Shown in pieces: positions 1 through 64,000 of a stretch of DNA of 64,000 bases. The notes under the pieces were generated by a model, which saw only the letters and a program-made list of their open reading frames with translations, was not told the origin of the DNA and did no database searches. Source of the stretch: Acidobacteriaceae bacterium (lineage in GTDB: Bacteria > Acidobacteriota > Terriglobia > Terriglobales > Acidobacteriaceae); assembly GCA_028283655.1 (NCBI GenBank), contig JAPWKE010000003.1, positions 1,550,001 to 1,614,000 on the forward strand, in the 5' to 3' direction. The translations under genes and the position numbers were made by a program. Within the stretch, counting starts at the first letter, position 1; every line of letters begins with the position of its first letter.

Positions 1-777
1 GCCTGCGGAGATCGCGTGATAGAGGAACGCCGAGTGCATCGCCTCGCGGACCTTGTTATTGCCGCGGAAGCTGAACGAGATGTTGGATACGCCACCCGAC
101 ACCTTGGCGTGCGGCAGGTTCTGTTTGATCCATCGTGTCGCGTTGATGAAGTCGAGCGCGTAGTTGTTGTGCTCCTCCATGCCCGTCGCGACGGTCAGGA
201 TGTTTGGGTCGAAGATGATGTCTTCCGGGGGGAAGCCGATCTCATCGACGAGCAAGCGATACGCGCGTTCGCAGATGCGGATCTTGTCCTCATACGTCGC
301 CGCCTGGCCATCCTCATCGAAAGCCATCACGACAACTGCGGCGCCGTACTTCAGCACCGTGCGGGCGTTTGCGCGGAACTTATCCTCGCCTTCCTTCAGC
401 GAGATGGAGTTGACGATTCCCTTGCCCTGCAGGCACTTCAGGCCTGCCTCGATGACCTCCCACTTGGAGGAGTCCACCATGAAGGGAACCTTTGCCACTT
501 CGGGCTCGCTGGCGAGCAGAAGAAGAAAGCGCGACATCGCGGCGACGCCGTCGATCATGCCTTCGTCCATGCAGATGTCGATGACGTTCGCGCCGTTCTC
601 CACCTGCTGACGCGCAACGCTTACCGCGTCTTCGTACTTCCCTTCTTTGATCAGCTTGGCGAACTTGGGTGATCCCGCTACGTTCGTGCGCTCGCCGATC
701 ATCAGGTACACGCCGGGCTGCTGCGTAAATGGCTGCGAGCCCGACAGCCGCAAGGGCTTTGTTTCCACTACACTCAC
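1..777 (-). CDS. metH: Methionine synthase, pterin-binding part (partial, runs off the left edge)
   Basis: This is the folate-binding portion of cobalamin-dependent methionine synthase, which transfers the methyl group of methyltetrahydrofolate to cob(I)alamin. The visible 259 residues read through the family landmarks in order: [12 protein letters not shown] near the start, [38 protein letters not shown], then [18 protein letters not shown] and [15 protein letters not shown]. The frame is open to base 1, so the cobalamin and activation domains, if present, lie outside the window. The chosen start is a GTG whose bases overlap the TGA of the preceding homocysteine methyltransferase gene (4-bp overlap); a GTG three codons later is an alternative. 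In most bacteria both parts are one polypeptide; here they are two coupled genes. Confidence 0.9.
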
Positions 778-1871
778 GCCGTCACCAACTCTCGTCCATA
801 AACACGCGGGGCGACACCCTTCACCGCGTTCGCAATCGCTGCGATGTGCTCGGGCGTGTTGCCGCAGCAACCGCCTGCAATATTGATCAACCCATCCTGC
901 GCAAAACCACCAAGAAAGCGGCCCATGTCCTCCGGACCAAGGTCAAAGCCGGTCTCCGACAAAGGGTTCGGCAGACCGGCATTCGGGTAAGCCGATACAG
1001 CCGAGGTCTTCGCTTTTGCCGAAAGCTCCGTCAAGAACGGGAACATAAGATCCGGCCCAAGCGAGCAGTTCAACCCGACGCTCAAAGGATTTACATGCGC
1101 CACCGCGTTCCAGAAAGCTTCCGTCGTCTGCGCCGAGATCAACGTCTCGCCACCACGGCCGACAGCAGCAGAAATCTGCACCGGCAGTTCGAGGCCGTCT
1201 TCATCGAAGACCTCGCGAATCGCGACGAGCGCGGCCTTGGCGTTCAAGCTGTCGAAGATCGTCTCCACGAGCAGCGTGTCGACACCGCCTGCGATGAGTG
1301 CACGGGTCTGCTCCTTGTAGGCGACGAGCACCTGATCGAAGCTCACCACGCGGAAGCCCGGGTCATCGGCGTCGGGCGAGTTCGATAGCGAGACGGTCAA
1401 TGGGCCAATCGCGCCCGCGACAAAGCGCTGTATGCCGGTGTCGTTGCCGACGCGGTCGGCCCACTCGCGGCATTGGCGCGCACTGGTTTCGTTGATCTCC
1501 CACGCCAAATCGCGAAGCATAGGGTTTTCGAGCACCTCTTGATAGAACGCAGGGTCCTTGCGTCCGCCACGCTCTCGCGGGTCTTCGACGAAGAACTCGC
1601 TCTGCGAAATGCTCGTTGCGCCGAAGGTATTGGTCTCGATGATGTCCGCGCCGGCTTCCAGAAAGCGGCGATGAATGTCACCGATCATCTTCGGCTGCGT
1701 CAGCGAGAACATATCCCCGTTATTCAGCAGATCCTTCTCCGTATTCGCCCAGCGCTCTCCACGAATGTCCTTCTCGGTCATGCCATAGGTGCGAATCGTC
1801 GTCCCCATCGCACCATCGATGATCGCGATGCGCTCTTCCATCAACTTTGCCAGCGCGTGCTTTTCAGCCAT
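774..1871 (-). CDS. metH: Methionine synthase, homocysteine S-methyltransferase part
   Basis: This 365-residue protein is the N-terminal homocysteine-binding module of MetH as a separate gene. It begins near the family motif [13 protein letters not shown] and contains [15 protein letters not shown]. The three zinc-binding cysteines are visible, one in GLNCSLGP and the adjacent pair in [10 protein letters not shown] near the C-terminus. The length matches the roughly 350-residue module of E. coli MetH. I chose the ATG at 1871 because the protein from there starts with the expected sequence; the longer frame up to 1934 would run through a terminator hairpin. It overlaps the pterin-binding gene by 4 bp, so the two are probably translationally coupled and work as one enzyme. 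Confidence 0.9.
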
Positions 1872-1890
1872 CGTTCTAATCCTTCCAAGC

Positions 1891-1915
1891 AAAAGGCGAG
1901 CCCTGAAGGCTCGCC
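1891..1915 (-). terminator. Rho-independent terminator after nuoI
   Basis: An 8-bp perfect stem (GGCGAGCC with GGCTCGCC) with a 5-nt loop is followed on the minus strand by TTTT. It lies between the nuoI stop and the metH start and would separate the two transcription units. Confidence 0.65.
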
Positions 1916-1973
1916 ACTCGCGGGGTGTTTCCACTCCATGAACCCTGGGCCCGAAGCCCTGGACCCTGATTCG

Positions 1974-2471
1974 TTACGCCAGCACTTCGGCCTGTTCCTG
2001 ATTCGACTTCGGAAGCCCCACCGGAATCTGCACCAGCAGGTCTTCCTTACGCATGACCATGGTGGTCGCGTTCAGGCTGGCCAGCTCAAAGCCGTGTCCG
2101 TGCGTGATCGCATCGGTCGGGCAGGCTTCCACACAGTAGCCGCAGAAGATGCAGCGGTTGTAATCAATGTTGTAGACCTTCGCATAGCGCTCGGCCGACG
2201 AGATGCGCTGCTCAGCCGTGTTGTCCGCAGCCTCGATATAAATGCAGTTCGACGGACAGGCAGCCGCGCAGAGGAAGCAGGCTACGCACTTTTCGAGCCC
2301 GTTCTCATCGCGCTGCAACTGATGCTTGCCACGAAAACGCTCCTGAAGCACTGCACCGCGCAGCGGTCCCTTGCCGTCCGGGTAGTTCTCTACCTCAGTC
2401 GGCTTGAAGGCTTCGCCCAACGTAATGGACATGCCCTTGGCAATAGCACCGATATTGCGAACGATCGACAT
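1974..2471 (-). CDS. nuoI: NADH-quinone oxidoreductase subunit I
   Basis: This 165-residue ferredoxin-like subunit of respiratory complex I carries electrons between iron-sulfur clusters in the peripheral arm. Two 4Fe-4S motifs of the CxxCxxCxxxCP type are plain: C62, C65, C68, C72 and C107, C110, C113, C117. The N-terminal GMSITLGEAFKP and the RGKHQL segment are typical of NuoI. The start is the ATG at 2471. No other nuo genes lie next to it, so this is a detached nuoI or the edge of a scattered complex I locus. A terminator hairpin follows. Confidence 0.93.
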   Translation of the reverse strand: MSIVRNIGAIAKGMSITLGEAFKPTEVENYPDGKGPLRGAVLQERFRGKHQLQRDENGLEKCVACFLCAAACPSNCIYIEAADNTAEQRISSAERYAKVYNIDYNRCIFCGYCVEACPTDAITHGHGFELASLNATTMVMRKEDLLVQIPVGLPKSNQEQAEVLA

Positions 2472-2624
2472 GGCAACAGTATACGTCTTCTGCCTTTTGA
2501 TTTGTCATCCTCACGCAATGCAGACTGGCTGGCCTACCCGCGATGAGCCCCTGACATCCAAGGAAGCAAAGGCCTATCGGCACAATCTACCGACACAACC
2601 AAGGAAAGGCGTACCCTGTACCCC

Positions 2625-3173
2625 ATGAAACTCAAGCTTGCCACGCCAGCCCTTCTCGCAGCACTCCTCATCGCCGCTCCTCTCGTCGCCCAGGAGCATC
2701 ACGACGAGACAGCGCCGATGCCCATGCACAAGCCCGTTCCGGCCTCCCACAGCCTGAACATCACCTTTCAGGGCCGCGTGACCAACCTGACGGTCGAAGA
2801 TCTGCTGGCGCTGCCGCAACACACCCTGCACGTCCACAATGCTCATCGCAACACGGACGAGGATTACTCCGGCCCGCTGCTGATCGACGTGCTGGCCAAG
2901 GCGGGGTTGACCGTCAATGCCGAGACCGAACCGCTGATCAAGCACTCTGCACTGATCGCAACCGGCACCGACCAGTACTACGTGGTCTATGCAGCGATGG
3001 AGGCAGTTCCGTCGTTTTCCAAGGGACAGGTCATCGTAGCGGTCATGAAGTCCGGCCTGCCCGATACCGAAGGCGGCCTCATCCAGCTCATTAACGATAG
3101 TGACAAAAAGCCCGCGCGCTGGGTGCATGGACTGGCAAATATCAACCTGATGACCGTTGCTCAGAGTAAGTAG
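2625..3173 (+). CDS. Secreted sulfite-oxidase-fold (molybdopterin-binding-like) protein
   Basis: This 182-residue protein has a signal peptide (hydrophobic residues 5-22, AxA-type cleavage near VAQ) followed by a histidine-rich linker. The rest resembles the small oxidoreductase molybdopterin-binding domain: a beta-rich GRVTNLTVEDLLALP segment, GPLLIDVLAKAGL, and a C-terminal ARWVHGLANINLMTV. Such domains occur alone as periplasmic proteins. There is no cysteine anywhere, so the usual molybdenum-ligating cysteine is missing and an ordinary Mo-dependent redox role is unlikely. AAGGAAAGG upstream is a plausible ribosome-binding site. It is a single gene ended by the hairpin at 3228-3263. Confidence 0.65.
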   Translation: MKLKLATPALLAALLIAAPLVAQEHHDETAPMPMHKPVPASHSLNITFQGRVTNLTVEDLLALPQHTLHVHNAHRNTDEDYSGPLLIDVLAKAGLTVNAETEPLIKHSALIATGTDQYYVVYAAMEAVPSFSKGQVIVAVMKSGLPDTEGGLIQLINDSDKKPARWVHGLANINLMTVAQSK

Positions 3174-3227
3174 GGCCAGGGCTTAGGGTGCAGGGCTTAA
3201 GGTTTAGAAAAACAACATAGCTACAGA

Positions 3228-3263
3228 AGAAGGGCCGCAAGTTTGGATGCTCGCGGCCCTTCT
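3228..3263. terminator. Bidirectional terminator between convergent genes
   Basis: An 11-bp stem (AGAAGGGCCGC with GCGGCCCTTCT) separated by 14 nt lies between the convergent stops at 3173 and 3288, so it can serve both genes. Confidence 0.65.
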
Positions 3264-3287
3264 CTATTCGGTAACTCTGACAGCCCG

Positions 3288-4895
3288 TTACTTCACCAAT
3301 GCAGCTTTCATGACGCCGAACTCGCCCAGCCAGTTCGACAACCCTTCGATGAGGCCATGGCCTTCAACCGGGAGCGTTGTGGCCTGCATCATCGGACCGC
3401 TGCCGGTCGGGTTCGCGGCCTCTGCCTGCTCGCGAAGCTGACGCGCCAACGCCAGGTCAAAGCCCTCGCTCACCCATACCGAGTTGCCCGTGTGGACCAG
3501 CAGAACATCGCCTTCGCGTGTGGAGAAGACTCGCTCGTTCTCGTCCTTCTCGTCCGCCTGGCGGCGCTGCAGACCGTTGTACTGACGCGACATCTGCTGC
3601 TCAAAGACCTGGAAAAAGCTTGCGGCAGAGTCCGCGTTCTTCCAGCGCGAGAGGTACATCAGGCCGATCGACTTCGTCGTTCCCTTATCAGCTTCGCTGG
3701 CGTCCTTCTTCTGAGCGGCCAGGTAGATGCCACCAGCCCAGTTCGGTGCCAGCGCTTCCGCCAACGGACGGCCACCGAAGAGCTCCGTCGTCATGCGCAC
3801 GTCCAACTCCCCCATTACGCCGACGTCGTAAGGCAGCCAACCGGCTTTGGTCAGCTCAGGATGAACGTCCGGCAGACGTAGCACCGGCATCGGCGCGTTC
3901 GCCAGATAGACGTCCGGGTGCAGGATCTGCGCGCTCGCCGACGGTGGAGCGTCCAAGACTCCGGCAAATGCTTTTTCCGTGCCACCAGATGCCAGGACCT
4001 TCGCCTCAAACACCAGGCCTTCGCGATACGGAAACAACAGCGCCTGCTGCAGTACGAGCGGAGCGCGTCCCAGCACGGGCGAGTCAGAGGAATCTCCTGC
4101 GCCGTTGGCCAGCATGTCGCCCATCTGCGGCACGTCGCGCAGCGTCTTGCCCCTGTAACCGTGAGTGTCCAGATAGTAGTCGGCGAAGGTCACCATCGCC
4201 TGCCCTTCGAGCACGGCCTCACGAGCGGTTCCGGCCTCGTCCGTCGCGATGTGCTCGTTATCTTCCTTCACGTTCTTCGCAACGCCTTCGGGTTCGGGGT
4301 CCTGCCACTTGCGCAGGTTCATGCGCTGGTCCTGCAGGGCATGCGTCAGTTCGTGCGCCATGACGGGCTTCTGCTGGTCGATCGGAACCCAGTCCAGCAG
4401 CGTCATCTGTTTGTTCTTGTTGTCGTAGTACCCGGCGATCTGTTCGGTGAGCAGACTCAGCAGGAACGGCCGCAGCTTGAAGTCGCGGTCGAGCATTCCG
4501 AACTTCTTCAGCACAAGTTCGCTGCGCTCCATGCGCTTGTTGCCCTTGTCTTCGTCGAACTTCGTCCGTAACTCTTTGGCCACGGCATCGCGCGGCACAA
4601 AGGCCACCTTTACGGGCTTGTGAATGGCAAGTCCGGTATCTTTGCTGACGAAGTGGAAGATGTCCTCTTCGCTCGAGAGGATGTCGCGCTTCTGCTCTTC
4701 GGTCAACTTGCCGTCCACCGCGATGGTCGTCTGCCCGCTTTCGAGCACAGGAGGCGTCGTCTGGCCCTTCGGAGCGCCCGCAGCCGGGGTGTTCGAATTC
4801 GGCGTTTTTGGAGTTTCGACCGCCTGAGCCTGTACCTGCAGCGTGCCAACCAACAGTCCTAATCCCACCAAACCAACGCCGAAACGACTATCCAA
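3288..4895 (-). CDS. Secreted HExxH zinc metalloprotease-like protein
   Basis: This protein of about 535 residues has an N-terminal hydrophobic signal segment (GVGLVGLGLLVG, cleavage near VQAQA) and a Pro/Thr-rich linker. It contains a canonical zinc site, HELTH at about residues 181-185. About 45 residues later comes REAVLEGQAMVTF, whose Glu fits the third ligand of gluzincin-type peptidases. I do not recognise a named family; it resembles conserved hypothetical acidobacterial secreted proteins. The start is best placed at the TTG at 4895, eight bases after GGAGG; an in-frame GTG at 4919 is the longer alternative. The substrate is unknown. Confidence 0.72.
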   Translation of the reverse strand: MDSRFGVGLVGLGLLVGTLQVQAQAVETPKTPNSNTPAAGAPKGQTTPPVLESGQTTIAVDGKLTEEQKRDILSSEEDIFHFVSKDTGLAIHKPVKVAFVPRDAVAKELRTKFDEDKGNKRMERSELVLKKFGMLDRDFKLRPFLLSLLTEQIAGYYDNKNKQMTLLDWVPIDQQKPVMAHELTHALQDQRMNLRKWQDPEPEGVAKNVKEDNEHIATDEAGTAREAVLEGQAMVTFADYYLDTHGYRGKTLRDVPQMGDMLANGAGDSSDSPVLGRAPLVLQQALLFPYREGLVFEAKVLASGGTEKAFAGVLDAPPSASAQILHPDVYLANAPMPVLRLPDVHPELTKAGWLPYDVGVMGELDVRMTTELFGGRPLAEALAPNWAGGIYLAAQKKDASEADKGTTKSIGLMYLSRWKNADSAASFFQVFEQQMSRQYNGLQRRQADEKDENERVFSTREGDVLLVHTGNSVWVSEGFDLALARQLREQAEAANPTGSGPMMQATTLPVEGHGLIEGLSNWLGEFGVMKAALVK

Positions 4896-5146
4896 TGCTG
4901 TTGCCTCCGTAAAACCCACTGCGTGTCATCCACGAGTCTACCCATACCCGGCAAACTTCGCCCAGCCTTAGTGGCTGGAGCGTAGGGTGACGGGACAAAA
5001 GCTCACCTCTACTCCGAAAGCAAAAGCAAAAGGGTGAGACGAAGAACAAGAGCAGCTACATCCTTCGCGCAGTATCGCACCGCGATTGAGGTGATTTATT
5101 TTGATATCACACCGATTCTCAAATCTTCCTCAGACACAGGCACCTC

Positions 5147-7087
5147 ATGACATCGATTACTACGCGCAAGCTGCGTTTGTCCGCCCTGGCATCGATCCCC
5201 GCTCTCCTGCTTTCAGGCTGCGGTTTCGGAACGAGAAACATTACTTCGACTCCTTCAGCCGTTCGCGGAACCGTTTTTGGCGGCCAGCAGCCTGTCACGG
5301 GCTCGACCATTACCGTTTGGCAGGCTGGAGAAACCGGCTACGGCAGCGACCCGACCCAGTTGGCACAGACGACCACCGACGGCACAGGCAGCTTCAGTAT
5401 TCCTGCGGGAAGCTACACCTGCACGGATGCCTCTGCCCCCGTTTACATCACAGCCTCGGGCGGCTATGCCAACCCCGCTTACGCCAACCCGAATATCCTT
5501 CTGGCTGCGGGCCTCGGCGCCTGCGGAACGGCACCCCAGGCGATCGTCAACATCAACGAAGTCACCACGGCGGCGACAGCCTATGCGCTCTCGCACTTCT
5601 TCACCACGGTCTTTGGTTCGTCCTCGACGAACGGCTTTGGCGCGACCCCAGGGGACATGGCTTCGCTTGAGCTTTCAAACGCCAACACCATTTCCATGCT
5701 GGTCGATATTCCGAGTGGTGTAGCCCGCGCCAGCAGCAATGGCATCACCCGCGAAGACACTCGTCTGAACACGATCGCCAACATCCTGGCCGCGTGCGTC
5801 AACGACTCTTCGAGCTTCTCGAACTGCGCGACGCTTTACAGCGATGTGCCTCCGCCCGCAGGCAGCACGAACACTCCGACCAACACGCTGCAGGCCGCGG
5901 TCAGCCTCGCACTCAACCCGACGCAGAACATCGGCAGCCTCTACTCGCTGCAAGCGGCGACGGCACCCTTTGTCGGTCTGCCGACGCAGCCTGACGATCT
6001 CGGCCTTGTTGTCGCTTACAGCAGCACGGACTTTGGACTTGCCATCAACAACGCGCTTCCCGGTGGAGGCTTCAGCAACATCGACATCGATCCCAACGGC
6101 CGTGTTTTCTTTCCCTCGGACGCAACCGGCAAAACAGGTATGGGCTACTTTGATCCATCGACGGGAAGTTTCAGCTCTTTGCTGGCGTCAGGTTTACTGG
6201 TCACGCCGCAATATCTTGCAATCACCCCGGATGGATTCGTTGCGGAATCAGACCTCGGCTCCAATGTGGTTGCAGCCCTCTCAAATGATCTAACGACGAC
6301 GCAGACAGAAACTGTTGATACAGCAGGAGCTACCACCAGTGCCGCTTATCTCGTGGAAGGAGAGGAACTTCTTCTTGGAGAACATACCGCCAGTGGAGCG
6401 AATACGGTTACTTATGGAGGTGGAAGTATTGGCGCGTTTAGTGCTCCTATAACAAGCATCAATATTGGTTTAGCCTCTCAGACGATCTTCGCTATGACGG
6501 GAGGTTTATCCTCCCCCTGCTCACTCGAAGCACTGACCGATGTGGACGACGTTTACACCACCCAGACCTTGTCCGCGACCTCCAGCAACTGCCAGAGCGG
6601 CGGTCTATACGCCGCAAGCAACGGTAACAACGCAGTTGCGGTCGGCGCAGCCTCCACCGCGGACCAGCTTTGCACCAACCTCAACGGATGCCTCCCCATT
6701 CCGTTTCTAGTTCAGCCTGAAGGCATTGCCCTTGACGGCGGCTTGACCACATGGACTGCCGATGCAGGAAACAACGCAATTGTCGGGGTAAACACCGAGG
6801 TCAGCGTCTTCCAGCACCCTGCGACTTTGCCTCGCCCTTACGGGTTGGCCATTGATGGCAGCGGCAACGTATGGGTCTCGAACGCTGGGTGCGTCGCGAC
6901 CACGACGGACTCCTGCACGCCCGGCACGTTCGTGCTGAGCGAGTTGGTAGGTGCAGCCGCGCCGACCATCGCTCCTCTTGGAAACCAGGTTGGGGATGTG
7001 TATGCCGGAACCAAACCCCAGGCACGCACTACGGTCACGCAATCGCTGTCCCTGCACCAATTGCTTTCCCACTCGATCAAGAAGTAG
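5147..7087 (+). CDS. Large lipoprotein with possible beta-propeller C-terminal part
   Basis: This 646-residue protein has a lipobox, LLSGC with Cys25, so it should be exported and lipid-anchored. Residues about 38-100 look like a carboxypeptidase-regulatory-like fold (AVRGTVFGGQQPVTGSTITVWQ followed by a GSFSIPAGSYTC turn). The C-terminal half has NHL-like elements such as PEGIALDGGLTTWTADAGN and YGLAIDGSGNVWVSNAG, suggesting a propeller. It is rich in Ser, Thr, Ala and Asn. The enzyme role, if any, is unknown. An in-window relative in style is the giant NHL protein at 57985. A strong terminator follows directly. Confidence 0.72.
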   Translation: MTSITTRKLRLSALASIPALLLSGCGFGTRNITSTPSAVRGTVFGGQQPVTGSTITVWQAGETGYGSDPTQLAQTTTDGTGSFSIPAGSYTCTDASAPVYITASGGYANPAYANPNILLAAGLGACGTAPQAIVNINEVTTAATAYALSHFFTTVFGSSSTNGFGATPGDMASLELSNANTISMLVDIPSGVARASSNGITREDTRLNTIANILAACVNDSSSFSNCATLYSDVPPPAGSTNTPTNTLQAAVSLALNPTQNIGSLYSLQAATAPFVGLPTQPDDLGLVVAYSSTDFGLAINNALPGGGFSNIDIDPNGRVFFPSDATGKTGMGYFDPSTGSFSSLLASGLLVTPQYLAITPDGFVAESDLGSNVVAALSNDLTTTQTETVDTAGATTSAAYLVEGEELLLGEHTASGANTVTYGGGSIGAFSAPITSINIGLASQTIFAMTGGLSSPCSLEALTDVDDVYTTQTLSATSSNCQSGGLYAASNGNNAVAVGAASTADQLCTNLNGCLPIPFLVQPEGIALDGGLTTWTADAGNNAIVGVNTEVSVFQHPATLPRPYGLAIDGSGNVWVSNAGCVATTTDSCTPGTFVLSELVGAAAPTIAPLGNQVGDVYAGTKPQARTTVTQSLSLHQLLSHSIKK

Positions 7088-7091
7088 TCAG

Positions 7092-7150
7092 AAGCCGCCG
7101 TTTCCCCCTTCCGCCGCTCCCTTGGGCGGCAGGAGAAACGGCGGCTTTTT
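7092..7150 (+). terminator. Rho-independent terminator
   Basis: A 12-bp outer stem (AAGCCGCCGTTT with AAACGGCGGCTT) encloses a second smaller GC-rich stem and is followed by T residues. It ends the lipoprotein transcript and lies upstream of ygfZ. Confidence 0.8.
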
Positions 7151-7232
7151 CTATCTGCGCGTTTGCGTCACTACAATGGTTGTGGAACGCCGCGCATCTC
7201 CTGACGGCGAAGATCATCCAACAGTCCGACGC

Positions 7233-8177
7233 ATGATGCCTTCAAACCAGATCCAGCCCCTCCTCGAATCCGCCGCACTCGCGCAGCTTGCTGACCGTGC
7301 GTTCCTCCGCATCACCGGCTCTGACGCCACGCGTTGGCTCAACGGTATGGTGACGAACTCTATCCAGGCCATGCAGCCCGGCGAAGGCAGCTATAACTTC
7401 CTGCTGAACGCGCAGGGCCGCATCATGGGCGATGCGTATATCTATCGCGAGCACAGCGAGCCAATCACCTACCTGCTCGCCACCAGCAGCGCACAGGTGG
7501 AAGCGATCCGCTCGCTGCTGGACAAGTTCATCATCATGGACGATGTCGAGCTTGCCGACGCCGCACTCGAGCAAACCTCCCTGCTTCTCAGCGGCCCGGA
7601 GGCGGCGGTAGCGTTGCAGCGCGCAGGCTTGCCAGCGGTCGGCCCCCTTCGCCTTGCCCTGGCCGATACAGCGCACGGCCCGGTACTACTGACAACGACG
7701 CAGGCCGCAGGCACCTTTGAGCTTCGCGCGGAAGCAGCGACCATCGCTGCGCTGCAAGCTGCGCTCGCTCTGCCGGAACTCTCTTCCGCAGCACTTGAAG
7801 CTTTCCGCGTCTTCACCGGCACACCGCTTTACGGCACGGACATTCGCAACACCGACACGGCCAAGGACCTGCCTCAGGAGACCAACCAGCCCCACGCCCT
7901 GCACTTCAGCAAGGGCTGCTACCTCGGCCAGGAAATCGTCGAGCGCATCCGCTCGCGCGGTCAGGTCCACAAGCTCTTCACAAAGTTCGAGCTCACCGGC
8001 GCTCTTCCGGAGCAACTGCCTGCGCCGCTTGAGTCAGAAGGCAAGCCCGCAGGCGAGTTGACGAGCGCAACCCAGATCGGCGATAAGCTCTACGCGCTCG
8101 GCTACGCCCGCCGCGAGTTTCTGGAGCTGAAGAAACCGATAACCTATAGCGGTGGCACCGCGACACCACGCCTCTAA
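7233..8177 (+). CDS. ygfZ: YgfZ-family folate-binding protein (Fe-S cluster maintenance)
   Basis: This 314-residue protein is a GcvT-like folate-binding protein of the YgfZ/IBA57 family, which acts in assembly or repair of certain Fe-S enzymes. The diagnostic signature KGCYLGQEIVERIRSRGQ with its conserved Cys is present near residue 230. The N-terminal part shows FLRITGSDATRWLNGMVTN and the LNAQGRIMGDAYIY strand typical of the tetrahydrofolate-binding fold. The start is one of two adjacent ATG codons at 7233/7236; an ATG at about 7176 in the same frame would add 19 residues and cannot be excluded. It is followed 68 bp later by the DUF1844 gene. Confidence 0.85.
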   Translation: MMPSNQIQPLLESAALAQLADRAFLRITGSDATRWLNGMVTNSIQAMQPGEGSYNFLLNAQGRIMGDAYIYREHSEPITYLLATSSAQVEAIRSLLDKFIIMDDVELADAALEQTSLLLSGPEAAVALQRAGLPAVGPLRLALADTAHGPVLLTTTQAAGTFELRAEAATIAALQAALALPELSSAALEAFRVFTGTPLYGTDIRNTDTAKDLPQETNQPHALHFSKGCYLGQEIVERIRSRGQVHKLFTKFELTGALPEQLPAPLESEGKPAGELTSATQIGDKLYALGYARREFLELKKPITYSGGTATPRL

Positions 8178-8245
8178 CCGCCAACGCATCCAACGAGTTA
8201 CGCAACATCGATTCACCCGACATTCCGAAGCAAAGCGAGAACATC

Positions 8246-8920
8246 ATGGCCGACAAGCCCTTCGTCATCAACGACCGCCGCAAGTTCACCGCCGAAGGCG
8301 ACATCCGCCCCGACGTGGAGCGCTCCCCTGCCGAGCCCACGCCTGAGCCCAGTGCTCCTGTAGCTGCCGAAGCCGAGGCCTCGCGCGGTCCGCAGCTCGT
8401 CACCGAAGCTACGGCCCCGGAAGAGACCGTAGCCGCGGAAGCTCCCGCAGCAGCCAGCGAAGAGGCCGAGCAGCAGGCTTATCCCGAGATCCCAGCCGAG
8501 CAGTTTGAGCAGGTGACGCGTGCGTACAACGCCACGCTCGACCGGCTCGATACCGCTGTGCGCGCGATGGATCCCGGCGGCCAGCACATGCCCGCGATGA
8601 ACTTCGAGCGCTTCATTCAGTCGCTCTACATGCAGGCGCTCATGCAACTTGGCGGCATTCAGGACCCCAGCGGCCAGCCACCGCGTGTCGACCTCATGGG
8701 TGCACGCTCGACGATCGACATGCTGGGCCTCATCAGCGAAAAGGCAGACGGCAACCTCAACGAGAGCGAGACCAAGCTGCTCACCTCCGCGCTCTTTGAG
8801 CTGCGCATGGCGTTCCTCGAAGTCACACAGGCGCTCTCTCAGCAGGCCGCCCAGCGTGGCCCCGGTGGCGCACCGGGCTCCATGCCTCCACCCCCGGGTG
8901 GGCCCACGCTCATCCGCTAA
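8246..8920 (+). CDS. DUF1844 domain protein
   Basis: This 224-residue protein has a long Ala/Glu/Pro-rich, probably disordered N-terminal half (residues about 30-80). A helical domain follows, matching DUF1844: MNFERFIQSLYMQALMQLGG, then DLMGARSTIDMLGLISEKADGNL and a final helix with ELRMAFLEVTQAL. The C-terminal tail is rich in Gly and Pro. There is no signal peptide. The function of DUF1844 is not established. It lies between ygfZ and the metallo-hydrolase gene on the same strand, with a strong hairpin after it. Confidence 0.85.
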   Translation: MADKPFVINDRRKFTAEGDIRPDVERSPAEPTPEPSAPVAAEAEASRGPQLVTEATAPEETVAAEAPAAASEEAEQQAYPEIPAEQFEQVTRAYNATLDRLDTAVRAMDPGGQHMPAMNFERFIQSLYMQALMQLGGIQDPSGQPPRVDLMGARSTIDMLGLISEKADGNLNESETKLLTSALFELRMAFLEVTQALSQQAAQRGPGGAPGSMPPPPGGPTLIR

Positions 8921-8930
8921 GCAGAACAGC

Positions 8931-8969
8931 AAATTCAACGGCGTGCCTTCGTGGCACGCCGTTGAATTT
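8931..8969. terminator. Long inverted repeat with TTCG loop, probable terminator
   Basis: A 17-bp perfect stem (AAATTCAACGGCGTGCC and its complement) closed by a loop starting TTCG lies 11 bp after the DUF1844 stop. The long AT-rich base of the stem supplies T residues in both directions. Confidence 0.7.
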
Positions 8970-9046
8970 AGCCCTTAGCTTTGTTCCGCAAGGCTTTCTC
9001 CACAGGGCCACGAACAGCCCATACTCCGCTACCCTAGAGGAAGCAG

Positions 9047-9850
9047 ATGCAAGCCACCCTGACTTTCTTCGGCACCGGTACCAGCATGGGAGTTCCCACG
9101 CTGGGCTGCCCGTGCGCCGTCTGTCAGGACGCCTATCTTCCGGGCTCACCGAACCGTCGTACCCGGCCTTCGATTCTGCTCAGCTTCAACGCGCACAACG
9201 TCCTCATCGATACCGGCCCGGACTTCCACGTGCAGGCTGTGCGCGAGCATCTTTCGAGCGTCGACGCCGTGCTCTACACCCACGGTCACGCCGACCACAT
9301 CCTCGGCATGGATGACCTCCGCCCGCTTTCCTTCGGCAAGCCCGGCGGCCTGCCGCTCTTCGCCGACAACCTCACCGCGCCGGTCATCGAGCGTGTCTTC
9401 GAGTACACCTTCCGCAAGGTCGACCGCTACCCGACTTCGGCACGCGTTGAGATGAACCGTATTCCATCCACACCAGGCGCACGCATTCCTCTGCTCGGTA
9501 CGGAGTTCGTGCGTATCCCCGTCACGCATGGGCGAAACACGATCACCGGTTATCGATTCGGCTCCGCCGCCTACCTGACGGACATGAGCGACATTCCAGA
9601 AGACGCCCTTCCGCTGCTGCAGGGCCTGGACATCCTGATCCTTGACGCTCTGCGCCGCGAGCCGCACCCGTCGCACTCACACCTCGCGAAGTCGGTCGCA
9701 CTCGTCGAGCAACTCAAGCCCAAACGAGCCTTCTTCACGCACATCTCTCACGACCTCGATCACAACGCCATCAACGCCGAGCTACCGCCCCACATTCAGC
9801 TCGCACACGACAGCCTCAAGCTGGACTTCGACATCAGCCCCATCCCATAG
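9047..9850 (+). CDS. PhnP-like MBL-fold metallo-hydrolase
   Basis: This 267-residue metallo-beta-lactamase-fold hydrolase has the metal motif THGHADH and a distal His (THISHDLDH). The PhnP-type N-terminal zinc-binding segment GCPCAVCQ is followed by NRRTRPSILL. Relatives are cyclic phosphodiesterases such as PhnP or are annotated as general MBL hydrolases. No phosphonate genes are nearby, so its substrate is more likely a general cyclic nucleotide-like phosphodiester; this is inference. The ATG of ribF begins two bases after its stop, so they form an operon. Confidence 0.85.
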   Translation: MQATLTFFGTGTSMGVPTLGCPCAVCQDAYLPGSPNRRTRPSILLSFNAHNVLIDTGPDFHVQAVREHLSSVDAVLYTHGHADHILGMDDLRPLSFGKPGGLPLFADNLTAPVIERVFEYTFRKVDRYPTSARVEMNRIPSTPGARIPLLGTEFVRIPVTHGRNTITGYRFGSAAYLTDMSDIPEDALPLLQGLDILILDALRREPHPSHSHLAKSVALVEQLKPKRAFFTHISHDLDHNAINAELPPHIQLAHDSLKLDFDISPIP

Positions 9851-9852
9851 CA

Positions 9853-10830
9853 ATGAAGATTTTTCGCTCCATCGACGAACTCACCAACGCGCTGCCTGCA
9901 GGCACGCGCTCGGTTGTCACCATCGGCAACTTCGACGGCGTGCACCTCGGCCACCAGATGGTGATTCGCAACGTACGCACGCGTGCCCGGCAACTCAACG
10001 CGCTTGCTATCGCCGTCACCTTCGATCCGCATCCTTCGCACGTCCTGCGCCCCGAGCCGCGCCTTCGCCTGCTTACGCCCGTGGACGAGAAGCTCCGCCT
10101 CCTCGCGGCTACCGGGCTCGACGCCGTTCTGCTGCTGCCCTTCACCGAAGACCTGCGCCACACCTCCGCGCGCAGCTTCGCGGAGAACGTCCTCCGCAAC
10201 GGCCTCAACGCCATCGAAGTCCACGAAGGGGAGACCTTCCGCTTCGGCCACCATGCCGAGGCCGACATCCGGTCGCTTGCGCAGCTTGGCCATGACTTTG
10301 CGTTCTCTGTCCGCGCCTGGCAACCGTTCGTGCTGCGCGGCGACGCCGTCTCCTCCAGCCGCATCCGCTCGCTGGTCGCCAGGGGTGAACTTTCCGAGGC
10401 ACGCGCGCTGCTCGGGCGCAGCTTCTCCGTACGCTCGACGCCAGCCTCCGGCCGTGGCTACGGGACGAAGTACGCTGTGCCCACGATCAACATCGCGCCC
10501 TACGCTGATCTTCTGCCCGCAAACGGCGTCTACATTACAACGCTGCGTATCGGCGAAGGCCCCGATGCTCGCCTCTTCCGCGGCGTTACGAACGCGGGGA
10601 ACCGTCCGACCTTTGGCGCGGACTCCTTCGCAGTCGAGTCCTACCTCTTCCACTTCGAGCCGTTGGAACTAACCGAGCAAACACCGCTGGAGCTGACCTT
10701 CCTCAAGCGACTTCGCGCCGAACAACGCTTTGAGTCCCCCGACCTGCTGAAGCAACAGATTGGCCGCGACGTCGCCCGCGCGCAACGCTTCTTCGGTCTT
10801 TGCCACGCACTCGATAAGTCCAACCGTTAG
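9853..10830 (+). CDS. ribF: Bifunctional riboflavin kinase/FAD synthetase
   Basis: This 325-residue protein makes FMN and then FAD from riboflavin. The N-terminal adenylyltransferase has IGNFDGVHLGHQ, FDPHPSHVLRP, ETFRFGHHAEADI and VSSSRIRSLVARGELSEA. The C-terminal flavokinase has a PTIN motif where most family members have PTAN; the metal-binding Thr and Asn are kept. GVTNAGNRPTFG and a final helix follow. Length is normal for the family. It is co-transcribed with the upstream MBL hydrolase. I saw no FMN riboswitch in front of it. Confidence 0.92.
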   Translation: MKIFRSIDELTNALPAGTRSVVTIGNFDGVHLGHQMVIRNVRTRARQLNALAIAVTFDPHPSHVLRPEPRLRLLTPVDEKLRLLAATGLDAVLLLPFTEDLRHTSARSFAENVLRNGLNAIEVHEGETFRFGHHAEADIRSLAQLGHDFAFSVRAWQPFVLRGDAVSSSRIRSLVARGELSEARALLGRSFSVRSTPASGRGYGTKYAVPTINIAPYADLLPANGVYITTLRIGEGPDARLFRGVTNAGNRPTFGADSFAVESYLFHFEPLELTEQTPLELTFLKRLRAEQRFESPDLLKQQIGRDVARAQRFFGLCHALDKSNR

Positions 10831-10856
10831 CTGGCCTTTCTGTTGACGAAAGATAA

Positions 10857-10886
10857 AAAGCTCCACGAACTTCTTCGTGGAGCTTT
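10857..10886. terminator. Bidirectional terminator between ribF and the PBP1A gene
   Basis: A 13-bp perfect stem (AAAGCTCCACGAA with its complement) and a CTTC loop lie between the convergent genes. The T-run is best on the minus strand (AAAAA on the plus strand just upstream). Confidence 0.8.
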
Positions 10887-10939
10887 GCGTTTCTAACGAC
10901 CGTTATGTCGAGGTTTCTCTTACTCAGGCAAATCGTGCA

Positions 10940-13444
10940 TTAAGGCTTAGACGCTCCAGCCTTCGGCGGCCCAGCCACGACGGGAGGCTTGACTACCGGC
11001 TTACTTGCCGGAGCAACGGGCTTCGCAGCAGAGACTGCGCCTTCACTACCTCCCACAGGAGCAGGCTCCGGCTGCATCCGAATCACCGGGGCAGGGGGAG
11101 AATCGTCGTCATCGTCGGAGTCATCGTCGTCAGACTTCGCAGGCTTCTTCGCCACAATAGGCTGCTCGCCAGCCGGTGCCACTGGCACATCCAGCTGCTT
11201 CTTCGGCGCGTCGTAGCGGGCGAACTGCTCGTTCGGAACCTTCTCCGTCGCCACCTTCATGAAGTCCATCCACGCTGGCAAGGCGGCCTTTGCGCCGGTT
11301 TCCTTGTCACCGAGCGGCTGCGAAGGGTTGTCATACCCCACCCAGACACCGCACGTCACCGACGGCGAAAAGCCCAGGAACCATGCGTCGGTGAAGCTGT
11401 TCGTCGTACCCGTCTTGCCACCCAAAGCATGGTGGAGCTGCAACGCCTGCGTCGCCGTGCCGTGATTCACCACGGCCTCCAGCAGCACCATCATCTTGCG
11501 CGCGATGTCGAGCGTGATGACTTCCTTCACCTCAGGCGTCTTCTGTTCCAGCGGCAGGCCATCAGCCTGTGCCACGCGGCGAATGTAATGCGGAGCGATG
11601 CGAATGCCGTCGTTCGGGAAGACACTGTAGCTCGCGACCTGCTCGCTCAACGTAATGCCAGCCGCTCCGATAGCCACCGGCAGGAAGTTCGGCAGAGGGC
11701 TGGTCACGCCAAAGTTCCGCGCCACTTCGATCACCTTCTTGATGCCGACCTTATCCGCCAACCGCAGAGCCGGGATATTGCGCGACTCCGCAAACGCATC
11801 CGTCAGCGTCATCGGTCCCTTCCAGTCGGCCTCGTAGTTGTGCGGCGTATACGGCCCGTTCGGCGTGTAGAAGCTCGCAGGCGAATCCATCACGATGTCT
11901 GACGGCTTCATGCCCGCCTCAAACGCCGCAACGTAGTCATATGGCTTGAACGACGATCCGACCTGCCGCTGTGCCTGTGTCGCACGGTTGAACTGGCTAA
12001 GAGCAAAGTCACGTCCACCCACCATCGCCAGCACTTCGCCGTTGGCGTTGTTCACCGCCATGATCGCACCCTGCGCGCCAGAGTCCTGCTCCAGCAGCAG
12101 CTTCGGAGTCTCCCCTGCCACCTTTGCCGCAATCTTCACATAAACAATGTCGCCGGGCTTGGCCAGGTCAGTCGCCTTCGTCTTCTGCGTCCAGATCCAC
12201 TGCGTCGCGTCCATCGTGGACTCCACCGCACCGATGCGCACTGTCATCCTGGTCGGCGTCACCTCTGTAACTAGCGCGTGGAAGTACGCACCCTCCACCA
12301 CAGGCTGCGCCCAATCAGGATGCTTGTACTCTTCGAGCGTCTGCGTGCCGTTCAATACGTTCTGCAGGCGCCCCTTCCAGCCACGACGACGCTCATACGT
12401 GGCCAAGTCATCCAGCAACGCCTTCTGGGCCGCACGCTGCATGTCGAGATCGAGCGTTGTGTATACCCGGAGCCCCGCGCCGTGCACCTCTTCGACACCG
12501 TACTCGTGCTCCAGTTGACGCCGCACCTCTTCGACAAAGTACGGAGCCTCAGAGTTCGCAGGCGTCTCAAGTTTCAGCCCCAGCGGAGCGTTCTTCGCCT
12601 CGGTGTACTGCCCGAGCGTGATCTTGTGGTCTTCGAGCATCTCGCTCAGTACCAGGTTTCGGCGGCGCAACGCGCGCTCTGGGTGCCGCACCGGGGAGAA
12701 TTCCTCCGGGCCCTTGGGCAACCCCGCCAGCGTTGCTGCTTCCGGCAGCGTCAGGTCGCGAGCGTGCTTGGAGAAGTAATACTCTGCGCCTGCTTCAAAC
12801 CCGTACGTTCCACGGCCAAGGTAAATCTGGTTCGCGTAGAGCGCAAAGATCTGCTGCTTGGTGAAGTGGCGCTCGATCTGTAGCGTCAGGAAAATCTCCT
12901 GCAGCTTGCGACCGTACGTCTTTTCGCTCGAGAGAAACAGATTGCGCGCCAGTTGCATCGTCAGCGTCGACGCGCCCTGCGAACGCTTCTTCGAGTGCAG
13001 ATCCTTCCACGCCGCTCCGATCACGCGAATCAGATTCACGCCGCCATTCGTCATGAAGTTCTTATCTTCAATCGACAGAATCGCGTCGCGCAGTACCGGA
13101 GGGAAATCAGAGTACGGCACAACAATGCGGCGCTCGAGTGCGAAGGAGCCAATCACCTTGCCATGAATGTCGAGTAGCTCTGTCGTCGTGCTGGGCCGGT
13201 ATCGTTCAAGGTCCGCCATCTGCGGCAGGTTGATCGAGTACGTCATCATCAGCCCGACCATCACGCCAAAAATGGCAGAAGCGCCGATCAGCAGCCAAAA
13301 CGCCGCCTTCGCCGCAATCTTGCGCGAGCGAAACTCCGGCTCACGAAACGGAAATTTGCCCATCGCGCGCCAGAAGGTTTCGCGCACGCGACCATCGGCC
13401 GCAGACTGGGTCCGCTTCGTCGATTCCTGATTCAAGAGGCTCAC
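10940..13444 (-). CDS. Penicillin-binding protein 1A (bifunctional glycosyltransferase/transpeptidase)
   Basis: This peptidoglycan synthase of about 834 residues builds glycan strands and cross-links them. A cytoplasmic N-terminus and one membrane anchor (AAFWLLIGASAIFGVMVGLM) precede the GT51 domain with SIEDKNF, QGASTLTMQLARN and YLGRGTYGFEAGAEYYF. The transpeptidase domain has all three motifs: SSFK, SRN and KTGT. A low-complexity Asp/Ser-rich stretch followed by a Pro/Ala/Val tail ends the protein. The start is uncertain: I prefer the GTG at 13444, just after AAGGTGGAG; the open frame extends to a GTG at 13468, and an ATG at 13363 is also possible. Confidence 0.93.
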   Translation of the reverse strand: MSLLNQESTKRTQSAADGRVRETFWRAMGKFPFREPEFRSRKIAAKAAFWLLIGASAIFGVMVGLMMTYSINLPQMADLERYRPSTTTELLDIHGKVIGSFALERRIVVPYSDFPPVLRDAILSIEDKNFMTNGGVNLIRVIGAAWKDLHSKKRSQGASTLTMQLARNLFLSSEKTYGRKLQEIFLTLQIERHFTKQQIFALYANQIYLGRGTYGFEAGAEYYFSKHARDLTLPEAATLAGLPKGPEEFSPVRHPERALRRRNLVLSEMLEDHKITLGQYTEAKNAPLGLKLETPANSEAPYFVEEVRRQLEHEYGVEEVHGAGLRVYTTLDLDMQRAAQKALLDDLATYERRRGWKGRLQNVLNGTQTLEEYKHPDWAQPVVEGAYFHALVTEVTPTRMTVRIGAVESTMDATQWIWTQKTKATDLAKPGDIVYVKIAAKVAGETPKLLLEQDSGAQGAIMAVNNANGEVLAMVGGRDFALSQFNRATQAQRQVGSSFKPYDYVAAFEAGMKPSDIVMDSPASFYTPNGPYTPHNYEADWKGPMTLTDAFAESRNIPALRLADKVGIKKVIEVARNFGVTSPLPNFLPVAIGAAGITLSEQVASYSVFPNDGIRIAPHYIRRVAQADGLPLEQKTPEVKEVITLDIARKMMVLLEAVVNHGTATQALQLHHALGGKTGTTNSFTDAWFLGFSPSVTCGVWVGYDNPSQPLGDKETGAKAALPAWMDFMKVATEKVPNEQFARYDAPKKQLDVPVAPAGEQPIVAKKPAKSDDDDSDDDDDSPPAPVIRMQPEPAPVGGSEGAVSAAKPVAPASKPVVKPPVVAGPPKAGASKP

Positions 13445-13567
13445 GGCAAGCTCCACCTTACCACGCACCTGCCAACTTGCTCACCCCGACCGCGCGCTCG
13501 CGGCAAGCCTTCCATCGGATCAACAGGACTCAGTATGCTCCGTCCTTCCCCGGCTCCTCTGAAAACG

Positions 13568-13598
13568 AAAAAGCGGCGGGCCGAAGCCGCCGCTTTTT
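13568..13598. terminator. Rho-independent terminator
   Basis: A 12-bp perfect stem (AAAAAGCGGCGG with its complement) and a 7-nt loop provide T-runs on both strands. It lies between the S41-like gene and the PBP1A gene, both on the minus strand, and so separates their transcripts. Confidence 0.8.
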
Positions 13599-13615
13599 CA
13601 GGTATCGCGAAGAAA

Positions 13616-14860
13616 CTACGCTGCAGCCGTCTTCGCCTTCAGCATTTCGAGTCCCTTGTTCAACTGGGCATCGACCAGCGGTGCCTTCTTCTTCACAGCG
13701 GTCTTGGTCGCAGCGTCCTTCGCAGGAGCAGCATCGTCATCCACCGAATCATCCGACAGATCGTTGGAAACCAACGTAGCAGGCGTTACGCCTGCATCTT
13801 CGAACTTCTTCCCGTCCGGAGCGGCATACTTGGCGATGGAGAGAATCAACGCTCCGCCATCAGGCATATCGAATGTTTTCGACTGCACACCTTCACCAAA
13901 GGTACGCTCGCCAACGAGTTCACCGCGCTTGCTATCGGCAATCGCCGCAGCAGCCAGTTCAGCTGCTCCAGCCGTGCCACGGTTTACCAGAACAACCAGC
14001 GGCGACTTCGTGTTCACAGCCTTCGAAGCCTCTGCCGTAAATGTCTGCTTGGCAACCTTCTGACCCTCTAGGGTCGCCAGCGTTCCCGAAGCAACAAAGA
14101 AGTTCGCCAGTCGCACGCCTTCGCTCATGTCACCCGTGGCGACATCACGCAGGTCGAGCAGAATCTTCTTACCCGGCTGCTTAGAAGCAGCCTTCAGCTT
14201 GCCTTCGATCGCCGAAACATGATCCTTATCCAGAACAACCGGCTTCAGATACACGATCGAGCCGTTCTCGTATGCGGTCTCCGATGGGGCCGGTTCCACG
14301 ATAACGACGCGATTCACCGTGATCGGCTCAGGCTTTGCCGAACGCGGACGCAACACACCAAGCTTCAACTCCGAACCAGGCGCACCCACCATCATCAGCT
14401 GGATCATCGCCAGCGAGATGTCGCGCGTGTCCTTGCCGTTGATAGCTTCGAGAATGTCACCATCGTTCAAATTTGCCTTGTCTGCGGGCGAACCCGGAAC
14501 AACACTGACGACCGTCGCATAGCCAAAGCGCTTGGACATAACAACGCCAATCTGTCCCTTACCCTGCTTGGCATCTTTCCACGCCTTGTAATCATCGGGA
14601 TTCAAATAGCTCGAATCTGCATCCAGCGACTCCAACAAACCACGCAGCGCACCGTGCGTCACCTTGGTGATGTTCGGATCTTCCACGTAGTCGTTCTGCA
14701 CGTGCTGCAGCACTTCCCTGTAGACGTTGATCTGGCGATACGCACCGTCCTGCGGGCCATCGCTCGCCGCATGGACACCATGGAAGTTCACGCCCAGAAA
14801 CAGGCCAAGCAACACCACTACCGATACCGCCAGCAAACCCAGCTTTGCGCTCTTAGGCAT
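13616..14860 (-). CDS. S41 (CtpA/Prc-type) protease homologue with a lost catalytic dyad
   Basis: This 414-residue protein has an N-terminal membrane or signal segment (LGLLAVSVVVLLGLFLG), a helical region, a PDZ domain (about 100-178, with GQIGVVMSKRFGYATVVSV and SPADKANLNDGDILEAING) and an S41 core. In the family the Ser-Lys dyad sits in SASASE and TFGKG. Here the equivalent stretches read TAGAAE (residues 296-301) and TFGEG (320-324), so the nucleophile position is G298 and the general-base position is E323; the equivalent of the third residue, D309, is kept. It is therefore probably not an active protease but a binding or scaffold protein. The ATG at 14860 is preferred over the upstream in-frame TTG at 14917. 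Confidence 0.85.
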   Translation of the reverse strand: MPKSAKLGLLAVSVVVLLGLFLGVNFHGVHAASDGPQDGAYRQINVYREVLQHVQNDYVEDPNITKVTHGALRGLLESLDADSSYLNPDDYKAWKDAKQGKGQIGVVMSKRFGYATVVSVVPGSPADKANLNDGDILEAINGKDTRDISLAMIQLMMVGAPGSELKLGVLRPRSAKPEPITVNRVVIVEPAPSETAYENGSIVYLKPVVLDKDHVSAIEGKLKAASKQPGKKILLDLRDVATGDMSEGVRLANFFVASGTLATLEGQKVAKQTFTAEASKAVNTKSPLVVLVNRGTAGAAELAAAAIADSKRGELVGERTFGEGVQSKTFDMPDGGALILSIAKYAAPDGKKFEDAGVTPATLVSNDLSDDSVDDDAAPAKDAATKTAVKKKAPLVDAQLNKGLEMLKAKTAAA

Positions 14861-15033
14861 AGACGAAGAACTCGCTCCAGTCACAAACAGAAACACACCG
14901 GTAAAACTACCAGTCAACGCAGTTTAGACGCACCACGCACGAATAGGATACCCCCACAGCCTTCGCCATCTCTTTCCCGCGCTTCATTATGTCCCTGTGA
15001 TCGATTTCCCCACAGAAGCATCGGCGATCCACC

Positions 15034-15062
15034 TTGCAACCCACAGCCCTCTCGCCTAGAAT
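15034..15062 (+). promoter_or_regulatory. Sigma-70-type promoter of the tRNA-Met gene
   Basis: TTGCAA (15034-15039) and TAGAAT (15057-15062) are separated by 17 bp and lie about 50 bp upstream of the tRNA, a good match to the housekeeping consensus. Confidence 0.65.
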
Positions 15063-15111
15063 AGACAAGTCGCAGGTTCGCGGATTTACCGCTGGAAGCT
15101 CGGCATCACCC

Positions 15112-15188
15112 GGCGGTGTAGCTCAGATGGTTAGAGCGACGGACTCATAACCCGTAGGTCACTGGTTCGATTCCAGTCACCGCCACCA
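15112..15188 (+). tRNA. tRNA-Met (anticodon CAT, elongator type)
   Basis: A full cloverleaf can be drawn. The acceptor stem GGCGGTG pairs with CACCGCC (7 bp), the D arm is GCTC/GAGC, and the T arm carries GGTTCGATTCC. The anticodon loop CTCATAA has CAT at 15146-15148, and CCA is encoded at 15186-15188. The fully paired first acceptor base pair G-C argues against an initiator tRNA, and the loop CTCATAA is like that of elongator tRNA-Met. CAT could also be a lysidine-modified Ile tRNA, which sequence alone cannot rule out. Confidence 0.93.
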
Positions 15189-15226
15189 CTTTCTTTAAAA
15201 AACACTCTTTTCTAAAAGCCACGCGT

Positions 15227-15445
15227 TTGCACCGAGCCTTTCTAACTCGTCCGCTGCTCGCCCTGGCCACCTTCTTTGACCAGCCCTGCAAAATTGCCTC
15301 CGACAGCCTTGGCTGCCGCCTGCAGCCCTATTTGACCGGCCTCTATATCGTCGCCGGCATTCTGGGATTGGTGCTCGTCGCGGTCATCGCCGCCGCCATT
15401 CAGCAGTACCGCCGTAACAAGCGCACGGACCTCAAACCTCAATGA
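15227..15445 (+). CDS. Small single-pass membrane protein coupled to kdsB
   Basis: This 72-residue frame begins at a TTG, has a strong membrane segment at about residues 37-60 (GLYIVAGILGLVLVAVIAAAI) and ends with a basic cytoplasmic-type tail. Its TGA overlaps the ATG of kdsB (ATGA), a classic sign of translational coupling and the main reason to believe it is real. I do not recognise a family. The start is weak and no clear ribosome-binding site is seen. Confidence 0.5.
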   Translation: MHRAFLTRPLLALATFFDQPCKIASDSLGCRLQPYLTGLYIVAGILGLVLVAVIAAAIQQYRRNKRTDLKPQ

Positions 15446-16182
15446 CCGCCAGCCTGAACGTCCTCGGCGTCATCCCTGCGCGCCTCGCCTCCACGCGCCT
15501 GCCTCGGAAGGTTCTGCTCCCCCTCGCAGGTGAACCGCTGCTTGCGTGGGTCTACGCCGCGGCGAAACGCTGCCCGCAGTTCTCTGACGTCGTGATCGCC
15601 TGCGACTCGCAGGAGGTGGCGAACCTCTGCGCCGAACGCAACTGGCCCTACCAGCTCACCTCGCCAGAGCTTCCCTCCGGCACCGACCGCCTGCACGCTG
15701 TCGCCCAGCAGATTCCCGCCGACATCTACGTCAACGTCCAGGGCGACGAACCCCTGCTGCGCGTCGGCCACATCGCCGCGCTGCTTGCCCCGTTTGCTCA
15801 GCCACACGTCGACGTCACGACGCTGAAAGTCCGCTGCACGTCCGAAAATATCGGCAACCCGAACGCCGTCAAAGTAGTCACCGCCAACGATGGCCGCGCA
15901 CTCTACTTCTCCCGAGCCACCATCCCCTACGACCGCGACGCCGCCGGCAACGTAACCTACTTCAAGCATCTCGGTCTGTACGCCTATCGAGCCGCAGCCT
16001 TGCGCCGCTTCGCCGAGCTCCCACCCTCACCGCTCGAACAGATCGAACGCCTCGAGCAGCTTCGCCTGCTTGAAAACGGTCTCGCACTCTACGTTACAGA
16101 GACGGAGCACGACACCATCGGCGTCGATACGGAAGCCGACCTGGAACGCGTAGCCGCGTTGCTCCAGGCTCCCCAGGCATAG
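15442..16182 (+). CDS. kdsB: 3-deoxy-manno-octulosonate cytidylyltransferase
   Basis: This 246-residue enzyme activates KDO as CMP-KDO for lipopolysaccharide core assembly. The family motifs are clear: IPARLASTRLPRKVL at the N-terminus, VVIACDSQEV, SGTDRLHAV, VNVQGDEPLL with the metal-binding Asp, and the KHLGLYAYR and SPLEQIERLEQLR segments near the C-terminus. Length is normal. It is convergent with the HAD gene, with only 4 bp between the two stops. Its presence shows an LPS-bearing Gram-negative envelope. Confidence 0.95.
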   Translation: MTASLNVLGVIPARLASTRLPRKVLLPLAGEPLLAWVYAAAKRCPQFSDVVIACDSQEVANLCAERNWPYQLTSPELPSGTDRLHAVAQQIPADIYVNVQGDEPLLRVGHIAALLAPFAQPHVDVTTLKVRCTSENIGNPNAVKVVTANDGRALYFSRATIPYDRDAAGNVTYFKHLGLYAYRAAALRRFAELPPSPLEQIERLEQLRLLENGLALYVTETEHDTIGVDTEADLERVAALLQAPQA

Positions 16183-16186
16183 CCTG

Positions 16187-16849
16187 CTAAACAGTCTTCG
16201 CTTCAAACTCCAGCAGCGGCCCGACCGTCTCAATCAGCTGCACATCCGCAAGCGATTGAACCACCCAGTCCGCTCGCGCCTCGCGCACCTGCTCAATCGT
16301 GTGCGACGTAACCACGCCGAGTACGCGAGCCCCCGCAGCGTGTCCTGCCTTCATGCCGCTTGGAGCATCTTCCATCACGACACACTGCGCCGGATCAAAG
16401 CCCAGCAGCTCCGCTCCCTTGCGATAGGGCTCAGGATCAGGCTTGCCTTTGGTCACGTCATCGGCCGTGATGTAGCGCTCCGGCAACGGTAACCCCGCAG
16501 CCTTCACGCGAGCCTCCATCAACCGTCCACTCGCTGAAGTCACGATCGTCCAACGCCCCGCAGGCAGGCTGGCCAGCAGAGCTGCGGCCCCAGGCAGAAC
16601 ATGCACATCTGCGACGTCAGCAATCTCCAGGTCTTCGATCACGCGCAAACCTTCCTGCGGATCGATCCACGGAGCTGACTGCTTCACGATGTCAATTGCC
16701 CGCACACCGTGCGGAATCTGAAACGTCTCCCAGCCCGGTACGTTGTACATCTGCGCCCAACGCTTCCAGCAGCGTTCGGCGCTGGCAATCGAAGACAGCA
16801 GCACGCCGTCCATATCAAACAAGAGCGCTGCTGCTTCGAATGCCGCCAC
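16187..16849 (-). CDS. HAD-superfamily sugar-phosphate phosphatase
   Basis: This 220-residue HAD hydrolase has motif I LLFDMDGVLLSS, motif II around TIVTSASG, the Lys of KGKPDPEPY, and motif IV VVMEDAPSGMKAG. The alpha-helical cap lies between motifs I and II, as in beta-phosphoglucomutase and 2-deoxyglucose-6-phosphatase relatives. The GTG start comes directly after the stop of the phosphohexomutase gene with no gap, so it belongs to the nucleotide-sugar operon. A sugar phosphate is the likely substrate; the exact one is not visible. Confidence 0.87.
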   Translation of the reverse strand: MAAFEAAALLFDMDGVLLSSIASAERCWKRWAQMYNVPGWETFQIPHGVRAIDIVKQSAPWIDPQEGLRVIEDLEIADVADVHVLPGAAALLASLPAGRWTIVTSASGRLMEARVKAAGLPLPERYITADDVTKGKPDPEPYRKGAELLGFDPAQCVVMEDAPSGMKAGHAAGARVLGVVTSHTIEQVREARADWVVQSLADVQLIETVGPLLEFEAKTV

Positions 16850-18286
16850 TTACTTCCCGCCTTCGAGCACAAACTTCTGTGCTGCATCCAGGACCATCTT
16901 CACGCTCTCCTGCGAACAGCTCTCGCAGTACACGCGCAGCAACGGCTCCGTGCCGCTGGCGCGCAGCAGTAGCCACGTCTCCGCAGCGTTGGGCTTGCCT
17001 GCACAGGCCGGGTTCTCCAGGTAAAACTTGATGCCGTCGAGCGTCTCAGTCTTCAGAACCTTCAGCCCTGCAACCTCGCTCACACCAGCCTTCGCGCGTG
17101 CAATCGCCGACTCCTTGACGTCGTTAGTAATGTGCATGTCGACACGACCATACTGGTGCTCGCCGTACTCTTCCTGCAGCGCCGCCACAAGCTCGCCAAG
17201 CGTCTTCTTCTCATCCGCCATCACGTTCGCAATCAGCAGGCTGTTCAGCAGACCATCGCGCTCCGGCAGGTGCTTCGAGATGCCGATGCCGCCGGACTCT
17301 TCGCCGCCGATCAGAATGTCCTGTTCGAGCATCAGATCGCAGACAAACTTGAAGCCGATACCGTGCTCGTGCAGCTTGCGACCGTACTTCGCCGAGATGC
17401 GGTCCAGCATCTTCGTCGTGTTGAACGCACGCGTCACATCGCCCGGCCATCCCTTGCGCTTCAACAGCCACTCGAGAATTACTGCGTAGACCTTATGGGC
17501 ATCAACAACGTTGCCGTTCTCGTCCACCGCGCCGATGCGATCAGCATCGCCGTCCGTGATCAGACCAGCATCACACTTGGCTTCGACAACGGCCTTCTGC
17601 GTCGGTGCAATGTGCGGAAGAATCGGCTCCGGGTTGATGCCCGGGAACGCCGGATTCCACTCCGAGCGGAACTCCACAAACGGAATGCCTGCGCGCGTAA
17701 AGATGCCCGCAAGGTAGCCCTTGCCCGCGCCATACATCGTGTCGATCAGGAAGCGGTAGCCCGAAGCCTTGATCGCCTTGAGATCGACAAACGCCTCCAG
17801 AGCCGCGATGTACTCCGGCGAGAAGTCGACCTCTTCGATTGGCGCCTTCTCCGCCGCTTCCGGCAACGGCTTCAGCAGGTAGCTTTCGATCGACTTGATG
17901 ATTCCGGGCGAACCCGATCCACCGTAGCTCGCCTTGTACTTCACACCGTTCCACTCGGCCGGGTTGTGGCTCGACGTAATCATCACGCCGCCAGCAGCCT
18001 TGCGCCCACGCACCGCAAACGACAGCTCCGGCGTCGGCGTCACCTTGTTGCCGAGCGCCACAGGAATGCCTGCCGTCGCCAGCACTTCGGCCACCACCTT
18101 GGCAAAGGACTTCGAACCGAAGCGCGTGTCATAGCCGATGCAAACACCAGCCTTTGCGTCTTCCTGCTCGATCACATAGTGCGCAATCGCCCGCGCAGCT
18201 ACGCGCACGTTCTCATACGTAAAGTCGTCGGCAATAATGCCGCGCCAGCCGTCAGTACCGAACTTCACCACCGTCGTTTCGCTCAT
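16850..18286 (-). CDS. Phosphoglucomutase/phosphomannomutase family protein
   Basis: This 478-residue alpha-D-phosphohexomutase interconverts sugar 1- and 6-phosphates. The four signatures are present: the N-terminal KFGTDGWRGII, the phosphoserine loop TSSHNPAEWNGVKYK, the metal loop DGDADRIG, and the phosphate-binding RASGTEPLLRVY near the C-terminus. The ATG at 18286 has GAGAGAG upstream; the longer open frame is not needed. Lying just after a mannose-1-phosphate guanylyltransferase, it probably supplies mannose 1-phosphate, though glucose phosphate is equally possible for the family. Confidence 0.92.
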   Translation of the reverse strand: MSETTVVKFGTDGWRGIIADDFTYENVRVAARAIAHYVIEQEDAKAGVCIGYDTRFGSKSFAKVVAEVLATAGIPVALGNKVTPTPELSFAVRGRKAAGGVMITSSHNPAEWNGVKYKASYGGSGSPGIIKSIESYLLKPLPEAAEKAPIEEVDFSPEYIAALEAFVDLKAIKASGYRFLIDTMYGAGKGYLAGIFTRAGIPFVEFRSEWNPAFPGINPEPILPHIAPTQKAVVEAKCDAGLITDGDADRIGAVDENGNVVDAHKVYAVILEWLLKRKGWPGDVTRAFNTTKMLDRISAKYGRKLHEHGIGFKFVCDLMLEQDILIGGEESGGIGISKHLPERDGLLNSLLIANVMADEKKTLGELVAALQEEYGEHQYGRVDMHITNDVKESAIARAKAGVSEVAGLKVLKTETLDGIKFYLENPACAGKPNAAETWLLLRASGTEPLLRVYCESCSQESVKMVLDAAQKFVLEGGK

Positions 18287-18362
18287 CGCACTCTCTCTCA
18301 AACGATCAAGACGAAAGATCATTCTGATCTCTCGTCTCTGATCTCTCGTTTCGGATCACGTA

Positions 18363-19514
18363 CTAAATCAAATCTTCTCGGCCGCCTTCGTGCACAGCCC
18401 GCACAATCTTACTGACATCCTGCGAACGCGCGCGCGTCGTGATCAGCAGAGCGTCTTCCGTCTCCACCACGACCAGGTCATCGACACCCAGCAACGCAAC
18501 CGTCTTACCCGGCGCATACACATAGTTGCCGCTCGACTGGATCGCAAATACGCCCGTCGTCTCACCATCGAGCACGTTGTCGCCCTCGTGCTCAACGCGG
18601 TGTTCATACAAGGAAGCCCACGAGCCAAGATCATTCCATCCGAAGTCTGCCGGCAGGCAGTAGATGTCCGAACGCTTCTCGCCCTTGGTCGAACGGCGTT
18701 CGAGGATCGCGTAATCCACCGAGATGTTCTCGCAGTTCGGGTACTCCCGCGCAAACACTGCGTCGAACTCCGGCGTGCCGTACGCAGCCGCAATCTTCTC
18801 CAGCGGCTCGGCGAGATCAGGAATGTGCTCGCGAACGGCAGCACACAGAGTCTTCGCGCTCCACAGGAAGATGCCACCGTTCCAAACGAAGTTCCCTGCC
18901 GCCAGAAACTTCTCGGCGGTGTGAGCGTCCGGCTTTTCACGGAAGCGCTTCACGCGATGCACAACGATCGGCGCAAAGCCCTTCGCCTGCTCATCACGCT
19001 CGTACACCGCGCCCTGCTCGATGTAGCCGTATCCCGTCTCAGCACGAGTCGGCGGAACACCGAGCACCACGATGTTTTCGCCTGCAGCAGCAAGCTCGAT
19101 GCCCTTCGCAAGAACCTCGGCAAAGCGCTTCGTGTTCGCCACCACGTGGTCGCTGGGGAAGATGCCCAGCACCGTCTCCGGCGCTGCCTTCTCCAGCAGG
19201 AACGCAGCCAGCGCACACGCAGGCGCAGTGTTTCGCGCACAAGGCTCGCTGATAACGTGCTCGCCAGTGACTTCCGGCAACTGCTCCACGATCACATCGC
19301 GAAGCCAGCCATTCGTGATCACCCACGTATCCGCAGCGGACGCGACCGGCTTCAACCGAGCCAGCGTCTGCTGAATCATCGTACGAGTGCCTTCAAGCGC
19401 CAGCACCTGCTTGGCGCGGGCGCGGCGCGAGCGCGGCCAGAACCGCGTCCCGCTACCGCCTGCCAGAATGACCGGTGCAAACTTCACAGCATCGTTGCTT
19501 GCCATCGTCGCCAT
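18363..19514 (-). CDS. manC: Mannose-1-phosphate guanylyltransferase
   Basis: This 383-residue enzyme forms GDP-mannose from mannose 1-phosphate and GTP. Visible motifs are the nucleotide-binding VILAGGSGTRFWPRSR, the SEPCARNTAPA segment, FPSDHVV, the EKPD motif in RFREKPDAHTAEKF, and NGGIFLW. It has the single-domain length, without a fused isomerase domain. It starts 15 bp after the aminotransferase stop and is followed by the phosphohexomutase after 76 bp, which contains two near-identical 12-nt direct repeats (CTGATCTCTCGT). Confidence 0.93.
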   Translation of the reverse strand: MATMASNDAVKFAPVILAGGSGTRFWPRSRRARAKQVLALEGTRTMIQQTLARLKPVASAADTWVITNGWLRDVIVEQLPEVTGEHVISEPCARNTAPACALAAFLLEKAAPETVLGIFPSDHVVANTKRFAEVLAKGIELAAAGENIVVLGVPPTRAETGYGYIEQGAVYERDEQAKGFAPIVVHRVKRFREKPDAHTAEKFLAAGNFVWNGGIFLWSAKTLCAAVREHIPDLAEPLEKIAAAYGTPEFDAVFAREYPNCENISVDYAILERRSTKGEKRSDIYCLPADFGWNDLGSWASLYEHRVEHEGDNVLDGETTGVFAIQSSGNYVYAPGKTVALLGVDDLVVVETEDALLITTRARSQDVSKIVRAVHEGGREDLI

Positions 19515-19529
19515 GCGCTCCCGCGCGAA

Positions 19530-20732
19530 CTACTTCAGGTTGCCGAGGAAGGTACGCAGGCGCTCGATGCCCTTGTCGATCACATCAGCCGACACCGCAT
19601 ACGACAGGCGAATGTGCTCCTTCGTGCCGAACGGCTCAGCAGGAACGCACACGATGTGCGCTTCCGTCAGCAGCTTCGCGGCGAGGTCGCTTGCGCTCGT
19701 AATGCCACCCTTGCCGATGAAGTTCTTGATGTTCGGATAGACGTAGAACGCACCCTGCGGCACCGTGCACGTCAGGCCAGGAATCGTCTTGAAGCCTTCC
19801 AGCACGCGGTCGCGAAGCTTGATGTAATCCGCACGCATCTCCGCAACGCACTCCTGCGACGACGACAGAGCTGCGATCGACGCACGCTGCACGATGCTCG
19901 ACGTGTTTGACGTCGACTGTGACTGCAGCTTGCTCATCGCCGAGATGATCTGCTTCGGTCCCAGCGCAAAGCCAGCACGCCAGCCCGTCATCGCATAGGT
20001 CTTCGAGAGCGAGCCGAGCACGATGATGTGCTCCTTGCACTCGGTCAGCGAAGCGCCCGAGTAGATGTCGCCATCGAACGCGAGGTACACGTAGCACTCG
20101 TCGAGCAGCGCATAGATGCCGCGCTCATGGCAAAGCTGAATGATCGCGAACAGGTCTTCCTTCGGCAGAATCGCGCCCGAGGGGTTCGACGGAAAGTTGA
20201 GAATGATCGCCTTCGTCTTCGGCGTGATCGCGGCTTCGATCATCTCCTTCGTCACGCGGAAGTTCTCCGCTTCGCTCGTCTCGACGAAGACGCACTTGCC
20301 GCCGACGAACTCAACGATGTCCTTGTAGCTCACCCAGAACGGCGTCGGGATGATGACCTCATCGCCGTGGTCGATCAGAACTTCTGCGGCGTTGAAGATT
20401 GCCAGCTTGCCGCCTGCCGAAAACACGCACTCTTCCGGCGTGTAATTCGTGCCAAAGTCCTCCGCATGACGATCGACGATCGCCTTACGCACCTGCGGGA
20501 TACCGGCTACAGCCGTGTAACGCGTGAAGTTCGAATGAATCGCTTCAATGGCTGCGTCTTTGATGTGCTGCGGGGTCGAGAAGTGCGGCTCACCGGCACC
20601 GAAGTCGGCGAGGTCAATCCCTGCAGCCTTCATCTTCAGCGCTTCGGCAGTAATGGCCATCGTGGCCGATACTTCAATACGGTTGATGCGGTCGGTAAGA
20701 ACTTTGCGTGATGCAGCTGTAGCTGAACTCAT
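19530..20732 (-). CDS. Class I aspartate-type aminotransferase
   Basis: This 400-residue PLP enzyme transfers amino groups from aspartate or a related amino acid to 2-oxoglutarate. The PLP lysine lies in LGSLSKTYAMTGWRAGF. Other landmarks are DFGAGEPHFSTPQHI, the FSAGGKLAIFNAAEVL segment, NFPSNPSGAI with the conserved Asn, and the C-terminal RLSYA. The start is the ATG at 20732; the longer frame lacks similarity. It sits between a methyltransferase gene and manC on the same strand. Confidence 0.9.
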   Translation of the reverse strand: MSSATAASRKVLTDRINRIEVSATMAITAEALKMKAAGIDLADFGAGEPHFSTPQHIKDAAIEAIHSNFTRYTAVAGIPQVRKAIVDRHAEDFGTNYTPEECVFSAGGKLAIFNAAEVLIDHGDEVIIPTPFWVSYKDIVEFVGGKCVFVETSEAENFRVTKEMIEAAITPKTKAIILNFPSNPSGAILPKEDLFAIIQLCHERGIYALLDECYVYLAFDGDIYSGASLTECKEHIIVLGSLSKTYAMTGWRAGFALGPKQIISAMSKLQSQSTSNTSSIVQRASIAALSSSQECVAEMRADYIKLRDRVLEGFKTIPGLTCTVPQGAFYVYPNIKNFIGKGGITSASDLAAKLLTEAHIVCVPAEPFGTKEHIRLSYAVSADVIDKGIERLRTFLGNLK

Positions 20733-20794
20733 GCAAACAGTTTCGCAGATTCCGCCGTGTGAAACTACCCCACCGCGTACATCCTTTGGAGCGT

Positions 20795-21421
20795 TTATCG
20801 ACGCTTTCGTAACACCCACGTCGTCATGCACCGGTGGTCCTGCACGACGGTCGTTTTCAGCGGGTCCACCATCAGCGCATTCATCTGCTCGGTCATCGAC
20901 ATCAAAGCGGCTTCATCCACCAGAAACCACTCACTGCCATCGTTGATCCGGAAGATCTGCCCATGCAGCCGTTCAAACTCCATGCCAATGCGCGAACCCA
21001 ACCGGCAGAACAGGACACCGCCCGGCTTTACGCACCGCCAAAGCTCCTCCACCATCGCCAGAAAGTGCTCTTCGTCCCGCGCAAAGTGCAGCACCGAGTT
21101 ACACAGCACCACGTCGGCCACGCCGTCTTCAAACGGCATCGACTCAATCGCACCCACGCGGAAGTTCTCTGCCGGAAGCTCCGGAGCCAGCAACCCCGCC
21201 AGCGCCCGAACATGCTCCACGCCCGCTGGATTCGCATCCAACGCCAGCACCTTGCAGCCTTCGCGCAGCAGGTAAACCAGGTTCCGACCGTAGCCGCAGC
21301 CAGCGTCCAACACCGTCATCGGCGGCGCAATATTACCGCGCAGAATCTGGTCAAAAACGTAAATATCGATCTGCCCGAACTGCTCCTCCAGGCTCATCGT
21401 CCCCACGGGGGAGTTATGCAT
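20795..21421 (-). CDS. Class I SAM-dependent methyltransferase
   Basis: This 208-residue protein has the Rossmann-fold methyltransferase motifs: motif I VLDAGCGYGRNL, the acidic end of strand 2 in KVLALDANP, motif IV VADVVLCNSVLHFA, and a KPGGVLFCRLGSR post-motif. The substrate is not evident. The ATG at 21421 overlaps the end of coaD by 8 bp and has GGAG seven bases upstream, so I prefer it over the internal ATG at 21397. It is coupled to coaD, which says little about its target. Confidence 0.85.
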   Translation of the reverse strand: MHNSPVGTMSLEEQFGQIDIYVFDQILRGNIAPPMTVLDAGCGYGRNLVYLLREGCKVLALDANPAGVEHVRALAGLLAPELPAENFRVGAIESMPFEDGVADVVLCNSVLHFARDEEHFLAMVEELWRCVKPGGVLFCRLGSRIGMEFERLHGQIFRINDGSEWFLVDEAALMSMTEQMNALMVDPLKTTVVQDHRCMTTWVLRKRR

Positions 21422-21911
21422 CCAAACGCTCCGGAACCTTTCGGCGCAACCGCTCCAGCACCACCGGCGGCACCAGTTCTGAGATATCTCCGCCTAGCTC
21501 CACCACGCCTTTGATCATCCGCGAGCTCACATACGTGTACTTCTCTGCGGGCATCATAAAGAGCGTCTCCAGCTCCGGCGCCAGCTTGCGATTCATCATC
21601 GCCATCTGAAACTCGTACTCGTAATCGGAGACCGCGCGAATACCGCGAATCACGGCGCGCGCCTGAATCGACCGGGCAAACTCCACCATCAGCCCATCGA
21701 ACGTCGCCACACGAACGTTACCAAACTCACGCACCGCCTCGCGCGTCATCTCTTCGCGCTCCGGCACGCTGAACAGCGGCGCGCCCTTCTCCGAGTTGCG
21801 CAGAATGGCCACGACCAGTTCATCGGCCAACCGCGCTCCTCGCGCAATCAGGTCCAGGTGCCCATTCGTCAACGGATCAAACGTTCCGGGATATATCGCA
21901 ATCAAAGACAT
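21414..21911 (-). CDS. coaD: Phosphopantetheine adenylyltransferase
   Basis: This 165-residue enzyme catalyses the penultimate step of coenzyme A synthesis. It begins with AIYPGTFDPLTNGHLDLI, which contains the HxGH-type nucleotide motif (TNGH). VIRGIRAVSDYEYEFQMAMMNR and YTYVSSRMIKGV follow, all typical of CoaD. The ATG at 21911 gives the expected length; the longer upstream frame would overlap the divergent DUF4139 promoter. It is the first gene of a minus-strand run with the methyltransferase and aminotransferase. Confidence 0.95.
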   Translation of the reverse strand: MSLIAIYPGTFDPLTNGHLDLIARGARLADELVVAILRNSEKGAPLFSVPEREEMTREAVREFGNVRVATFDGLMVEFARSIQARAVIRGIRAVSDYEYEFQMAMMNRKLAPELETLFMMPAEKYTYVSSRMIKGVVELGGDISELVPPVVLERLRRKVPERLDA

Positions 21912-22101
21912 CGCATCAGCAGAATACAGTCTCGCTCCCCCAAGTGCATCTTCACGGGACCAGCCACAAAACTCTGCGAACACTTTTGCCTCTTCGCCGG
22001 TCACACTCTCAGCAGAAAATATTGACCCGCCGTGCCCCATTTTCAGAGGCGCGGTGTCTAAGCCACTGTCACACCTATCCGCCTCACCGAGGACACCCAC
22101 C

Positions 22102-24315
22102 ATGCCGCGCCCGCTCTACCTGCTCACCGCGCCGTTCCTTCTTCTCCCTCTCAGCCTTCATGCTCAGCGCCCAAAACCAGCCTCCGAGACATCCCTCCCG
22201 GTCACCCACGTCTCGCTTTATAAAAACGGCGTCGGCTACTTCGAACTCTCAGGCCACGTCACCGGCAACGCCGCCGTCACCATCCCCTTCACCAGCTCGC
22301 AGCTCAACGACGTCCTGCAGTCGCTCACCGCCATCGACCTCAACGGCGGACGCATCTCTGGAGCGGGCTACAACTCCACCACACCGCTCGAGCAACAGCT
22401 CAAAACGCTCTCCCTCAACCTCAACGAGAACCCCACCGCCGCCGACTTCTACGCGGCGATTCGTGGCGCCCGTGTGGCCGTATCGTCCGGCGGAGCCAGC
22501 ATCACCGGACGCCTGCTCTCCGTCGAAGCCCGCTCCACCGAGATCAAAGGCGAAGACACGAAGACCGCCGACAAATACTTCCTCACCGTAGCCTCCGACG
22601 AAGGCACCGTCCGCACCGTCGAGCTCACCGCCACCACCAGCGTCCGCCTGCTCGACACCGCGCTCCACACCGACGTCACCCGCTACCTGCAACTGCTCGA
22701 CTCCAACCGCTCACAGGGCCTGCGCCACCTTACCCTCACCGACAGCGGCAGCGGCTCGCGCGAACTCCACGTCAGCTACATCTCCGAGGTTCCGGTCTGG
22801 AAGTCGACCTACCGCATCCTCGTCACCGGCACCAACCCCACGGCCACCCTGCAAGGCTGGTCCGTCGTAGACAACACCACCGGCACCGACTGGATCAACG
22901 TCCACCTCTCCCTCATCGCGGGCGCGCCACAGAGCTTCATCCAGCCTCTCTCGCAACCCATCTACACCCGCCGCCCCGAAATCCCCATCGCCCAGGAAGC
23001 CCAACTCACGCCGCAGACCTTCGACTCGTCGATTGAAGCGAATGGCAAAGCCGATCGCTTTACAGGCGGCGGTCTGGAGAACTTAGCCGCTCCAGCAAAG
23101 CTCCCACCCAACTTCCGTACGCGCAACAACAACAGCAATGGCATCGCTGGCATGGCAGGCGGAGTCCCCGGCGGAGTGGCAGGAGGCTTTGGAGCCATGA
23201 CAGATAGCGTGACCGTAAGCGCCATGTCCGCAGAAATTGCGGTTCCACCACCTCCACCACCTCCACCATCCTCCTACGAAGATTCCGTCATCGCCTCCAC
23301 CACACCCACCGCCAAAGCCGCAGGCTTCGACGACTTCTTCGCCTACAACCTTTCCGAACCCATCACCATTCGCAAGAACGAGTCCGCCCTCGTCCCCATC
23401 CTCCAGACCAAACTCCCCGTCGAATCCGTCACACTCCTCGCCTACCGCAACGGCTACACCTCGCAGCCGCTTCGCGCCCTCTGGCTTACCAACAACTCCG
23501 GCCTCACCCTCGACAGCGGCTCCTTCACCATCATCGAATCCGGCAACTTCTCCGGCGAAGGCCTCCTCGATCCCATCCACCCGGACGAAAAACGCCTCCT
23601 CTCCTACGCCGCCGACCAGGCCGTCCACGCCACCGCAGATGGCGACCGCTCCAACGAACACATCACCTTCCTGCGCGGCTCGAGAGGCGTACTGAACATC
23701 CACCGCATCGACCAGCACGAGGTCACACTCGTCCTGCACAACGCCGCGCCCACCACCCGCACCATCGTTGCCGAGGTGCCCTTCGTCAAAGGCTGGAAGC
23801 TCGATAGCCTCGACGCCTCCAACAGCGATCCCAAACCCGTCGAAACCACCCCGACCGTCTACCGCTTCCGCACCGAACTAGCTCCCGGGGAAACCAAGCG
23901 CCTCCACATCGGCGCCAACCGCCCCAGCTACGCCACCTACTACCTCACCAACTCCAACGACAACCTGTTCCAGTTCATCCTCACCACCACGAACCACGAC
24001 CCCGCCCTCGAAGCCGCACTGCAACCGATCCTCGATGCCCGCCGGAACGTCGCCGAAGCTCAAAACGCCGTCGATATCACCAACGCCAAGTTCACCAGCC
24101 TCCGCTCCGACGAAGACCGCCAACGCGCCAACATCACCGCCCTCGCCAACGCCGACAAAGGCTCCCGCGAGCGCTTTGTCCGCGACCTGAACAAGACCGA
24201 AGACGACATCACCGCCACTCAAACTACCCTCAAACAGCAGCGATCCACTCTGGACAGCGCCAAAGCCGACCTCGCCACAAGAATTGAGAACTTCAGCATT
24301 AACACCAAGCACTAA
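22102..24315 (+). CDS. Secreted DUF4139-like protein
   Basis: This 737-residue protein has a signal peptide (LLTAPFLLLPLSLHAQ). The N-terminal SLYKNGVGYFELSG and central VPVWKSTYRILVTG, GWSVVDNTTGTDWINVHLSL and AGAPQSF fit the DUF4139 family. A Gly-rich segment and a run of eight prolines form a linker at about residues 350-395. The last 90 residues are predicted coiled coil (alternating RRNVAEAQNAVDITN and DLNKTEDDITATQTTL). The function of the family is unknown. The ATG at 22102 follows GAGGA at a suitable distance. Confidence 0.78.
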   Translation: MPRPLYLLTAPFLLLPLSLHAQRPKPASETSLPVTHVSLYKNGVGYFELSGHVTGNAAVTIPFTSSQLNDVLQSLTAIDLNGGRISGAGYNSTTPLEQQLKTLSLNLNENPTAADFYAAIRGARVAVSSGGASITGRLLSVEARSTEIKGEDTKTADKYFLTVASDEGTVRTVELTATTSVRLLDTALHTDVTRYLQLLDSNRSQGLRHLTLTDSGSGSRELHVSYISEVPVWKSTYRILVTGTNPTATLQGWSVVDNTTGTDWINVHLSLIAGAPQSFIQPLSQPIYTRRPEIPIAQEAQLTPQTFDSSIEANGKADRFTGGGLENLAAPAKLPPNFRTRNNNSNGIAGMAGGVPGGVAGGFGAMTDSVTVSAMSAEIAVPPPPPPPPSSYEDSVIASTTPTAKAAGFDDFFAYNLSEPITIRKNESALVPILQTKLPVESVTLLAYRNGYTSQPLRALWLTNNSGLTLDSGSFTIIESGNFSGEGLLDPIHPDEKRLLSYAADQAVHATADGDRSNEHITFLRGSRGVLNIHRIDQHEVTLVLHNAAPTTRTIVAEVPFVKGWKLDSLDASNSDPKPVETTPTVYRFRTELAPGETKRLHIGANRPSYATYYLTNSNDNLFQFILTTTNHDPALEAALQPILDARRNVAEAQNAVDITNAKFTSLRSDEDRQRANITALANADKGSRERFVRDLNKTEDDITATQTTLKQQRSTLDSAKADLATRIENFSINTKH

Positions 24316-24341
24316 ACTTTTGCTCAAACGAACAAACGAAA

Positions 24342-24374
24342 AACGGCGCGGAGAGCATCTCTCTCCGCGCCGTT
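24342..24374 (-). terminator. Rho-independent terminator after gltB
   Basis: A 14-bp stem (AACGGCGCGGAGAG with its complement) and a CATCT loop are followed on the minus strand by TTTTTC. It lies between the convergent DUF4139 and gltB stops. Confidence 0.8.
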
Positions 24375-24406
24375 CCGACTTCCAGCTTCCTCGTACGTCC
24401 TTGCCT

Positions 24407-27400
24407 TTACGCCTGCGGCTTCGGTACGAACAACACCATCTGCGCAGCGAACGCTGGCCACTTCGCCAACATCGTCTCCGCCAGCTTGCTGTGCGCGAGT
24501 TCCTTGTGCAGCTTCACCAGCGAGTTCAAGCCAGCCTGCTGCTCCGGGGTTGCGTCCTCAAACGTCACAGCCTCAAGGAACTCCGTGTGATAGCGCGTAT
24601 CACGCAGAATATCGCCGTCAATATCCCACACCCACGCCGAGCCACCCGTCATACCCGCGCCGAAGTTAATGCCGATGCGTCCGAGGATCACCACCGTGCC
24701 ACCGGTCATGTACTCGCAGGCATGGTCGCCCGCGCCTTCCACTACCGCCGTCACGCCGGAGTTACGCACCGCAAAGCGCTCACCCACGCGGCCTGCCGCG
24801 AACATACGACCAGCCGTCGCGCCGTAAAGCGCCACGTTGCCCAGCAGAACATGCTCGTGAGACTCGGTTGCTGCGCGACCTTCTGCGCGGATGATCAGGT
24901 CCGCACCGCTCAGGCCCTTACCAACAAAGTCATTCGCCTGTCCGGTCAGGATGATCTTCGTTCCCGTACCGGCGAACGAGCCAAACGACTGTCCCGCCGT
25001 GCCATGCAGATCAAAGGTCGCATCGATCGACTCGAGTTCGCCCTTCACCTTCAACAGAGCCGCTTCGCCCGCCAGGCGCGCACCCACCGAGCGATGCTCG
25101 TTGTTGATCTCAGCCTTCACGTAGAAGGGCTCGCCCTTCTTCGCTGCCGCGATCGCCGGAGCGGTCCACGGCTCGTCGAGGGGATGATCCTCGCCGGGAC
25201 GCGTGTTGAAGCCGCCCATCCAGCGCGTCGCGCCTTCACCCACCTGTGCCAGTACCGGCGTCAGATCGAGGTTGCCCTCAAACCGCACCTGTTCCAGCAG
25301 ATCCACGCGGCCAACCGCCTCTTCCAACGAACGCAGACCGAACTTCGCGAGAAGCTTTTGCAGGTCAGCAGCAATCTGCTGGAAGAGCACCACCACATGC
25401 TCCGGCTTACCACGGAACTTCGCCCGCAGATCAGGACGCTGCGTCGCAATACCGGTCGGGCAGGTGTTCAAGTGACACTGACGCGCCATATCGCAACCCA
25501 GCGCGACCAGCACGGCCGTGCCAAACGCATACTCGTCCGCGCCCAGCAGCGCAGCGACCAGAACATCGCGCGCCGTCGACATACCGCCATCAGCACGCAG
25601 ACGTACACGACCGCGCATGCCGCTATCGCGCAGTTGCTGCTGCGCTTCCGCCAGGCCAAGCTCCCACGGATTGCCAGCGTACTTGATGCTCGACAGAGCC
25701 GCAGCGCCCGTGCCGCCGTTGTTGCCCGCAATCACGATGAAGTCCGCATACGCCTTCGCGACACCAGCCGCAACCGTACCCACACCCATCGACGACACCA
25801 GCTTCACGCCAACCGCAGCCTTCGGGTTTACACGCTTCAAGTCATAGATCAACTGGGCCAGATCTTCGATCGAGTAGATGTCATGATGCGGCGGCGGCGA
25901 GATGAGAGAAACGCCAGGCTGCGCATGGCGCAACCGCGCGATCAGTCCCGAAACCTTGTGCCCCGGAAGCTGTCCGCCCTCACCGGGCTTGGCTCCCTGC
26001 GCCACCTTGATCTCAATTTCTTCTGCATGAGCCAGATACTCGGCCGTAACGCCAAAGCGACCCGAAGCAATCTGCTTGATCTTGTTGTTCAGGCTCACGC
26101 CCGTGTGCACCGCCGGAGCCTGCACCAACTCAGCCACAGCAGCTCCACCGCCAGAACCGTTCGCTTCGACAGCCGAACCGCCATCGCCGTTCGGCGTCTG
26201 CGGAGCCATGCCAGCCGGACGATACACAGCAGGATCTTCGCCGCCTTCGCCCGTGTTCGAGCGTGCGCCGATCATGTTCATCGCAGCCGTAATCGTCTGA
26301 TGCGCCTCCGGGCTCAACGAGCCCAGCGACATCGCCGACGCGATGAAGCGGTGGCAAAGCGTATCCGGCTTCTCCACCTCGTCCAGCGCCAGCTCCGGCC
26401 CTGCCGGACGAATCTCCATCAACTCCCGCAACGTCGACGGCTCGGTCGTATCCACCGCACGCGAGAAGATCTGGAACGCGCTCGACGGATCTTCCGCCGG
26501 AACACCCGCACGCGTCGAGCCCATCACCGTCTGCAGCGACTTCACGTTCAGCGGAGCCCACTTGTGGGGCTCGCTCACATCCGACTTACGGAAGCGTACC
26601 CAGCCATAATCCGGCAGGTCGCTCACCGGTGCGCCATCCACCGCAGGAGCTTCCCAGCTCAAACGCAGGCGGCGATCCAGCTCCGCAAAACCCACACCCG
26701 ACAGCGGTGCCGGGGTTCCCGGGAAGCAACGGTCCACCACGCTGCGGTGCAGGCCGAGGATGTCGAACAGATGCGCGCAACGGTAGCTGTTCACCACCGA
26801 AATGCCCATCTTCGACATCACCTTCGCAATGCCCGCATCGAGCGACTTCAGCATCAGCTTCTCGCCGTTAACATCTTCCGGAGCCAACGCCTTCGCGCTC
26901 TCCAGCGCCAGCCACGGGCACACCGCGCCCGCACCATATCCCAACAGCACGGCCATGTGATGAATGTCGCGAGCATCGCCCGCTTCCACCGCAATGCCGC
27001 ACAACGTGCGCAGACCAGCCTGAACCAGCGCTTCGTGCACAATACCCGTAGCCATCGCCATCGGCACCGGCAGGGCCTGCGCGTTCGCTCCACGATCCGT
27101 CAGAATCAGCAGGCGAACACCCGAGCGCACCAGTTCCACCGCTTCGCGTGCCAGTTGGTCGGTCGCCTGCTCCAGCGAGAAGTTCGGCGCAAACGTGCAC
27201 TTCAGCTCTTCGAGTCGCAGATCTTCCTTGTGCGGATACTCCCCCGCACGCAGTGCCGCCATCTGTCCCAGAGAAAGGAACGGCGACTCCATCGTCAGGC
27301 CCGGCAACGTCGCATGCTTGTCCAGCATGTGCGCCCAAGGTCCAAGACGCGAGTGCAGGCTCACCACCACGCTCTCGCGCAGCGGATCGATGGCCGGGTT

Positions 27401-29005
27401 CGTCACCTGCGCAAAACGCTGGCGGAAGAACGCATACAGCGGACGCGGCGACTTCGCCAGGAACGCCAGCGGCGTGTCATCTCCCATCGACCAGACTGCG
27501 TCCTTACCGGTCGCAGCCATCGGCTTCAGGATCATGTTCACGTCTTCCTTCGTGTATCCGAAGCCCTTCTGCAGACGCTGCAGCTCTTCCCCAACAGCCG
27601 TTTCCCCCGCAGCAATCGCTTCTAGCGGAGTGTCTTCGGCCAGCTCGACGTACGTTGCGCGCACGTCGAACTCATCCAGCATCTCTTCGTTGTGATAGAT
27701 CTTGCGCTCGGCCATGTCCACGCCCAGCATCTCGCCGGGGCCAAGGCGGCCCGACTCGATCACCGTCGCCGGATCGAGGTCAACGAGACCCGCTTCCGAT
27801 CCTGCAACAACCAGACCATCGCTCGTAATCGCGTAACGGCAGGGGCGCAGACCATTGCGGTCAAGCGCAGCACCAACCACCACGCCATCAGAGAACGCAA
27901 TCGCGGCCGGTCCGTCCCACGGCTCGGCGACGTCCTGGTGGTACTTCAGGAACGGGTGGAAGCGCTTCACCATCGCAGGCGGCAACAACATACGGACCGC
28001 TTCTGCGATCGTGCGTCCGTTCTGCGAGATCAACTCAATCGTCTCGTCCAGCGAGGTCGAGTCCGTACCGTCCTTCGTCAGCACCGGCTTGCACTCTACC
28101 GGCAGCGACGAATCGCGAGCATCCATGCGTGAGCGATTGCCCCACACGGTGTTGATCTCGCCGTTGTGCCCCAGCTTGCGGCCCGGCTGCGCACGGTGCC
28201 AAGCCGGCAGCGTATTCGTCGCGTAACGCTGATGGAAGATCGCAAACGGCGTCACATACTCCGGCGACTGCAGGTCCGTGAAGAACTGCGGCAGCAGGCT
28301 GCCCATACACATGGACTTGTAGACCAGCGTCGTCGAGCTCAGCGAGCAGAAGTAACCTTCCACTTCACCGTTCTCCACGGCGCGCTCAAACTGCTTGCGC
28401 GCAAGATACAGGCGGCGCTCCATCGGACCAATGTCATGCTTGGACGCGTCCTTCACCAGCACCTGCTGAATCATCGGCATCGTCGAGCGGGCGATCTCAC
28501 CCAGCACCTCCGGCTTGGTAGGAACCTCGCGCCACGTCAACACTTCCAGCTCCTGCGAACGCAGGCAGCTTTCCACCACCGACTGCACATTACGTGCGGT
28601 CGCGGGCGTGAACAACATGCCCACACCCAGCGTCTGGTCGTCTTCCAGCGTCACACCGGCAGACTCCAGCAGCAGCTTGCGCGGCACGCCGGTCATAATG
28701 CCCACACCGTCGCTCGAAGAGCCATCCGCCGCCACCGCACCGCGATGCGCCAGGCGCGAAAGCGCCGTCAGGGCGTCGTCCAGAATTTTGCGGCTCGGCT
28801 TATACAGAGCACTCGCAACAAAGCCCACGCCGCACGAATCGTGATCGAACATGGGATCAATCAAGGTCTTAAACGACGAAAGCTTTCCCGCACCGGCCGT
28901 AATGGCCTTAGCCGAGCCAATCACGGCACGCGTCATGGTGGGAGAGAGCTGTTCTTGTGCGCCGCTCATGGGAGCGCGCAGGTCGTTGAACTGATTATCG
29001 GCCAT
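24407..29005 (-). CDS. gltB: Glutamate synthase large subunit
   Basis: This 1532-residue enzyme makes glutamate from glutamine and 2-oxoglutarate. The glutaminase nucleophile is C58 in HDSCGVGFVA, so a propeptide of 57 residues would be removed. The FMN/synthase domain contains the 3Fe-4S ligands in CxxxxxCHLNTCPTGIATQ, and GEGGQLPGHKVSG is the typical synthase-domain loop. The C-terminal beta-helix region has GGTVVILGRIGINFGAGMTGG. No small subunit gltD is in the window. A good -10 element (TATAGT) ends only 5 bp before the ATG, so the transcript may be leaderless. Confidence 0.96.
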   Translation of the reverse strand: MADNQFNDLRAPMSGAQEQLSPTMTRAVIGSAKAITAGAGKLSSFKTLIDPMFDHDSCGVGFVASALYKPSRKILDDALTALSRLAHRGAVAADGSSSDGVGIMTGVPRKLLLESAGVTLEDDQTLGVGMLFTPATARNVQSVVESCLRSQELEVLTWREVPTKPEVLGEIARSTMPMIQQVLVKDASKHDIGPMERRLYLARKQFERAVENGEVEGYFCSLSSTTLVYKSMCMGSLLPQFFTDLQSPEYVTPFAIFHQRYATNTLPAWHRAQPGRKLGHNGEINTVWGNRSRMDARDSSLPVECKPVLTKDGTDSTSLDETIELISQNGRTIAEAVRMLLPPAMVKRFHPFLKYHQDVAEPWDGPAAIAFSDGVVVGAALDRNGLRPCRYAITSDGLVVAGSEAGLVDLDPATVIESGRLGPGEMLGVDMAERKIYHNEEMLDEFDVRATYVELAEDTPLEAIAAGETAVGEELQRLQKGFGYTKEDVNMILKPMAATGKDAVWSMGDDTPLAFLAKSPRPLYAFFRQRFAQVTNPAIDPLRESVVVSLHSRLGPWAHMLDKHATLPGLTMESPFLSLGQMAALRAGEYPHKEDLRLEELKCTFAPNFSLEQATDQLAREAVELVRSGVRLLILTDRGANAQALPVPMAMATGIVHEALVQAGLRTLCGIAVEAGDARDIHHMAVLLGYGAGAVCPWLALESAKALAPEDVNGEKLMLKSLDAGIAKVMSKMGISVVNSYRCAHLFDILGLHRSVVDRCFPGTPAPLSGVGFAELDRRLRLSWEAPAVDGAPVSDLPDYGWVRFRKSDVSEPHKWAPLNVKSLQTVMGSTRAGVPAEDPSSAFQIFSRAVDTTEPSTLRELMEIRPAGPELALDEVEKPDTLCHRFIASAMSLGSLSPEAHQTITAAMNMIGARSNTGEGGEDPAVYRPAGMAPQTPNGDGGSAVEANGSGGGAAVAELVQAPAVHTGVSLNNKIKQIASGRFGVTAEYLAHAEEIEIKVAQGAKPGEGGQLPGHKVSGLIARLRHAQPGVSLISPPPHHDIYSIEDLAQLIYDLKRVNPKAAVGVKLVSSMGVGTVAAGVAKAYADFIVIAGNNGGTGAAALSSIKYAGNPWELGLAEAQQQLRDSGMRGRVRLRADGGMSTARDVLVAALLGADEYAFGTAVLVALGCDMARQCHLNTCPTGIATQRPDLRAKFRGKPEHVVVLFQQIAADLQKLLAKFGLRSLEEAVGRVDLLEQVRFEGNLDLTPVLAQVGEGATRWMGGFNTRPGEDHPLDEPWTAPAIAAAKKGEPFYVKAEINNEHRSVGARLAGEAALLKVKGELESIDATFDLHGTAGQSFGSFAGTGTKIILTGQANDFVGKGLSGADLIIRAEGRAATESHEHVLLGNVALYGATAGRMFAAGRVGERFAVRNSGVTAVVEGAGDHACEYMTGGTVVILGRIGINFGAGMTGGSAWVWDIDGDILRDTRYHTEFLEAVTFEDATPEQQAGLNSLVKLHKELAHSKLAETMLAKWPAFAAQMVLFVPKPQA

Positions 29006-29530
29006 ACCACACTATACTTCGCATCAAGGTCCAGAGGAAACCTCGCCCGCGTATTTCCTATGGATTACGCCTGTTTCCGCTCAAATCGGCTCCTCCCCCA
29101 CCCCCTTCTCCCCGGCCGCTAATCGGCCCACTGCCCCCTTCGACAGCAATCGTTGTCAAAGATCCCACCATCGACAACGTATGTGGTATAAAAAATCACA
29201 ACACAGAAACATTTCCTCGCCTTCTTTACGGTACGTACGAGAATCCGGCGGGTACAGGGCATGCATCGCGCTCATCGACTCGCAACTTCAACTGTTGTCG
29301 TGAACAGCATTTGTTCGAGGTACTATGCGCTTCTTGCTTGGCACAAAGAACGGCCGCTGCCAGAAACTGCGCTTATTTCTCCGGCAAACAGCGACCGCAT
29401 GGACAACATCACCTGCATCTTTCCTGCGAGGTGCCCGTTGATTCGACTGACTGCTGCCCCGGCCGAGACTCCACGATCTGGCCTACGTTCTGCGGAACCG
29501 CGCCTCTCGCCGTGCGACCCCGGAAAGGAG
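29006..29530. other. Intergenic region between gltB and the sigma factor gene
   Basis: No convincing gene is seen in this 525-bp divergent interval. On the minus strand TATAGT (29016-29011) is a candidate -10 of gltB. On the plus strand TGGTATAAA (29184-29192) is a candidate extended -10 for the sigma factor gene, without a clear -35. The open frame upstream of 29531 is unlike a protein and probably untranslated leader. Confidence 0.4.
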
Positions 29531-30064
29531 ATGCTCACCGATGAGTCCCTTGCATTGCACCTGCAGACCGGGGACCCTCAGGCGTTTGAGCTGCTCTTTG
29601 CCAGGCACTCTGCCTCTGTCCGACGTGTCGCCGCCAGCATTCTCCGTGACGCAGGCGAAGCCGACGATGTCGTCCAGATTGTCTTCTTTGACGTACACCG
29701 CGCCATCAAGCTCTACGACGCCACCCGCGGCACACTCCGCACCTGGCTACTGCAGTACGCCTACCATCGCGCGTTGAATCACAAGCAGTCCCTGCAAAGA
29801 AAAGGCTTCTACAGCGGCTCCCCTCTGGAAGCGGCAGAAGCTCCGTCCACCCTGCGTCGTTCCCTGCTCCCAGCGGAAGCGGCACAGGCTGTTCGCCAGG
29901 CTATCTCGCACCTCACCGAAGATCAGCGTCGCACCCTTGAGATGCTCTTCCTGGAAGGTGCCGAAATGTCCGACGTAGCTCTGCAGCTTGGGCAAAACCT
30001 TTCCAACGTACGTCATCACTACTATCGCGGTCTTCGCAAGCTTCGCGACGTGCTGCAGGGCTAA
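29531..30064 (+). CDS. ECF-type RNA polymerase sigma factor
   Basis: This 177-residue protein has sigma region 2 (FELLFARHSASVRRVAASIL, then DAGEADDVVQIVFFDVHRA and GTLRTWLLQYAYHRALNH) and sigma region 4 (LTEDQRRTLEMLFLEGAEMS, then VALQLGQNLSNVRHHYYRGL). The start is uncertain: the ATG at 29531 gives the normal ECF N-terminus, but AAGGAG directly abuts it, and an in-frame ATG at 29399 would add 44 residues. There is no anti-sigma gene next to it; a small zinc-finger anti-sigma-like gene lies 7.6 kb downstream. Confidence 0.85.
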   Translation: MLTDESLALHLQTGDPQAFELLFARHSASVRRVAASILRDAGEADDVVQIVFFDVHRAIKLYDATRGTLRTWLLQYAYHRALNHKQSLQRKGFYSGSPLEAAEAPSTLRRSLLPAEAAQAVRQAISHLTEDQRRTLEMLFLEGAEMSDVALQLGQNLSNVRHHYYRGLRKLRDVLQG

Positions 30065-30105
30065 GGGTCCCGCACCGGACCCCGCCCTGCATCTCTGCGC
30101 ACCCT

Positions 30106-32167
30106 CTACTTCAGGTGCGACTGAAACCAATCCAATACATGCGTCAGCAGCGCTTCCTGATGGTCGCGTTCGGCAAACACATGCGGTTCACGCGGAAAGC
30201 GAATCATCTCCGCATCCCGGCCCATATAACGAAGCCCGTTGTAGAACTCCTCGCCCTGGAACGTGGGCACCCGGGTGTCGGCATCGCCGTGCACTACGAG
30301 AACCGGAGTCACGCAGTCGCTTAGATACGTCACCGGTGAGTGATCGCGGTACATTTCGCGGTGTGTCGCGAAGGGGCCGAAGTAGCCGTCGAGGAAACTT
30401 GGGGCGATGTCGGTGGTTGTCGCCATGGAGACCAGGTCTGTCACGCCAGCGCCGATAATGGCCGCTTTGAAACGATTCGTGTGCGTGATCGTCCACGACG
30501 TCATGAAGCCGCCGTAGCTCCAGCCACCGGCAACCATCTTGTCCTTGTCCGCGATGCCCTGCGCGACGACGTAGTCCGCGCCATCCATCTCGTCCTTGAA
30601 GTCGGCGCCTCCCCAGTCCTGGAAGTTTGCTTCCGTGAACGCGGTTCCCTGTCCATCGGAGCCGCGGGGGTTCGGCAGCAGGACAGCGAAGCCATGCGAG
30701 GCCATCATTTGGGCCCAGTCATGCCAGGAGCTTAGCCAGCCGGACTCCCAGTCGCCCTCCGGACCGCCGTGGAACTGCACCAGCGTCTTGTACTTATGGC
30801 CCTTGACGTAGCCTGCGGGGAGAACGAGCACACCATAGATGGTGCGGCCATCCACGCTGCTCTTCCAGGAGATCTCCTTCACCTGCCCGAGCTTCCACTC
30901 GCGCACCTGCGGATTCGTCTCGGTCAGCGTCGTCCACTTACCGGCCTCCAGCGTGTTCACTTCTGCCGGATGGGCCGAGGTTCCCGTGGCAAATGACCAG
31001 CGTTTTGCCGTCTTTGGAGACTTCGTAATCGCGCAGCGTCGACTCATGCTCCGAGACGACCTTGATCGCGCCTGTCTTCAGATCGACTTCGCCGACAACT
31101 CCCGTTGTACGGGCGACACCGCTGAAGAAGAGATGCTTGCCGTCGCCGCTCCACTCCCCGTGCTGCCAGGTAATGGGGAGGTTTGCGCCAACGATCTGCT
31201 CCTTCTTCGTGGCCACGTCGTAAAGAATGGGAACGCCGGTGATCGAGCGTTCGGTCATCTTGCTGTAGCTCAGGTAAGCGCCGTCTGGCGACCAGTGGAT
31301 CGGCATCGACATGGCATGCTCTGCGAGCGTTTGCTCGACCTGGCCGGTCGTGCTGCTGAGAATCTGGATCTTCGAGACGCGCCAGTAATCGTCGAGACGC
31401 GGGGTGGGCGAGATGCGCGTGAGGAAGTGCTTGCCGTCCGGCGACCAGTCGAAGTCGCAGAGGTTGCGATCGCCTTCGGTTACGAGCGTCGCGGTATGTG
31501 TCGCGAGGTCATAGACATAGAGGCGGTCGAAACGATAGTCAAAGTCCACGCGATAGTCGTCAACCTTCTTGTCCTTGCGCTCGCGCTCGGCTTTCGCGTC
31601 GGTATCGGTGCGCACAAAGGCGATCTTCGTTCCATCCGGCGACCACTTGAAGGTGGTGATGTTGCCGGGCAGATTTGTGAGAGGAACAGCCTCTCCTCCG
31701 CCCATGGGGAGCATCCAAAGCTGGTTCTCCTGCTTGGCATCCTTCGGCGCATCCTGCTCTTCTGCTTCCTTCAGCTCCGGGCGGGTTTCGACGCGCGCGA
31801 GCTTGAAGGGGATGGGGCTTTCGCCGTGCAGTTTGATGGGGTTTTTGCGGCGTGAGAGGAAGGCGATGGTCTTTCCGTCGGGCGACCAGCGCGGGAGCGA
31901 ATCTGCGCCATCGCCGGAGGTTAGCTGGCGTGCGGTGCCGGCCTGTCCGGCGTTGGTGAGCCAGAGGGTCTCCATCTTAGGCAATGTCGCGGGTTGCGGG
32001 GTGGTGACGGAGTAGGCGATCTGTGCGCCGTTGGGCGAAAGCTGCACTTCACCGACCTTTTTCAAGGTGACGACGTCATGCGGTGTGATGACTTTGTCCT
32101 GTGCCGAGGCGGCCATGGCCGTCACCGCAAAGAGTGCAGAACCCGCAAATCGAATCGAAGCGCGCAT
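30106..32167 (-). pseudogene. S9 family prolyl-oligopeptidase-type peptidase, frameshifted
   Basis: Two overlapping frames together make one secreted S9 peptidase. The N-terminal frame (30938-32167) has a signal peptide and WD40/PD40-like propeller repeats (SPNGAQIAY, SPDGKTIAF, SPDGTKIAF, SPDGAYLSY) and breaks off after SKDGKTLV. The C-terminal frame (30106-31047) resumes with FATGTSAHPAEV and holds the alpha/beta-hydrolase domain: nucleophile GGWSYGGF, Asp in HGDADTRVP and His in REPHVF. Dropping one base near 30994 joins them exactly. It is either a recent loss of function or a sequencing error; no slippery heptamer is present. GGGAGAGG precedes the ATG at 32167. Confidence 0.8.
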
Positions 32168-32251
32168 CAGAAACCTCTCCCAAACTCATGTTTTGAAACG
32201 ATTAAAACTACTACCGAAAAACTGGAAAACGTGCCTAACGGAGAAAAAAGT

Positions 32252-32277
32252 GGGATGCCCGTCTGACGGGGCATCCC
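32252..32277 (-). terminator. Rho-independent terminator after the TonB-dependent receptor gene
   Basis: A 9-bp stem (GGGATGCCC with GGGCATCCC) is followed on the minus strand by ACTTTTTTC, 24 bp beyond the receptor stop. Confidence 0.75.
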
Positions 32278-32300
32278 TAGCCGTGGTGGAGACAACGTCG

Positions 32301-35300
32301 TTAGAACATGTACTTCAGCGCGAACTGCATCTGGCGCGAAGTTCCGAAGCCGAGCGTGTTGCCAAAGGTGCTCGTCAGCTTACCGAAGTTTGTTGTGTTT
32401 CCAGGAGTCGTCCAAGCAACGTTCGGGAAGCCAAAGTTCGGATGATTGAGGATGTTGAAGAACTCGGCGCGGAACTCGAGCGTCTGTCCTTCAGTGAGCT
32501 TCGTGTTCTTCAGCAGAGCAAAATCCCACTGGTTGAACTTCGGCCCGTAGATGGTGTTGCGGGACGAGTTACCGAACGTGCCGGTAGCAGGTCTGCTCCA
32601 CGCAGCGGGATTCAGGTAGGTAATGTAGCCAGACGAATCGAATGTTCGGGCAAGATACTTGCCATTCGCGGGGTTAACGTCCGGGCGCTGATTGGTGTAG
32701 TTCTGGTTGCCGTAGGTGTTGATGCCAGACATAGCAACACTGGACGTTACACCGCTGCGGAAGATACCGAGCGAGTTGATGCCCCAACCTGTGGCAGCGA
32801 CACGAACCGGAGCAGGTGCGGTACCAAGGAAGCTATGACCTTCTCCCATTGGCAAGTCATAGAGCAGGCTGAAGCTCATGTTGTGACGGATGTCACCAGA
32901 ACCATTACCACGCTCTGAACGGATGTTGTTGACGTCCTGAGGATCGCTGGCATACAGACCCTGATCCTGGACGTCGTCGATGACGTGACCCCAGCTGTAG
33001 TTGCCGGTGAAATTCAGCGATTTACCCATGCGCTGCTTGACCTGCAGGTTCATGCCGCTGTAGCTGCTGAAGCCTGTGTTGGTCTGCAGATAGACATTGC
33101 CAAACTTCGTGTTCGGACGCACTGTAGCGTTCTGAGCGAAGAGGTTTGCATTCTCCTGGCGCCAGAGATTCACGCCATGGTTGCCAACGTAGCCCAACTG
33201 AACACCGGTGCTCTTGCCAATCTGCTGGGCAACACTGATGTTCCACTGAACCGAGTAGATGTCAGGCTTCGAGGTGGGAAAGCCATACACCGTGGGAGCA
33301 GGAGCTACGCCTGAAGACAGATAGTTGTTATACGGATAGGAAAGACCAGGGCTGGTCGTCTGCGTCAACTGAAGGTTGCCACTTACGTTGTTCAGAGGCA
33401 CATTGTAAGAGCCAAAACCTACCGGATATGCCTGATAGAAGATACCTGAGCTGGCACGAATGACCGTGGTGGGCGTTGCAGAATAGGCCAAGCCAACGCG
33501 AGGCCCGAAGTCACGATAGTTGGTCTTGAAGTAGCCCTGGCCCGGGTTCATCAGGCTGGCCGTGATGGGGTCGTACGACTGTGTTGCATAGAACTTATCG
33601 TGAGGCACAGAAGCAACATCCCAACGTAGACCATAGTTAATGGTCAACTTCTGGTCGATCTGCCAGCTATCCTCAACGAACATTCCATACTGGGTAGCAC
33701 GCGTTCCGTGTCCGGGGTTACCGGCAGTCTGCGTTACCGTCTGGAGGGTATTGTTTTCAAAAGCCAGAACATTTGCATAAGCAGCTACGCCTGTCGTAAT
33801 GCTTTGGGAGTTCAACTGGATGCGATAGATTGTGCCGCCCCACTTGATCGTGTGGTGTCCCTTGACCAGGGTCATCTGGTCACCCCACTGGTAGCTGTTG
33901 TTGTTGCTGAGAGAGTTGCCACGCGAGCCAACAACTGTATCCATACCCGAGATCGAAACCTGCGGAATAGCTTCTGAAGAATCCAGACGGCTTGCCCAGC
34001 GCTGGAAGCCCATCAGGAAGTTGTTCAAGAAGTTGGGGTTGAACGTGTGTGTTTCGTTGATCGCGATGTTCGTTGTACGAAGCGGAACATTCTGATGGTC
34101 ATTGAGACCAAGAGCCGTTGTTGTTACCCCAAACAGAACGCCTGTCGTCGCAGAGTCATTGATGTTTGCACGGACAAACATCGAATCCTTCGGAGTGAAG
34201 TTGTAGTCAACACGGATACTCCCCGTATTCTCCGCAACATTCGTGTTGCCAACAGTGGTGTAGCTCGCCAGGTCGGGATTGGTCGAAAGCACATTCGTCG
34301 ACGTCGGCAAGTTGGCAAGGATCGGTGCGAGTTCAGGATGAGCAGCGAGAGCCGTGGCGCGAGCAGCATTGCTCAGTACCGTTCCAGTGCCCGGAATACC
34401 AATGATCTGGCGCGAACCTTCGTAGTTTGCGAAGAAGAACGCCTTGTTGTGAATGATCGGGCCGGTGAAGTTGCCACCAAAGTCGTTGTAGCGGAACTCG
34501 GGCTTCGTGGTGCGCGAGAAGTAGTTACGTGCATCCAGCGCATCGTTGCGGAAGAAGTCATACGCTTCGCCGTGGTACTTGTTGGTACCCGACTTCGTAA
34601 CAACGTTCACAAGCGAACCTGCAGCACGGCCGTACTCTGCCGGATAGCCGCTGGTCTGTGCGCGGAACTCCTGAATTGTCTCCAGCGAACCGGTCAGCAG
34701 GCGCGAACCGCGCTCGTAACCATTTGCCATGTAAGGCTGGTCAACACGCGAAGCATCGACACCGTCAATCGAGTACTGATTATGTACCGTGTGAAGGCCG
34801 TCGAAGCTGATATCCGAGATATAGCGCGAGCGGGCCACGGCACCGGGAGTCAACAACGAGAGGCGAGCGTAGTCGCGACCGTTGATTGGCAGATTCGTGA
34901 TCTGCTTGTCCGTGATCGTTGCGCCCAACGAAGAGTCTGTAGAGTCAAGCATCAGCGAATTGGCATCAACGGTAACGCTTTCAGAGGCAGAGCCAACCAG
35001 AAGCGATACGTCGATACCATTGGTGACTGCAGCCTGCAGCGTGATGTTCTTGACGTCCTTACCTTCAAAGCCAGCGGACTCTACGTGCAGGGTATAGACG
35101 CCGGCTTCAAGGTTAGGGAACACATAAAAGCCTGAGTTGCTGCTCTTTGTCGTGCGTTCGACACCCGTGGCGGTGTTCCGCAGCACGATCTTCGCGTTGG
35201 GAATGACGTTCTTTGACGGGTCCGTGACAGTGCCGGACAATCCGCTGAACGCCTGCGCCGCCATGTACGCCGTGGTGCTGACAGCAAAGAGAGATGCACA

Positions 35301-35327
35301 TAAGAATCGTGAAAATTGCTTTCGCAA
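32301..35327 (-). CDS. TonB-dependent receptor with carboxypeptidase-regulatory-like domain
   Basis: This 1008-residue outer-membrane protein has a signal peptide (FLCASLFAVSTTAYMAAQA) and an N-terminal CarboxypepD_reg-like fold (SGLSGTVTDPSKNVIPNAKI). A plug domain follows with LPINGRDYARLSLLTPG, IDGVDASRV, IQEFRAQTSGYPAEYGRAAG and VVTKSGTNKYHGEAY. The rest is a long beta-barrel ending in an aromatic residue, FALKYMF. This is the Oar-like class abundant in acidobacteria, probably for uptake of large glycans or peptides. The start is a TTG five bases after GAGGAGG. The frameshifted S9 peptidase is downstream and an intact S9 peptidase is divergent. Confidence 0.93.
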   Translation of the reverse strand: MRKQFSRFLCASLFAVSTTAYMAAQAFSGLSGTVTDPSKNVIPNAKIVLRNTATGVERTTKSSNSGFYVFPNLEAGVYTLHVESAGFEGKDVKNITLQAAVTNGIDVSLLVGSASESVTVDANSLMLDSTDSSLGATITDKQITNLPINGRDYARLSLLTPGAVARSRYISDISFDGLHTVHNQYSIDGVDASRVDQPYMANGYERGSRLLTGSLETIQEFRAQTSGYPAEYGRAAGSLVNVVTKSGTNKYHGEAYDFFRNDALDARNYFSRTTKPEFRYNDFGGNFTGPIIHNKAFFFANYEGSRQIIGIPGTGTVLSNAARATALAAHPELAPILANLPTSTNVLSTNPDLASYTTVGNTNVAENTGSIRVDYNFTPKDSMFVRANINDSATTGVLFGVTTTALGLNDHQNVPLRTTNIAINETHTFNPNFLNNFLMGFQRWASRLDSSEAIPQVSISGMDTVVGSRGNSLSNNNSYQWGDQMTLVKGHHTIKWGGTIYRIQLNSQSITTGVAAYANVLAFENNTLQTVTQTAGNPGHGTRATQYGMFVEDSWQIDQKLTINYGLRWDVASVPHDKFYATQSYDPITASLMNPGQGYFKTNYRDFGPRVGLAYSATPTTVIRASSGIFYQAYPVGFGSYNVPLNNVSGNLQLTQTTSPGLSYPYNNYLSSGVAPAPTVYGFPTSKPDIYSVQWNISVAQQIGKSTGVQLGYVGNHGVNLWRQENANLFAQNATVRPNTKFGNVYLQTNTGFSSYSGMNLQVKQRMGKSLNFTGNYSWGHVIDDVQDQGLYASDPQDVNNIRSERGNGSGDIRHNMSFSLLYDLPMGEGHSFLGTAPAPVRVAATGWGINSLGIFRSGVTSSVAMSGINTYGNQNYTNQRPDVNPANGKYLARTFDSSGYITYLNPAAWSRPATGTFGNSSRNTIYGPKFNQWDFALLKNTKLTEGQTLEFRAEFFNILNHPNFGFPNVAWTTPGNTTNFGKLTSTFGNTLGFGTSRQMQFALKYMF

Positions 35328-35576
35328 ACTGGCCTCCTCAGAACGATCGAGTCAAGGCCTGCATCGCGTTCGGCTCAGCACATATTCGTTGTGCTGTAGC
35401 GTCGCGGTACATTCGCAGCCTCGCAAAATTCCTTCTGTACTGTGAATTGCCGCAGGGAGATGAATTTTGTACCAAGTGAGGCAACTTTTTTCTGCGTGGT
35501 ACATTTTGCCGCCTCGAACTGCATATCCAGTACGCCTACATCCGCTTGCTTTTGCGGAACTTCGAGGAGGATTTTC

Positions 35577-37553
35577 ATGCGTTCCAGACACACAGCCGCC
35601 GTGGCTGCCCTGATTTGTTTCACCACGTACACGGCCGCGGCTGCGGCACAGACGCCCTCGGCCGACGTCTTTGCCCCGGGCCCCAGCCTTGTGCCGATCT
35701 CCACGCCGACGGTGCCGATGTCGCTGATGCGCAAGGCTTCGCCGTATACCGAGCACCGCGACGCGCACTTCGAGTCCTGGAACCCGACCAAGCGTTCCCT
35801 GCTGGTGCGGACGCGCTTTGGCGAGGTTCCGGGGATTCACGAGGTCAGCCAGCCGCTGGGGACCCGTCGCCAGATGACGTTCCTCCACGAGCCTGCGCGT
35901 GAGGCGCACTGGCAACCGAAGCTAGGAACGTACTTCACCTATATGAGCGATACGGGCGGAGCCGAGCAGTATCAGCTCTTCCGCAAGGACGTGGCCACGG
36001 GCGAGACGACGCTGCTGACAGATGGCAAGTCGCGCAATATGTACTCGGCGGCTTCGCCGGATGGACACTACATTGCCTGGGCGTCGACGCACCGCAATGG
36101 CGCTGATCTGGATTTGTGGATGGAAGATCCGCTGCATCCTGAGTCGGCGCACATGCTGAAGGAGTGGAAGGGTGGCGGTCTGCAGGTGCAGGACTGGTCG
36201 CCGGATGCGAAGTCGATCGTCGTACTGAACTATGTTGCAGTGACGGACTCTTCCCTTTCGCTGGTCAATGCGGAGACGGGTGAGGTGCGGAATCTGACCG
36301 CAGAGTTGACTCCCGGCACGCCGATGTCGTGGGCGGAGGCTCGTTTCTCCCCGGATGGCAAGTCGATTCTGGCGCTCTCGGATATGGGCTCGGAGTATCA
36401 CCGGCTGTGGCGGTTGCCGCTGAACGGTGGCAAGCCTGTTTGCCTGACGCCGAAGATTCAGCGCGGCATCGATGTCTACGCCATCACGAAGGATGGCAGC
36501 ACGATCGCGTACAGCCTGAACGATGAGGGCGTGAGCCGTCTGCACCTGATGCGGGCCGCGACCGGCGCAGAGCTGCCCGCACCGACGCTGCCGACGGGCG
36601 TGATTATGGACATGGGCTTTCATCCGCTGACGGGTGAGCTGGCGGTCTCGTTTTCGACGCCGACGAAGCCGTTCGATGTGTACACGTTGCCGCGTGGCAC
36701 CGCTAAGCTGGTGCGCTGGACGTCGAGCGAGACAGGCGGGCTGGACCTGAGCGATGAAAAGCCTGCCGAGCTTATCCATTGGAAGGCGACAGATGGGCTG
36801 AAGCTTGCGGGCTTCCTCTTCCGGCCTCCGGCACGCTATACCGGCAAGCGCCCTGTGATCATTGATATCCACGGCGGTCCTGAAGGCCAGGCGCGTCCGG
36901 ATTATCTCGATGATTACCACGAGTATCACTACTTGATCCGCGAGCGCGGCATTGCGGTGATCTATCCCAACGTTCGCGGTTCTGTGGGCTTTGGCAAGAC
37001 GTTTTCGAAGCTCGACAACGGCGTGAAGCGCGAGGACTCGATCACCGACATTGGTGCGCTGCTGGACTGGATTGCTCAACAGCCTGATCTGGATGCCTCG
37101 CGCGTGCTGGTGGCGGGTATGAGCTATGGCGGCTATATGACGCTGTCGGTGGCGACGCAGTACAACAACCGCATCAAGGCGTCGATTGACACGGTTGGGC
37201 TGTCGAACATCATCACCTTCCTGGAGCACACGGCGGAGTATCGTCGTCAGCTTCGTCGCGTGGAGTATGGCGATGAGCGTGACCCGGCTGTTCGTGCGGC
37301 GCTGGAGAAAATTGCCCCGGCGAATCTGGCGGGAAATCTCACCAAGCCGATGATGATCCTTGCCGGACAGCGCGATCCGCGCGTGCCTTACTCGGAGTCC
37401 CTGCAGATGGCGGCGGCGGCGCGCAAGAACAATGCGCCGGTCTGGTTTCTGGGGATGAAGGACGAAGGTCACGTCTTCCAGAAGAAGAGCAACATCGACT
37501 ACGGCTTCTACCTGAAGATCATGTTCGTGGATGAGTATCTTCTGAAGCCCTAA
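35577..37553 (+). CDS. S9 family peptidase (prolyl oligopeptidase type), secreted
   Basis: This 658-residue peptidase starts at the ATG at 35577, preceded by GAGGAGG at 6 nt, and has a signal peptide (VAALICFTTYTAAAAAQ). The propeller part has PD40-like strands (SPDGHYIAW, SPDAKSIVV, SPDGKSILAL). The C-terminal alpha/beta-hydrolase has IDIHGGPEGQARP as oxyanion region, nucleophile GMSYGGYM, Asp in GQRDPRVPY and His in DEGHVF. It cleaves short peptides in the periplasm, probably exo-acting. It differs clearly from the frameshifted S9 gene nearby, so it is not a duplicate of it. Confidence 0.92.
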   Translation: MRSRHTAAVAALICFTTYTAAAAAQTPSADVFAPGPSLVPISTPTVPMSLMRKASPYTEHRDAHFESWNPTKRSLLVRTRFGEVPGIHEVSQPLGTRRQMTFLHEPAREAHWQPKLGTYFTYMSDTGGAEQYQLFRKDVATGETTLLTDGKSRNMYSAASPDGHYIAWASTHRNGADLDLWMEDPLHPESAHMLKEWKGGGLQVQDWSPDAKSIVVLNYVAVTDSSLSLVNAETGEVRNLTAELTPGTPMSWAEARFSPDGKSILALSDMGSEYHRLWRLPLNGGKPVCLTPKIQRGIDVYAITKDGSTIAYSLNDEGVSRLHLMRAATGAELPAPTLPTGVIMDMGFHPLTGELAVSFSTPTKPFDVYTLPRGTAKLVRWTSSETGGLDLSDEKPAELIHWKATDGLKLAGFLFRPPARYTGKRPVIIDIHGGPEGQARPDYLDDYHEYHYLIRERGIAVIYPNVRGSVGFGKTFSKLDNGVKREDSITDIGALLDWIAQQPDLDASRVLVAGMSYGGYMTLSVATQYNNRIKASIDTVGLSNIITFLEHTAEYRRQLRRVEYGDERDPAVRAALEKIAPANLAGNLTKPMMILAGQRDPRVPYSESLQMAAAARKNNAPVWFLGMKDEGHVFQKKSNIDYGFYLKIMFVDEYLLKP

Positions 37554-37589
37554 CCGCGTCTCTACGAGGCGCACGTCCGTCCATCACTC

Positions 37590-37624
37590 AGGAGTGCTGA
37601 GGTGATATCACTTCAGCACTTCCT
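37590..37624. repeat. Near-perfect 35-bp palindrome without a loop
   Basis: AGGAGTGCTGAGGTGAT at 37590-37606 is followed directly by ATCACTTCAGCACTTCCT, its complement with one bulge and one mismatch; the centre is TGATATCA. It lacks a T-run, so it fits an operator or a cruciform better than a terminator. It lies 36 bp after the S9 peptidase stop and about 55 bp before the zinc-finger gene. Confidence 0.6.
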
Positions 37625-37679
37625 GATGTACCCTTCCTAAGTCGCAGCGGGACCCACTTTTCAGGAGCCGAAACACACC

Positions 37680-37892
37680 GTGCCGGACCAGAGCCTAAAT
37701 ACGCACGCTGATTTCGAAGAACGCACAGCACTTGCCGCAGGTGGCTATCTGCCTGCCGAGGAGATGGGTGCGTTCAAAGAACACCTCCTCGTCTGCGAGG
37801 AGTGCAGCCGACTGTACGAAGAGATGGTGGAACTCACCCTTCTGCTGCAACTCTCTTCCGAAGAGATCTTCGAGACCCCACGCAAGAAATAA
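37680..37892 (+). CDS. Small zinc-finger (anti-sigma-like) protein
   Basis: This 70-residue protein carries the ZAS motif H-x3-C-x2-C (H35, C39, C42 in HLLVCEEC) preceded by the usual AAGGYLPAEEMGAFKEH helix. It has no membrane segment, unlike most ZAS anti-sigma factors, so it would be a soluble zinc-binding regulator. It starts at a GTG with AGGAG 12 nt upstream. No sigma gene is adjacent; the only ECF sigma factor seen is at 29531. The 3' end overlaps the read-through tail of the convergent amidohydrolase gene. Confidence 0.72.
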   Translation: MPDQSLNTHADFEERTALAAGGYLPAEEMGAFKEHLLVCEECSRLYEEMVELTLLLQLSSEEIFETPRKK

Positions 37893-40800
37893 CCAAAGTT
37901 TCTCCACCTGCTGAAAGCATAACGAGAACGGCCGCCTGCGCGTGCAGGCGGCCGTTCTCGTTGTGCTGCGGAGTTGTTACTTCTTCTCTATCGTGGGGAT
38001 AGAAGTTCGCCTGCTGCCACCAGCGCTCGGGCGTCTTCTTTGCCTGCGGCCAGATTTCGTCCAGGTTGTCGCCGCTGTAGAGCATGCCGCCACGCATCAC
38101 CCAATGCACGCTGTTCGTGTTGTGGATGTCGGCGAGCGGGTTGCGGTCGAGAACGACGAGGTCGGCGAGTTTGCCCGGCTCGAGGGAGCCGAGGTCCTTC
38201 TCCAGACCGATGGCCTCTGCGCCGTCGAGGGTGGCGACGCGGAGCACCTCCATCGGCTTCATGCCGCCCATGGCCATCGCCCACATCTCCCAGTGAACCT
38301 GGAGGCCCTGCATCATGCCGTGGCCGCCCATGCCGACGATGCCGCCAGCGCGAAGGATCTTCGCGGCGTCGGCTGCCTGCTGAGGAAAGATGTACTCGTC
38401 GTCACGCGTCCACTGCATGCGCTCGGTGTCGTGTGCGAGGACGTAGGGGTCGATGAAGTGCTGGATCTTCGGGTCGTCGTGCACCTCGGTGTGTTCGAGG
38501 AAGTACTGCGTAGCCGTGGGGCCGCCGTAGGCCACGACGAGCGTGGGCGTATACGTGGTCCGGGCCTGCGCCTGCAGTTGCACGATGTCCTTGTAGATCG
38601 GCGTCTGTGGGTAGTTGTGCTCGTTCCCGCTGAAACCGTCGATGACCTGCGTGAGGTCCATGCGGGTGTCGATGCCGCCTTCGGTTGTCGGCATGGCCTT
38701 CAACTCCTGCGAGGCTTCAACCATCCACTGACGCTGCTGGCGGTCGCCCACCATATAGCTCTTCAGCAGATGCGTGCGATAGTACTGGGTGTAACGGCGG
38801 ACGGTGTCCTCGGCGTCCTTCAGCGAGTGGAAGTCGTTCTCGTGGAAGATGCCGGGGCCGGTGGAGAAGGCTCGCGGACCGAGCACCCGGCCGGTGTCGG
38901 CGAGGTCCTGGTAGGCGAAGGCGTCGATGGTGAACGTCTGAGGATCGCGGGCGGCGGTGACGCCGTAGGCAAGATTTGCCTCAAGCGGCCAGTTCTCAAG
39001 ATCAAGCACGTCGCGCCGGACCTGTGTCCAGTGGGCGTGAATGTCGATGAGGCCCGGGATGATCGTCTTGCCGGAGACATCGAGCACCTTGGCGTCCGCG
39101 GGGACAGCAACCGAACCCTGTGGGCCTACGGCCATGATGCGATCGTGCGTGACGACGACGTCGGCGTTTTCGATGACCTGATCGCCGTTCATCGTGATGA
39201 CGCGTGCGCCGCGCAGGACAACGCTTCCCTCAGGCATGGCACGCGGCTCTTCGACACGCAGGAAGGTGTGCTGCGTATCCAGCGTTGCGGCTTCCTTGGC
39301 GCTGGCTGCAGGTGTCTTCTTTTTTCCGTCTTCCGCCTTCGCAGAGAACTCCTGCGGGGCTTTCGCGACCTTGTCCGCATCGGCGCTTTCCGCCGCGATG
39401 ACCGTGGCGACGGGAATGCGGAAGAGAGTGGCCCCAGTGGTCCAGTAGATCTGCTGACCGTCCGGCGACCAGCCGATGTCGTCCACGCCTTCGACGCTGA
39501 CGCGCTTGCCAGCAAGGCTGGGCTTCATGGGATCGAACTCAACGGCGGGGCCGCCGATGCGGGGCAGATCCACGAGCCAGGCTTGATGGTTCACCAACGC
39601 CACGGCGCGCGTGCCGTCGGGGCTTGGTTCGACCAGCGTGGCGTTGATCAACTCCTTGGCACCCTGCACGTCCCTGGCCTTGACGACCATGAGTTCGCGC
39701 ACGTCACTGCCGTCGCGGCGCATGGAGATCAGGCCCTTGGGGCCGTCTGCGTAGATCCGGTCAGAACCGTTGACGAAGCGCGGACGGATGATGCCGCGAG
39801 CAGGCGTGAGGACCTGCGCCTTGCCGCCGTTCGCGGGAACGCTGACGAGGTCCGTGCCGGGGACGATGTTGACGCCGTGGAACATGTACTCCACACGACG
39901 CTCGCGGCGCGACTCCAGCGACGCACGCAGCGAGAGGATTTCATTGCCGCTGGGGGACCAGACGGGATCGCTGAAGAAGCTGGTGCCGTCGGTCAGGCGG
40001 ACGGGATCGGCGCCTTCGACGGGAGCCTTCCAGATGGCACCACCGGCTTCAGCGTCCCAGGTGACGTAAGCGAGGGTTTTGCCATCGGCAGACCAGGCTG
40101 GCTGGAACTCTGCTGCGTCGCTCTTCGTCAGGCGACGCGCTTTGCCTGTGGCGACATCCGCCACGAAGACGTGCGCCAGAGAGGAGAACGCGACCCACTT
40201 GCCGTCGGGCGAAAGCGTGGCGTCGGAGGTGATGCGAGCCACAACCGGGCCTTCTTCCACGCGATGCGCGGAGTGAACGAGCGGACCGAGTTCCTGCTTT
40301 ACGTCTGCGGTGAACGGGATCGGCGAGGCCTTGCCCGTGGCGACGTACACGCGATGCAGCTTGCCCCCGTAGGAGACGATGATCGCCGAGCTATCCGGGG
40401 TGAATGCGTAGCCCGGCAGCAGATCGCGCGTGCCGATGCCCTCCTGCTCGTCGCGGTCGATGGGATAAGCGAGCCAGTGGTCTTCCCCGGTCGCGAGGTT
40501 CCTGGCCTTCAGTCCGGATCTTGCGTTGAGACGAGTGCCAAAGACCATCCACTTGCCATCGGGCGAGATGCGCGGACGAATCGCGGAGCCCTGCTCGTCG
40601 GTGATGACGTCGTCGATGCCGGTGGTGGTGTCGCGGCGAACGATCTGCCAGAGGGGAAAGACAGCGTTATAGCCAAAGAGGCCCTTCCGCTGGCTGTAGT
40701 AGATGTAGCGGCCGTCGGGCGACTCCACGGCGCTGGAGACGTTCAGTTGCTGACCGCTGGGCATATTCGGCGTGGTCGCAGCCTTTGTGATCTGCACACC

Positions 40801-41343
40801 GTTTCCGCCGAGCACGTCATACATCCAAAGCTCGCGGCCGCCAAAAACGTCGGAGGTCTTTTCGACCAGGATGTACTTTCCATCGGGCGTCCACTCGGGG
40901 GAGACCCAGCCGGTCTGACGGTCCTTGGTGAGAGCGCGCGCGGCTGTGCCGTCGGTGTTCGAGATCCAAACGTTCTGTGCTCCGTCGCGATCGCTGACGA
41001 AGACAAGCTGCTTGCCGTCCGGCGAGTAGCGCGGCTGGGCGTCGTACGCCATGCCCGTCATCAGTGGCCTGGCTTCGCCGCCGGTGATGGGGAGCGTGTA
41101 GAGATCGCCAAGCAGTTCAAAGAGGATGGTTTTGCCGTCGGGCGACAGATCGAGGGAGATCCATGTGCCTTCGTCGGTGGTGAAGTGGATCGTGCGCGTC
41201 GACTTCAACGAGAGCGGCTGCGGCACGAGACCCTTCTCCTGTGCCAATCCAACTGTTCCTGAAGCGCTAACCGCAATTAGAGCCAAAGCTGTGCAAGCGC
41301 GGCTGAGGCCACGCAAAGCGAACGGTCCATTCATGGTGTTCAC
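37834..41343 (-). CDS. Giant secreted beta-propeller/amidohydrolase fusion with an abnormal C-terminus
   Basis: This 1169-residue protein has a signal peptide (ALALIAVSASGTVGLAQ) and two sets of PD40/TolB-like propeller strands (repeated SPDGK motifs, residues about 50-620). A C-terminal amidohydrolase domain follows: GARVITMNGDQ, PGLIDIHAHWTQ with the metal HxH, AGGIVGMGGHG, and the family end LGSLEPGKLADLVVLDRNPL. After FYPHD the frame continues about 50 residues through a perfect terminator stem into the neighbouring gene. Removing one base near 37989 would end it at DEKK and a TAA at 37977. The start may be GTG 41343 (AGGAG just upstream) or ATG 41334. The substrate is unknown. Confidence 0.85.
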   Translation of the reverse strand: MNTMNGPFALRGLSRACTALALIAVSASGTVGLAQEKGLVPQPLSLKSTRTIHFTTDEGTWISLDLSPDGKTILFELLGDLYTLPITGGEARPLMTGMAYDAQPRYSPDGKQLVFVSDRDGAQNVWISNTDGTAARALTKDRQTGWVSPEWTPDGKYILVEKTSDVFGGRELWMYDVLGGNGVQITKAATTPNMPSGQQLNVSSAVESPDGRYIYYSQRKGLFGYNAVFPLWQIVRRDTTTGIDDVITDEQGSAIRPRISPDGKWMVFGTRLNARSGLKARNLATGEDHWLAYPIDRDEQEGIGTRDLLPGYAFTPDSSAIIVSYGGKLHRVYVATGKASPIPFTADVKQELGPLVHSAHRVEEGPVVARITSDATLSPDGKWVAFSSLAHVFVADVATGKARRLTKSDAAEFQPAWSADGKTLAYVTWDAEAGGAIWKAPVEGADPVRLTDGTSFFSDPVWSPSGNEILSLRASLESRRERRVEYMFHGVNIVPGTDLVSVPANGGKAQVLTPARGIIRPRFVNGSDRIYADGPKGLISMRRDGSDVRELMVVKARDVQGAKELINATLVEPSPDGTRAVALVNHQAWLVDLPRIGGPAVEFDPMKPSLAGKRVSVEGVDDIGWSPDGQQIYWTTGATLFRIPVATVIAAESADADKVAKAPQEFSAKAEDGKKKTPAASAKEAATLDTQHTFLRVEEPRAMPEGSVVLRGARVITMNGDQVIENADVVVTHDRIMAVGPQGSVAVPADAKVLDVSGKTIIPGLIDIHAHWTQVRRDVLDLENWPLEANLAYGVTAARDPQTFTIDAFAYQDLADTGRVLGPRAFSTGPGIFHENDFHSLKDAEDTVRRYTQYYRTHLLKSYMVGDRQQRQWMVEASQELKAMPTTEGGIDTRMDLTQVIDGFSGNEHNYPQTPIYKDIVQLQAQARTTYTPTLVVAYGGPTATQYFLEHTEVHDDPKIQHFIDPYVLAHDTERMQWTRDDEYIFPQQAADAAKILRAGGIVGMGGHGMMQGLQVHWEMWAMAMGGMKPMEVLRVATLDGAEAIGLEKDLGSLEPGKLADLVVLDRNPLADIHNTNSVHWVMRGGMLYSGDNLDEIWPQAKKTPERWWQQANFYPHDREEVTTPQHNENGRLHAQAAVLVMLSAGGETLVISCVGSRRSLRKRVAAEG
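37924..37959. terminator. Perfect 16-bp terminator hairpin inside the read-through tail
   Basis: GAGAACGGCCGCCTGC pairs perfectly with its complement across a GCGT loop. It sits between the expected end of the amidohydrolase gene (37977) and the zinc-finger gene and is now inside the extended reading frame. On the minus strand TTCTCGTTATGCTTT follows. Confidence 0.75.
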
Positions 41344-41541
41344 GGTCTCCTGACAAGTAGTGGGAGGGTGCGCTCCGCGAACTGCTACTGGCAGAAGTAG
41401 CAGCCTCGCGGCGCAGAGTCAACGCCCGATCTATCGCTTATCGACATTTGCCCGCGCGGGCCTGGGGTAAGCCCTACCGGGAGAGCCGGATAGAGGCTGC
41501 CGGGGAGCAGCGATTTCCCACAGAAATTCATCTTCAGAATC

Positions 41542-41570
41542 TTGACAAAACGGGCTATGAATATTTATAC
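41542..41570 (+). promoter_or_regulatory. Sigma-70-type promoter of the arginine operon
   Basis: TTGACA (41542-41547) and TTATAC (41565-41570) are 17 bp apart, a near-consensus promoter. Transcription should start near 41577. The -10 lies inside the ARG box, so ArgR binding would block polymerase. Confidence 0.7.
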
Positions 41571-41573
41571 ATA
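41556..41573 (+). promoter_or_regulatory. ARG box (ArgR operator)
   Basis: TATGAATATTTATACATA matches the 18-bp ARG-box pattern (TGAAT, four A/T, ATTCA with A/T-rich flanks) except for one base in the second arm. It overlaps the promoter -10 and lies about 95 bp upstream of argR, consistent with autorepression of the whole operon by arginine-loaded ArgR. A second tandem box was not convincing. Confidence 0.65.
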
Positions 41574-41587
41574 AGGAGTGGATTTTT

Positions 41588-41632
41588 ATGCACCGTGACG
41601 CATTTTCGGCGTCACGTTTTTGTTTTGCCTGA
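41588..41632 (+). CDS. Possible arginine-operon leader peptide, 14 codons
   Basis: An ATG nine bases after AAGGAG opens a 14-codon frame, MHRDAFSASRFCFA, ending in TGA at 41630-41632. It has two CGT arginine codons (3 and 10) and lies exactly across the terminator hairpin and its T-tract. Its position between promoter and argR suggests a leader peptide sensing charged tRNA-Arg. Caution: the predicted transcription start near 41577 falls inside AAGGAG, so the ribosome-binding site may be only partly transcribed. Too short for statistics. Confidence 0.35.
   Translation: MHRDAFSASRFCFA
41594..41626 (+). terminator. Leader terminator/attenuator in front of argR
   Basis: An 8-bp perfect stem CGTGACGC / GCGTCACG with a 7-nt loop is followed by TTTTTGTTTT, a textbook intrinsic terminator. 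It lies after the promoter and 42 bp before the argR start, so it would end most transcripts unless it is prevented from folding. Confidence 0.7.
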
Positions 41633-41667
41633 AATCAGTGTCGATTCGCGGAAAGGAGCGCATAAAG

Positions 41668-42111
41668 ATGAAACAACAACGTCACAGCGCTATCCGCGAT
41701 CTGCTGGTGAAGAGCTCGGTTGCCAGCCAGGATGTGCTTCGCCGCAAGCTGGCGCAGCGCGGCATCCACGTCACGCAAGCGACGCTCTCGCGCGACATTA
41801 AAGAGCTGAACCTGCTGAAAGGCCAGGCAGGGTATGCCCTGCCTGCGTCGTTTGCCGTGGAAGAGGACGATGATGAGCCTGAGCTTGCTGATGTGCTCGG
41901 GAGCTTCGGCCTTGAGGTGCGGCAGGCGCAAAACCTGCTAGTTTTTCTGACCACCACTGGCGGCGCGCAGCCTATCGCCGCTCATATTGATTACGAGGAG
42001 TGGCCCGAGGTCGTTGGCACGATTGCCGGCGACAATACCGTCCTCCTCGTTTGCCCGGACAACAAGCAAGCAACGGCCCTGAAGGCCCGCCTGGACTCAT
42101 ACATTGCCTAA
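41668..42111 (+). CDS. argR: Arginine repressor
   Basis: This 147-residue protein is the arginine-responsive hexameric repressor. The N-terminal winged helix has the recognition segment GIHVTQATLSRDIKELNL. The C-terminal arginine-binding and oligomerisation domain has TTGGAQPIAAHID and the signature GTIAGDNTVLLVCPD. I chose the ATG at 41668 with AAGGAG at 9 nt. It is the first gene of the arg operon, overlaps argC by 8 bp, and has an ARG box in its own promoter. Confidence 0.95.
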   Translation: MKQQRHSAIRDLLVKSSVASQDVLRRKLAQRGIHVTQATLSRDIKELNLLKGQAGYALPASFAVEEDDDEPELADVLGSFGLEVRQAQNLLVFLTTTGGAQPIAAHIDYEEWPEVVGTIAGDNTVLLVCPDNKQATALKARLDSYIA

Positions 42112-43174
42112 CGCTACGCCCAATTCGCTCCGCGTCGCCGTCGCGGGTGTGACCGGTTATGCCGGTGCTGAACTCGCCCGCATTTTGCTCGACCACCCGC
42201 GCTTCCGCACGCAGGCACCGATCTTTCTTGGCCGTCCGGCGAGCGAAGGCGGCGCGGCTATCGCGCTGACGTCGCTGCATCCGCAGCTCTCCGGTCTGCC
42301 GAATACGGATGGCCTTTCTGTGATTCCCTTCGATTGGAACGAGTTGCAGCGCGAAGGCGTGGAGTTGCTCTTCCTGGCGACGCCGCATGAGCAGTCGCGC
42401 GAGTGGGCGCAGCAGGCGCTGGCGCACGGCATCCGCGTCGTGGACCTTTCTGCCGCGTGGCGGCTGGACACGCCGGCGTATCGCGCGATCTACAAGTTGG
42501 AGGACACGCCTGCGACCGACGCGCTGCAGACGGAAGCGGTCTACGGCTCGCCGGAGTTGCATGGCGCAGAGATTGCCAAGGCGCGGCTGGTGGCCAACCC
42601 AGGCTGCTATGCGACCAGCGTGATCCTTGCGCTGTCGCCGTTAGTACGCGCCAATATCGTTGATCTATCCGCAGGGATTATTGCGGATGCAAAGTCTGGT
42701 GTTTCCGGCGCGGGGAAGGCTCCCTCCGCCACCACGCACTTCATGTACGCGGCGGACAATCTTTCGGCGTACGCGGTCTTCGGCCATCGCCACACGGGCG
42801 AGCTGTATGAACAGCTCCAGCTGCAGCCGGACCAGATCCAGTTCACGCCGCACCTGCTGCCGATTCCGCGCGGCATTCTTTCAACGGTGTATGTGCGCTT
42901 TGCGGAGCCGCAAACTTTGATGTCGGTGCAGGCGCTGTTCAACGAGTTCTACCGCGATGCTCCGCTGGTGCGTGTGCGACAGAGCCCGATGCTGCCGCAG
43001 ATCCAGCATGTGGTGCGGACGAGCTTCTGCGATATCGGCTTCCAGCTTTCGCCAGACGGCAAGCGCGCGGTCATCATCGCCTGCCTAGATAATCTGTTGA
43101 AGGGCGCTGCCTCGCAGGCGGTTGAGAATATGAATCTGATGGCCGGATGGCCGCAACAGGAGGGCCTGATCTAA
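42104..43174 (+). CDS. argC: N-acetyl-gamma-glutamyl-phosphate reductase
   Basis: This 356-residue NADPH-dependent enzyme reduces N-acetylglutamyl phosphate to the semialdehyde. It shows the N-terminal dinucleotide fold VAVAGVTGYAGAELARILL and the active-site VANPGCYATS with the catalytic Cys. SGVSGAGKAPS and GHRHTGELYEQL with the conserved His follow, and NLLKGAASQAVENMNLM ends the protein. It starts with a TTG that overlaps the end of argR by 8 bp, which implies translational coupling. Confidence 0.95.
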   Translation: MPNATPNSLRVAVAGVTGYAGAELARILLDHPRFRTQAPIFLGRPASEGGAAIALTSLHPQLSGLPNTDGLSVIPFDWNELQREGVELLFLATPHEQSREWAQQALAHGIRVVDLSAAWRLDTPAYRAIYKLEDTPATDALQTEAVYGSPELHGAEIAKARLVANPGCYATSVILALSPLVRANIVDLSAGIIADAKSGVSGAGKAPSATTHFMYAADNLSAYAVFGHRHTGELYEQLQLQPDQIQFTPHLLPIPRGILSTVYVRFAEPQTLMSVQALFNEFYRDAPLVRVRQSPMLPQIQHVVRTSFCDIGFQLSPDGKRAVIIACLDNLLKGAASQAVENMNLMAGWPQQEGLI

Positions 43175-43357
43175 ATGCGTACGACGATCCACACCAATAC
43201 GCGCGGCCTTGAACCGGTGGATGAACGCTGCGAGTTCCTGCACCACAGCAACCGGCAGACAGCCACAACGCAGGCGGTCGACGCAGCAGAGATCGTGCTC
43301 GAGCAGCGACGACAAGCGGCTTCCAGCGAAGACTCGCTTCCCCTCTCTGCCCTCTAA
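43175..43357 (+). CDS. Unknown 60-residue protein within the arg operon
   Basis: The ATG follows the argC stop with no gap (TAAATG). The frame encodes a 60-residue hydrophilic protein with a probable helix around QAVDAAEIVLEQRRQAASSED. There is no signal peptide, membrane segment or known motif. Its third codon positions are mostly G or C, like its neighbours, which supports real coding. It ends 53 bp before argB. I do not recognise a family. Confidence 0.5.
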   Translation: MRTTIHTNTRGLEPVDERCEFLHHSNRQTATTQAVDAAEIVLEQRRQAASSEDSLPLSAL

Positions 43358-43410
43358 TCCGTTTTCTTTCTCACCACGAACATTTCGTATCTGACGCACG
43401 GAGCAACACC

Positions 43411-44193
43411 ATGAAATTCGTCATTAAACTCGGCGGAGCCGGTCTGGAAAATCCCACCACGCTTGCGCTCGCTGCAAAGTCACTCGCAGAGCTCGTCGCG
43501 GACGGGCATAAGGTCGCTGTGGTTCACGGCGGCGGCACGCAACTGACCAAGCTGCTCGCACAGCTTGGCAAGAAGAGCGAGTTCGTTGCCGGCCTTCGCA
43601 TCACCGATGCGGAGACTCGCGATGCTGCGCTAATGGTTCTGGGCGGCCGCGTGAACAAGACGCTGGTTGCAGCGCTGAACAAGGCTGGCGTTTCGGCGAT
43701 GGGCCTTACGGGCGGCGATGGACACGTCTTCAAGGCGCGGAAGAAGCACACCGAGCATGACCTCGGTTTCGTGGGCGAGATTGCGGCGACCGATCCCAAG
43801 TGGCTCGACGCGATCTGGGCGCTGGGTGCGATTCCTGTGATCAGCTCGATTGCTCTCGGCTTCGACGGCGAGTACTACAACATCAACGCCGACGAGATGG
43901 CTTCGGCGTGCGCGGTGGCGACGAAGGCGGATGCGCTGGTGTTTCTCACCGACGTTCCGGGCGTGAAGGGTGCAGACGGCGAAGTAATGCGCTGGCTTTC
44001 GCTGAAGGATGTACCCGAGTTGCAGAAGCAGGAAGTGGTCTCCGGCGGGATGCTGCCGAAGCTGAACGCCTGCAAGGACGCCCTGGCACATGGCGTGAAG
44101 CGCGTGCGTATTCTTCCGGCGGATGCAGCAGACCTGCTGCCGTCCTTCAGCTCGCAGCGCATCGATCGCGGAACGGAAGTTCTAGCGGCGTAG
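43411..44193 (+). CDS. argB: Acetylglutamate kinase
   Basis: This 260-residue amino-acid kinase phosphorylates N-acetylglutamate. It starts with the lysine-containing KFVIKLGGAGLENP and has VVHGGGTQLTKLL. It continues with GLRITDAETRDAALMVLGGRVNK, NINADEMASACAVATKADALVFLTDVPGV and the terminal VSGGMLPKLNACKDAL. It is of the shorter, E. coli-like length, without the N-terminal helix of arginine-inhibited kinases. This agrees with control at the transcription level or at the acetyltransferase. Confidence 0.95.
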   Translation: MKFVIKLGGAGLENPTTLALAAKSLAELVADGHKVAVVHGGGTQLTKLLAQLGKKSEFVAGLRITDAETRDAALMVLGGRVNKTLVAALNKAGVSAMGLTGGDGHVFKARKKHTEHDLGFVGEIAATDPKWLDAIWALGAIPVISSIALGFDGEYYNINADEMASACAVATKADALVFLTDVPGVKGADGEVMRWLSLKDVPELQKQEVVSGGMLPKLNACKDALAHGVKRVRILPADAADLLPSFSSQRIDRGTEVLAA

Positions 44194-44263
44194 TCGCTAC
44201 GCAGCGAATGATTCTTTGCGCCGATGGCGCGACCTACAGATTGTGACAAAAGGAACGCACACC

Positions 44264-45511
44264 ATGAGCCTGACTGAACTGCAAGCTGCCGAATCGAAGC
44301 TCCTGCTTAATACCTATGCCCGCTACCCGCTGGAGATGACGCGCGGCGAAGGCGTGCGCCTGTTCGATGCCGAGGGCAACAGCTATCTCGATCTGCTGTC
44401 GGGTATCGGTGTTAGCGCGCTAGGGTACGGGCATCCGGCTATCACGGCGGCGATCACCAAGCAGGCGGACACGCTCATCCACACGAGCAACCTCTTTTAC
44501 AACGCAGTGACGACAGAGTTGGCGCTGCGCTTGACGGAGACGACCGGACTCGACCGCGTGTTCTTCTGCAACTCCGGCACAGAGGCCTGGGAGGCTGCGA
44601 TCAAGCTGGCACGCGCACACGCGTTGCTGCTACGCAACGAAGGCAAACAGATCGGCACGAAGATTCTTGCGCTGGAGCATAGCTTCCACGGCCGCACGAT
44701 CGGTGCGGTTTCAACGACGCACAAGGCGGCGTACCGCGAGCCCTTTGCACCGGTTATGCCGGACGTCGTCTTCATTCCGCATAACGATGTGGCTGCGCTG
44801 AAGGCGACCTTCGACAGCTCGTTCTGCGCGATTGCGTTTGAAGTACTGCAGGGTGAGGGCGGGATCAACCCGATCTCGCAGGAGTTCCTGCAGACCGCGC
44901 GTGAGCTTTGCGACAACAGCGGCGCATTGCTGCTGCTTGATGAGATTCAGTCCGGCATGGGCCGCACCGGCAAGTGGACCGCGTATCAGCACTACGGCAT
45001 TCAGCCTGACGTGACGACGTTGGCCAAGCCGATTGCAGGCGGAATTCCGATGGGTGCGATGCTCTGCACCGAAGAGGCTGCGCGCGCGTTCACGCCGGGG
45101 ATGCATGGTACGACTTTTGGCGGCAATCCGTTTGCGTGTGCGGTAGCTGTAGCGGTGGTCGACACGATCAAGCAGGACAAGCTGCTCGACCATGTCACTG
45201 AGCTTGGCGCATACTTCAAGCAACAGCTTGTCGAGCTCAGCAAGAAGCACACCGCGATTGTCGATGTACGCGGTACAGGCTTCATGCTCGGCGCAGAGGT
45301 TGCGTCTGCTGATCTGGCCAAGGACGTTCACGCCACGATGATGAACGAACACCGCATCCTGCTGAACCGCACGCACGAAACAGTGCTGCGTTTTCTGCCG
45401 CCGTACCTGATTACCAAGGCTGACGTCGACCAGACGATCGCCGCGCTTGATACTCTCTTCGCAGCAGCAGCGACGAAGAGCCAAACCGTCGCAGTTACGG
45501 CTGCATCGTAG
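44264..45511 (+). CDS. argD: Acetylornithine aminotransferase
   Basis: This 415-residue class III PLP aminotransferase converts N-acetylglutamate semialdehyde to N-acetylornithine. Motifs are YLDLLSGIGVSALGYGHPAI, FCNSGTEAWEAAIKLAR, HSFHGRTIGAVSTT, LLDEIQSGMGRTGK with the cofactor-binding Asp, and the PLP lysine in TTLAKPIAGGIPMGA. The ATG at 44264 has AAAGGAA upstream; the longer frame upstream has no support. Confidence 0.94.
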   Translation: MSLTELQAAESKLLLNTYARYPLEMTRGEGVRLFDAEGNSYLDLLSGIGVSALGYGHPAITAAITKQADTLIHTSNLFYNAVTTELALRLTETTGLDRVFFCNSGTEAWEAAIKLARAHALLLRNEGKQIGTKILALEHSFHGRTIGAVSTTHKAAYREPFAPVMPDVVFIPHNDVAALKATFDSSFCAIAFEVLQGEGGINPISQEFLQTARELCDNSGALLLLDEIQSGMGRTGKWTAYQHYGIQPDVTTLAKPIAGGIPMGAMLCTEEAARAFTPGMHGTTFGGNPFACAVAVAVVDTIKQDKLLDHVTELGAYFKQQLVELSKKHTAIVDVRGTGFMLGAEVASADLAKDVHATMMNEHRILLNRTHETVLRFLPPYLITKADVDQTIAALDTLFAAAATKSQTVAVTAAS

Positions 45512-45528
45512 ACCGCATATTGCGGTCT
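45510..45528 (+). repeat. Intercistronic hairpin argD-argF
   Basis: AGACCGCA and TGCGGTCT form an 8-bp stem with a TAT loop starting at the last base of the argD stop codon. No T-run follows closely, so it may be an RNA-stability element rather than a terminator. Confidence 0.5.
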
Positions 45529-45567
45529 GCACGTTGATTTTTATATTCAGTTTCGGAGCAACAAAAC

Positions 45568-46620
45568 ATGGATACCAAGACCATCACCATGCCGACTCGC
45601 GGCTTCTCTTCCAAGGCAGCCGCTGCTATTCAGTCCGACACACGCTTTACCGAGATAGCCAAAGGCCTCTCCGGTCGCGACCTTACCTCAATTGCCGACT
45701 TCTCGGCCGAAGAGCTTGCTGCGGTGCTTGAGCTGGCGCACGCGGTGAAGGCGCAGCCGGAAGAGTTTCGCCACGCGCTCGACGCCAAGCAGATGGTCAT
45801 GTTCTTCGAGAAGGCCTCGCTGCGCACACGCCTGACGTTTGAGGCTGCGATGAACACTGTCGGTGGCAATGCCATCTTTGTCGACCAGACGAAGGAGCCG
45901 CTCGGACAGCGCGAATCGATTCCCGATGTTGCTCGCAACCTCGAGCGCTGGATGAACGTTATCGTTCTCCGCACCTTTGCGCATGAGACCGTTACCGAGA
46001 TGGCCGCGAACGCCAAGGTGCCGGTGATCAATGCGCTCTCGGAGCTGGAGCATCCGTGCCAGGCTGTTGCCGACTTCATGACGCTTGAAGAGCGCTTTGG
46101 CGATCTGACGGGCCTGAAGTTCACCTATGTGGGCGATGGCAATAATGTTTGCCACTCGCTGATGCTGGCAGGCGCGCTGCTTGGTGTCCATGTGACCGTG
46201 GCGACGCCGAAGGGCTTCGAGCCCGACCTCGACATCATCCACAAGGCGATTGAACTGGCCGAAGAGCATGGTGGCACGATCACGCTGACGCACGATGCGG
46301 CCAAGGCTGCGATTGGTGCAGACGCGATCTACACCGATGTCTGCACGTCCATGGGCCAGGAGGCTGAGGCGACCAAGCGTGCGCCTATCTTCAAGCCCTA
46401 CCAGGTCAACGAAGAGCTGATGGCGCAGGCGCAGGAGTCCGCCGTCTTCATGCACTGCCTGCCGGCTCATCGCGGCCAGGAAGTTACCGATGCGGTGCTC
46501 GACAGCGAACAGTCGGTGGTCTTCGACCAGGCGGAGAATCGTATGCACGCGCAGAAGGCGATTACGCTGATGCTGCTTGGCGGCGCGAAGCGGCTGCCTA
46601 AGAATAAGGTACGTCGGTAA
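45568..46620 (+). CDS. argF: Ornithine carbamoyltransferase
   Basis: This 350-residue enzyme joins carbamoyl phosphate and ornithine to form citrulline. It has the carbamoyl-phosphate loop FEKASLRTRLTFE, the HPCQAVADF segment, the ornithine loop TSMGQEAE and the active-site HCLPAHRGQEV. The SMG and HCLPA motifs argue for ornithine rather than acetyl- or succinyl-ornithine as substrate, although the SLRTR variant of STRTR is noteworthy. The N-terminus is about 40 residues longer than in E. coli. Confidence 0.93.
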   Translation: MDTKTITMPTRGFSSKAAAAIQSDTRFTEIAKGLSGRDLTSIADFSAEELAAVLELAHAVKAQPEEFRHALDAKQMVMFFEKASLRTRLTFEAAMNTVGGNAIFVDQTKEPLGQRESIPDVARNLERWMNVIVLRTFAHETVTEMAANAKVPVINALSELEHPCQAVADFMTLEERFGDLTGLKFTYVGDGNNVCHSLMLAGALLGVHVTVATPKGFEPDLDIIHKAIELAEEHGGTITLTHDAAKAAIGADAIYTDVCTSMGQEAEATKRAPIFKPYQVNEELMAQAQESAVFMHCLPAHRGQEVTDAVLDSEQSVVFDQAENRMHAQKAITLMLLGGAKRLPKNKVRR

Positions 46621-46626
46621 TTTCAC

Positions 46627-46658
46627 TTGCATGCTCTCTTCAAGAAGAGAGCATGCAA
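46627..46658 (+). repeat. Perfect 14-bp intercistronic hairpin argF-lectin
   Basis: TTGCATGCTCTCTT pairs perfectly with its complement across a CAAG loop, six bases after the argF stop. There is no T-run after it, so complete termination is unlikely; it could stabilise upstream mRNA or serve as a processing site. Confidence 0.6.
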
Positions 46659-46717
46659 ATGCTTCGGTTCATGTCATTCCCTGCTTAGCCTGACACGGAG
46701 TTTCACACCACGACTGT

Positions 46718-47023
46718 ATGACGATCACCGGCTCAAGGACGATCAACCTCCAACATCCTTCGATCAAAGAGGAGTTGAAGTTTGGCATCCTCGAATTCGC
46801 AGGAAAGAAGTCTGCGAAGGTTCCTGTCGTCTTCGAGTCAGCTTTTCCGGTTCCTCCCTCTGTGCTGGTCAGCCTCTCGGGAGTATGGAACCGCCAGGGT
46901 AGCTCCATCTGCGAACTGACCGCAGCCAACATTACCGTCGAGGGCTTCGATATCGTGGTTACGATAGGCCCTGAAGACAGCAACCTATCCCTTACCGCGA
47001 GCTGGCTCGCGACTAACGCCTGA
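46718..47023 (+). CDS. H-type-lectin-like domain protein
   Basis: This 101-residue protein has no signal peptide. Its sequence resembles the H-type lectin domain (Helix pomatia agglutinin type): VVFESAFPVPPSVLVSLSGV, then ICELTAANITVEGFDIVVTI and the final LSLTASWLATN. These correspond to the PxVxVSL strand, the NIT-x-GF turn and the SWLA end of that fold, which binds GalNAc-type sugars as trimers or hexamers. The ATG at 46718 has only a weak ribosome-binding site. Lying between argF and argH is unexpected. The family assignment is by eye and should be taken as probable. Confidence 0.6.
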   Translation: MTITGSRTINLQHPSIKEELKFGILEFAGKKSAKVPVVFESAFPVPPSVLVSLSGVWNRQGSSICELTAANITVEGFDIVVTIGPEDSNLSLTASWLATNA

Positions 47024-47045
47024 TTCGAAGGAAGCGAAGTAATCC

Positions 47046-48542
47046 ATGTCCAGTACCACCGAACAACCCGCTCTCAAAATGTGGTCCGGCCGCTTCCGCG
47101 AGCCGCTTGATCGTACCTTCGAGCAATGGCAGCGCAGCTTCCCTTTTGACTGGCGTTTGCTGCCGCAGGAAGTTGCCGCGAGTCAGGCGCATGCGCGTGC
47201 GATTGCCGCGGCTGGCGTGCTTACTCCGGAAGAGCTGGACAAGATGCTCGCGGGGCTGGAAGCTGTTGGACAGCGTCCGCTGAACTGGTCGCATCGCATC
47301 TCGGCGACCTCGGGCATCCCCGATTACGAGACTTCAAATCAGCAGATCGCGGCCGCTATCGTCGCGTCTGCACCGCAGGCTGAGGACATTCACCACTACG
47401 TTGAGCTTGAGCTGACGAAGGAAGTCGGTTCGCTTGCGCTGAAGCTGCACACCGGTCGCTCGCGCAACGAGCAGATTGCCACAGATATGCGACTCTTCGT
47501 GCGTGAGGCGATTGATGCCACAACGCAGGGCCTTATCCGCTGGGCCGATGCCCTGCTCGCAGTGGCAGAGCGCTCAGGCGATGACGTGATGCCCGGCTAC
47601 ACACACCTGCAGCGCGCGGAGCCTGTGCTGGTTGCCCACTGGCTGATGGCCTATGTCTCCATGCTGGAGCGCGACCTTTCGCGCTTTGCGGACGCACGCG
47701 CGCGCATGAACTTCTGCCCGCTCGGCTCAGGAGCCATTGCAGGCGCAACGTTGAAGCTCGACCGCACGATTGCGGCCAAGGCGCTGGAGTTCACCGGACC
47801 AACACCGAACTCGATGGACGCCACCAGCGACCGCGACTTCATGCTCGACTTTGCGCAGGCTGCGTCGACGCTTGGCTTGCACATCTCACGCTTTGCGGAA
47901 GAGCTGACGCTGTATGCGACCGCCGAGTTTGGCTTCGTCGATCTGCCAGAGGCGTTCTCCACGGGCTCATCCGCGATGCCCCAGAAGAAGAACCCTGACC
48001 TAACCGAGCTTGCGCGTGGCAAGAGCGGCCGTTTGCTTGGCGCATCGACTGCGCTGGCGACGATCGTAAAGGGTTTACCGCTGGCGTATAACAAGGACCT
48101 GCAGGAAGGCCAGGAGCAGATCTTCGACATTGCCGACACGCTTGCTGGCTTGCTGAGTGTGCTGCCAAACTTCACGCGAGCGTTGAAGTTCCGTGGCTGC
48201 GCGATGGCTGTTGCGGCTGAGACCGGCTACCTAAATGCGATGGCCGCAGCGACGTATCTTTCGAACAAGGGTGTACCGTTCCGCAAGGCGCATGAGATCG
48301 TTGGCAACGCGGTACGCATGGGGCTGGAGCGCAACCTTGAGCTCAATGCCCTGCCGCTCGCGGATCTGCAGACACTGTCGCCTGAGTTCAGCGAAGATAT
48401 CTTCGACGCCATCGACATCCGCGCAACGCTCGACTGCCATGACAACGCAGGAGGCACAGCAGTATCCCAGGTTCACGCCGCACTGCATGCCTCCAAGGCT
48501 CGCATTGCACTGCTTACTGCAAAGGAGGGCGCACTTGGCTAG
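47046..48542 (+). CDS. argH: Argininosuccinate lyase
   Basis: This 498-residue fumarase/aspartase-superfamily enzyme splits argininosuccinate to arginine and fumarate. Visible motifs are MWSGRFREPLDRTFEQW, LHTGRSRNEQIATDMRL, GYTHLQRAEPV, LGSGAIAGATL, the superfamily signature GSSAMPQKKNPD with the catalytic Ser loop, and YNKDLQEGQEQIFD. It is about 40 residues longer than E. coli ArgH. It overlaps the acetyltransferase gene by 8 bp. The partner argG is not in the window. Confidence 0.95.
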   Translation: MSSTTEQPALKMWSGRFREPLDRTFEQWQRSFPFDWRLLPQEVAASQAHARAIAAAGVLTPEELDKMLAGLEAVGQRPLNWSHRISATSGIPDYETSNQQIAAAIVASAPQAEDIHHYVELELTKEVGSLALKLHTGRSRNEQIATDMRLFVREAIDATTQGLIRWADALLAVAERSGDDVMPGYTHLQRAEPVLVAHWLMAYVSMLERDLSRFADARARMNFCPLGSGAIAGATLKLDRTIAAKALEFTGPTPNSMDATSDRDFMLDFAQAASTLGLHISRFAEELTLYATAEFGFVDLPEAFSTGSSAMPQKKNPDLTELARGKSGRLLGASTALATIVKGLPLAYNKDLQEGQEQIFDIADTLAGLLSVLPNFTRALKFRGCAMAVAAETGYLNAMAAATYLSNKGVPFRKAHEIVGNAVRMGLERNLELNALPLADLQTLSPEFSEDIFDAIDIRATLDCHDNAGGTAVSQVHAALHASKARIALLTAKEGALG

Positions 48543-49116
48543 CGATCCACATATTCGCGCCCATAAGGCCCGCCTTCAAGACGCGGAAGATATCTTCAAC
48601 CTTGTGAACTCGCTCTCCGGCGACGGTACCCTGCTACGCCGGTCCTATGCTGAGGTCTGCGAGAACATTCGCGACTTCACCGTCGTCCATCGCGCGACAC
48701 CTGAGGGAGAGCAGACCTTCCTTGGCTGCGGCGCGCTTCATCTTTACGGCCCGCACCTCGCAGAGGTGCGCTCGATTGTCGTGAAGCCGGAGTTCCGTGG
48801 CCTTGGCGCAGGCGATGAACTCATCGAAGCCCTGCTGCTCGAGGCCGAAGAGCACAAGGTGCTTAGCGTCTGCCTATTTACGCGCATCCCGACCTACTTC
48901 ACGCATCTCGGCTTCCGCGAAGCCGATCGCGATGCGATGCCCGACAAGATCTACAAGGACTGTCAGACATGCCCGCGTCTCTATGCGTGCGATGAAGTTG
49001 CGATGGTCAAAGGCCCGCTGCCGAACGTTGCTGTTCTTGGACCGAAAACCGTGCAACGTCCAGAGCTTGTGCAGATCAACGCTGTAGCAACGCCGCAGCT
49101 TACTGGAACCCACTAA
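48535..49116 (+). CDS. argA: Short-type N-acetylglutamate synthase (GNAT)
   Basis: This 193-residue GNAT acetyltransferase probably makes N-acetylglutamate, the first step of arginine synthesis. It resembles the stand-alone GNAT-domain synthases: ARLQDAEDIFNLVNSLSGDGTLL, then HLAEVRSIVVKPEFRGLGAG with the acetyl-CoA loop, CLFTRIPTYFTHLGFREAD and a YKDCQTCPRLYACDE segment with three cysteines. The TTG start at 48535 is set by AAAGGAGGG five bases upstream; the open frame further up is a shadow of argH. It lacks the amino-acid-kinase domain of E. coli ArgA, so classic arginine feedback through that domain is absent. Confidence 0.85.
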   Translation: MASDPHIRAHKARLQDAEDIFNLVNSLSGDGTLLRRSYAEVCENIRDFTVVHRATPEGEQTFLGCGALHLYGPHLAEVRSIVVKPEFRGLGAGDELIEALLLEAEEHKVLSVCLFTRIPTYFTHLGFREADRDAMPDKIYKDCQTCPRLYACDEVAMVKGPLPNVAVLGPKTVQRPELVQINAVATPQLTGTH

Positions 49117-49136
49117 GTTAGCAGGGACCTTCAGAC

Positions 49137-49179
49137 AACAGCGCACACGCCCAAAGAGGATGTGCGCTGTTCTTTTTTT
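49137..49179 (+). terminator. Rho-independent terminator of the arginine operon
   Basis: An 11-bp stem (AACAGCGCACA with TGTGCGCTGTT) is followed by CTTTTTTTG, 20 bp after the last arg gene. Confidence 0.88.
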
Positions 49180-49206
49180 GTGCCTCTTGCCTGTAATTTC
49201 AGCCGG

Positions 49207-49860
49207 TCAAACGACCTCAGGCTTTGCCAGGTACATTTCAAATCTCTCCACAAACTCCGCCACATGCGAACCATCCGCCAAAGCATGGTGCGCATGAATC
49301 GACACTGGCATCGCCTTCCTGCCGTTCGCATCTGTAATCTTGCCAAACGTGATTCTTGGAGCGGAGTCCGGTCTCTGGTCGTCGCGCGCATGCGAGATAG
49401 AAGTGAAGTCGAACCAAGGCAGGACCGAGTAGCGTATGAGATTTTGATACGGATAACGCTCCAGATCGTTCTCTGCTTTCACGCGTTCCAACACCTTCGC
49501 GCCTTCACGAGCAAACTCAACCACTGACGGTCGATAGATGTAGTGGCCAAAGCCAATTGTTCCGTTGGCTCGCCCCACCGCACTGCCAGCATGAATGGTT
49601 CGAAACGAATAAACCTTGCCATCCACGATGCGCGTTTTGAATGCCTCAATATCTTGAGCCGCGCGCAGCGAGCGATGCTGGAGCGAAAGAAACATAGAGA
49701 GTCCGTTCTGCTTCGCAAAGCGAAACGTCTCGGTGCAATCCACACGAAGGCAGACGCCATGAAAGGGCTCGCTAAACGTGGAAAACAACTCAAAGAGCGA
49801 ACGCCGCTCCCAGCGTTCCATATCAATCTCTGTAGCGTGTGTATCGAAGGCGGAAAACAT
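49207..49860 (-). CDS. Chloramphenicol-acetyltransferase-like (CatA-type) protein
   Basis: This 217-residue protein matches type A chloramphenicol acetyltransferases in length and layout: an N-terminal MERWERRSLFELFSTF helix, a central FDFTSISHAR segment like the SFTSF motif, and the active-site HHALADGSHVAEF with the catalytic His. Chromosomal relatives of this kind often act on unknown acceptors, so resistance is not established. It is a single gene convergent with the arg operon and starts at the ATG at 49860. Confidence 0.85.
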   Translation of the reverse strand: MFSAFDTHATEIDMERWERRSLFELFSTFSEPFHGVCLRVDCTETFRFAKQNGLSMFLSLQHRSLRAAQDIEAFKTRIVDGKVYSFRTIHAGSAVGRANGTIGFGHYIYRPSVVEFAREGAKVLERVKAENDLERYPYQNLIRYSVLPWFDFTSISHARDDQRPDSAPRITFGKITDANGRKAMPVSIHAHHALADGSHVAEFVERFEMYLAKPEVV

Positions 49861-49911
49861 ACGCTTCCAGCTTATCTTCCATTACTTCACTTTGCCTTTT
49901 CAACGAAGAAA

Positions 49912-49956
49912 AGCGGCGATTGTGTATAGACATTTCGCCTTTACACAATCGCCGCT
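49912..49956 (-). terminator. Terminator after the OmpA-domain gene
   Basis: A 15-bp perfect stem (AGCGGCGATTGTGTA with its complement) and a 15-nt loop are followed on the minus strand by TTTTCTTC. It lies between the OmpA-like stop and the CAT-like start. Confidence 0.65.
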
Positions 49957-49989
49957 CAGCTTAGGTTGCCGACTCAAGCCAGCAACAGA

Positions 49990-50961
49990 TTACTGACCTG
50001 CAGGAGCCGCTGCCGGAGCAGCCGCAGGCTGGTCCTGTCCACCGGTGATGCCCTGGTTGACCAGCACCGTGACAACAACACGGCGGTTCTGAGCCTGACC
50101 TGTACGCGAGTGGTTATCAGCCACCTGGTTGGTCGTGCCCATTGCAGCAGGAGCAAGAATACGCGTGAGCGGTACTGCACCCGACTGCTGAATGACCGTC
50201 AGTACGTTGTCAGCTCGTTCACTGCTCAACTTCTGATTTCGGGCAGCATTGCCGACCTTCGAAGCATAACCCTGAACCTGCAGCATGAAGCCCTGCGTGC
50301 TCGCGGCCTGCTTCACGAAATCTTCAAGAGCGTCGCGGTCCTTCTTCGCGATTACAGAGCTTCCGTTGCGGAAGTTGATCGTGATGGAACCCTTCTCGGT
50401 GTAGGTATCGAGCTGACCGATGCGACCGTTGGTTGCCGTGATGGCCTGACCGTTCTGCGCAATCAGGTTGCCATGCTCATCGATCTTGCGGCCCTGATCA
50501 TCGATACGATTTCCGGCAGCATCAAGATCCCGACGCTGGCTCATCAACTGATCACCCTGCGATGCGACCTTCGCATTGACGGGGTTCAAACCAGCATCAA
50601 TCTGACGGGCTGTGCGAAGCGATGTTTTCGAAAATTCAACCTTGCGAGCGACCAATTCATGGTTCGGGTTGTAAGCACCCTCAACCTTTACGGCCAGTCC
50701 CGGGACAAGATCGGCTACGCCGTGATCCTTGTGGCTCCAGCCGAGGAAACCGCCCTTTTCCGTCGCCTTCGTCGAGTCTGAGAGCACCACAATCTGGCGT
50801 GGAGCCTCGCTGGTCTGTACATACATCGTTGGGCCATCGCGACCGATAATCATGCCTTCCACGTTCGCTTCCTGCGCATAGGCAGAAGCACCCAATACCG
50901 TGAACATGGCAACCGACATGCCAACACCAAATACCTGCTTGAATCGACGTTGAGTATTCAT
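49990..50961 (-). CDS. OmpA-family outer-membrane protein
   Basis: This 323-residue protein has a signal peptide (VGMSVAMFTVLGASAYAQ), a small beta-rich N-terminal domain with VEGMIIGRDGPTMYVQT, and a hydrophilic, repeat-like helical linker (RDLDAAGNRIDDQGRKID and on). The C-terminal OmpA-like domain has LQVQGYASKVGNAARNQKLS, SERADNVLTVIQQSG and QNRRVVVTVL. The usual peptidoglycan-binding Asp of the GHTD-type loop is Ser here (GYAS), while the Arg of SxxRA is kept. An Ala/Pro tail ends it. The ATG at 50961 has AAAAGGGGACG upstream; the longer frame is not needed. Confidence 0.87.
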   Translation of the reverse strand: MNTQRRFKQVFGVGMSVAMFTVLGASAYAQEANVEGMIIGRDGPTMYVQTSEAPRQIVVLSDSTKATEKGGFLGWSHKDHGVADLVPGLAVKVEGAYNPNHELVARKVEFSKTSLRTARQIDAGLNPVNAKVASQGDQLMSQRRDLDAAGNRIDDQGRKIDEHGNLIAQNGQAITATNGRIGQLDTYTEKGSITINFRNGSSVIAKKDRDALEDFVKQAASTQGFMLQVQGYASKVGNAARNQKLSSERADNVLTVIQQSGAVPLTRILAPAAMGTTNQVADNHSRTGQAQNRRVVVTVLVNQGITGGQDQPAAAPAAAPAGQ

Positions 50962-51282
50962 TACTAGCGTCCCCTTTTCTTCTCCAGCCGCTGGTCTTTG
51001 AAATGCACCACAGCATACGTTCAGCTTTACCAACTGCTGCATCAGCGTTGAACCGTCTTGCGACGTTTCCTAACCGACTTGAAACCTTAGACGGAGCCCT
51101 ATAGCGCTCCCGATGCCTGACCACGGCAAAAAAGAAGGTGGAAAAGTTTCTATGCTCAATATTCATCCTGCCAAATCGTCGCAAACAATGGGATATGAGT
51201 CAGATACAAGATAAGTGGATTTTGTATTATTTGCGCGATATCGCCTTCCCAAAGCAATAACTGCGACAATCTTTCTTGCCCT
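50962..51282. other. Intergenic region between divergent OmpA-like and hpnB genes
   Basis: No gene or RNA is evident in these 321 bp. It should hold promoters for both directions, but no strong -35/-10 pair stands out. The plus-strand end is AT-rich (around 51205-51235). Confidence 0.4.
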
Positions 51283-52410
51283 ATGCTGCTTTCTGTTGCC
51301 ATCCTTGGTTCGCTTTCGTGGTTTTACCTCGCGTGCTTGCACGGACGTTTCTGGTCTTCAACGCCTACGCTGCCTGCGCCTCAAGCGCTGAAGCAGTATC
51401 CTCGCGTTGCTGTCGTCGTGCCTGCTCGTGATGAAGCTGAGAACATAGCGCAGAGCCTCGCCTCTCTGCTGGCGCAAAATTATGAAGGCCAACTCGACGT
51501 CATTCTCGTGGACGACAACAGCAGCGATGGCACAGCAGAGATTGCGTCTGCTCTAGACAATCGGCAGCGACTCACCATTCTCTCCGGCAAGCCGCTCGAA
51601 GCTGGCTGGAGCGGTAAGCTGTGGGCTGTGCATCAGGGACTATCCCTGCCCGCAGCACAATCAGCGGACTATATTCTGCTGACGGATGCAGACATTGAAC
51701 ACCAGCCAACACATGTTGCTGCACTCGTGCAGCAGGCTGAAGCCCAGAGGCTTGATCTCGTCTCCGAGATGGTTCGTCTGCACTGCGATACCGATGCGGA
51801 GCATGCGCTGATTCCAGCGTTTCTTTTCTTCTTCCAGATGCTTTATCCGTTTGCGTGGACGGCTGACCCGAAGCGGCGCACAGCAGGAGCAGCAGGTGGA
51901 ACGATGCTGGTGAAGCGGAGCGCCTTCGAACGCATTGATGGTGTTCAGCGCATTCGCCATAACCTGATTGATGACTGCGCTCTTGCCCATGAGATCAAGT
52001 CCACCGGTGGCCGCATCTGGCTGGGCCATGCAGAGCTTGCAAGCTCGCTTCGTGTCTATGCGGACTGGCGAGAGGTATGGGACATGGTCGCTCGCACGGC
52101 CTATGTTCAGCTTCGCCACTCGCCGCTGGCTCTGCTTGGCTGCGTCGCGGGCATGGCTCTTCTTTATATAGCGCCACCGGTGCTTACGTTGTTTGCACAT
52201 GGAGCGTCACACTGGCTTGGGATTGTGACATGGATCGTCATGGCCGCCGTCTTCCAACCAACGCTTCGTCGCTATCGCAGGTCCCCGCTTTGGGGCGTCG
52301 CTCTGCCAGCGATCGCACTCTTTTATATAGGAGCAACCGTTGCCTCGGCCGTACGTCATCACCTTGGGCGGGGTGGCGGATGGAAGAATCGCACCTACTC
52401 TTCGACGTAG
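51283..52410 (+). CDS. hpnB: Hopanoid-associated glycosyltransferase HpnB
   Basis: This 375-residue family 2 glycosyltransferase has an N-terminal membrane segment (SVAILGSLSWFYLACL) and the GT-A domain VAVVVPARDEAENIAQSL. The DDNSSDGT and TDADIEHQP metal motifs follow, then GAAGGTMLVKRSAFERIDG and the LIDDCALAHEIK acceptor region. Three C-terminal membrane segments and the ending LGRGGGWKNRTY are as in HpnB. HpnB is usually linked to hopanoid genes, but no other hpn or shc gene is here. There is no good ribosome-binding site before the ATG. Confidence 0.85.
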   Translation: MLLSVAILGSLSWFYLACLHGRFWSSTPTLPAPQALKQYPRVAVVVPARDEAENIAQSLASLLAQNYEGQLDVILVDDNSSDGTAEIASALDNRQRLTILSGKPLEAGWSGKLWAVHQGLSLPAAQSADYILLTDADIEHQPTHVAALVQQAEAQRLDLVSEMVRLHCDTDAEHALIPAFLFFFQMLYPFAWTADPKRRTAGAAGGTMLVKRSAFERIDGVQRIRHNLIDDCALAHEIKSTGGRIWLGHAELASSLRVYADWREVWDMVARTAYVQLRHSPLALLGCVAGMALLYIAPPVLTLFAHGASHWLGIVTWIVMAAVFQPTLRRYRRSPLWGVALPAIALFYIGATVASAVRHHLGRGGGWKNRTYSST

Positions 52411-52452
52411 TAGTAAGGGCTGCTCTGCAACAACTCCGTTGACCTCATTCTG

Positions 52453-52929
52453 CTAGTCGTGTCCGATCCCGATCTCATTGCCTTCAGGATCATGCAGTGA
52501 AAGATGCTGCGGCTTGCCTTCGGCGTTCAAGTTCGCTTTCACATCTGTGCCCTTTGCCTTTAGCTCTTTGTAAGCAACATCTAGCGAAGGCACTTTGAAG
52601 ACAACGTGAAGCCACCCCTGCTCAAGCGGTCCGGCCTCGGTGCGATGACGTACCGAGCCATTTTGCTTCACCAGGTCGATACGAACTCCGGGTGCAACAA
52701 GATGCGCCACGATCATGTGCGCGGCATCGCCTTCACGAGACTGCTCGTGAAAGCCGAAGATGCGTTTATACCAATTCACTTCCGCGTCCAGGTCCTGCAC
52801 GGAAGCTGTCACATGCTGGAAAGACAACGGAACGAACGTGTCTTTCGCGCTCTGTGCGTGAAGGACTGGCAATGAGCCCATGCACAAGACAAACGAATTG
52901 AGTGCAAGAACAAAGCGACTACCACGCAT
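52453..52929 (-). CDS. Secreted VOC-fold (glyoxalase-like) protein
   Basis: This 158-residue protein has an N-terminal signal peptide (ALNSFVLCMGSLPVLHAQ) and one vicinal-oxygen-chelate domain: FQHVTASVQDLDAEVNWYKRIF, LHVVFKVPSLDVAYKELKAKG and LSLHDPEGNEIGI with the metal-type His and Glu. It is therefore a periplasmic glyoxalase/dioxygenase-like protein of unknown substrate. Its ATG lies inside the end of the ABC ATPase gene (11-bp overlap), so the two are co-translated. Confidence 0.82.
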   Translation of the reverse strand: MRGSRFVLALNSFVLCMGSLPVLHAQSAKDTFVPLSFQHVTASVQDLDAEVNWYKRIFGFHEQSREGDAAHMIVAHLVAPGVRIDLVKQNGSVRHRTEAGPLEQGWLHVVFKVPSLDVAYKELKAKGTDVKANLNAEGKPQHLSLHDPEGNEIGIGHD

Positions 52930-53761
52930 TGAAGTATCCCTCTCTTTCGCTCATCTGAATTTGACGGCCAAAGAGTTCTGTCAGCTTTGCCTCCGTCAGG
53001 AGTTCCGCTTTCGATGCGTCGGCAACGATGCGTCCTTCACGCATCATCACGACGCGCTGCATCTCCGGGATGATGTCAGCAACATGATGCGTGATGAGCA
53101 GAATCGCAGTTCCCTGTGAGGCAAGCTCACGCAGGAGATCGCGAAGGTCTTGTTGTGCAGCTAGATCGAGAGCGTTCGTGGGTTCATCGAGCAGGAGCAT
53201 CTTTGGATCGCCGGAGTTACCCACGCCGCGATTGCCGGCGATGGCACGCCCGATCATCACGCGCCGTTGCTGGCCGGCACTCATCTCTCCGACAAACTTT
53301 TCGCGGAGCTTCTCCGCACCAACGAGCGTAAGAATCTCTTCGGCCTTCTGGCGCATTTCATCTGTCACCGTCAGGTTCGGCCAGAGAGTTGATGACGAAA
53401 AAAAGCCGGTGAGGATCGCGTCAAAACCGGTGGTTGTCAGCGTCTGCTTACCCGGCAGTTCCGCGCTCACGATCCCCATGCGACGCTTTAGCTCGGTGAG
53501 GTCCCACCGCGGGCGCCCCATGATCTCGACGCTGGTTTTTGGCGGAGTCCGCGTGCCGAGCATGCGCTCTGCGCTGTCTTCGCTCAACGTCAGCGGATAG
53601 AGCTCGCAGGTGATCGTCTTCAGCAGCGTGGACTTGCCGCAGCCGTTCGGGCCCAGAATCACGACGTGCTCGCCGGACTCAATCCGTACGCTTACGTCGT
53701 TCAAAATCACCGACGCTCCGCGCGCCACAAAGACATGCTGCAAATCAACAATCGCGTTCAT
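52919..53761 (-). CDS. ABC transporter ATP-binding protein
   Basis: This 280-residue ATPase has Walker A GPNGCGKST, the signature MSAGQQRR (a variant of LSGGQ), Walker B MLLLDEPTNALD and the switch His in LLITHHVAD. The layout resembles ModF/YlmA-type cytosolic ATPases; no permease gene is next to it. The ATG at 53761 with GGAGAAC upstream is preferred to the TTG directly before it. It overlaps the secreted VOC protein gene, which may point to a shared exported or imported compound, but this is speculative. Confidence 0.88.
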   Translation of the reverse strand: MNAIVDLQHVFVARGASVILNDVSVRIESGEHVVILGPNGCGKSTLLKTITCELYPLTLSEDSAERMLGTRTPPKTSVEIMGRPRWDLTELKRRMGIVSAELPGKQTLTTTGFDAILTGFFSSSTLWPNLTVTDEMRQKAEEILTLVGAEKLREKFVGEMSAGQQRRVMIGRAIAGNRGVGNSGDPKMLLLDEPTNALDLAAQQDLRDLLRELASQGTAILLITHHVADIIPEMQRVVMMREGRIVADASKAELLTEAKLTELFGRQIQMSEREGYFNAW

Positions 53762-53893
53762 CAAACAATGTTCTCCATCGAGGGAAATGAGTCGTGGCTG
53801 GTGACGCCACGCCGCAAGACTCGTTACTCCTACCCTAATCGCTGTTTGGCGAGCACCAAGAACTTTGAATAGCGGGATAAGCTCGCAAGCAAT

Positions 53894-53930
53894 ACAAAAG
53901 GCGTCTGCGATAACCGCAGACGCCTTTTGT
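53894..53930. terminator. Bidirectional terminator after the second TonB-dependent receptor gene
   Basis: A 16-bp perfect stem (ACAAAAGGCGTCTGCG with its complement) and an ATAAC loop carry T-rich ends on both sides. It lies just past the receptor stop and upstream of the ABC gene on the same strand. Confidence 0.8.
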
Positions 53931-53946
53931 GTTTTGCAGCGAATGG

Positions 53947-56900
53947 TTAGAAGTACAGCGTTCCGGAGAACTGCATCTTACGGCCGTTGGCCGAGGTGTT
54001 TCCGTTTGTGCCATACGTCGACTGCACGACACCATAGGTGTTGTTGCCGAAGGATGCGCACTGCTGCAAGGGAGCGGATGCGGTTGTACCGGCCACATTG
54101 GCAGAGCACGAGTACTGCGCGGTTGGGTTCTGCAGATTCGGTGTGTTCCAGACGTTGAATGCTTCCGCACGGAACTGGAACCGCATTCCTTCACGAATGC
54201 TTGCCAGCGGGAACTGACGGCTGACCGACATGTTTGTCAGAAGATAACCAGGACCACGCAGGAAGTTACGCGGAATCGAATCATGCAGATCGGCGGATGG
54301 ATAGGCGAACGCATAGGTGTTGAACCACTGCTTGATCTTGTCTGTACGATGACGATCCGAAGGCAGGTTTGGATTTGCACCCGGCAACAGTGCAGGACGC
54401 GATTTAGGCTCTGCATAAATCGTTGTGGCATTGGTTGTGATGTTGAACGGCTTTCCGGTGCGTGCGTTGAACGTACCAGCGAAGGTCCAGTTATTCACCA
54501 CAGCTTTCAGCAAGCCATTGCCGCCCTTGCGGTTCGGCAGGTTCAACGACCACCCCATGTTAAAGATGTGCTTCGCGTCGAAGTCAGAGACGCTACGCTC
54601 ACGCGATACATCAAAAACATAAGGAATGGTCGTGGCCTGGCCGGACTGCGCCTTGCCGTCGGTCGCCATATCAATGGACTTCGAGTAGGTATACGACGCC
54701 GTCACGTTCAACAGCTTGCCACCACGCTGCGACCACATCACCTGCAGACCGTTGTAGTTCGAAGAGCCCGACGACTGGTAATCCACCAGGCCAGCGCCAC
54801 CGTAGTTGAACGGCGTGTAGCGCAGGCGTTGCGGAATGCTGCCCTTCGTATTCGGGTTCGAGGTTGTGTTGGCCGAGTTGCAGTACAGATCAGGGTTGGC
54901 CTGGAAGTATCCTCCCGTGCAGTCGTAGATGGCTGGGTTCTGATCGACGGCCATGGTCTGCTTGCGGCCAAGCTTGCCGACGTAGTTCACCTCGACGCGT
55001 GCCGTCTTGGTAACGCGTGCCTGGAAGCCGATGTTCATCGCTTCGTAGTACGGCGTACGGAAGTTGCGGTCAGGGTAGAACAACGTATACGGAGCAAAGA
55101 ACTGCGGATTCTGCGGGTTGTAGCCGTTCGGAATCTGCAGGATCGAGCCGTTCGTGCCGTAGGACGACAACGGGACAGAGGCGCCGCCCGGAGGAAGGTT
55201 CTTGAAGATCTGGAAGTAGAACGGTTCGCCTACGCCGATCACGTTGGCATTGATCTGGTCGAAGAACATGCCGAAGCCAGCACGCAGCGAGAGCTTGCCA
55301 TTCCCAAAGACGTCATAAGCAACGCCGATACGGGGCACGATGCCGTTGAAGTCTGTCGGAACCAGCGACTTCTGTACTCCCGGGTCACCAGGAAAGGCCA
55401 GGCCACCGATTGCGTTGGGGAAGCGAGCCGACTGATGCCCTGCGATGAAGGTGGAAGAGTACCCATTCGGCTGATACCACTGGAACGGCAGCTCATAACG
55501 AGCTCCCAGATTCAGTGTCAACCTTGGTGTGGCGCGCCAGTCATCCTGTATGTAGCTGAAGATGCCGTTCTGGACACCGCCCTGAACAAGGGGGCTGTTT
55601 GCACGCACGCTGGTCAGAAGACCCATCGCTTCGTCAGCATAAGAGAAGCCGGTGAACGTGGACGAGAACGAAAGCGATCCTGGGTAATCCGTGCGGTTGA
55701 GGTACTGCAGGCGAAGGTAGTTCACACCGAACTGCAGTTGATGAGAACCCCTTGTCCAGGAGATCTGATCGTAGCCTTCAATGTTCTCGTTGATCACCGT
55801 GGCATTCGCCTGCCCAGTGTTGCCCAGGGTGTATTGGTTCGACGCGCTGACGACGGGAAGTGTTGGCGTGCCGGGCTCCGTAAAGTTTCCCCCGAGGTCG
55901 TTCCACGTGGTGTTGTCCGCAGGCGGGCTTGCAAACGAGTAACGCTTATAACCCAGGCGAAGGACGTTCAGGATATTGGGCGTGATGACCCAGGTGTCGC
56001 CGATATTGCCGAAGTTCGAAAGCGCATGGTCACGGCTGGGTACTACGCCAGCAATACCCAGGCTCGTAGAACTACTTACGCCCGAGGCCAGCAGATCGTC
56101 CGAGTTGATCATGTTGTAACGCATATCAATGGTGTGGTGAGACGTGACAATCCAGTCGCCACGAACGGTGAAGTTCTTCTCGTTCCGAGGCAGAGGAGCC
56201 TGCGATACGTTCACCCGACCGGTTACTGTCGTCGTATTCGGCAGACCGACATACTTCTTCAGAAGCTTTTCAACGACCGGGTTCAAGCAGGTCGCGGGCA
56301 CTTGCGCGTTCGGCAAAAAGTCTGAGTGAATCTTGCCGTCGAAGTAGTTGTGCGTCGCAGCCCAGGTTGCAGCTGTCTGCAGATCGGTAAAGCAAGGGTT
56401 GGTTCCAGTTCCACCCGCCTGAGAGTAAGCCGAGCTCAACATGCTGATGGCATCGGAGGAGGACGCCTGCAAACCGCTTGAGCTGGCGAAGACATAAGGG
56501 TTGTAGAACTTTGTTGTTGCGCCAGACTGATCCGTGAAGTCCGCGCAGCGCGTTGTTGAGTACGCCGGACCGCTCGAACTGCATGGGTACGGGGTGGAGT
56601 AGTCCGCCATGTAACCCCGGTTGGCTGCGGATTGCGAAGGCGTGATGCCGGTCTGCACCAGACGCTGCACGATGGACTGAAACGTGATCTGGCCGAAAAG
56701 CTTGTCCCGCTTGATCGGACCACCAATCGTGAAGCCGAAGGTGTTGATATTGTTCTCAGGATTACGCTGCGTAATGTAATCCGAAGCGTTGAACATCTGG
56801 TTCTGCAGATACTCCCACACAGCGCCGTGAATCGTATTTGTTCCCTGCTTGGTCACCACATTGAAGACCGAGCCTGCGTTACGACCGTACTGCGCTTTGA

Positions 56901-57657
56901 AATTATTCAGCAGAACAGAAATTTCCTGCAGGCCATTGGGCGGCGGGAACTGAATGCCTGTGTTGAAGAACAGGTTGTTCCACATCAAGCCGTCGAAAAG
57001 CTGCAGATTTTGCGAGCTACGCGAACCCGAAACCGAGTAACTCGATCCCGTTTTGTCTCCGGTGTTGGTCGAAGGCGCGTTCAGATCCGTAACGCCGGGC
57101 AGCAAGCTGGCAAGCGCAACGACGTTGCGCCCATCAATCGGCAGATCTTCGACGAGCTTGTTATCGATCAGCGCACCAAGTGTCGCAGAACGAGTATCCA
57201 GAGCCGTGCCTTCGGCGTCGACCTGAACGGTTTCTCGCGCGTCACCCACCACCATCTTCGAGACGATCTTCACTTCAGCGTCTGCGTCGACGGTGATCGA
57301 GTCGGCGATATAAGTCTGAAAGCCGGAGCCCGTAACCGTGACCGTATAGACGCCGATTGGCAGTGACGGAAAGACGAACTCGCCCGACTTGCTGGTCGCG
57401 ACGGTTCGCATGACACCCTTATTTGGCTCTGCTGCCACAACGGTCGCACCAGCGACGAACGCGCCGCTTGGATCAACTACCGAACCATAAATAGATCCAG
57501 TTCCCTGGGCCTGCGCCGAGGCTCGGCCAACGTCCAACGTCATGGCCATCAGCAGCATCATGCAGACCAGAAAAGCCTGCGAGCAGGACTTCACCAATTT
57601 TTCAGCACCTGTCAGACATGGCGCTGCGTTCACACATCCACGCACCGGAAACTTCAC
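53947..57657 (-). CDS. TonB-dependent receptor with carboxypeptidase-regulatory-like domain
   Basis: This 1236-residue outer-membrane protein has a long N-region and signal segment (FLVCMMLLMAMTLDVGRASAQ) and a CarboxypepD_reg-like domain (GSIYGSVVDPSGAFVAGATV). The plug contains LPIDGRNVVALASLLPGV and VVTKQGTNTIHGAVWEYL, and a large barrel ends in MQFSGTLYF. It has more internal cysteines than the first receptor. It starts at a GTG with AGGAGA at a good distance. It is divergent from the giant NHL/Ig-like protein, with a shared 327-bp control region. Confidence 0.93.
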   Translation of the reverse strand: MKFPVRGCVNAAPCLTGAEKLVKSCSQAFLVCMMLLMAMTLDVGRASAQAQGTGSIYGSVVDPSGAFVAGATVVAAEPNKGVMRTVATSKSGEFVFPSLPIGVYTVTVTGSGFQTYIADSITVDADAEVKIVSKMVVGDARETVQVDAEGTALDTRSATLGALIDNKLVEDLPIDGRNVVALASLLPGVTDLNAPSTNTGDKTGSSYSVSGSRSSQNLQLFDGLMWNNLFFNTGIQFPPPNGLQEISVLLNNFKAQYGRNAGSVFNVVTKQGTNTIHGAVWEYLQNQMFNASDYITQRNPENNINTFGFTIGGPIKRDKLFGQITFQSIVQRLVQTGITPSQSAANRGYMADYSTPYPCSSSGPAYSTTRCADFTDQSGATTKFYNPYVFASSSGLQASSSDAISMLSSAYSQAGGTGTNPCFTDLQTAATWAATHNYFDGKIHSDFLPNAQVPATCLNPVVEKLLKKYVGLPNTTTVTGRVNVSQAPLPRNEKNFTVRGDWIVTSHHTIDMRYNMINSDDLLASGVSSSTSLGIAGVVPSRDHALSNFGNIGDTWVITPNILNVLRLGYKRYSFASPPADNTTWNDLGGNFTEPGTPTLPVVSASNQYTLGNTGQANATVINENIEGYDQISWTRGSHQLQFGVNYLRLQYLNRTDYPGSLSFSSTFTGFSYADEAMGLLTSVRANSPLVQGGVQNGIFSYIQDDWRATPRLTLNLGARYELPFQWYQPNGYSSTFIAGHQSARFPNAIGGLAFPGDPGVQKSLVPTDFNGIVPRIGVAYDVFGNGKLSLRAGFGMFFDQINANVIGVGEPFYFQIFKNLPPGGASVPLSSYGTNGSILQIPNGYNPQNPQFFAPYTLFYPDRNFRTPYYEAMNIGFQARVTKTARVEVNYVGKLGRKQTMAVDQNPAIYDCTGGYFQANPDLYCNSANTTSNPNTKGSIPQRLRYTPFNYGGAGLVDYQSSGSSNYNGLQVMWSQRGGKLLNVTASYTYSKSIDMATDGKAQSGQATTIPYVFDVSRERSVSDFDAKHIFNMGWSLNLPNRKGGNGLLKAVVNNWTFAGTFNARTGKPFNITTNATTIYAEPKSRPALLPGANPNLPSDRHRTDKIKQWFNTYAFAYPSADLHDSIPRNFLRGPGYLLTNMSVSRQFPLASIREGMRFQFRAEAFNVWNTPNLQNPTAQYSCSANVAGTTASAPLQQCASFGNNTYGVVQSTYGTNGNTSANGRKMQFSGTLYF

Positions 57658-57984
57658 GTGTCTCTCCTACGACTCACTTAGAGCTGCATGGCAGCTATGC
57701 TTTTTGGGACGCGGCAAAGTATGCGCAGGCCAGACGGGCGTTGTCAACAAATTCCTTCAATTTCTTCCGAGTTCCAAAGCGGAACAATTTCACATGCGGT
57801 CTTACAGATATTTTTCCGAATCGAGCGAAATATCGGTTTGACAGATTTGTTCTGTCCTAGGTACATTTCCTCGCGGTTCCCCATGTGTGTCTTTCTCGGA
57901 CGCCTGCGTTCTTACTTTGTGAGATACAGGTCTCGCCGTCAGTCGCATGGGCGCGTTCTATTGATCCATCAGGAGTCTTCCCGC
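57658..57984. other. Shared upstream region of the divergent receptor and NHL/Ig-like genes
   Basis: No gene of its own is supported. A candidate plus-strand -35 TTGACA lies at about 57838, but no -10 sits at 16-18 bp from it (TAGGTA is at 14 bp). The open frame upstream of 57985 has no protein-like features. Confidence 0.35.
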
Positions 57985-60900
57985 ATGCGTTTCGCCGGCA
58001 TCGACTTTCGCCAACTGTCGATTTTCTCTTTCGCGGCCCTCGTACTTTTGGCCGTCCCCAGTTCGCTTCGTGCGCAGCAGGCACCGCAGGTGCTGCCCTA
58101 CACCGTCAGCACCTTCGCGGGTCCTCATGCCGCCTATACGGTAGGCGCGGCCTGCGGCAGTCGTGTCGCGCTCGATACGTTAGGCGATGGCTGCTATGCC
58201 ACGGATGTGTCCGTAGGCGCAGACCCTCATGACCTGCGCGTCGACGCAAAGGGAAACGTCTATTACATCGACAACGCCTCTCTGGGATACATCCACAAGA
58301 TCAACGCCACCACCAAGATCGAGTCGATGTTCCTCGGTTCCACAACGCAGAGCAAAGCCTGCGCCGCGGCTACGGACACGTACGGGGATAACTGCGTCTC
58401 TACAGATGGAGCGGCGAACAATAATCCCTTGATCCTGACGACGACGTCCAAGGTCAAAACCATGCGCGGCATGAGCATAGCGCCGAACGGCGACATCCTC
58501 ATTGGCGGCTACAACGATTACTACGTGCATAAGATCTCGGCGAGCACCGGTATTTATTCCGTCGTCGCAGGAACGGGTACCTCCACTACCGGAGCCACCA
58601 CAGGGCCAGCACTCACCACCGGCATTGGTTCTTCACGCGGTGCCGCAGCCGATAGCAACGGTACGGTCTACATCGCGGATACAGCGCAGAGCGTGATTCA
58701 GCAGGTGGCCAACGGGCAGATTACGCTGGTGACCGCCCCGAATACTTCGGTGACAAAATCTGCAACCAGCGGCGTACTCGCCAGCACAGCTCTCGTAGCT
58801 TCTCCGGAAGACGTGGCCGTGGATCCCAATGGCAACCTCTACATCTCCGATGCGGGTAACAACGTTGTGCGCGCGGTTTACATGGGCAAAGGTTCGCTCA
58901 TCGGCGTGAGCAACCCGCAGACCGGCTATATCTACAGCATTGCCGGCGGCGGCTCAGGAACCTACGCGATCGGTTCGAGCACTATTGCAGCAGCGGTGCC
59001 TGCGACTTCAATTTCTCTGGCTATCCGCCATATTGCTTTTGACAATCGCGGCAATCTTTATATCGCCGATACGACCGATGGATACATCTGGTTCGTCGAT
59101 GCCACAACGGGGTATATCCGTCTGATGCTCGGCAACTATGGTGGAACCATTGGAGGAGCAGCCACCGGCTGCGCAGCCTCTTCCGGAAACACCATCGGCG
59201 ATGGCTGCCCCGGCGTACAGGCGATGCTGTACGGCACGAGCGCTACGTCCATCGGCGTTTCGCCGGACAACCAGGGCAACTTGTATATCAGCGATCCGCA
59301 GGGCGGTCCGGTGGCAAGCTCGCGCATCCGCAAGCAGCTTTCGGGGCTCAACTTCCCTGTCACCGCCAGCGGCGTGACGGTTACGCAATCCATCGACATT
59401 CACTTCGGAGCAGGAGACAGTGCTGCTGCGACGGGCGCTTACACCTTCGTCGGCACGACCAGCTTCGCGGCAGGCACGGCTACCTGCACCACAAATGCGG
59501 ATACCACGGTTGACTGCATTCTTCCTGTTACGTACACCGCGACCAAGCCCGGCTACGATACAGGCACGCTCACCATCAAGAGCACTCTCGGTGGAGCTTC
59601 CGCGTACCTCGTCAGCGGAACGGGAACGGTCGCGAGCGTTGTAGTTGATCCGGGTCAGGTCACAGCACTTACCGCTACGGCCACCTCATCGCCTGCGAGC
59701 GTTCTTGTGGGTGGAGGCGGCATCACCTACATTGCCGACACAGCGAACAACCGCATTCTGGCGGTCAATGGTTCCACCACCACCGTCTTTGCCGGAACCG
59801 GCACGGCGGGCTACTCCGGCGATAGTGGCCTGGCGACTTCCGCAGCCCTCAATGGCCCGACCGCTATGGCTATCGGCACCGGCGGCTCCCTGCTTATTGC
59901 AGACACCGGCAACAATGTTATCCGCCGCGTGAGCCGTGCTACCGGCATCATCACGACCTACGCTGGTGGAGCTTCTTCCGTCTGCTCGACAGCAACAAAC
60001 ACGCGCGGCGATGCCTGCCTCGCGACCTCCGCGCTCTTCTCCAAGCCCGCAGGCCTGGCGGTCGATCGCTATGGTGTGGCTTACATCTCGGACACAGGCA
60101 ACAACGTTATTCGCCAGGTCGACCTCAACGGCTATGTCTCGACATTTGCCGGTGGAGGAACGCCGTGCGCAACCTCGGCTGGAGCAGTCGACGTACAGGG
60201 TGATGGCTGCCCGGCGACGCAGACGACCTTCTCTTCGCCAGCAGCGATCGCCTATGACCAGACGGGCAACTATCTCGTCGTAGCCGATACAGGTAATAGC
60301 CTCGTTCGCAAGATTAACCTGGGGAACGTGGTTACGGCTTCCTCTGCAAACGTTGGTCTTGCCGTTGCCAACCCAGTCGTTCTCGTGGCTGGTAACGGGC
60401 AGGCAGGCTCCACGGTGGACTCCAGCAGCCTGGCAACGAACTCGCAACTCAACACGCCCAAGGGCGTGACGGTGGATGCGGCGTCCAACATCTACATCGC
60501 AGACACCGGCAACCACGCCGTCCGTCTCGTCACTCCTGCGGGGCTTATCTCCACCGTTGGCGGCATTCTTGGCGCTTCAGGAGCCACCGCTCTTCCAGCG
60601 GCGTCAACTGACTTGCTGATGAACTCGCCTGCAGGCATCGCCGTCAGCTCCACCGGTCAACTTGTTATCGCAGACACTGCCAATAGCCGCGTGCTTGCCG
60701 ATGCTCGTTCCTCCACCTCGTATAACTTCGGACGCGTGCAGCCTGCCAGCACCAGCACGACGCAGAACTTCGTTGAGCTGAATGTTGGTACCCTCGCCAA
60801 TACTCTTCCCTCCACGCTGACAAGCACCGGCGACACGTCCAGCTTCTCTCTCATATCGAGCAGCACAGGCGGTTGCAGCGGAGCGACTCTCAGCATCGGT

Positions 60901-62382
60901 GGCAGCTGCAGCCTGATCGGAAGCTTCCTGCCTGCGACGACCGGAACGTTCTCCGCCAGCTACACCTATACGGAGTCGGGTTCCACAGCAATCGCCACAC
61001 CCACCATCACCCTCACCGGCACCGGTGCGATCCTGACCACGACCTCAGCCGTTGTGGCGCAGAGCGCACCGACCACCGGCAATGCCCAGTACGGCGGCTC
61101 CCTCACGCTAACCGTTACAGTGGCAGCCTCGACCTGCAACACAGCAGCTCCAAGCTGCGTCCCCACGGGCACGGCGCGCATCATCGTCGACGGCGTGGCA
61201 GGCACTCCCACCACACTCACCTCAGCAGGAACGGCCTCTGGAACCTTCAGCGGTCTGGCTGTTGGAGCGCACACGGTCTCCTGCTCGTACTCAGGCGACG
61301 GCTTCTACGCTGCGGCGTCGTGCCCGTCGGTGACGATCACGGTTGCCCCTGCGTCCACAACCTCTCTGCTCACGATTTCAGCGAACAATATGCCGCAGTT
61401 CAGCTCGATCGTACTCACGGCCACCGTAACCTCAAACACCTCCGGTATCCCAACCGGCACGGTCAGTTTCTCCGCGACAAGCACTTCAGGAGGAGCAGCG
61501 ACAAGCATCGGCTCTTCGTCACTGAATGCAAGTGGCGTGGCTACCTTCACTATGCAGCAGGTACTTGACTCCACCGGAGCGCAGACATCGAACAGCACGC
61601 TGGTACCGGGAACGTACAACCTCTCCTGCACCTACAACGGCTCGTCAAACTTCGCGACCTCCTCCTGCACGAACGTTTCGTTCACCGTGGTTGCAGACCC
61701 AGCTTCCTTGACGCTTGTCACGAAGGGCTGCTCCACGGCCGCGACCGCAGCAACCGTTACCAGCGCCCCCAACCAGGGAGCCACCTGCCCCAGCGCACTG
61801 TTCATCAGCGGCATTCCTGCTGTGGCAACAGCTCAGGGTTCGACGACGGATGCGGCAATCTTCATTACGCCGTCCAACACGCTAAGCGGCAAGCTCACCT
61901 TTGCCTGCTCAGGCCTGCCAACGTTTGCGACCTGCACGTTCGCCACCGCGCAGGGATCGTCCTACACCCTCACGGCTGGTACGGCGTATGTGCCGCCGAT
62001 CCCCCTCGACGTCACGCTCTGGACCGACGTCAAGGACTCTGCCTCGAACACACAGCCGATGCTGCCGGGCAATCGGAGCAGCCACACAGATCTTGCGATG
62101 CTGCTTGGATGGCCACTCGGTCTGCTTGGCTTCGCAGGGCTCGCTGCCTCACGCCGCAAGCTGCGTAAGAACGCGTTCCTCGCAGCGATTCCGCTGGCCA
62201 TGCTCCTCCTAGGAGGCTCCATGCTCGCGGGAGGTTGCGCAGGCCCGGGGAACTACACGCCGAACCTGACGCCAGCGGGACAGTACCCGGTCACCATCAC
62301 GATCACCGGTCCCAATGGTCTAACCGCTACGACGCAGGTCTACTTTGTCGTTACCAGCCCCGGCATTACCGGAGCCCAGTAA
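57985..62382 (+). CDS. Giant secreted NHL-repeat/Ig-like protein with C-terminal membrane anchors
   Basis: This 1465-residue protein starts at the ATG after AGGAG and has a signal peptide (FSFAALVLLAVPSSLRAQ). The N-terminal 900 residues carry many NHL-like propeller repeats with DPNGNLYISDAGNNVVR-type units (DTANNRILAV, DTGNNVIRRV, DTGNNVIRQV). Then come choice-of-anchor-like and two Ig-like domains (TATVTSNTSGIPTGTVSFSA). Near the C-terminus two hydrophobic segments flank a basic stretch (WPLGLLGFAGLAASRRKLRK, then AIPLAMLLLGGSMLAGGC), followed by about 45 exported-type residues. It is probably a cell-surface protein; the ligand is unknown. Confidence 0.82.
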   Translation: MRFAGIDFRQLSIFSFAALVLLAVPSSLRAQQAPQVLPYTVSTFAGPHAAYTVGAACGSRVALDTLGDGCYATDVSVGADPHDLRVDAKGNVYYIDNASLGYIHKINATTKIESMFLGSTTQSKACAAATDTYGDNCVSTDGAANNNPLILTTTSKVKTMRGMSIAPNGDILIGGYNDYYVHKISASTGIYSVVAGTGTSTTGATTGPALTTGIGSSRGAAADSNGTVYIADTAQSVIQQVANGQITLVTAPNTSVTKSATSGVLASTALVASPEDVAVDPNGNLYISDAGNNVVRAVYMGKGSLIGVSNPQTGYIYSIAGGGSGTYAIGSSTIAAAVPATSISLAIRHIAFDNRGNLYIADTTDGYIWFVDATTGYIRLMLGNYGGTIGGAATGCAASSGNTIGDGCPGVQAMLYGTSATSIGVSPDNQGNLYISDPQGGPVASSRIRKQLSGLNFPVTASGVTVTQSIDIHFGAGDSAAATGAYTFVGTTSFAAGTATCTTNADTTVDCILPVTYTATKPGYDTGTLTIKSTLGGASAYLVSGTGTVASVVVDPGQVTALTATATSSPASVLVGGGGITYIADTANNRILAVNGSTTTVFAGTGTAGYSGDSGLATSAALNGPTAMAIGTGGSLLIADTGNNVIRRVSRATGIITTYAGGASSVCSTATNTRGDACLATSALFSKPAGLAVDRYGVAYISDTGNNVIRQVDLNGYVSTFAGGGTPCATSAGAVDVQGDGCPATQTTFSSPAAIAYDQTGNYLVVADTGNSLVRKINLGNVVTASSANVGLAVANPVVLVAGNGQAGSTVDSSSLATNSQLNTPKGVTVDAASNIYIADTGNHAVRLVTPAGLISTVGGILGASGATALPAASTDLLMNSPAGIAVSSTGQLVIADTANSRVLADARSSTSYNFGRVQPASTSTTQNFVELNVGTLANTLPSTLTSTGDTSSFSLISSSTGGCSGATLSIGGSCSLIGSFLPATTGTFSASYTYTESGSTAIATPTITLTGTGAILTTTSAVVAQSAPTTGNAQYGGSLTLTVTVAASTCNTAAPSCVPTGTARIIVDGVAGTPTTLTSAGTASGTFSGLAVGAHTVSCSYSGDGFYAAASCPSVTITVAPASTTSLLTISANNMPQFSSIVLTATVTSNTSGIPTGTVSFSATSTSGGAATSIGSSSLNASGVATFTMQQVLDSTGAQTSNSTLVPGTYNLSCTYNGSSNFATSSCTNVSFTVVADPASLTLVTKGCSTAATAATVTSAPNQGATCPSALFISGIPAVATAQGSTTDAAIFITPSNTLSGKLTFACSGLPTFATCTFATAQGSSYTLTAGTAYVPPIPLDVTLWTDVKDSASNTQPMLPGNRSSHTDLAMLLGWPLGLLGFAGLAASRRKLRKNAFLAAIPLAMLLLGGSMLAGGCAGPGNYTPNLTPAGQYPVTITITGPNGLTATTQVYFVVTSPGITGAQ

Positions 62383-62401
62383 GTTAACGTAACTCAGAAC
62401 C

Positions 62402-62441
62402 GAACGAAGAAGGCCGCCCACACGGGCGGCCTTCTTCGTTC
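62402..62441. terminator. Bidirectional terminator
   Basis: An 18-bp perfect stem (GAACGAAGAAGGCCGCCC with its complement) and an ACAC loop lie between the convergent NHL/Ig-like and histidine phosphatase genes. Confidence 0.82.
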
Positions 62442-62474
62442 TCTACGCTCTAGGATCTGACCTTACTCCCTGTC

Positions 62475-63071
62475 TTACTCAAAGCTGCGGTTCCAGCGCA
62501 GCAGAACGTGCGTCTCACGCTCAAAGCCCAGCGCACTGACGCTACCGGTGCTTAGCGCAAAGAGCCGGCCATTACCAGCAGGAAGCTTCAGCCAGCGCGC
62601 CGTCAGAATTCGCAGCACATGCGCATGGGCAAACAATGCCACCTTGCCGTCCGGGCCAGCCGCTTCCAGCGCACGGGCAATCACCTTATCGCAACGCTCG
62701 CCAACGGCATCAACGCTCTCGCCGCCGATGACGCCATCGTCCCAGACGTTCCAGTCAGGCTTGCCGAGCTCTTCGCGAATCTGCTTCGTCGACTTCCCTT
62801 CCGCCTCGCCGTAGTTCCACTCCATCAGGTGCGCGTCCACCTGCATCACGTCGCCGAATCCGGCGATCCTGCACGTTTCCTGCGCACGCTTCATGGGGGA
62901 CACGATCACAGCGGAAAACTTCGTATCTTTCAGGAACGCACCCAACTCTTCGGCGCGAACACGCCCGTGCTCGGTCAGGTCAATATTCGTAGTGGACGTG
63001 TGGCGTCCGTCCAGCGACCACTCCGTCTCTCCGTGCCGTACCAGCCAAAGTTCTGCCTTACCTGCCATCAT
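62475..63071 (-). CDS. Histidine phosphatase family protein (phosphoglycerate-mutase-like)
   Basis: This 198-residue protein begins with the catalytic LWLVRHGETEWS and has SPMKRAQETC, the acid/base Glu in MEWNYGEAEG, and the second His in FAHAHVLRIL. This is the cobC/gpmB-like branch; the substrate is not clear. Two adjacent ATG codons (63071, 63068) follow AAAGGCAGGG; the upstream TTG at 63092 is less likely. It lies 29 bp after the TetR gene on the same strand and may be co-transcribed with it. Confidence 0.9.
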   Translation of the reverse strand: MMAGKAELWLVRHGETEWSLDGRHTSTTNIDLTEHGRVRAEELGAFLKDTKFSAVIVSPMKRAQETCRIAGFGDVMQVDAHLMEWNYGEAEGKSTKQIREELGKPDWNVWDDGVIGGESVDAVGERCDKVIARALEAAGPDGKVALFAHAHVLRILTARWLKLPAGNGRLFALSTGSVSALGFERETHVLLRWNRSFE

Positions 63072-63100
63072 CAGCCCTGCCTTTCTTCTCAAGCACTAGG

Positions 63101-63727
63101 TTACCGCGCGTAGAGTTTCATCATCGCCGCCGCTGCGCCTTCGATAACAGAGTTTCGGTAAGCGTCGTCCATCGGAACCTGAATCCCGATCACACGCGGC
63201 CACACCAGTGGCTCTGTGACCAGACCGAAGAACTGCCACATCGCCAACTCTGCGTTCGGGACCCGTAAGATCTCCTTGCGGTCGAGCAGGCGAAGCCACT
63301 CCATCAGCTGCTCCATCAGCGGCAAGCGACCCGAGTTGTCCCCTGGGTGCTGCATCAACCCCGGAAACCGCGTGGACTCCGCAATGGCCAGCCGAACGTA
63401 CGGAACCATCTCCTCTGCTGCCCAAAAGCTCGCAATCGCCATGGCGACCTCGCGGAGCGAGCCTTCCGGGTCGGCCACCGCATCCTCACTCCAGGTCACC
63501 TGCGGAAAGCCCTGCCAGAACAACTCAATCGCCGCACGAAAGACCGCTTCCTTGCCCTCAGGAAACTGGTTGTACAGCGTTCGCCGAGCCACCCCAGCGG
63601 CCTCGGCCATCCGGTCCATGCTCACGGAGTCGTAACCATCCTCCAGAAAAACGCGCATGGCCCCACGCAGAATCTTCTCGCGCGCGCCGCCAGATCTAAC
63701 CGGCTCATTCACCTGAACTTCGCTCAT
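63101..63727 (-). CDS. TetR family transcriptional regulator
   Basis: This 208-residue repressor has an N-terminal helix-turn-helix (REKILRGAMRVFLEDGYDSV then MAEAAGVARRTLYNQFPEGKEAVF) and a helical ligand-binding domain of the AcrR-like C-terminal type. The ATG at 63727 is preferred, with GGGGATAACG before it; an ATG eight codons upstream is possible. It is divergent from a membrane protein gene starting at 63883, and a perfect palindrome in the gap is its likely operator. It probably controls that transporter-like gene and itself. Confidence 0.92.
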   Translation of the reverse strand: MSEVQVNEPVRSGGAREKILRGAMRVFLEDGYDSVSMDRMAEAAGVARRTLYNQFPEGKEAVFRAAIELFWQGFPQVTWSEDAVADPEGSLREVAMAIASFWAAEEMVPYVRLAIAESTRFPGLMQHPGDNSGRLPLMEQLMEWLRLLDRKEILRVPNAELAMWQFFGLVTEPLVWPRVIGIQVPMDDAYRNSVIEGAAAAMMKLYAR

Positions 63728-63844
63728 CGTTATCCCCGCGTTCTGCAACATGAAGACCGCGCATCAAGACGCGCTGCACTCATCAGTCTACTTATTCACT
63801 GAAATCCTGCATCCTTTCCCTTGGGTAAGGCGTCAATAGAGTAT

Positions 63845-63867
63845 ATGCACTGCATAGTGCAGTGCAT
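63845..63867. promoter_or_regulatory. Palindromic operator, likely the TetR target
   Basis: ATGCACTGCA and TGCAGTGCAT form a perfect 10-bp inverted repeat with a 3-bp spacer. It ends 15 bp before the start codon of the divergent gene, just ahead of its CGGAGAG ribosome-binding site. The size and position are typical of TetR operators. Confidence 0.72.
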
Positions 63868-63882
63868 GTTTCGGAGAGCATT

Positions 63883-64000
63883 ATGACAGACACACTCGAT
63901 ACACCCCACGAAGAACACACCGATATCTTTCGCCGTCACACGACCGCCATCTTCCTTGGCTTTATGTACACGACGCTGCTGATCACCGGCATTTATATGC
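63883..64000 (+). CDS. Membrane protein, probable transporter (5' end only)
   Basis: The ATG after CGGAGAG opens a frame that runs off the window. The 39 visible residues are a hydrophilic N-terminus (MTDTLDTPHEEHTDIFRRHT) followed by the start of a membrane segment (AIFLGFMYTTLLITGIYM). The family cannot be told from this. Its place opposite a TetR gene with an operator between suggests an efflux-type transporter. Confidence 0.65.
   Translation, partial: MTDTLDTPHEEHTDIFRRHTTAIFLGFMYTTLLITGIYM

Follow-up and report, generated by a model that had tools for sequence, protein, structure and literature searches.

The arginine operon argR-argCBDF-argH of this Acidobacteriaceae bacterium is probably controlled by an ArgR-repressed promoter with an intrinsic attenuator ~16 nt further on that works without a leader peptide. 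We based this view on the window, i.e., the whole 64,000-nt stretch of DNA that was analyzed, and on a comparison of argR leaders from 121 genomes. Together, these sequences point to a conserved terminator behind an ArgR operator, which is most likely regulatory. Between 41542 and 41668, the elements of the leader follow one another in the order -35, ARG box 1, 3 bp, ARG box 2, 8-bp hairpin, TTTTTGTTTT, ~40 nt, and the argR start (Table 1).

Table 1. Features of the arginine operon and its leader, with positions in the window
Feature	Position	Strand	Remarks
-35 element TTGACA	41542..41547	+	perfect match
ARG box 1 TATGAATATTTATACATA	41556..41573	+	1 mismatch to the E. coli consensus
ARG box 2 AGTGGATTTTTATGCACC	41577..41594	+	3 mismatches to the E. 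coli consensus; also found by the family matrix
14-codon frame MHRDAFSASRFCFA	41588..41632	+	regarded as a side effect of the hairpin and ARG box 2 and not as a gene
Intrinsic terminator/attenuator (predicted)	41594..41626	+	stem 41594-41601/41609-41616, T tract 41617-41626
argR	41668..42111	+	opens the operon; passes the Pfam cut-offs of PF01316 and PF02863
argC	42104..43174	+	ORF with TTG start; TIGR01850 above cut-off
argB, argD, argF, H-type lectin ORF, argH	43411..48542	+	ORFs and profile matches

Promoter, operator, and terminator in the window

A preliminary description of this DNA had placed a near-consensus promoter ahead of argR and, between the two, a terminator hairpin with a T tract, and all of these are present in the sequence. 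Besides its -35, the promoter has a -10 element (TATACA, 41566-41571) that matches at 4/6 positions, with a spacer of 18, and lies inside ARG box 1; our simple promoter scan returned nothing here because it requires a T as the last -10 letter. From promoter geometry only, transcription is predicted to start near 41578, which falls in ARG box 2, as does an ATG at 41588-41590. The two ARG boxes, which were absent from the preliminary description, are separated by 3 bp and overlap both the -10 element and the predicted start. Two 18-bp boxes ~3 bp apart that overlap a promoter have the layout of an ArgR operator, and we infer that arginine-bound ArgR would bind both predicted boxes. Although nothing else in the 64 kb matches WNTGAATWWWWATTCANW at ≤3 mismatches, the count alone is weak since the chance expectation is 0.79 and 15/100 shuffles had two. 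The assignment therefore relies on position, spacing, and conservation, rather than on match count alone. A search of the organism's own genome, limited to ≤2 mismatches per box to TGNATATTTATNCA so that more divergent pairs are invisible to it, found argR to be the only upstream region with a box pair. A second box-like pair (C3:3588074 and 3588095) was set aside because it lies within the 364-aa ORF of locus L132.

The hairpin (41594-41616) consists of an 8-bp stem (CGTGACGC) closed by the loop ATTTTCG and is followed by the tail noted above. In the window as in its relatives, we thus see a GC-rich stem leading directly into a T tract, as in an intrinsic terminator. On a d'Aubenton-type scale, in our own implementation, this terminator scores 23.3, compared to 7.4 for a structure at 49139-49169, past the final gene of the cluster, and 17 structures score >0 in the 64 kb when both strands are counted. 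The RNA from 41578 to 41624 has a predicted energy of -16.4 kcal/mol (z -3.10), with only 2/200 shuffles being equally stable, while the whole leader (41575-41668) is not more structured than its shuffles (z -0.89, 37/200).

Conservation among argR leaders

Upstream regions were collected from the best 108 of 220 genomes with an argR match and from 13 further genomes, and these 121 genomes gave 123 argR copies (loci L001-L126 minus the duplicates L051, L074, and L075). The resulting set of 121 leaders keeps L042 and L057, which have a poor second box, and excludes L045 and L046, which are second argR copies (in genomes G158 and G236) 59% identical to the argR of the window and devoid of upstream ARG boxes. 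A pair of ARG boxes with a gap of 2-4 bp was found upstream of 119/123 argR copies, using a matrix built from these same regions, and the gap is 2 bp in 69, 3 bp in 47, and 4 bp in 3 of the 119.

A terminator score >0 was reached by 51/121 leaders and by 0/363 dinucleotide shuffles, and with the threshold of >-20 that we use to call a leader terminator-bearing, the numbers are 68/121 and 3/363, respectively. At this same threshold, the signal was seen in 2/121 leaders on the opposite strand and in 2/242 windows taken upstream of the boxes on both strands. Strong hairpins, whatever their tail, are found in 83/121 leaders, and in 67 of these 83, at least four of the next eight bases are T. Although stem letters vary between genera (the stem of the window gives way elsewhere to CGCGGCC and GCGCGGTCC types), the hairpin and T tract persist. 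This turnover was judged from individual hairpins, since a MAFFT alignment (14 of 21 selected g1 leaders) misplaced the stem. The nearest relatives that we found, L002 and L031, with ArgR 88 and 86% identical, have terminators scoring 11.2 and 25.9, respectively. These findings show that the terminator is conserved well beyond chance and, on sequence grounds, is under selection.

Its distribution is uneven, however. At least one terminator-bearing leader occurs in 17/25 genera, and by genus code the counts at >-20 are 22/25 in g1, 8/9 in g34, 8/11 in g9, 5/10 in g45, 5/12 in g32, and 4/8 in g66, with none found in the 11 g35 and 8 g63 leaders. The terminator is therefore dispensable, being absent from whole genera (g35 and g63) and from 7/12 g32 leaders. 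Several leaders of g9 and g45 have a weak T tract (TTTCGATTT), while the g1 leaders below the threshold are L019 (-21.0) and L041 (-30.3), where a hairpin is followed by an interrupted tail, and L040, which has no hairpin. A -35 element (≤1 mismatch) at a distance of 15-19 nt from the position that TATACA takes in box 1 was found in 54/68 terminator-bearing leaders vs. 21/53 others, an association with a Fisher p of 1e-5 that is too small because the leaders are related. This co-occurrence of the terminator with a well-placed -35 suggests that it may temper a strong promoter.

A possible mechanism

We propose the following sequence of events. Arginine-bound ArgR would block initiation by occupying both ARG boxes, which overlap the -10 element and the start. 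Once ArgR has gone, polymerase would initiate near 41578 and, within ~16 nt, form the GC-rich hairpin and then the U tract. Some polymerases would terminate, releasing an RNA of ~45 nt, while the remainder would continue into argR and the downstream arg genes. No leader peptide would be made, and termination would set a ceiling on operon output. Over the 68 terminator-bearing leaders, the median predicted lead from start to hairpin is 19 nt (16 nt in the window), and the median predicted length of the terminated RNA is 49 nt. We infer that termination occurs in vivo and may be constitutive. For the latter, the chances appear about even, and it is the most likely mode of action because neither a riboswitch or T-box nor a translated sensor would fit into a lead of ~16 nt.

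Alternatively, the attenuator might be regulated by an unrecognized factor or an alternative fold (e.g., Nus factors, Rho, or a metabolite), which would be a regulated form of the same explanation and which we consider rather unlikely. In its favor, a weaker competing fold of ≤-4 kcal/mol that could form before the 3' arm is made is predicted in 53/68 leaders, using 5'-arm bases in 52 of these 53. The very short lead speaks against it, as does Rfam, whose three hits for 41300-41800 had E values of 0.41-0.96 and stayed well short of the gathering scores, with no riboswitch or T-box match.

The hairpin might also be a 5' stabilizer of the mRNA or a barrier, not a terminator. Its closeness to the predicted 5' end would fit such a role, and the RNA of the semipalindromic box 2 itself makes a small hairpin at this end. 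However, a stabilizer needs no T tract, yet a T tract follows most of the strong hairpins, and the strand specificity of the signal (68/121 vs. 2/121) likewise argues against this reading, which we regard as improbable.

The short reading frame

The preliminary description had proposed that a ribosome slowed at the third codon of a 14-codon frame (MHRDAFSASRFCFA) would cover the 5' stem and let polymerase through, so that attenuation would be added to repression. This frame does run across the hairpin to a stop at 41630-41632, and its third and tenth codons are CGT. Furthermore, an ATG is found at the same place in 51/68 terminator-bearing leaders, 43 of these 51 frames encode Arg at one or more of the next 12 codons before the stop, and Arg codons are above letter shuffles (1.80 per 12 codons vs. 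a mean of 1.39, sd 0.14). These points are offset by several others. The ATG belongs to ARG box 2, being its letters 12-14, and a G at letter 14, which gives ATG, occurs in 85/121 leaders. Since the ATG is present in 51/68 leaders with and 34/53 without a terminator (Fisher p 0.23), it does not clearly track the terminator. The other two frames match the ATG frame in Arg codons, with 46/51 and 37/51 having at least one and with 2.02 and 1.67 per 12 (n = 51), and all three real frames exceed the shuffles because GC-rich hairpins yield CGN codons whatever the frame.

Nor is the frame itself maintained. The ATG is missing from 17/68 terminator-bearing leaders. These 17 include L002 and L031 (the nearest relatives), another four from g1, and every one of the eight g34 leaders with a terminator. 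L002 and L031 read TATTCA at this place while keeping the boxes, hairpin, and T tract. Where the ATG is present (n = 51), frame length ranges from 2 to 59 codons, and in g1, a stop follows the fourth codon in six frames, of which three contain no Arg. Inspection by eye of alternative starts (ATG, GTG, and TTG) in 24 g1 leaders revealed no frame kept across species. Hence, of the hallmarks of a trp-type attenuator, we found neither a conserved short frame upstream of the terminator nor an in-frame enrichment of Arg control codons (n = 51).

The geometry of the leader points the same way. As the preliminary description had itself cautioned, the predicted start falls in AAGGAG (41573-41578), which weakens the translation part of its proposal: because the -10 puts the start near 41578, this Shine-Dalgarno (SD) motif is not in the predicted RNA. 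Codon 3 could hardly be a sensor, because a ribosome starting at 41588 would already cover the 5' stem, whose first base is just 6 nt away. Moreover, the competing fold predicted for the leader of the window (-2.9 kcal/mol) leaves the 5' arm untouched. Comparing argR upstream regions thus gave the very outcome that the preliminary description had named as speaking against its proposal, i.e., a hairpin kept while the frame is lost. The ribosome-stalling scheme is largely refuted and in our estimation highly improbable. The broader idea of attenuation added to repression stays plausible, given a conserved terminator at an ArgR-type promoter, while its sensing of arginine through a translated leader does not. 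ATG-like letters within ARG boxes (TATGCA) can mimic leader frames, which calls for caution.

Least credible of all is that the terminator halts transcription arriving from upstream of the arg promoter: terminators commonly insulate genes, but the upstream gene (37834-41343) runs the opposite way, and the terminator sits downstream of the operon's own predicted promoter.

Position of the argR start codon

The hairpin can sit between an SD-like motif (mostly GAGG) and the argR start, as seen in g66, g34, g70, g18, g48, and g36. When argR starts ≤25 nt from the hairpin end, 14/24 leaders have an SD-like 4-mer ahead of the hairpin, compared to 5/48 leaders with a more distant start (p 3e-5, uncorrected for relatedness). 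This count used a looser terminator cut-off of >-30, giving 73 rows, one of them without a called start. The start lies 4-12 nt after the hairpin in 14 loci, 13 of which use TTG and the other GTG. The complete layout, with GAGG or AAGG, the hairpin, and then a start 4-12 nt on, can be seen in L067, L052, L064, L070, L077, and L081, and again in L086, L087, L088, L090, L094, and L099, where the start is TTG except for the GTG of L087. In these 12 loci, the hairpin thus falls within the ribosome-binding site. The hairpin might accordingly have two jobs, as a terminator in nascent RNA and, in RNA that has escaped termination, as a fold that removes the spacer and brings the SD to the start codon. 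We find this doubtful, but if true, one element would set both read-through and ArgR translation.

More distant loci were viewed for boxes and start position only, namely 22 of the same family (L161-L164 and L175-L192), two of another family (L193-L194), and ten of other classes or unplaced in the phylum (L165-L174). In 18 of the 22 same-family loci, the ATG of argR begins no earlier than 7 nt before box 2 ends and no later than the base right after it. These 22 loci were taken whatever their box scores, and the second box scores <2 in L161, L162, L164, and L190, and the first box in L179. The ATG abuts or overlaps box 2 in L163, L175-L179, L182-L186, L188, and L190-L192. This suggests that the argR mRNA of such loci may be nearly leaderless, with its start codon in the operator.

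The operon and its neighbors

Gene order and strand make it probable that argR and the arg genes form one transcript. Besides its Pfam matches, argR scores 118 bits against NCBIfam TIGR01529, under the 130.45-bit cut-off. A TTG start is possible for argC at 42104, where it would overlap the end of argR (42104-42111), and translational coupling is possible. The H-type lectin domain ORF (PF09458; 101 codons, 46718-47020, + strand) lies between argF and argH within the arginine cluster. Downstream of argH is a GNAT acetyltransferase gene (48442-49113, + strand), which, at a guess, could encode a short N-acetylglutamate synthase. A gene for a chloramphenicol acetyltransferase family protein (PF00302; 49207-49860, - strand) adjoins the cluster.

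Discussion

The trp, his, and leu operons have leader-peptide attenuators with an intrinsic terminator upstream. The arginine operon described here resembles them in having an intrinsic terminator ahead of an amino acid operon but differs in that it has no conserved leader frame and no in-frame enrichment of control codons. Promoter-proximal termination that yields short RNAs, as predicted here, is reportedly also a property of the E. coli greA leader (GraL), which does not belong to an amino acid operon and is not known to have an ArgR operator.

The closest precedent that we found is the carA/P32 leader of Pseudomonas syringae. In the parts of PMC4997734 that deal with this leader in strain DC3000, carA has a single promoter with an ArgR site and an intrinsic terminator between the start, mapped 118 bases upstream of carA, and the first gene. 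The same account places a mapped 3' end just past the terminator, gives no start codon for a leader peptide, and reports that expression was raised by arginine and that disrupting the stem-loop raised reporter expression. The window has the same combination of an ArgR-site promoter and a terminator before the first gene, without a leader peptide, although termination here is predicted. It differs from carA in that the first gene is argR and in that its ArgR is unrelated to the Pseudomonas protein, which in P. alloputida is described as a member of the AraC/XylS family (PMC10963909). In the E. coli arg regulon, as outlined in PMC6640053, operators consist of two 18-bp ARG boxes, 3 bp apart, that overlap the promoter. 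The predicted operator in the window has this same arrangement but is followed by a terminator, of which the account of the E. coli operators makes no mention. In a limited literature search, we noticed no arginine attenuator combined with ArgR beyond that of P. syringae carA.

Taken together, these findings suggest that, in many genera of one bacterial family, the arginine operon pairs an ArgR operator with a terminator that would need no leader peptide, and a leader-peptide story gives way to a testable alternative. The system has a clear operon and a predicted promoter, and its many natural variants, among them genera without the terminator, allow comparison.
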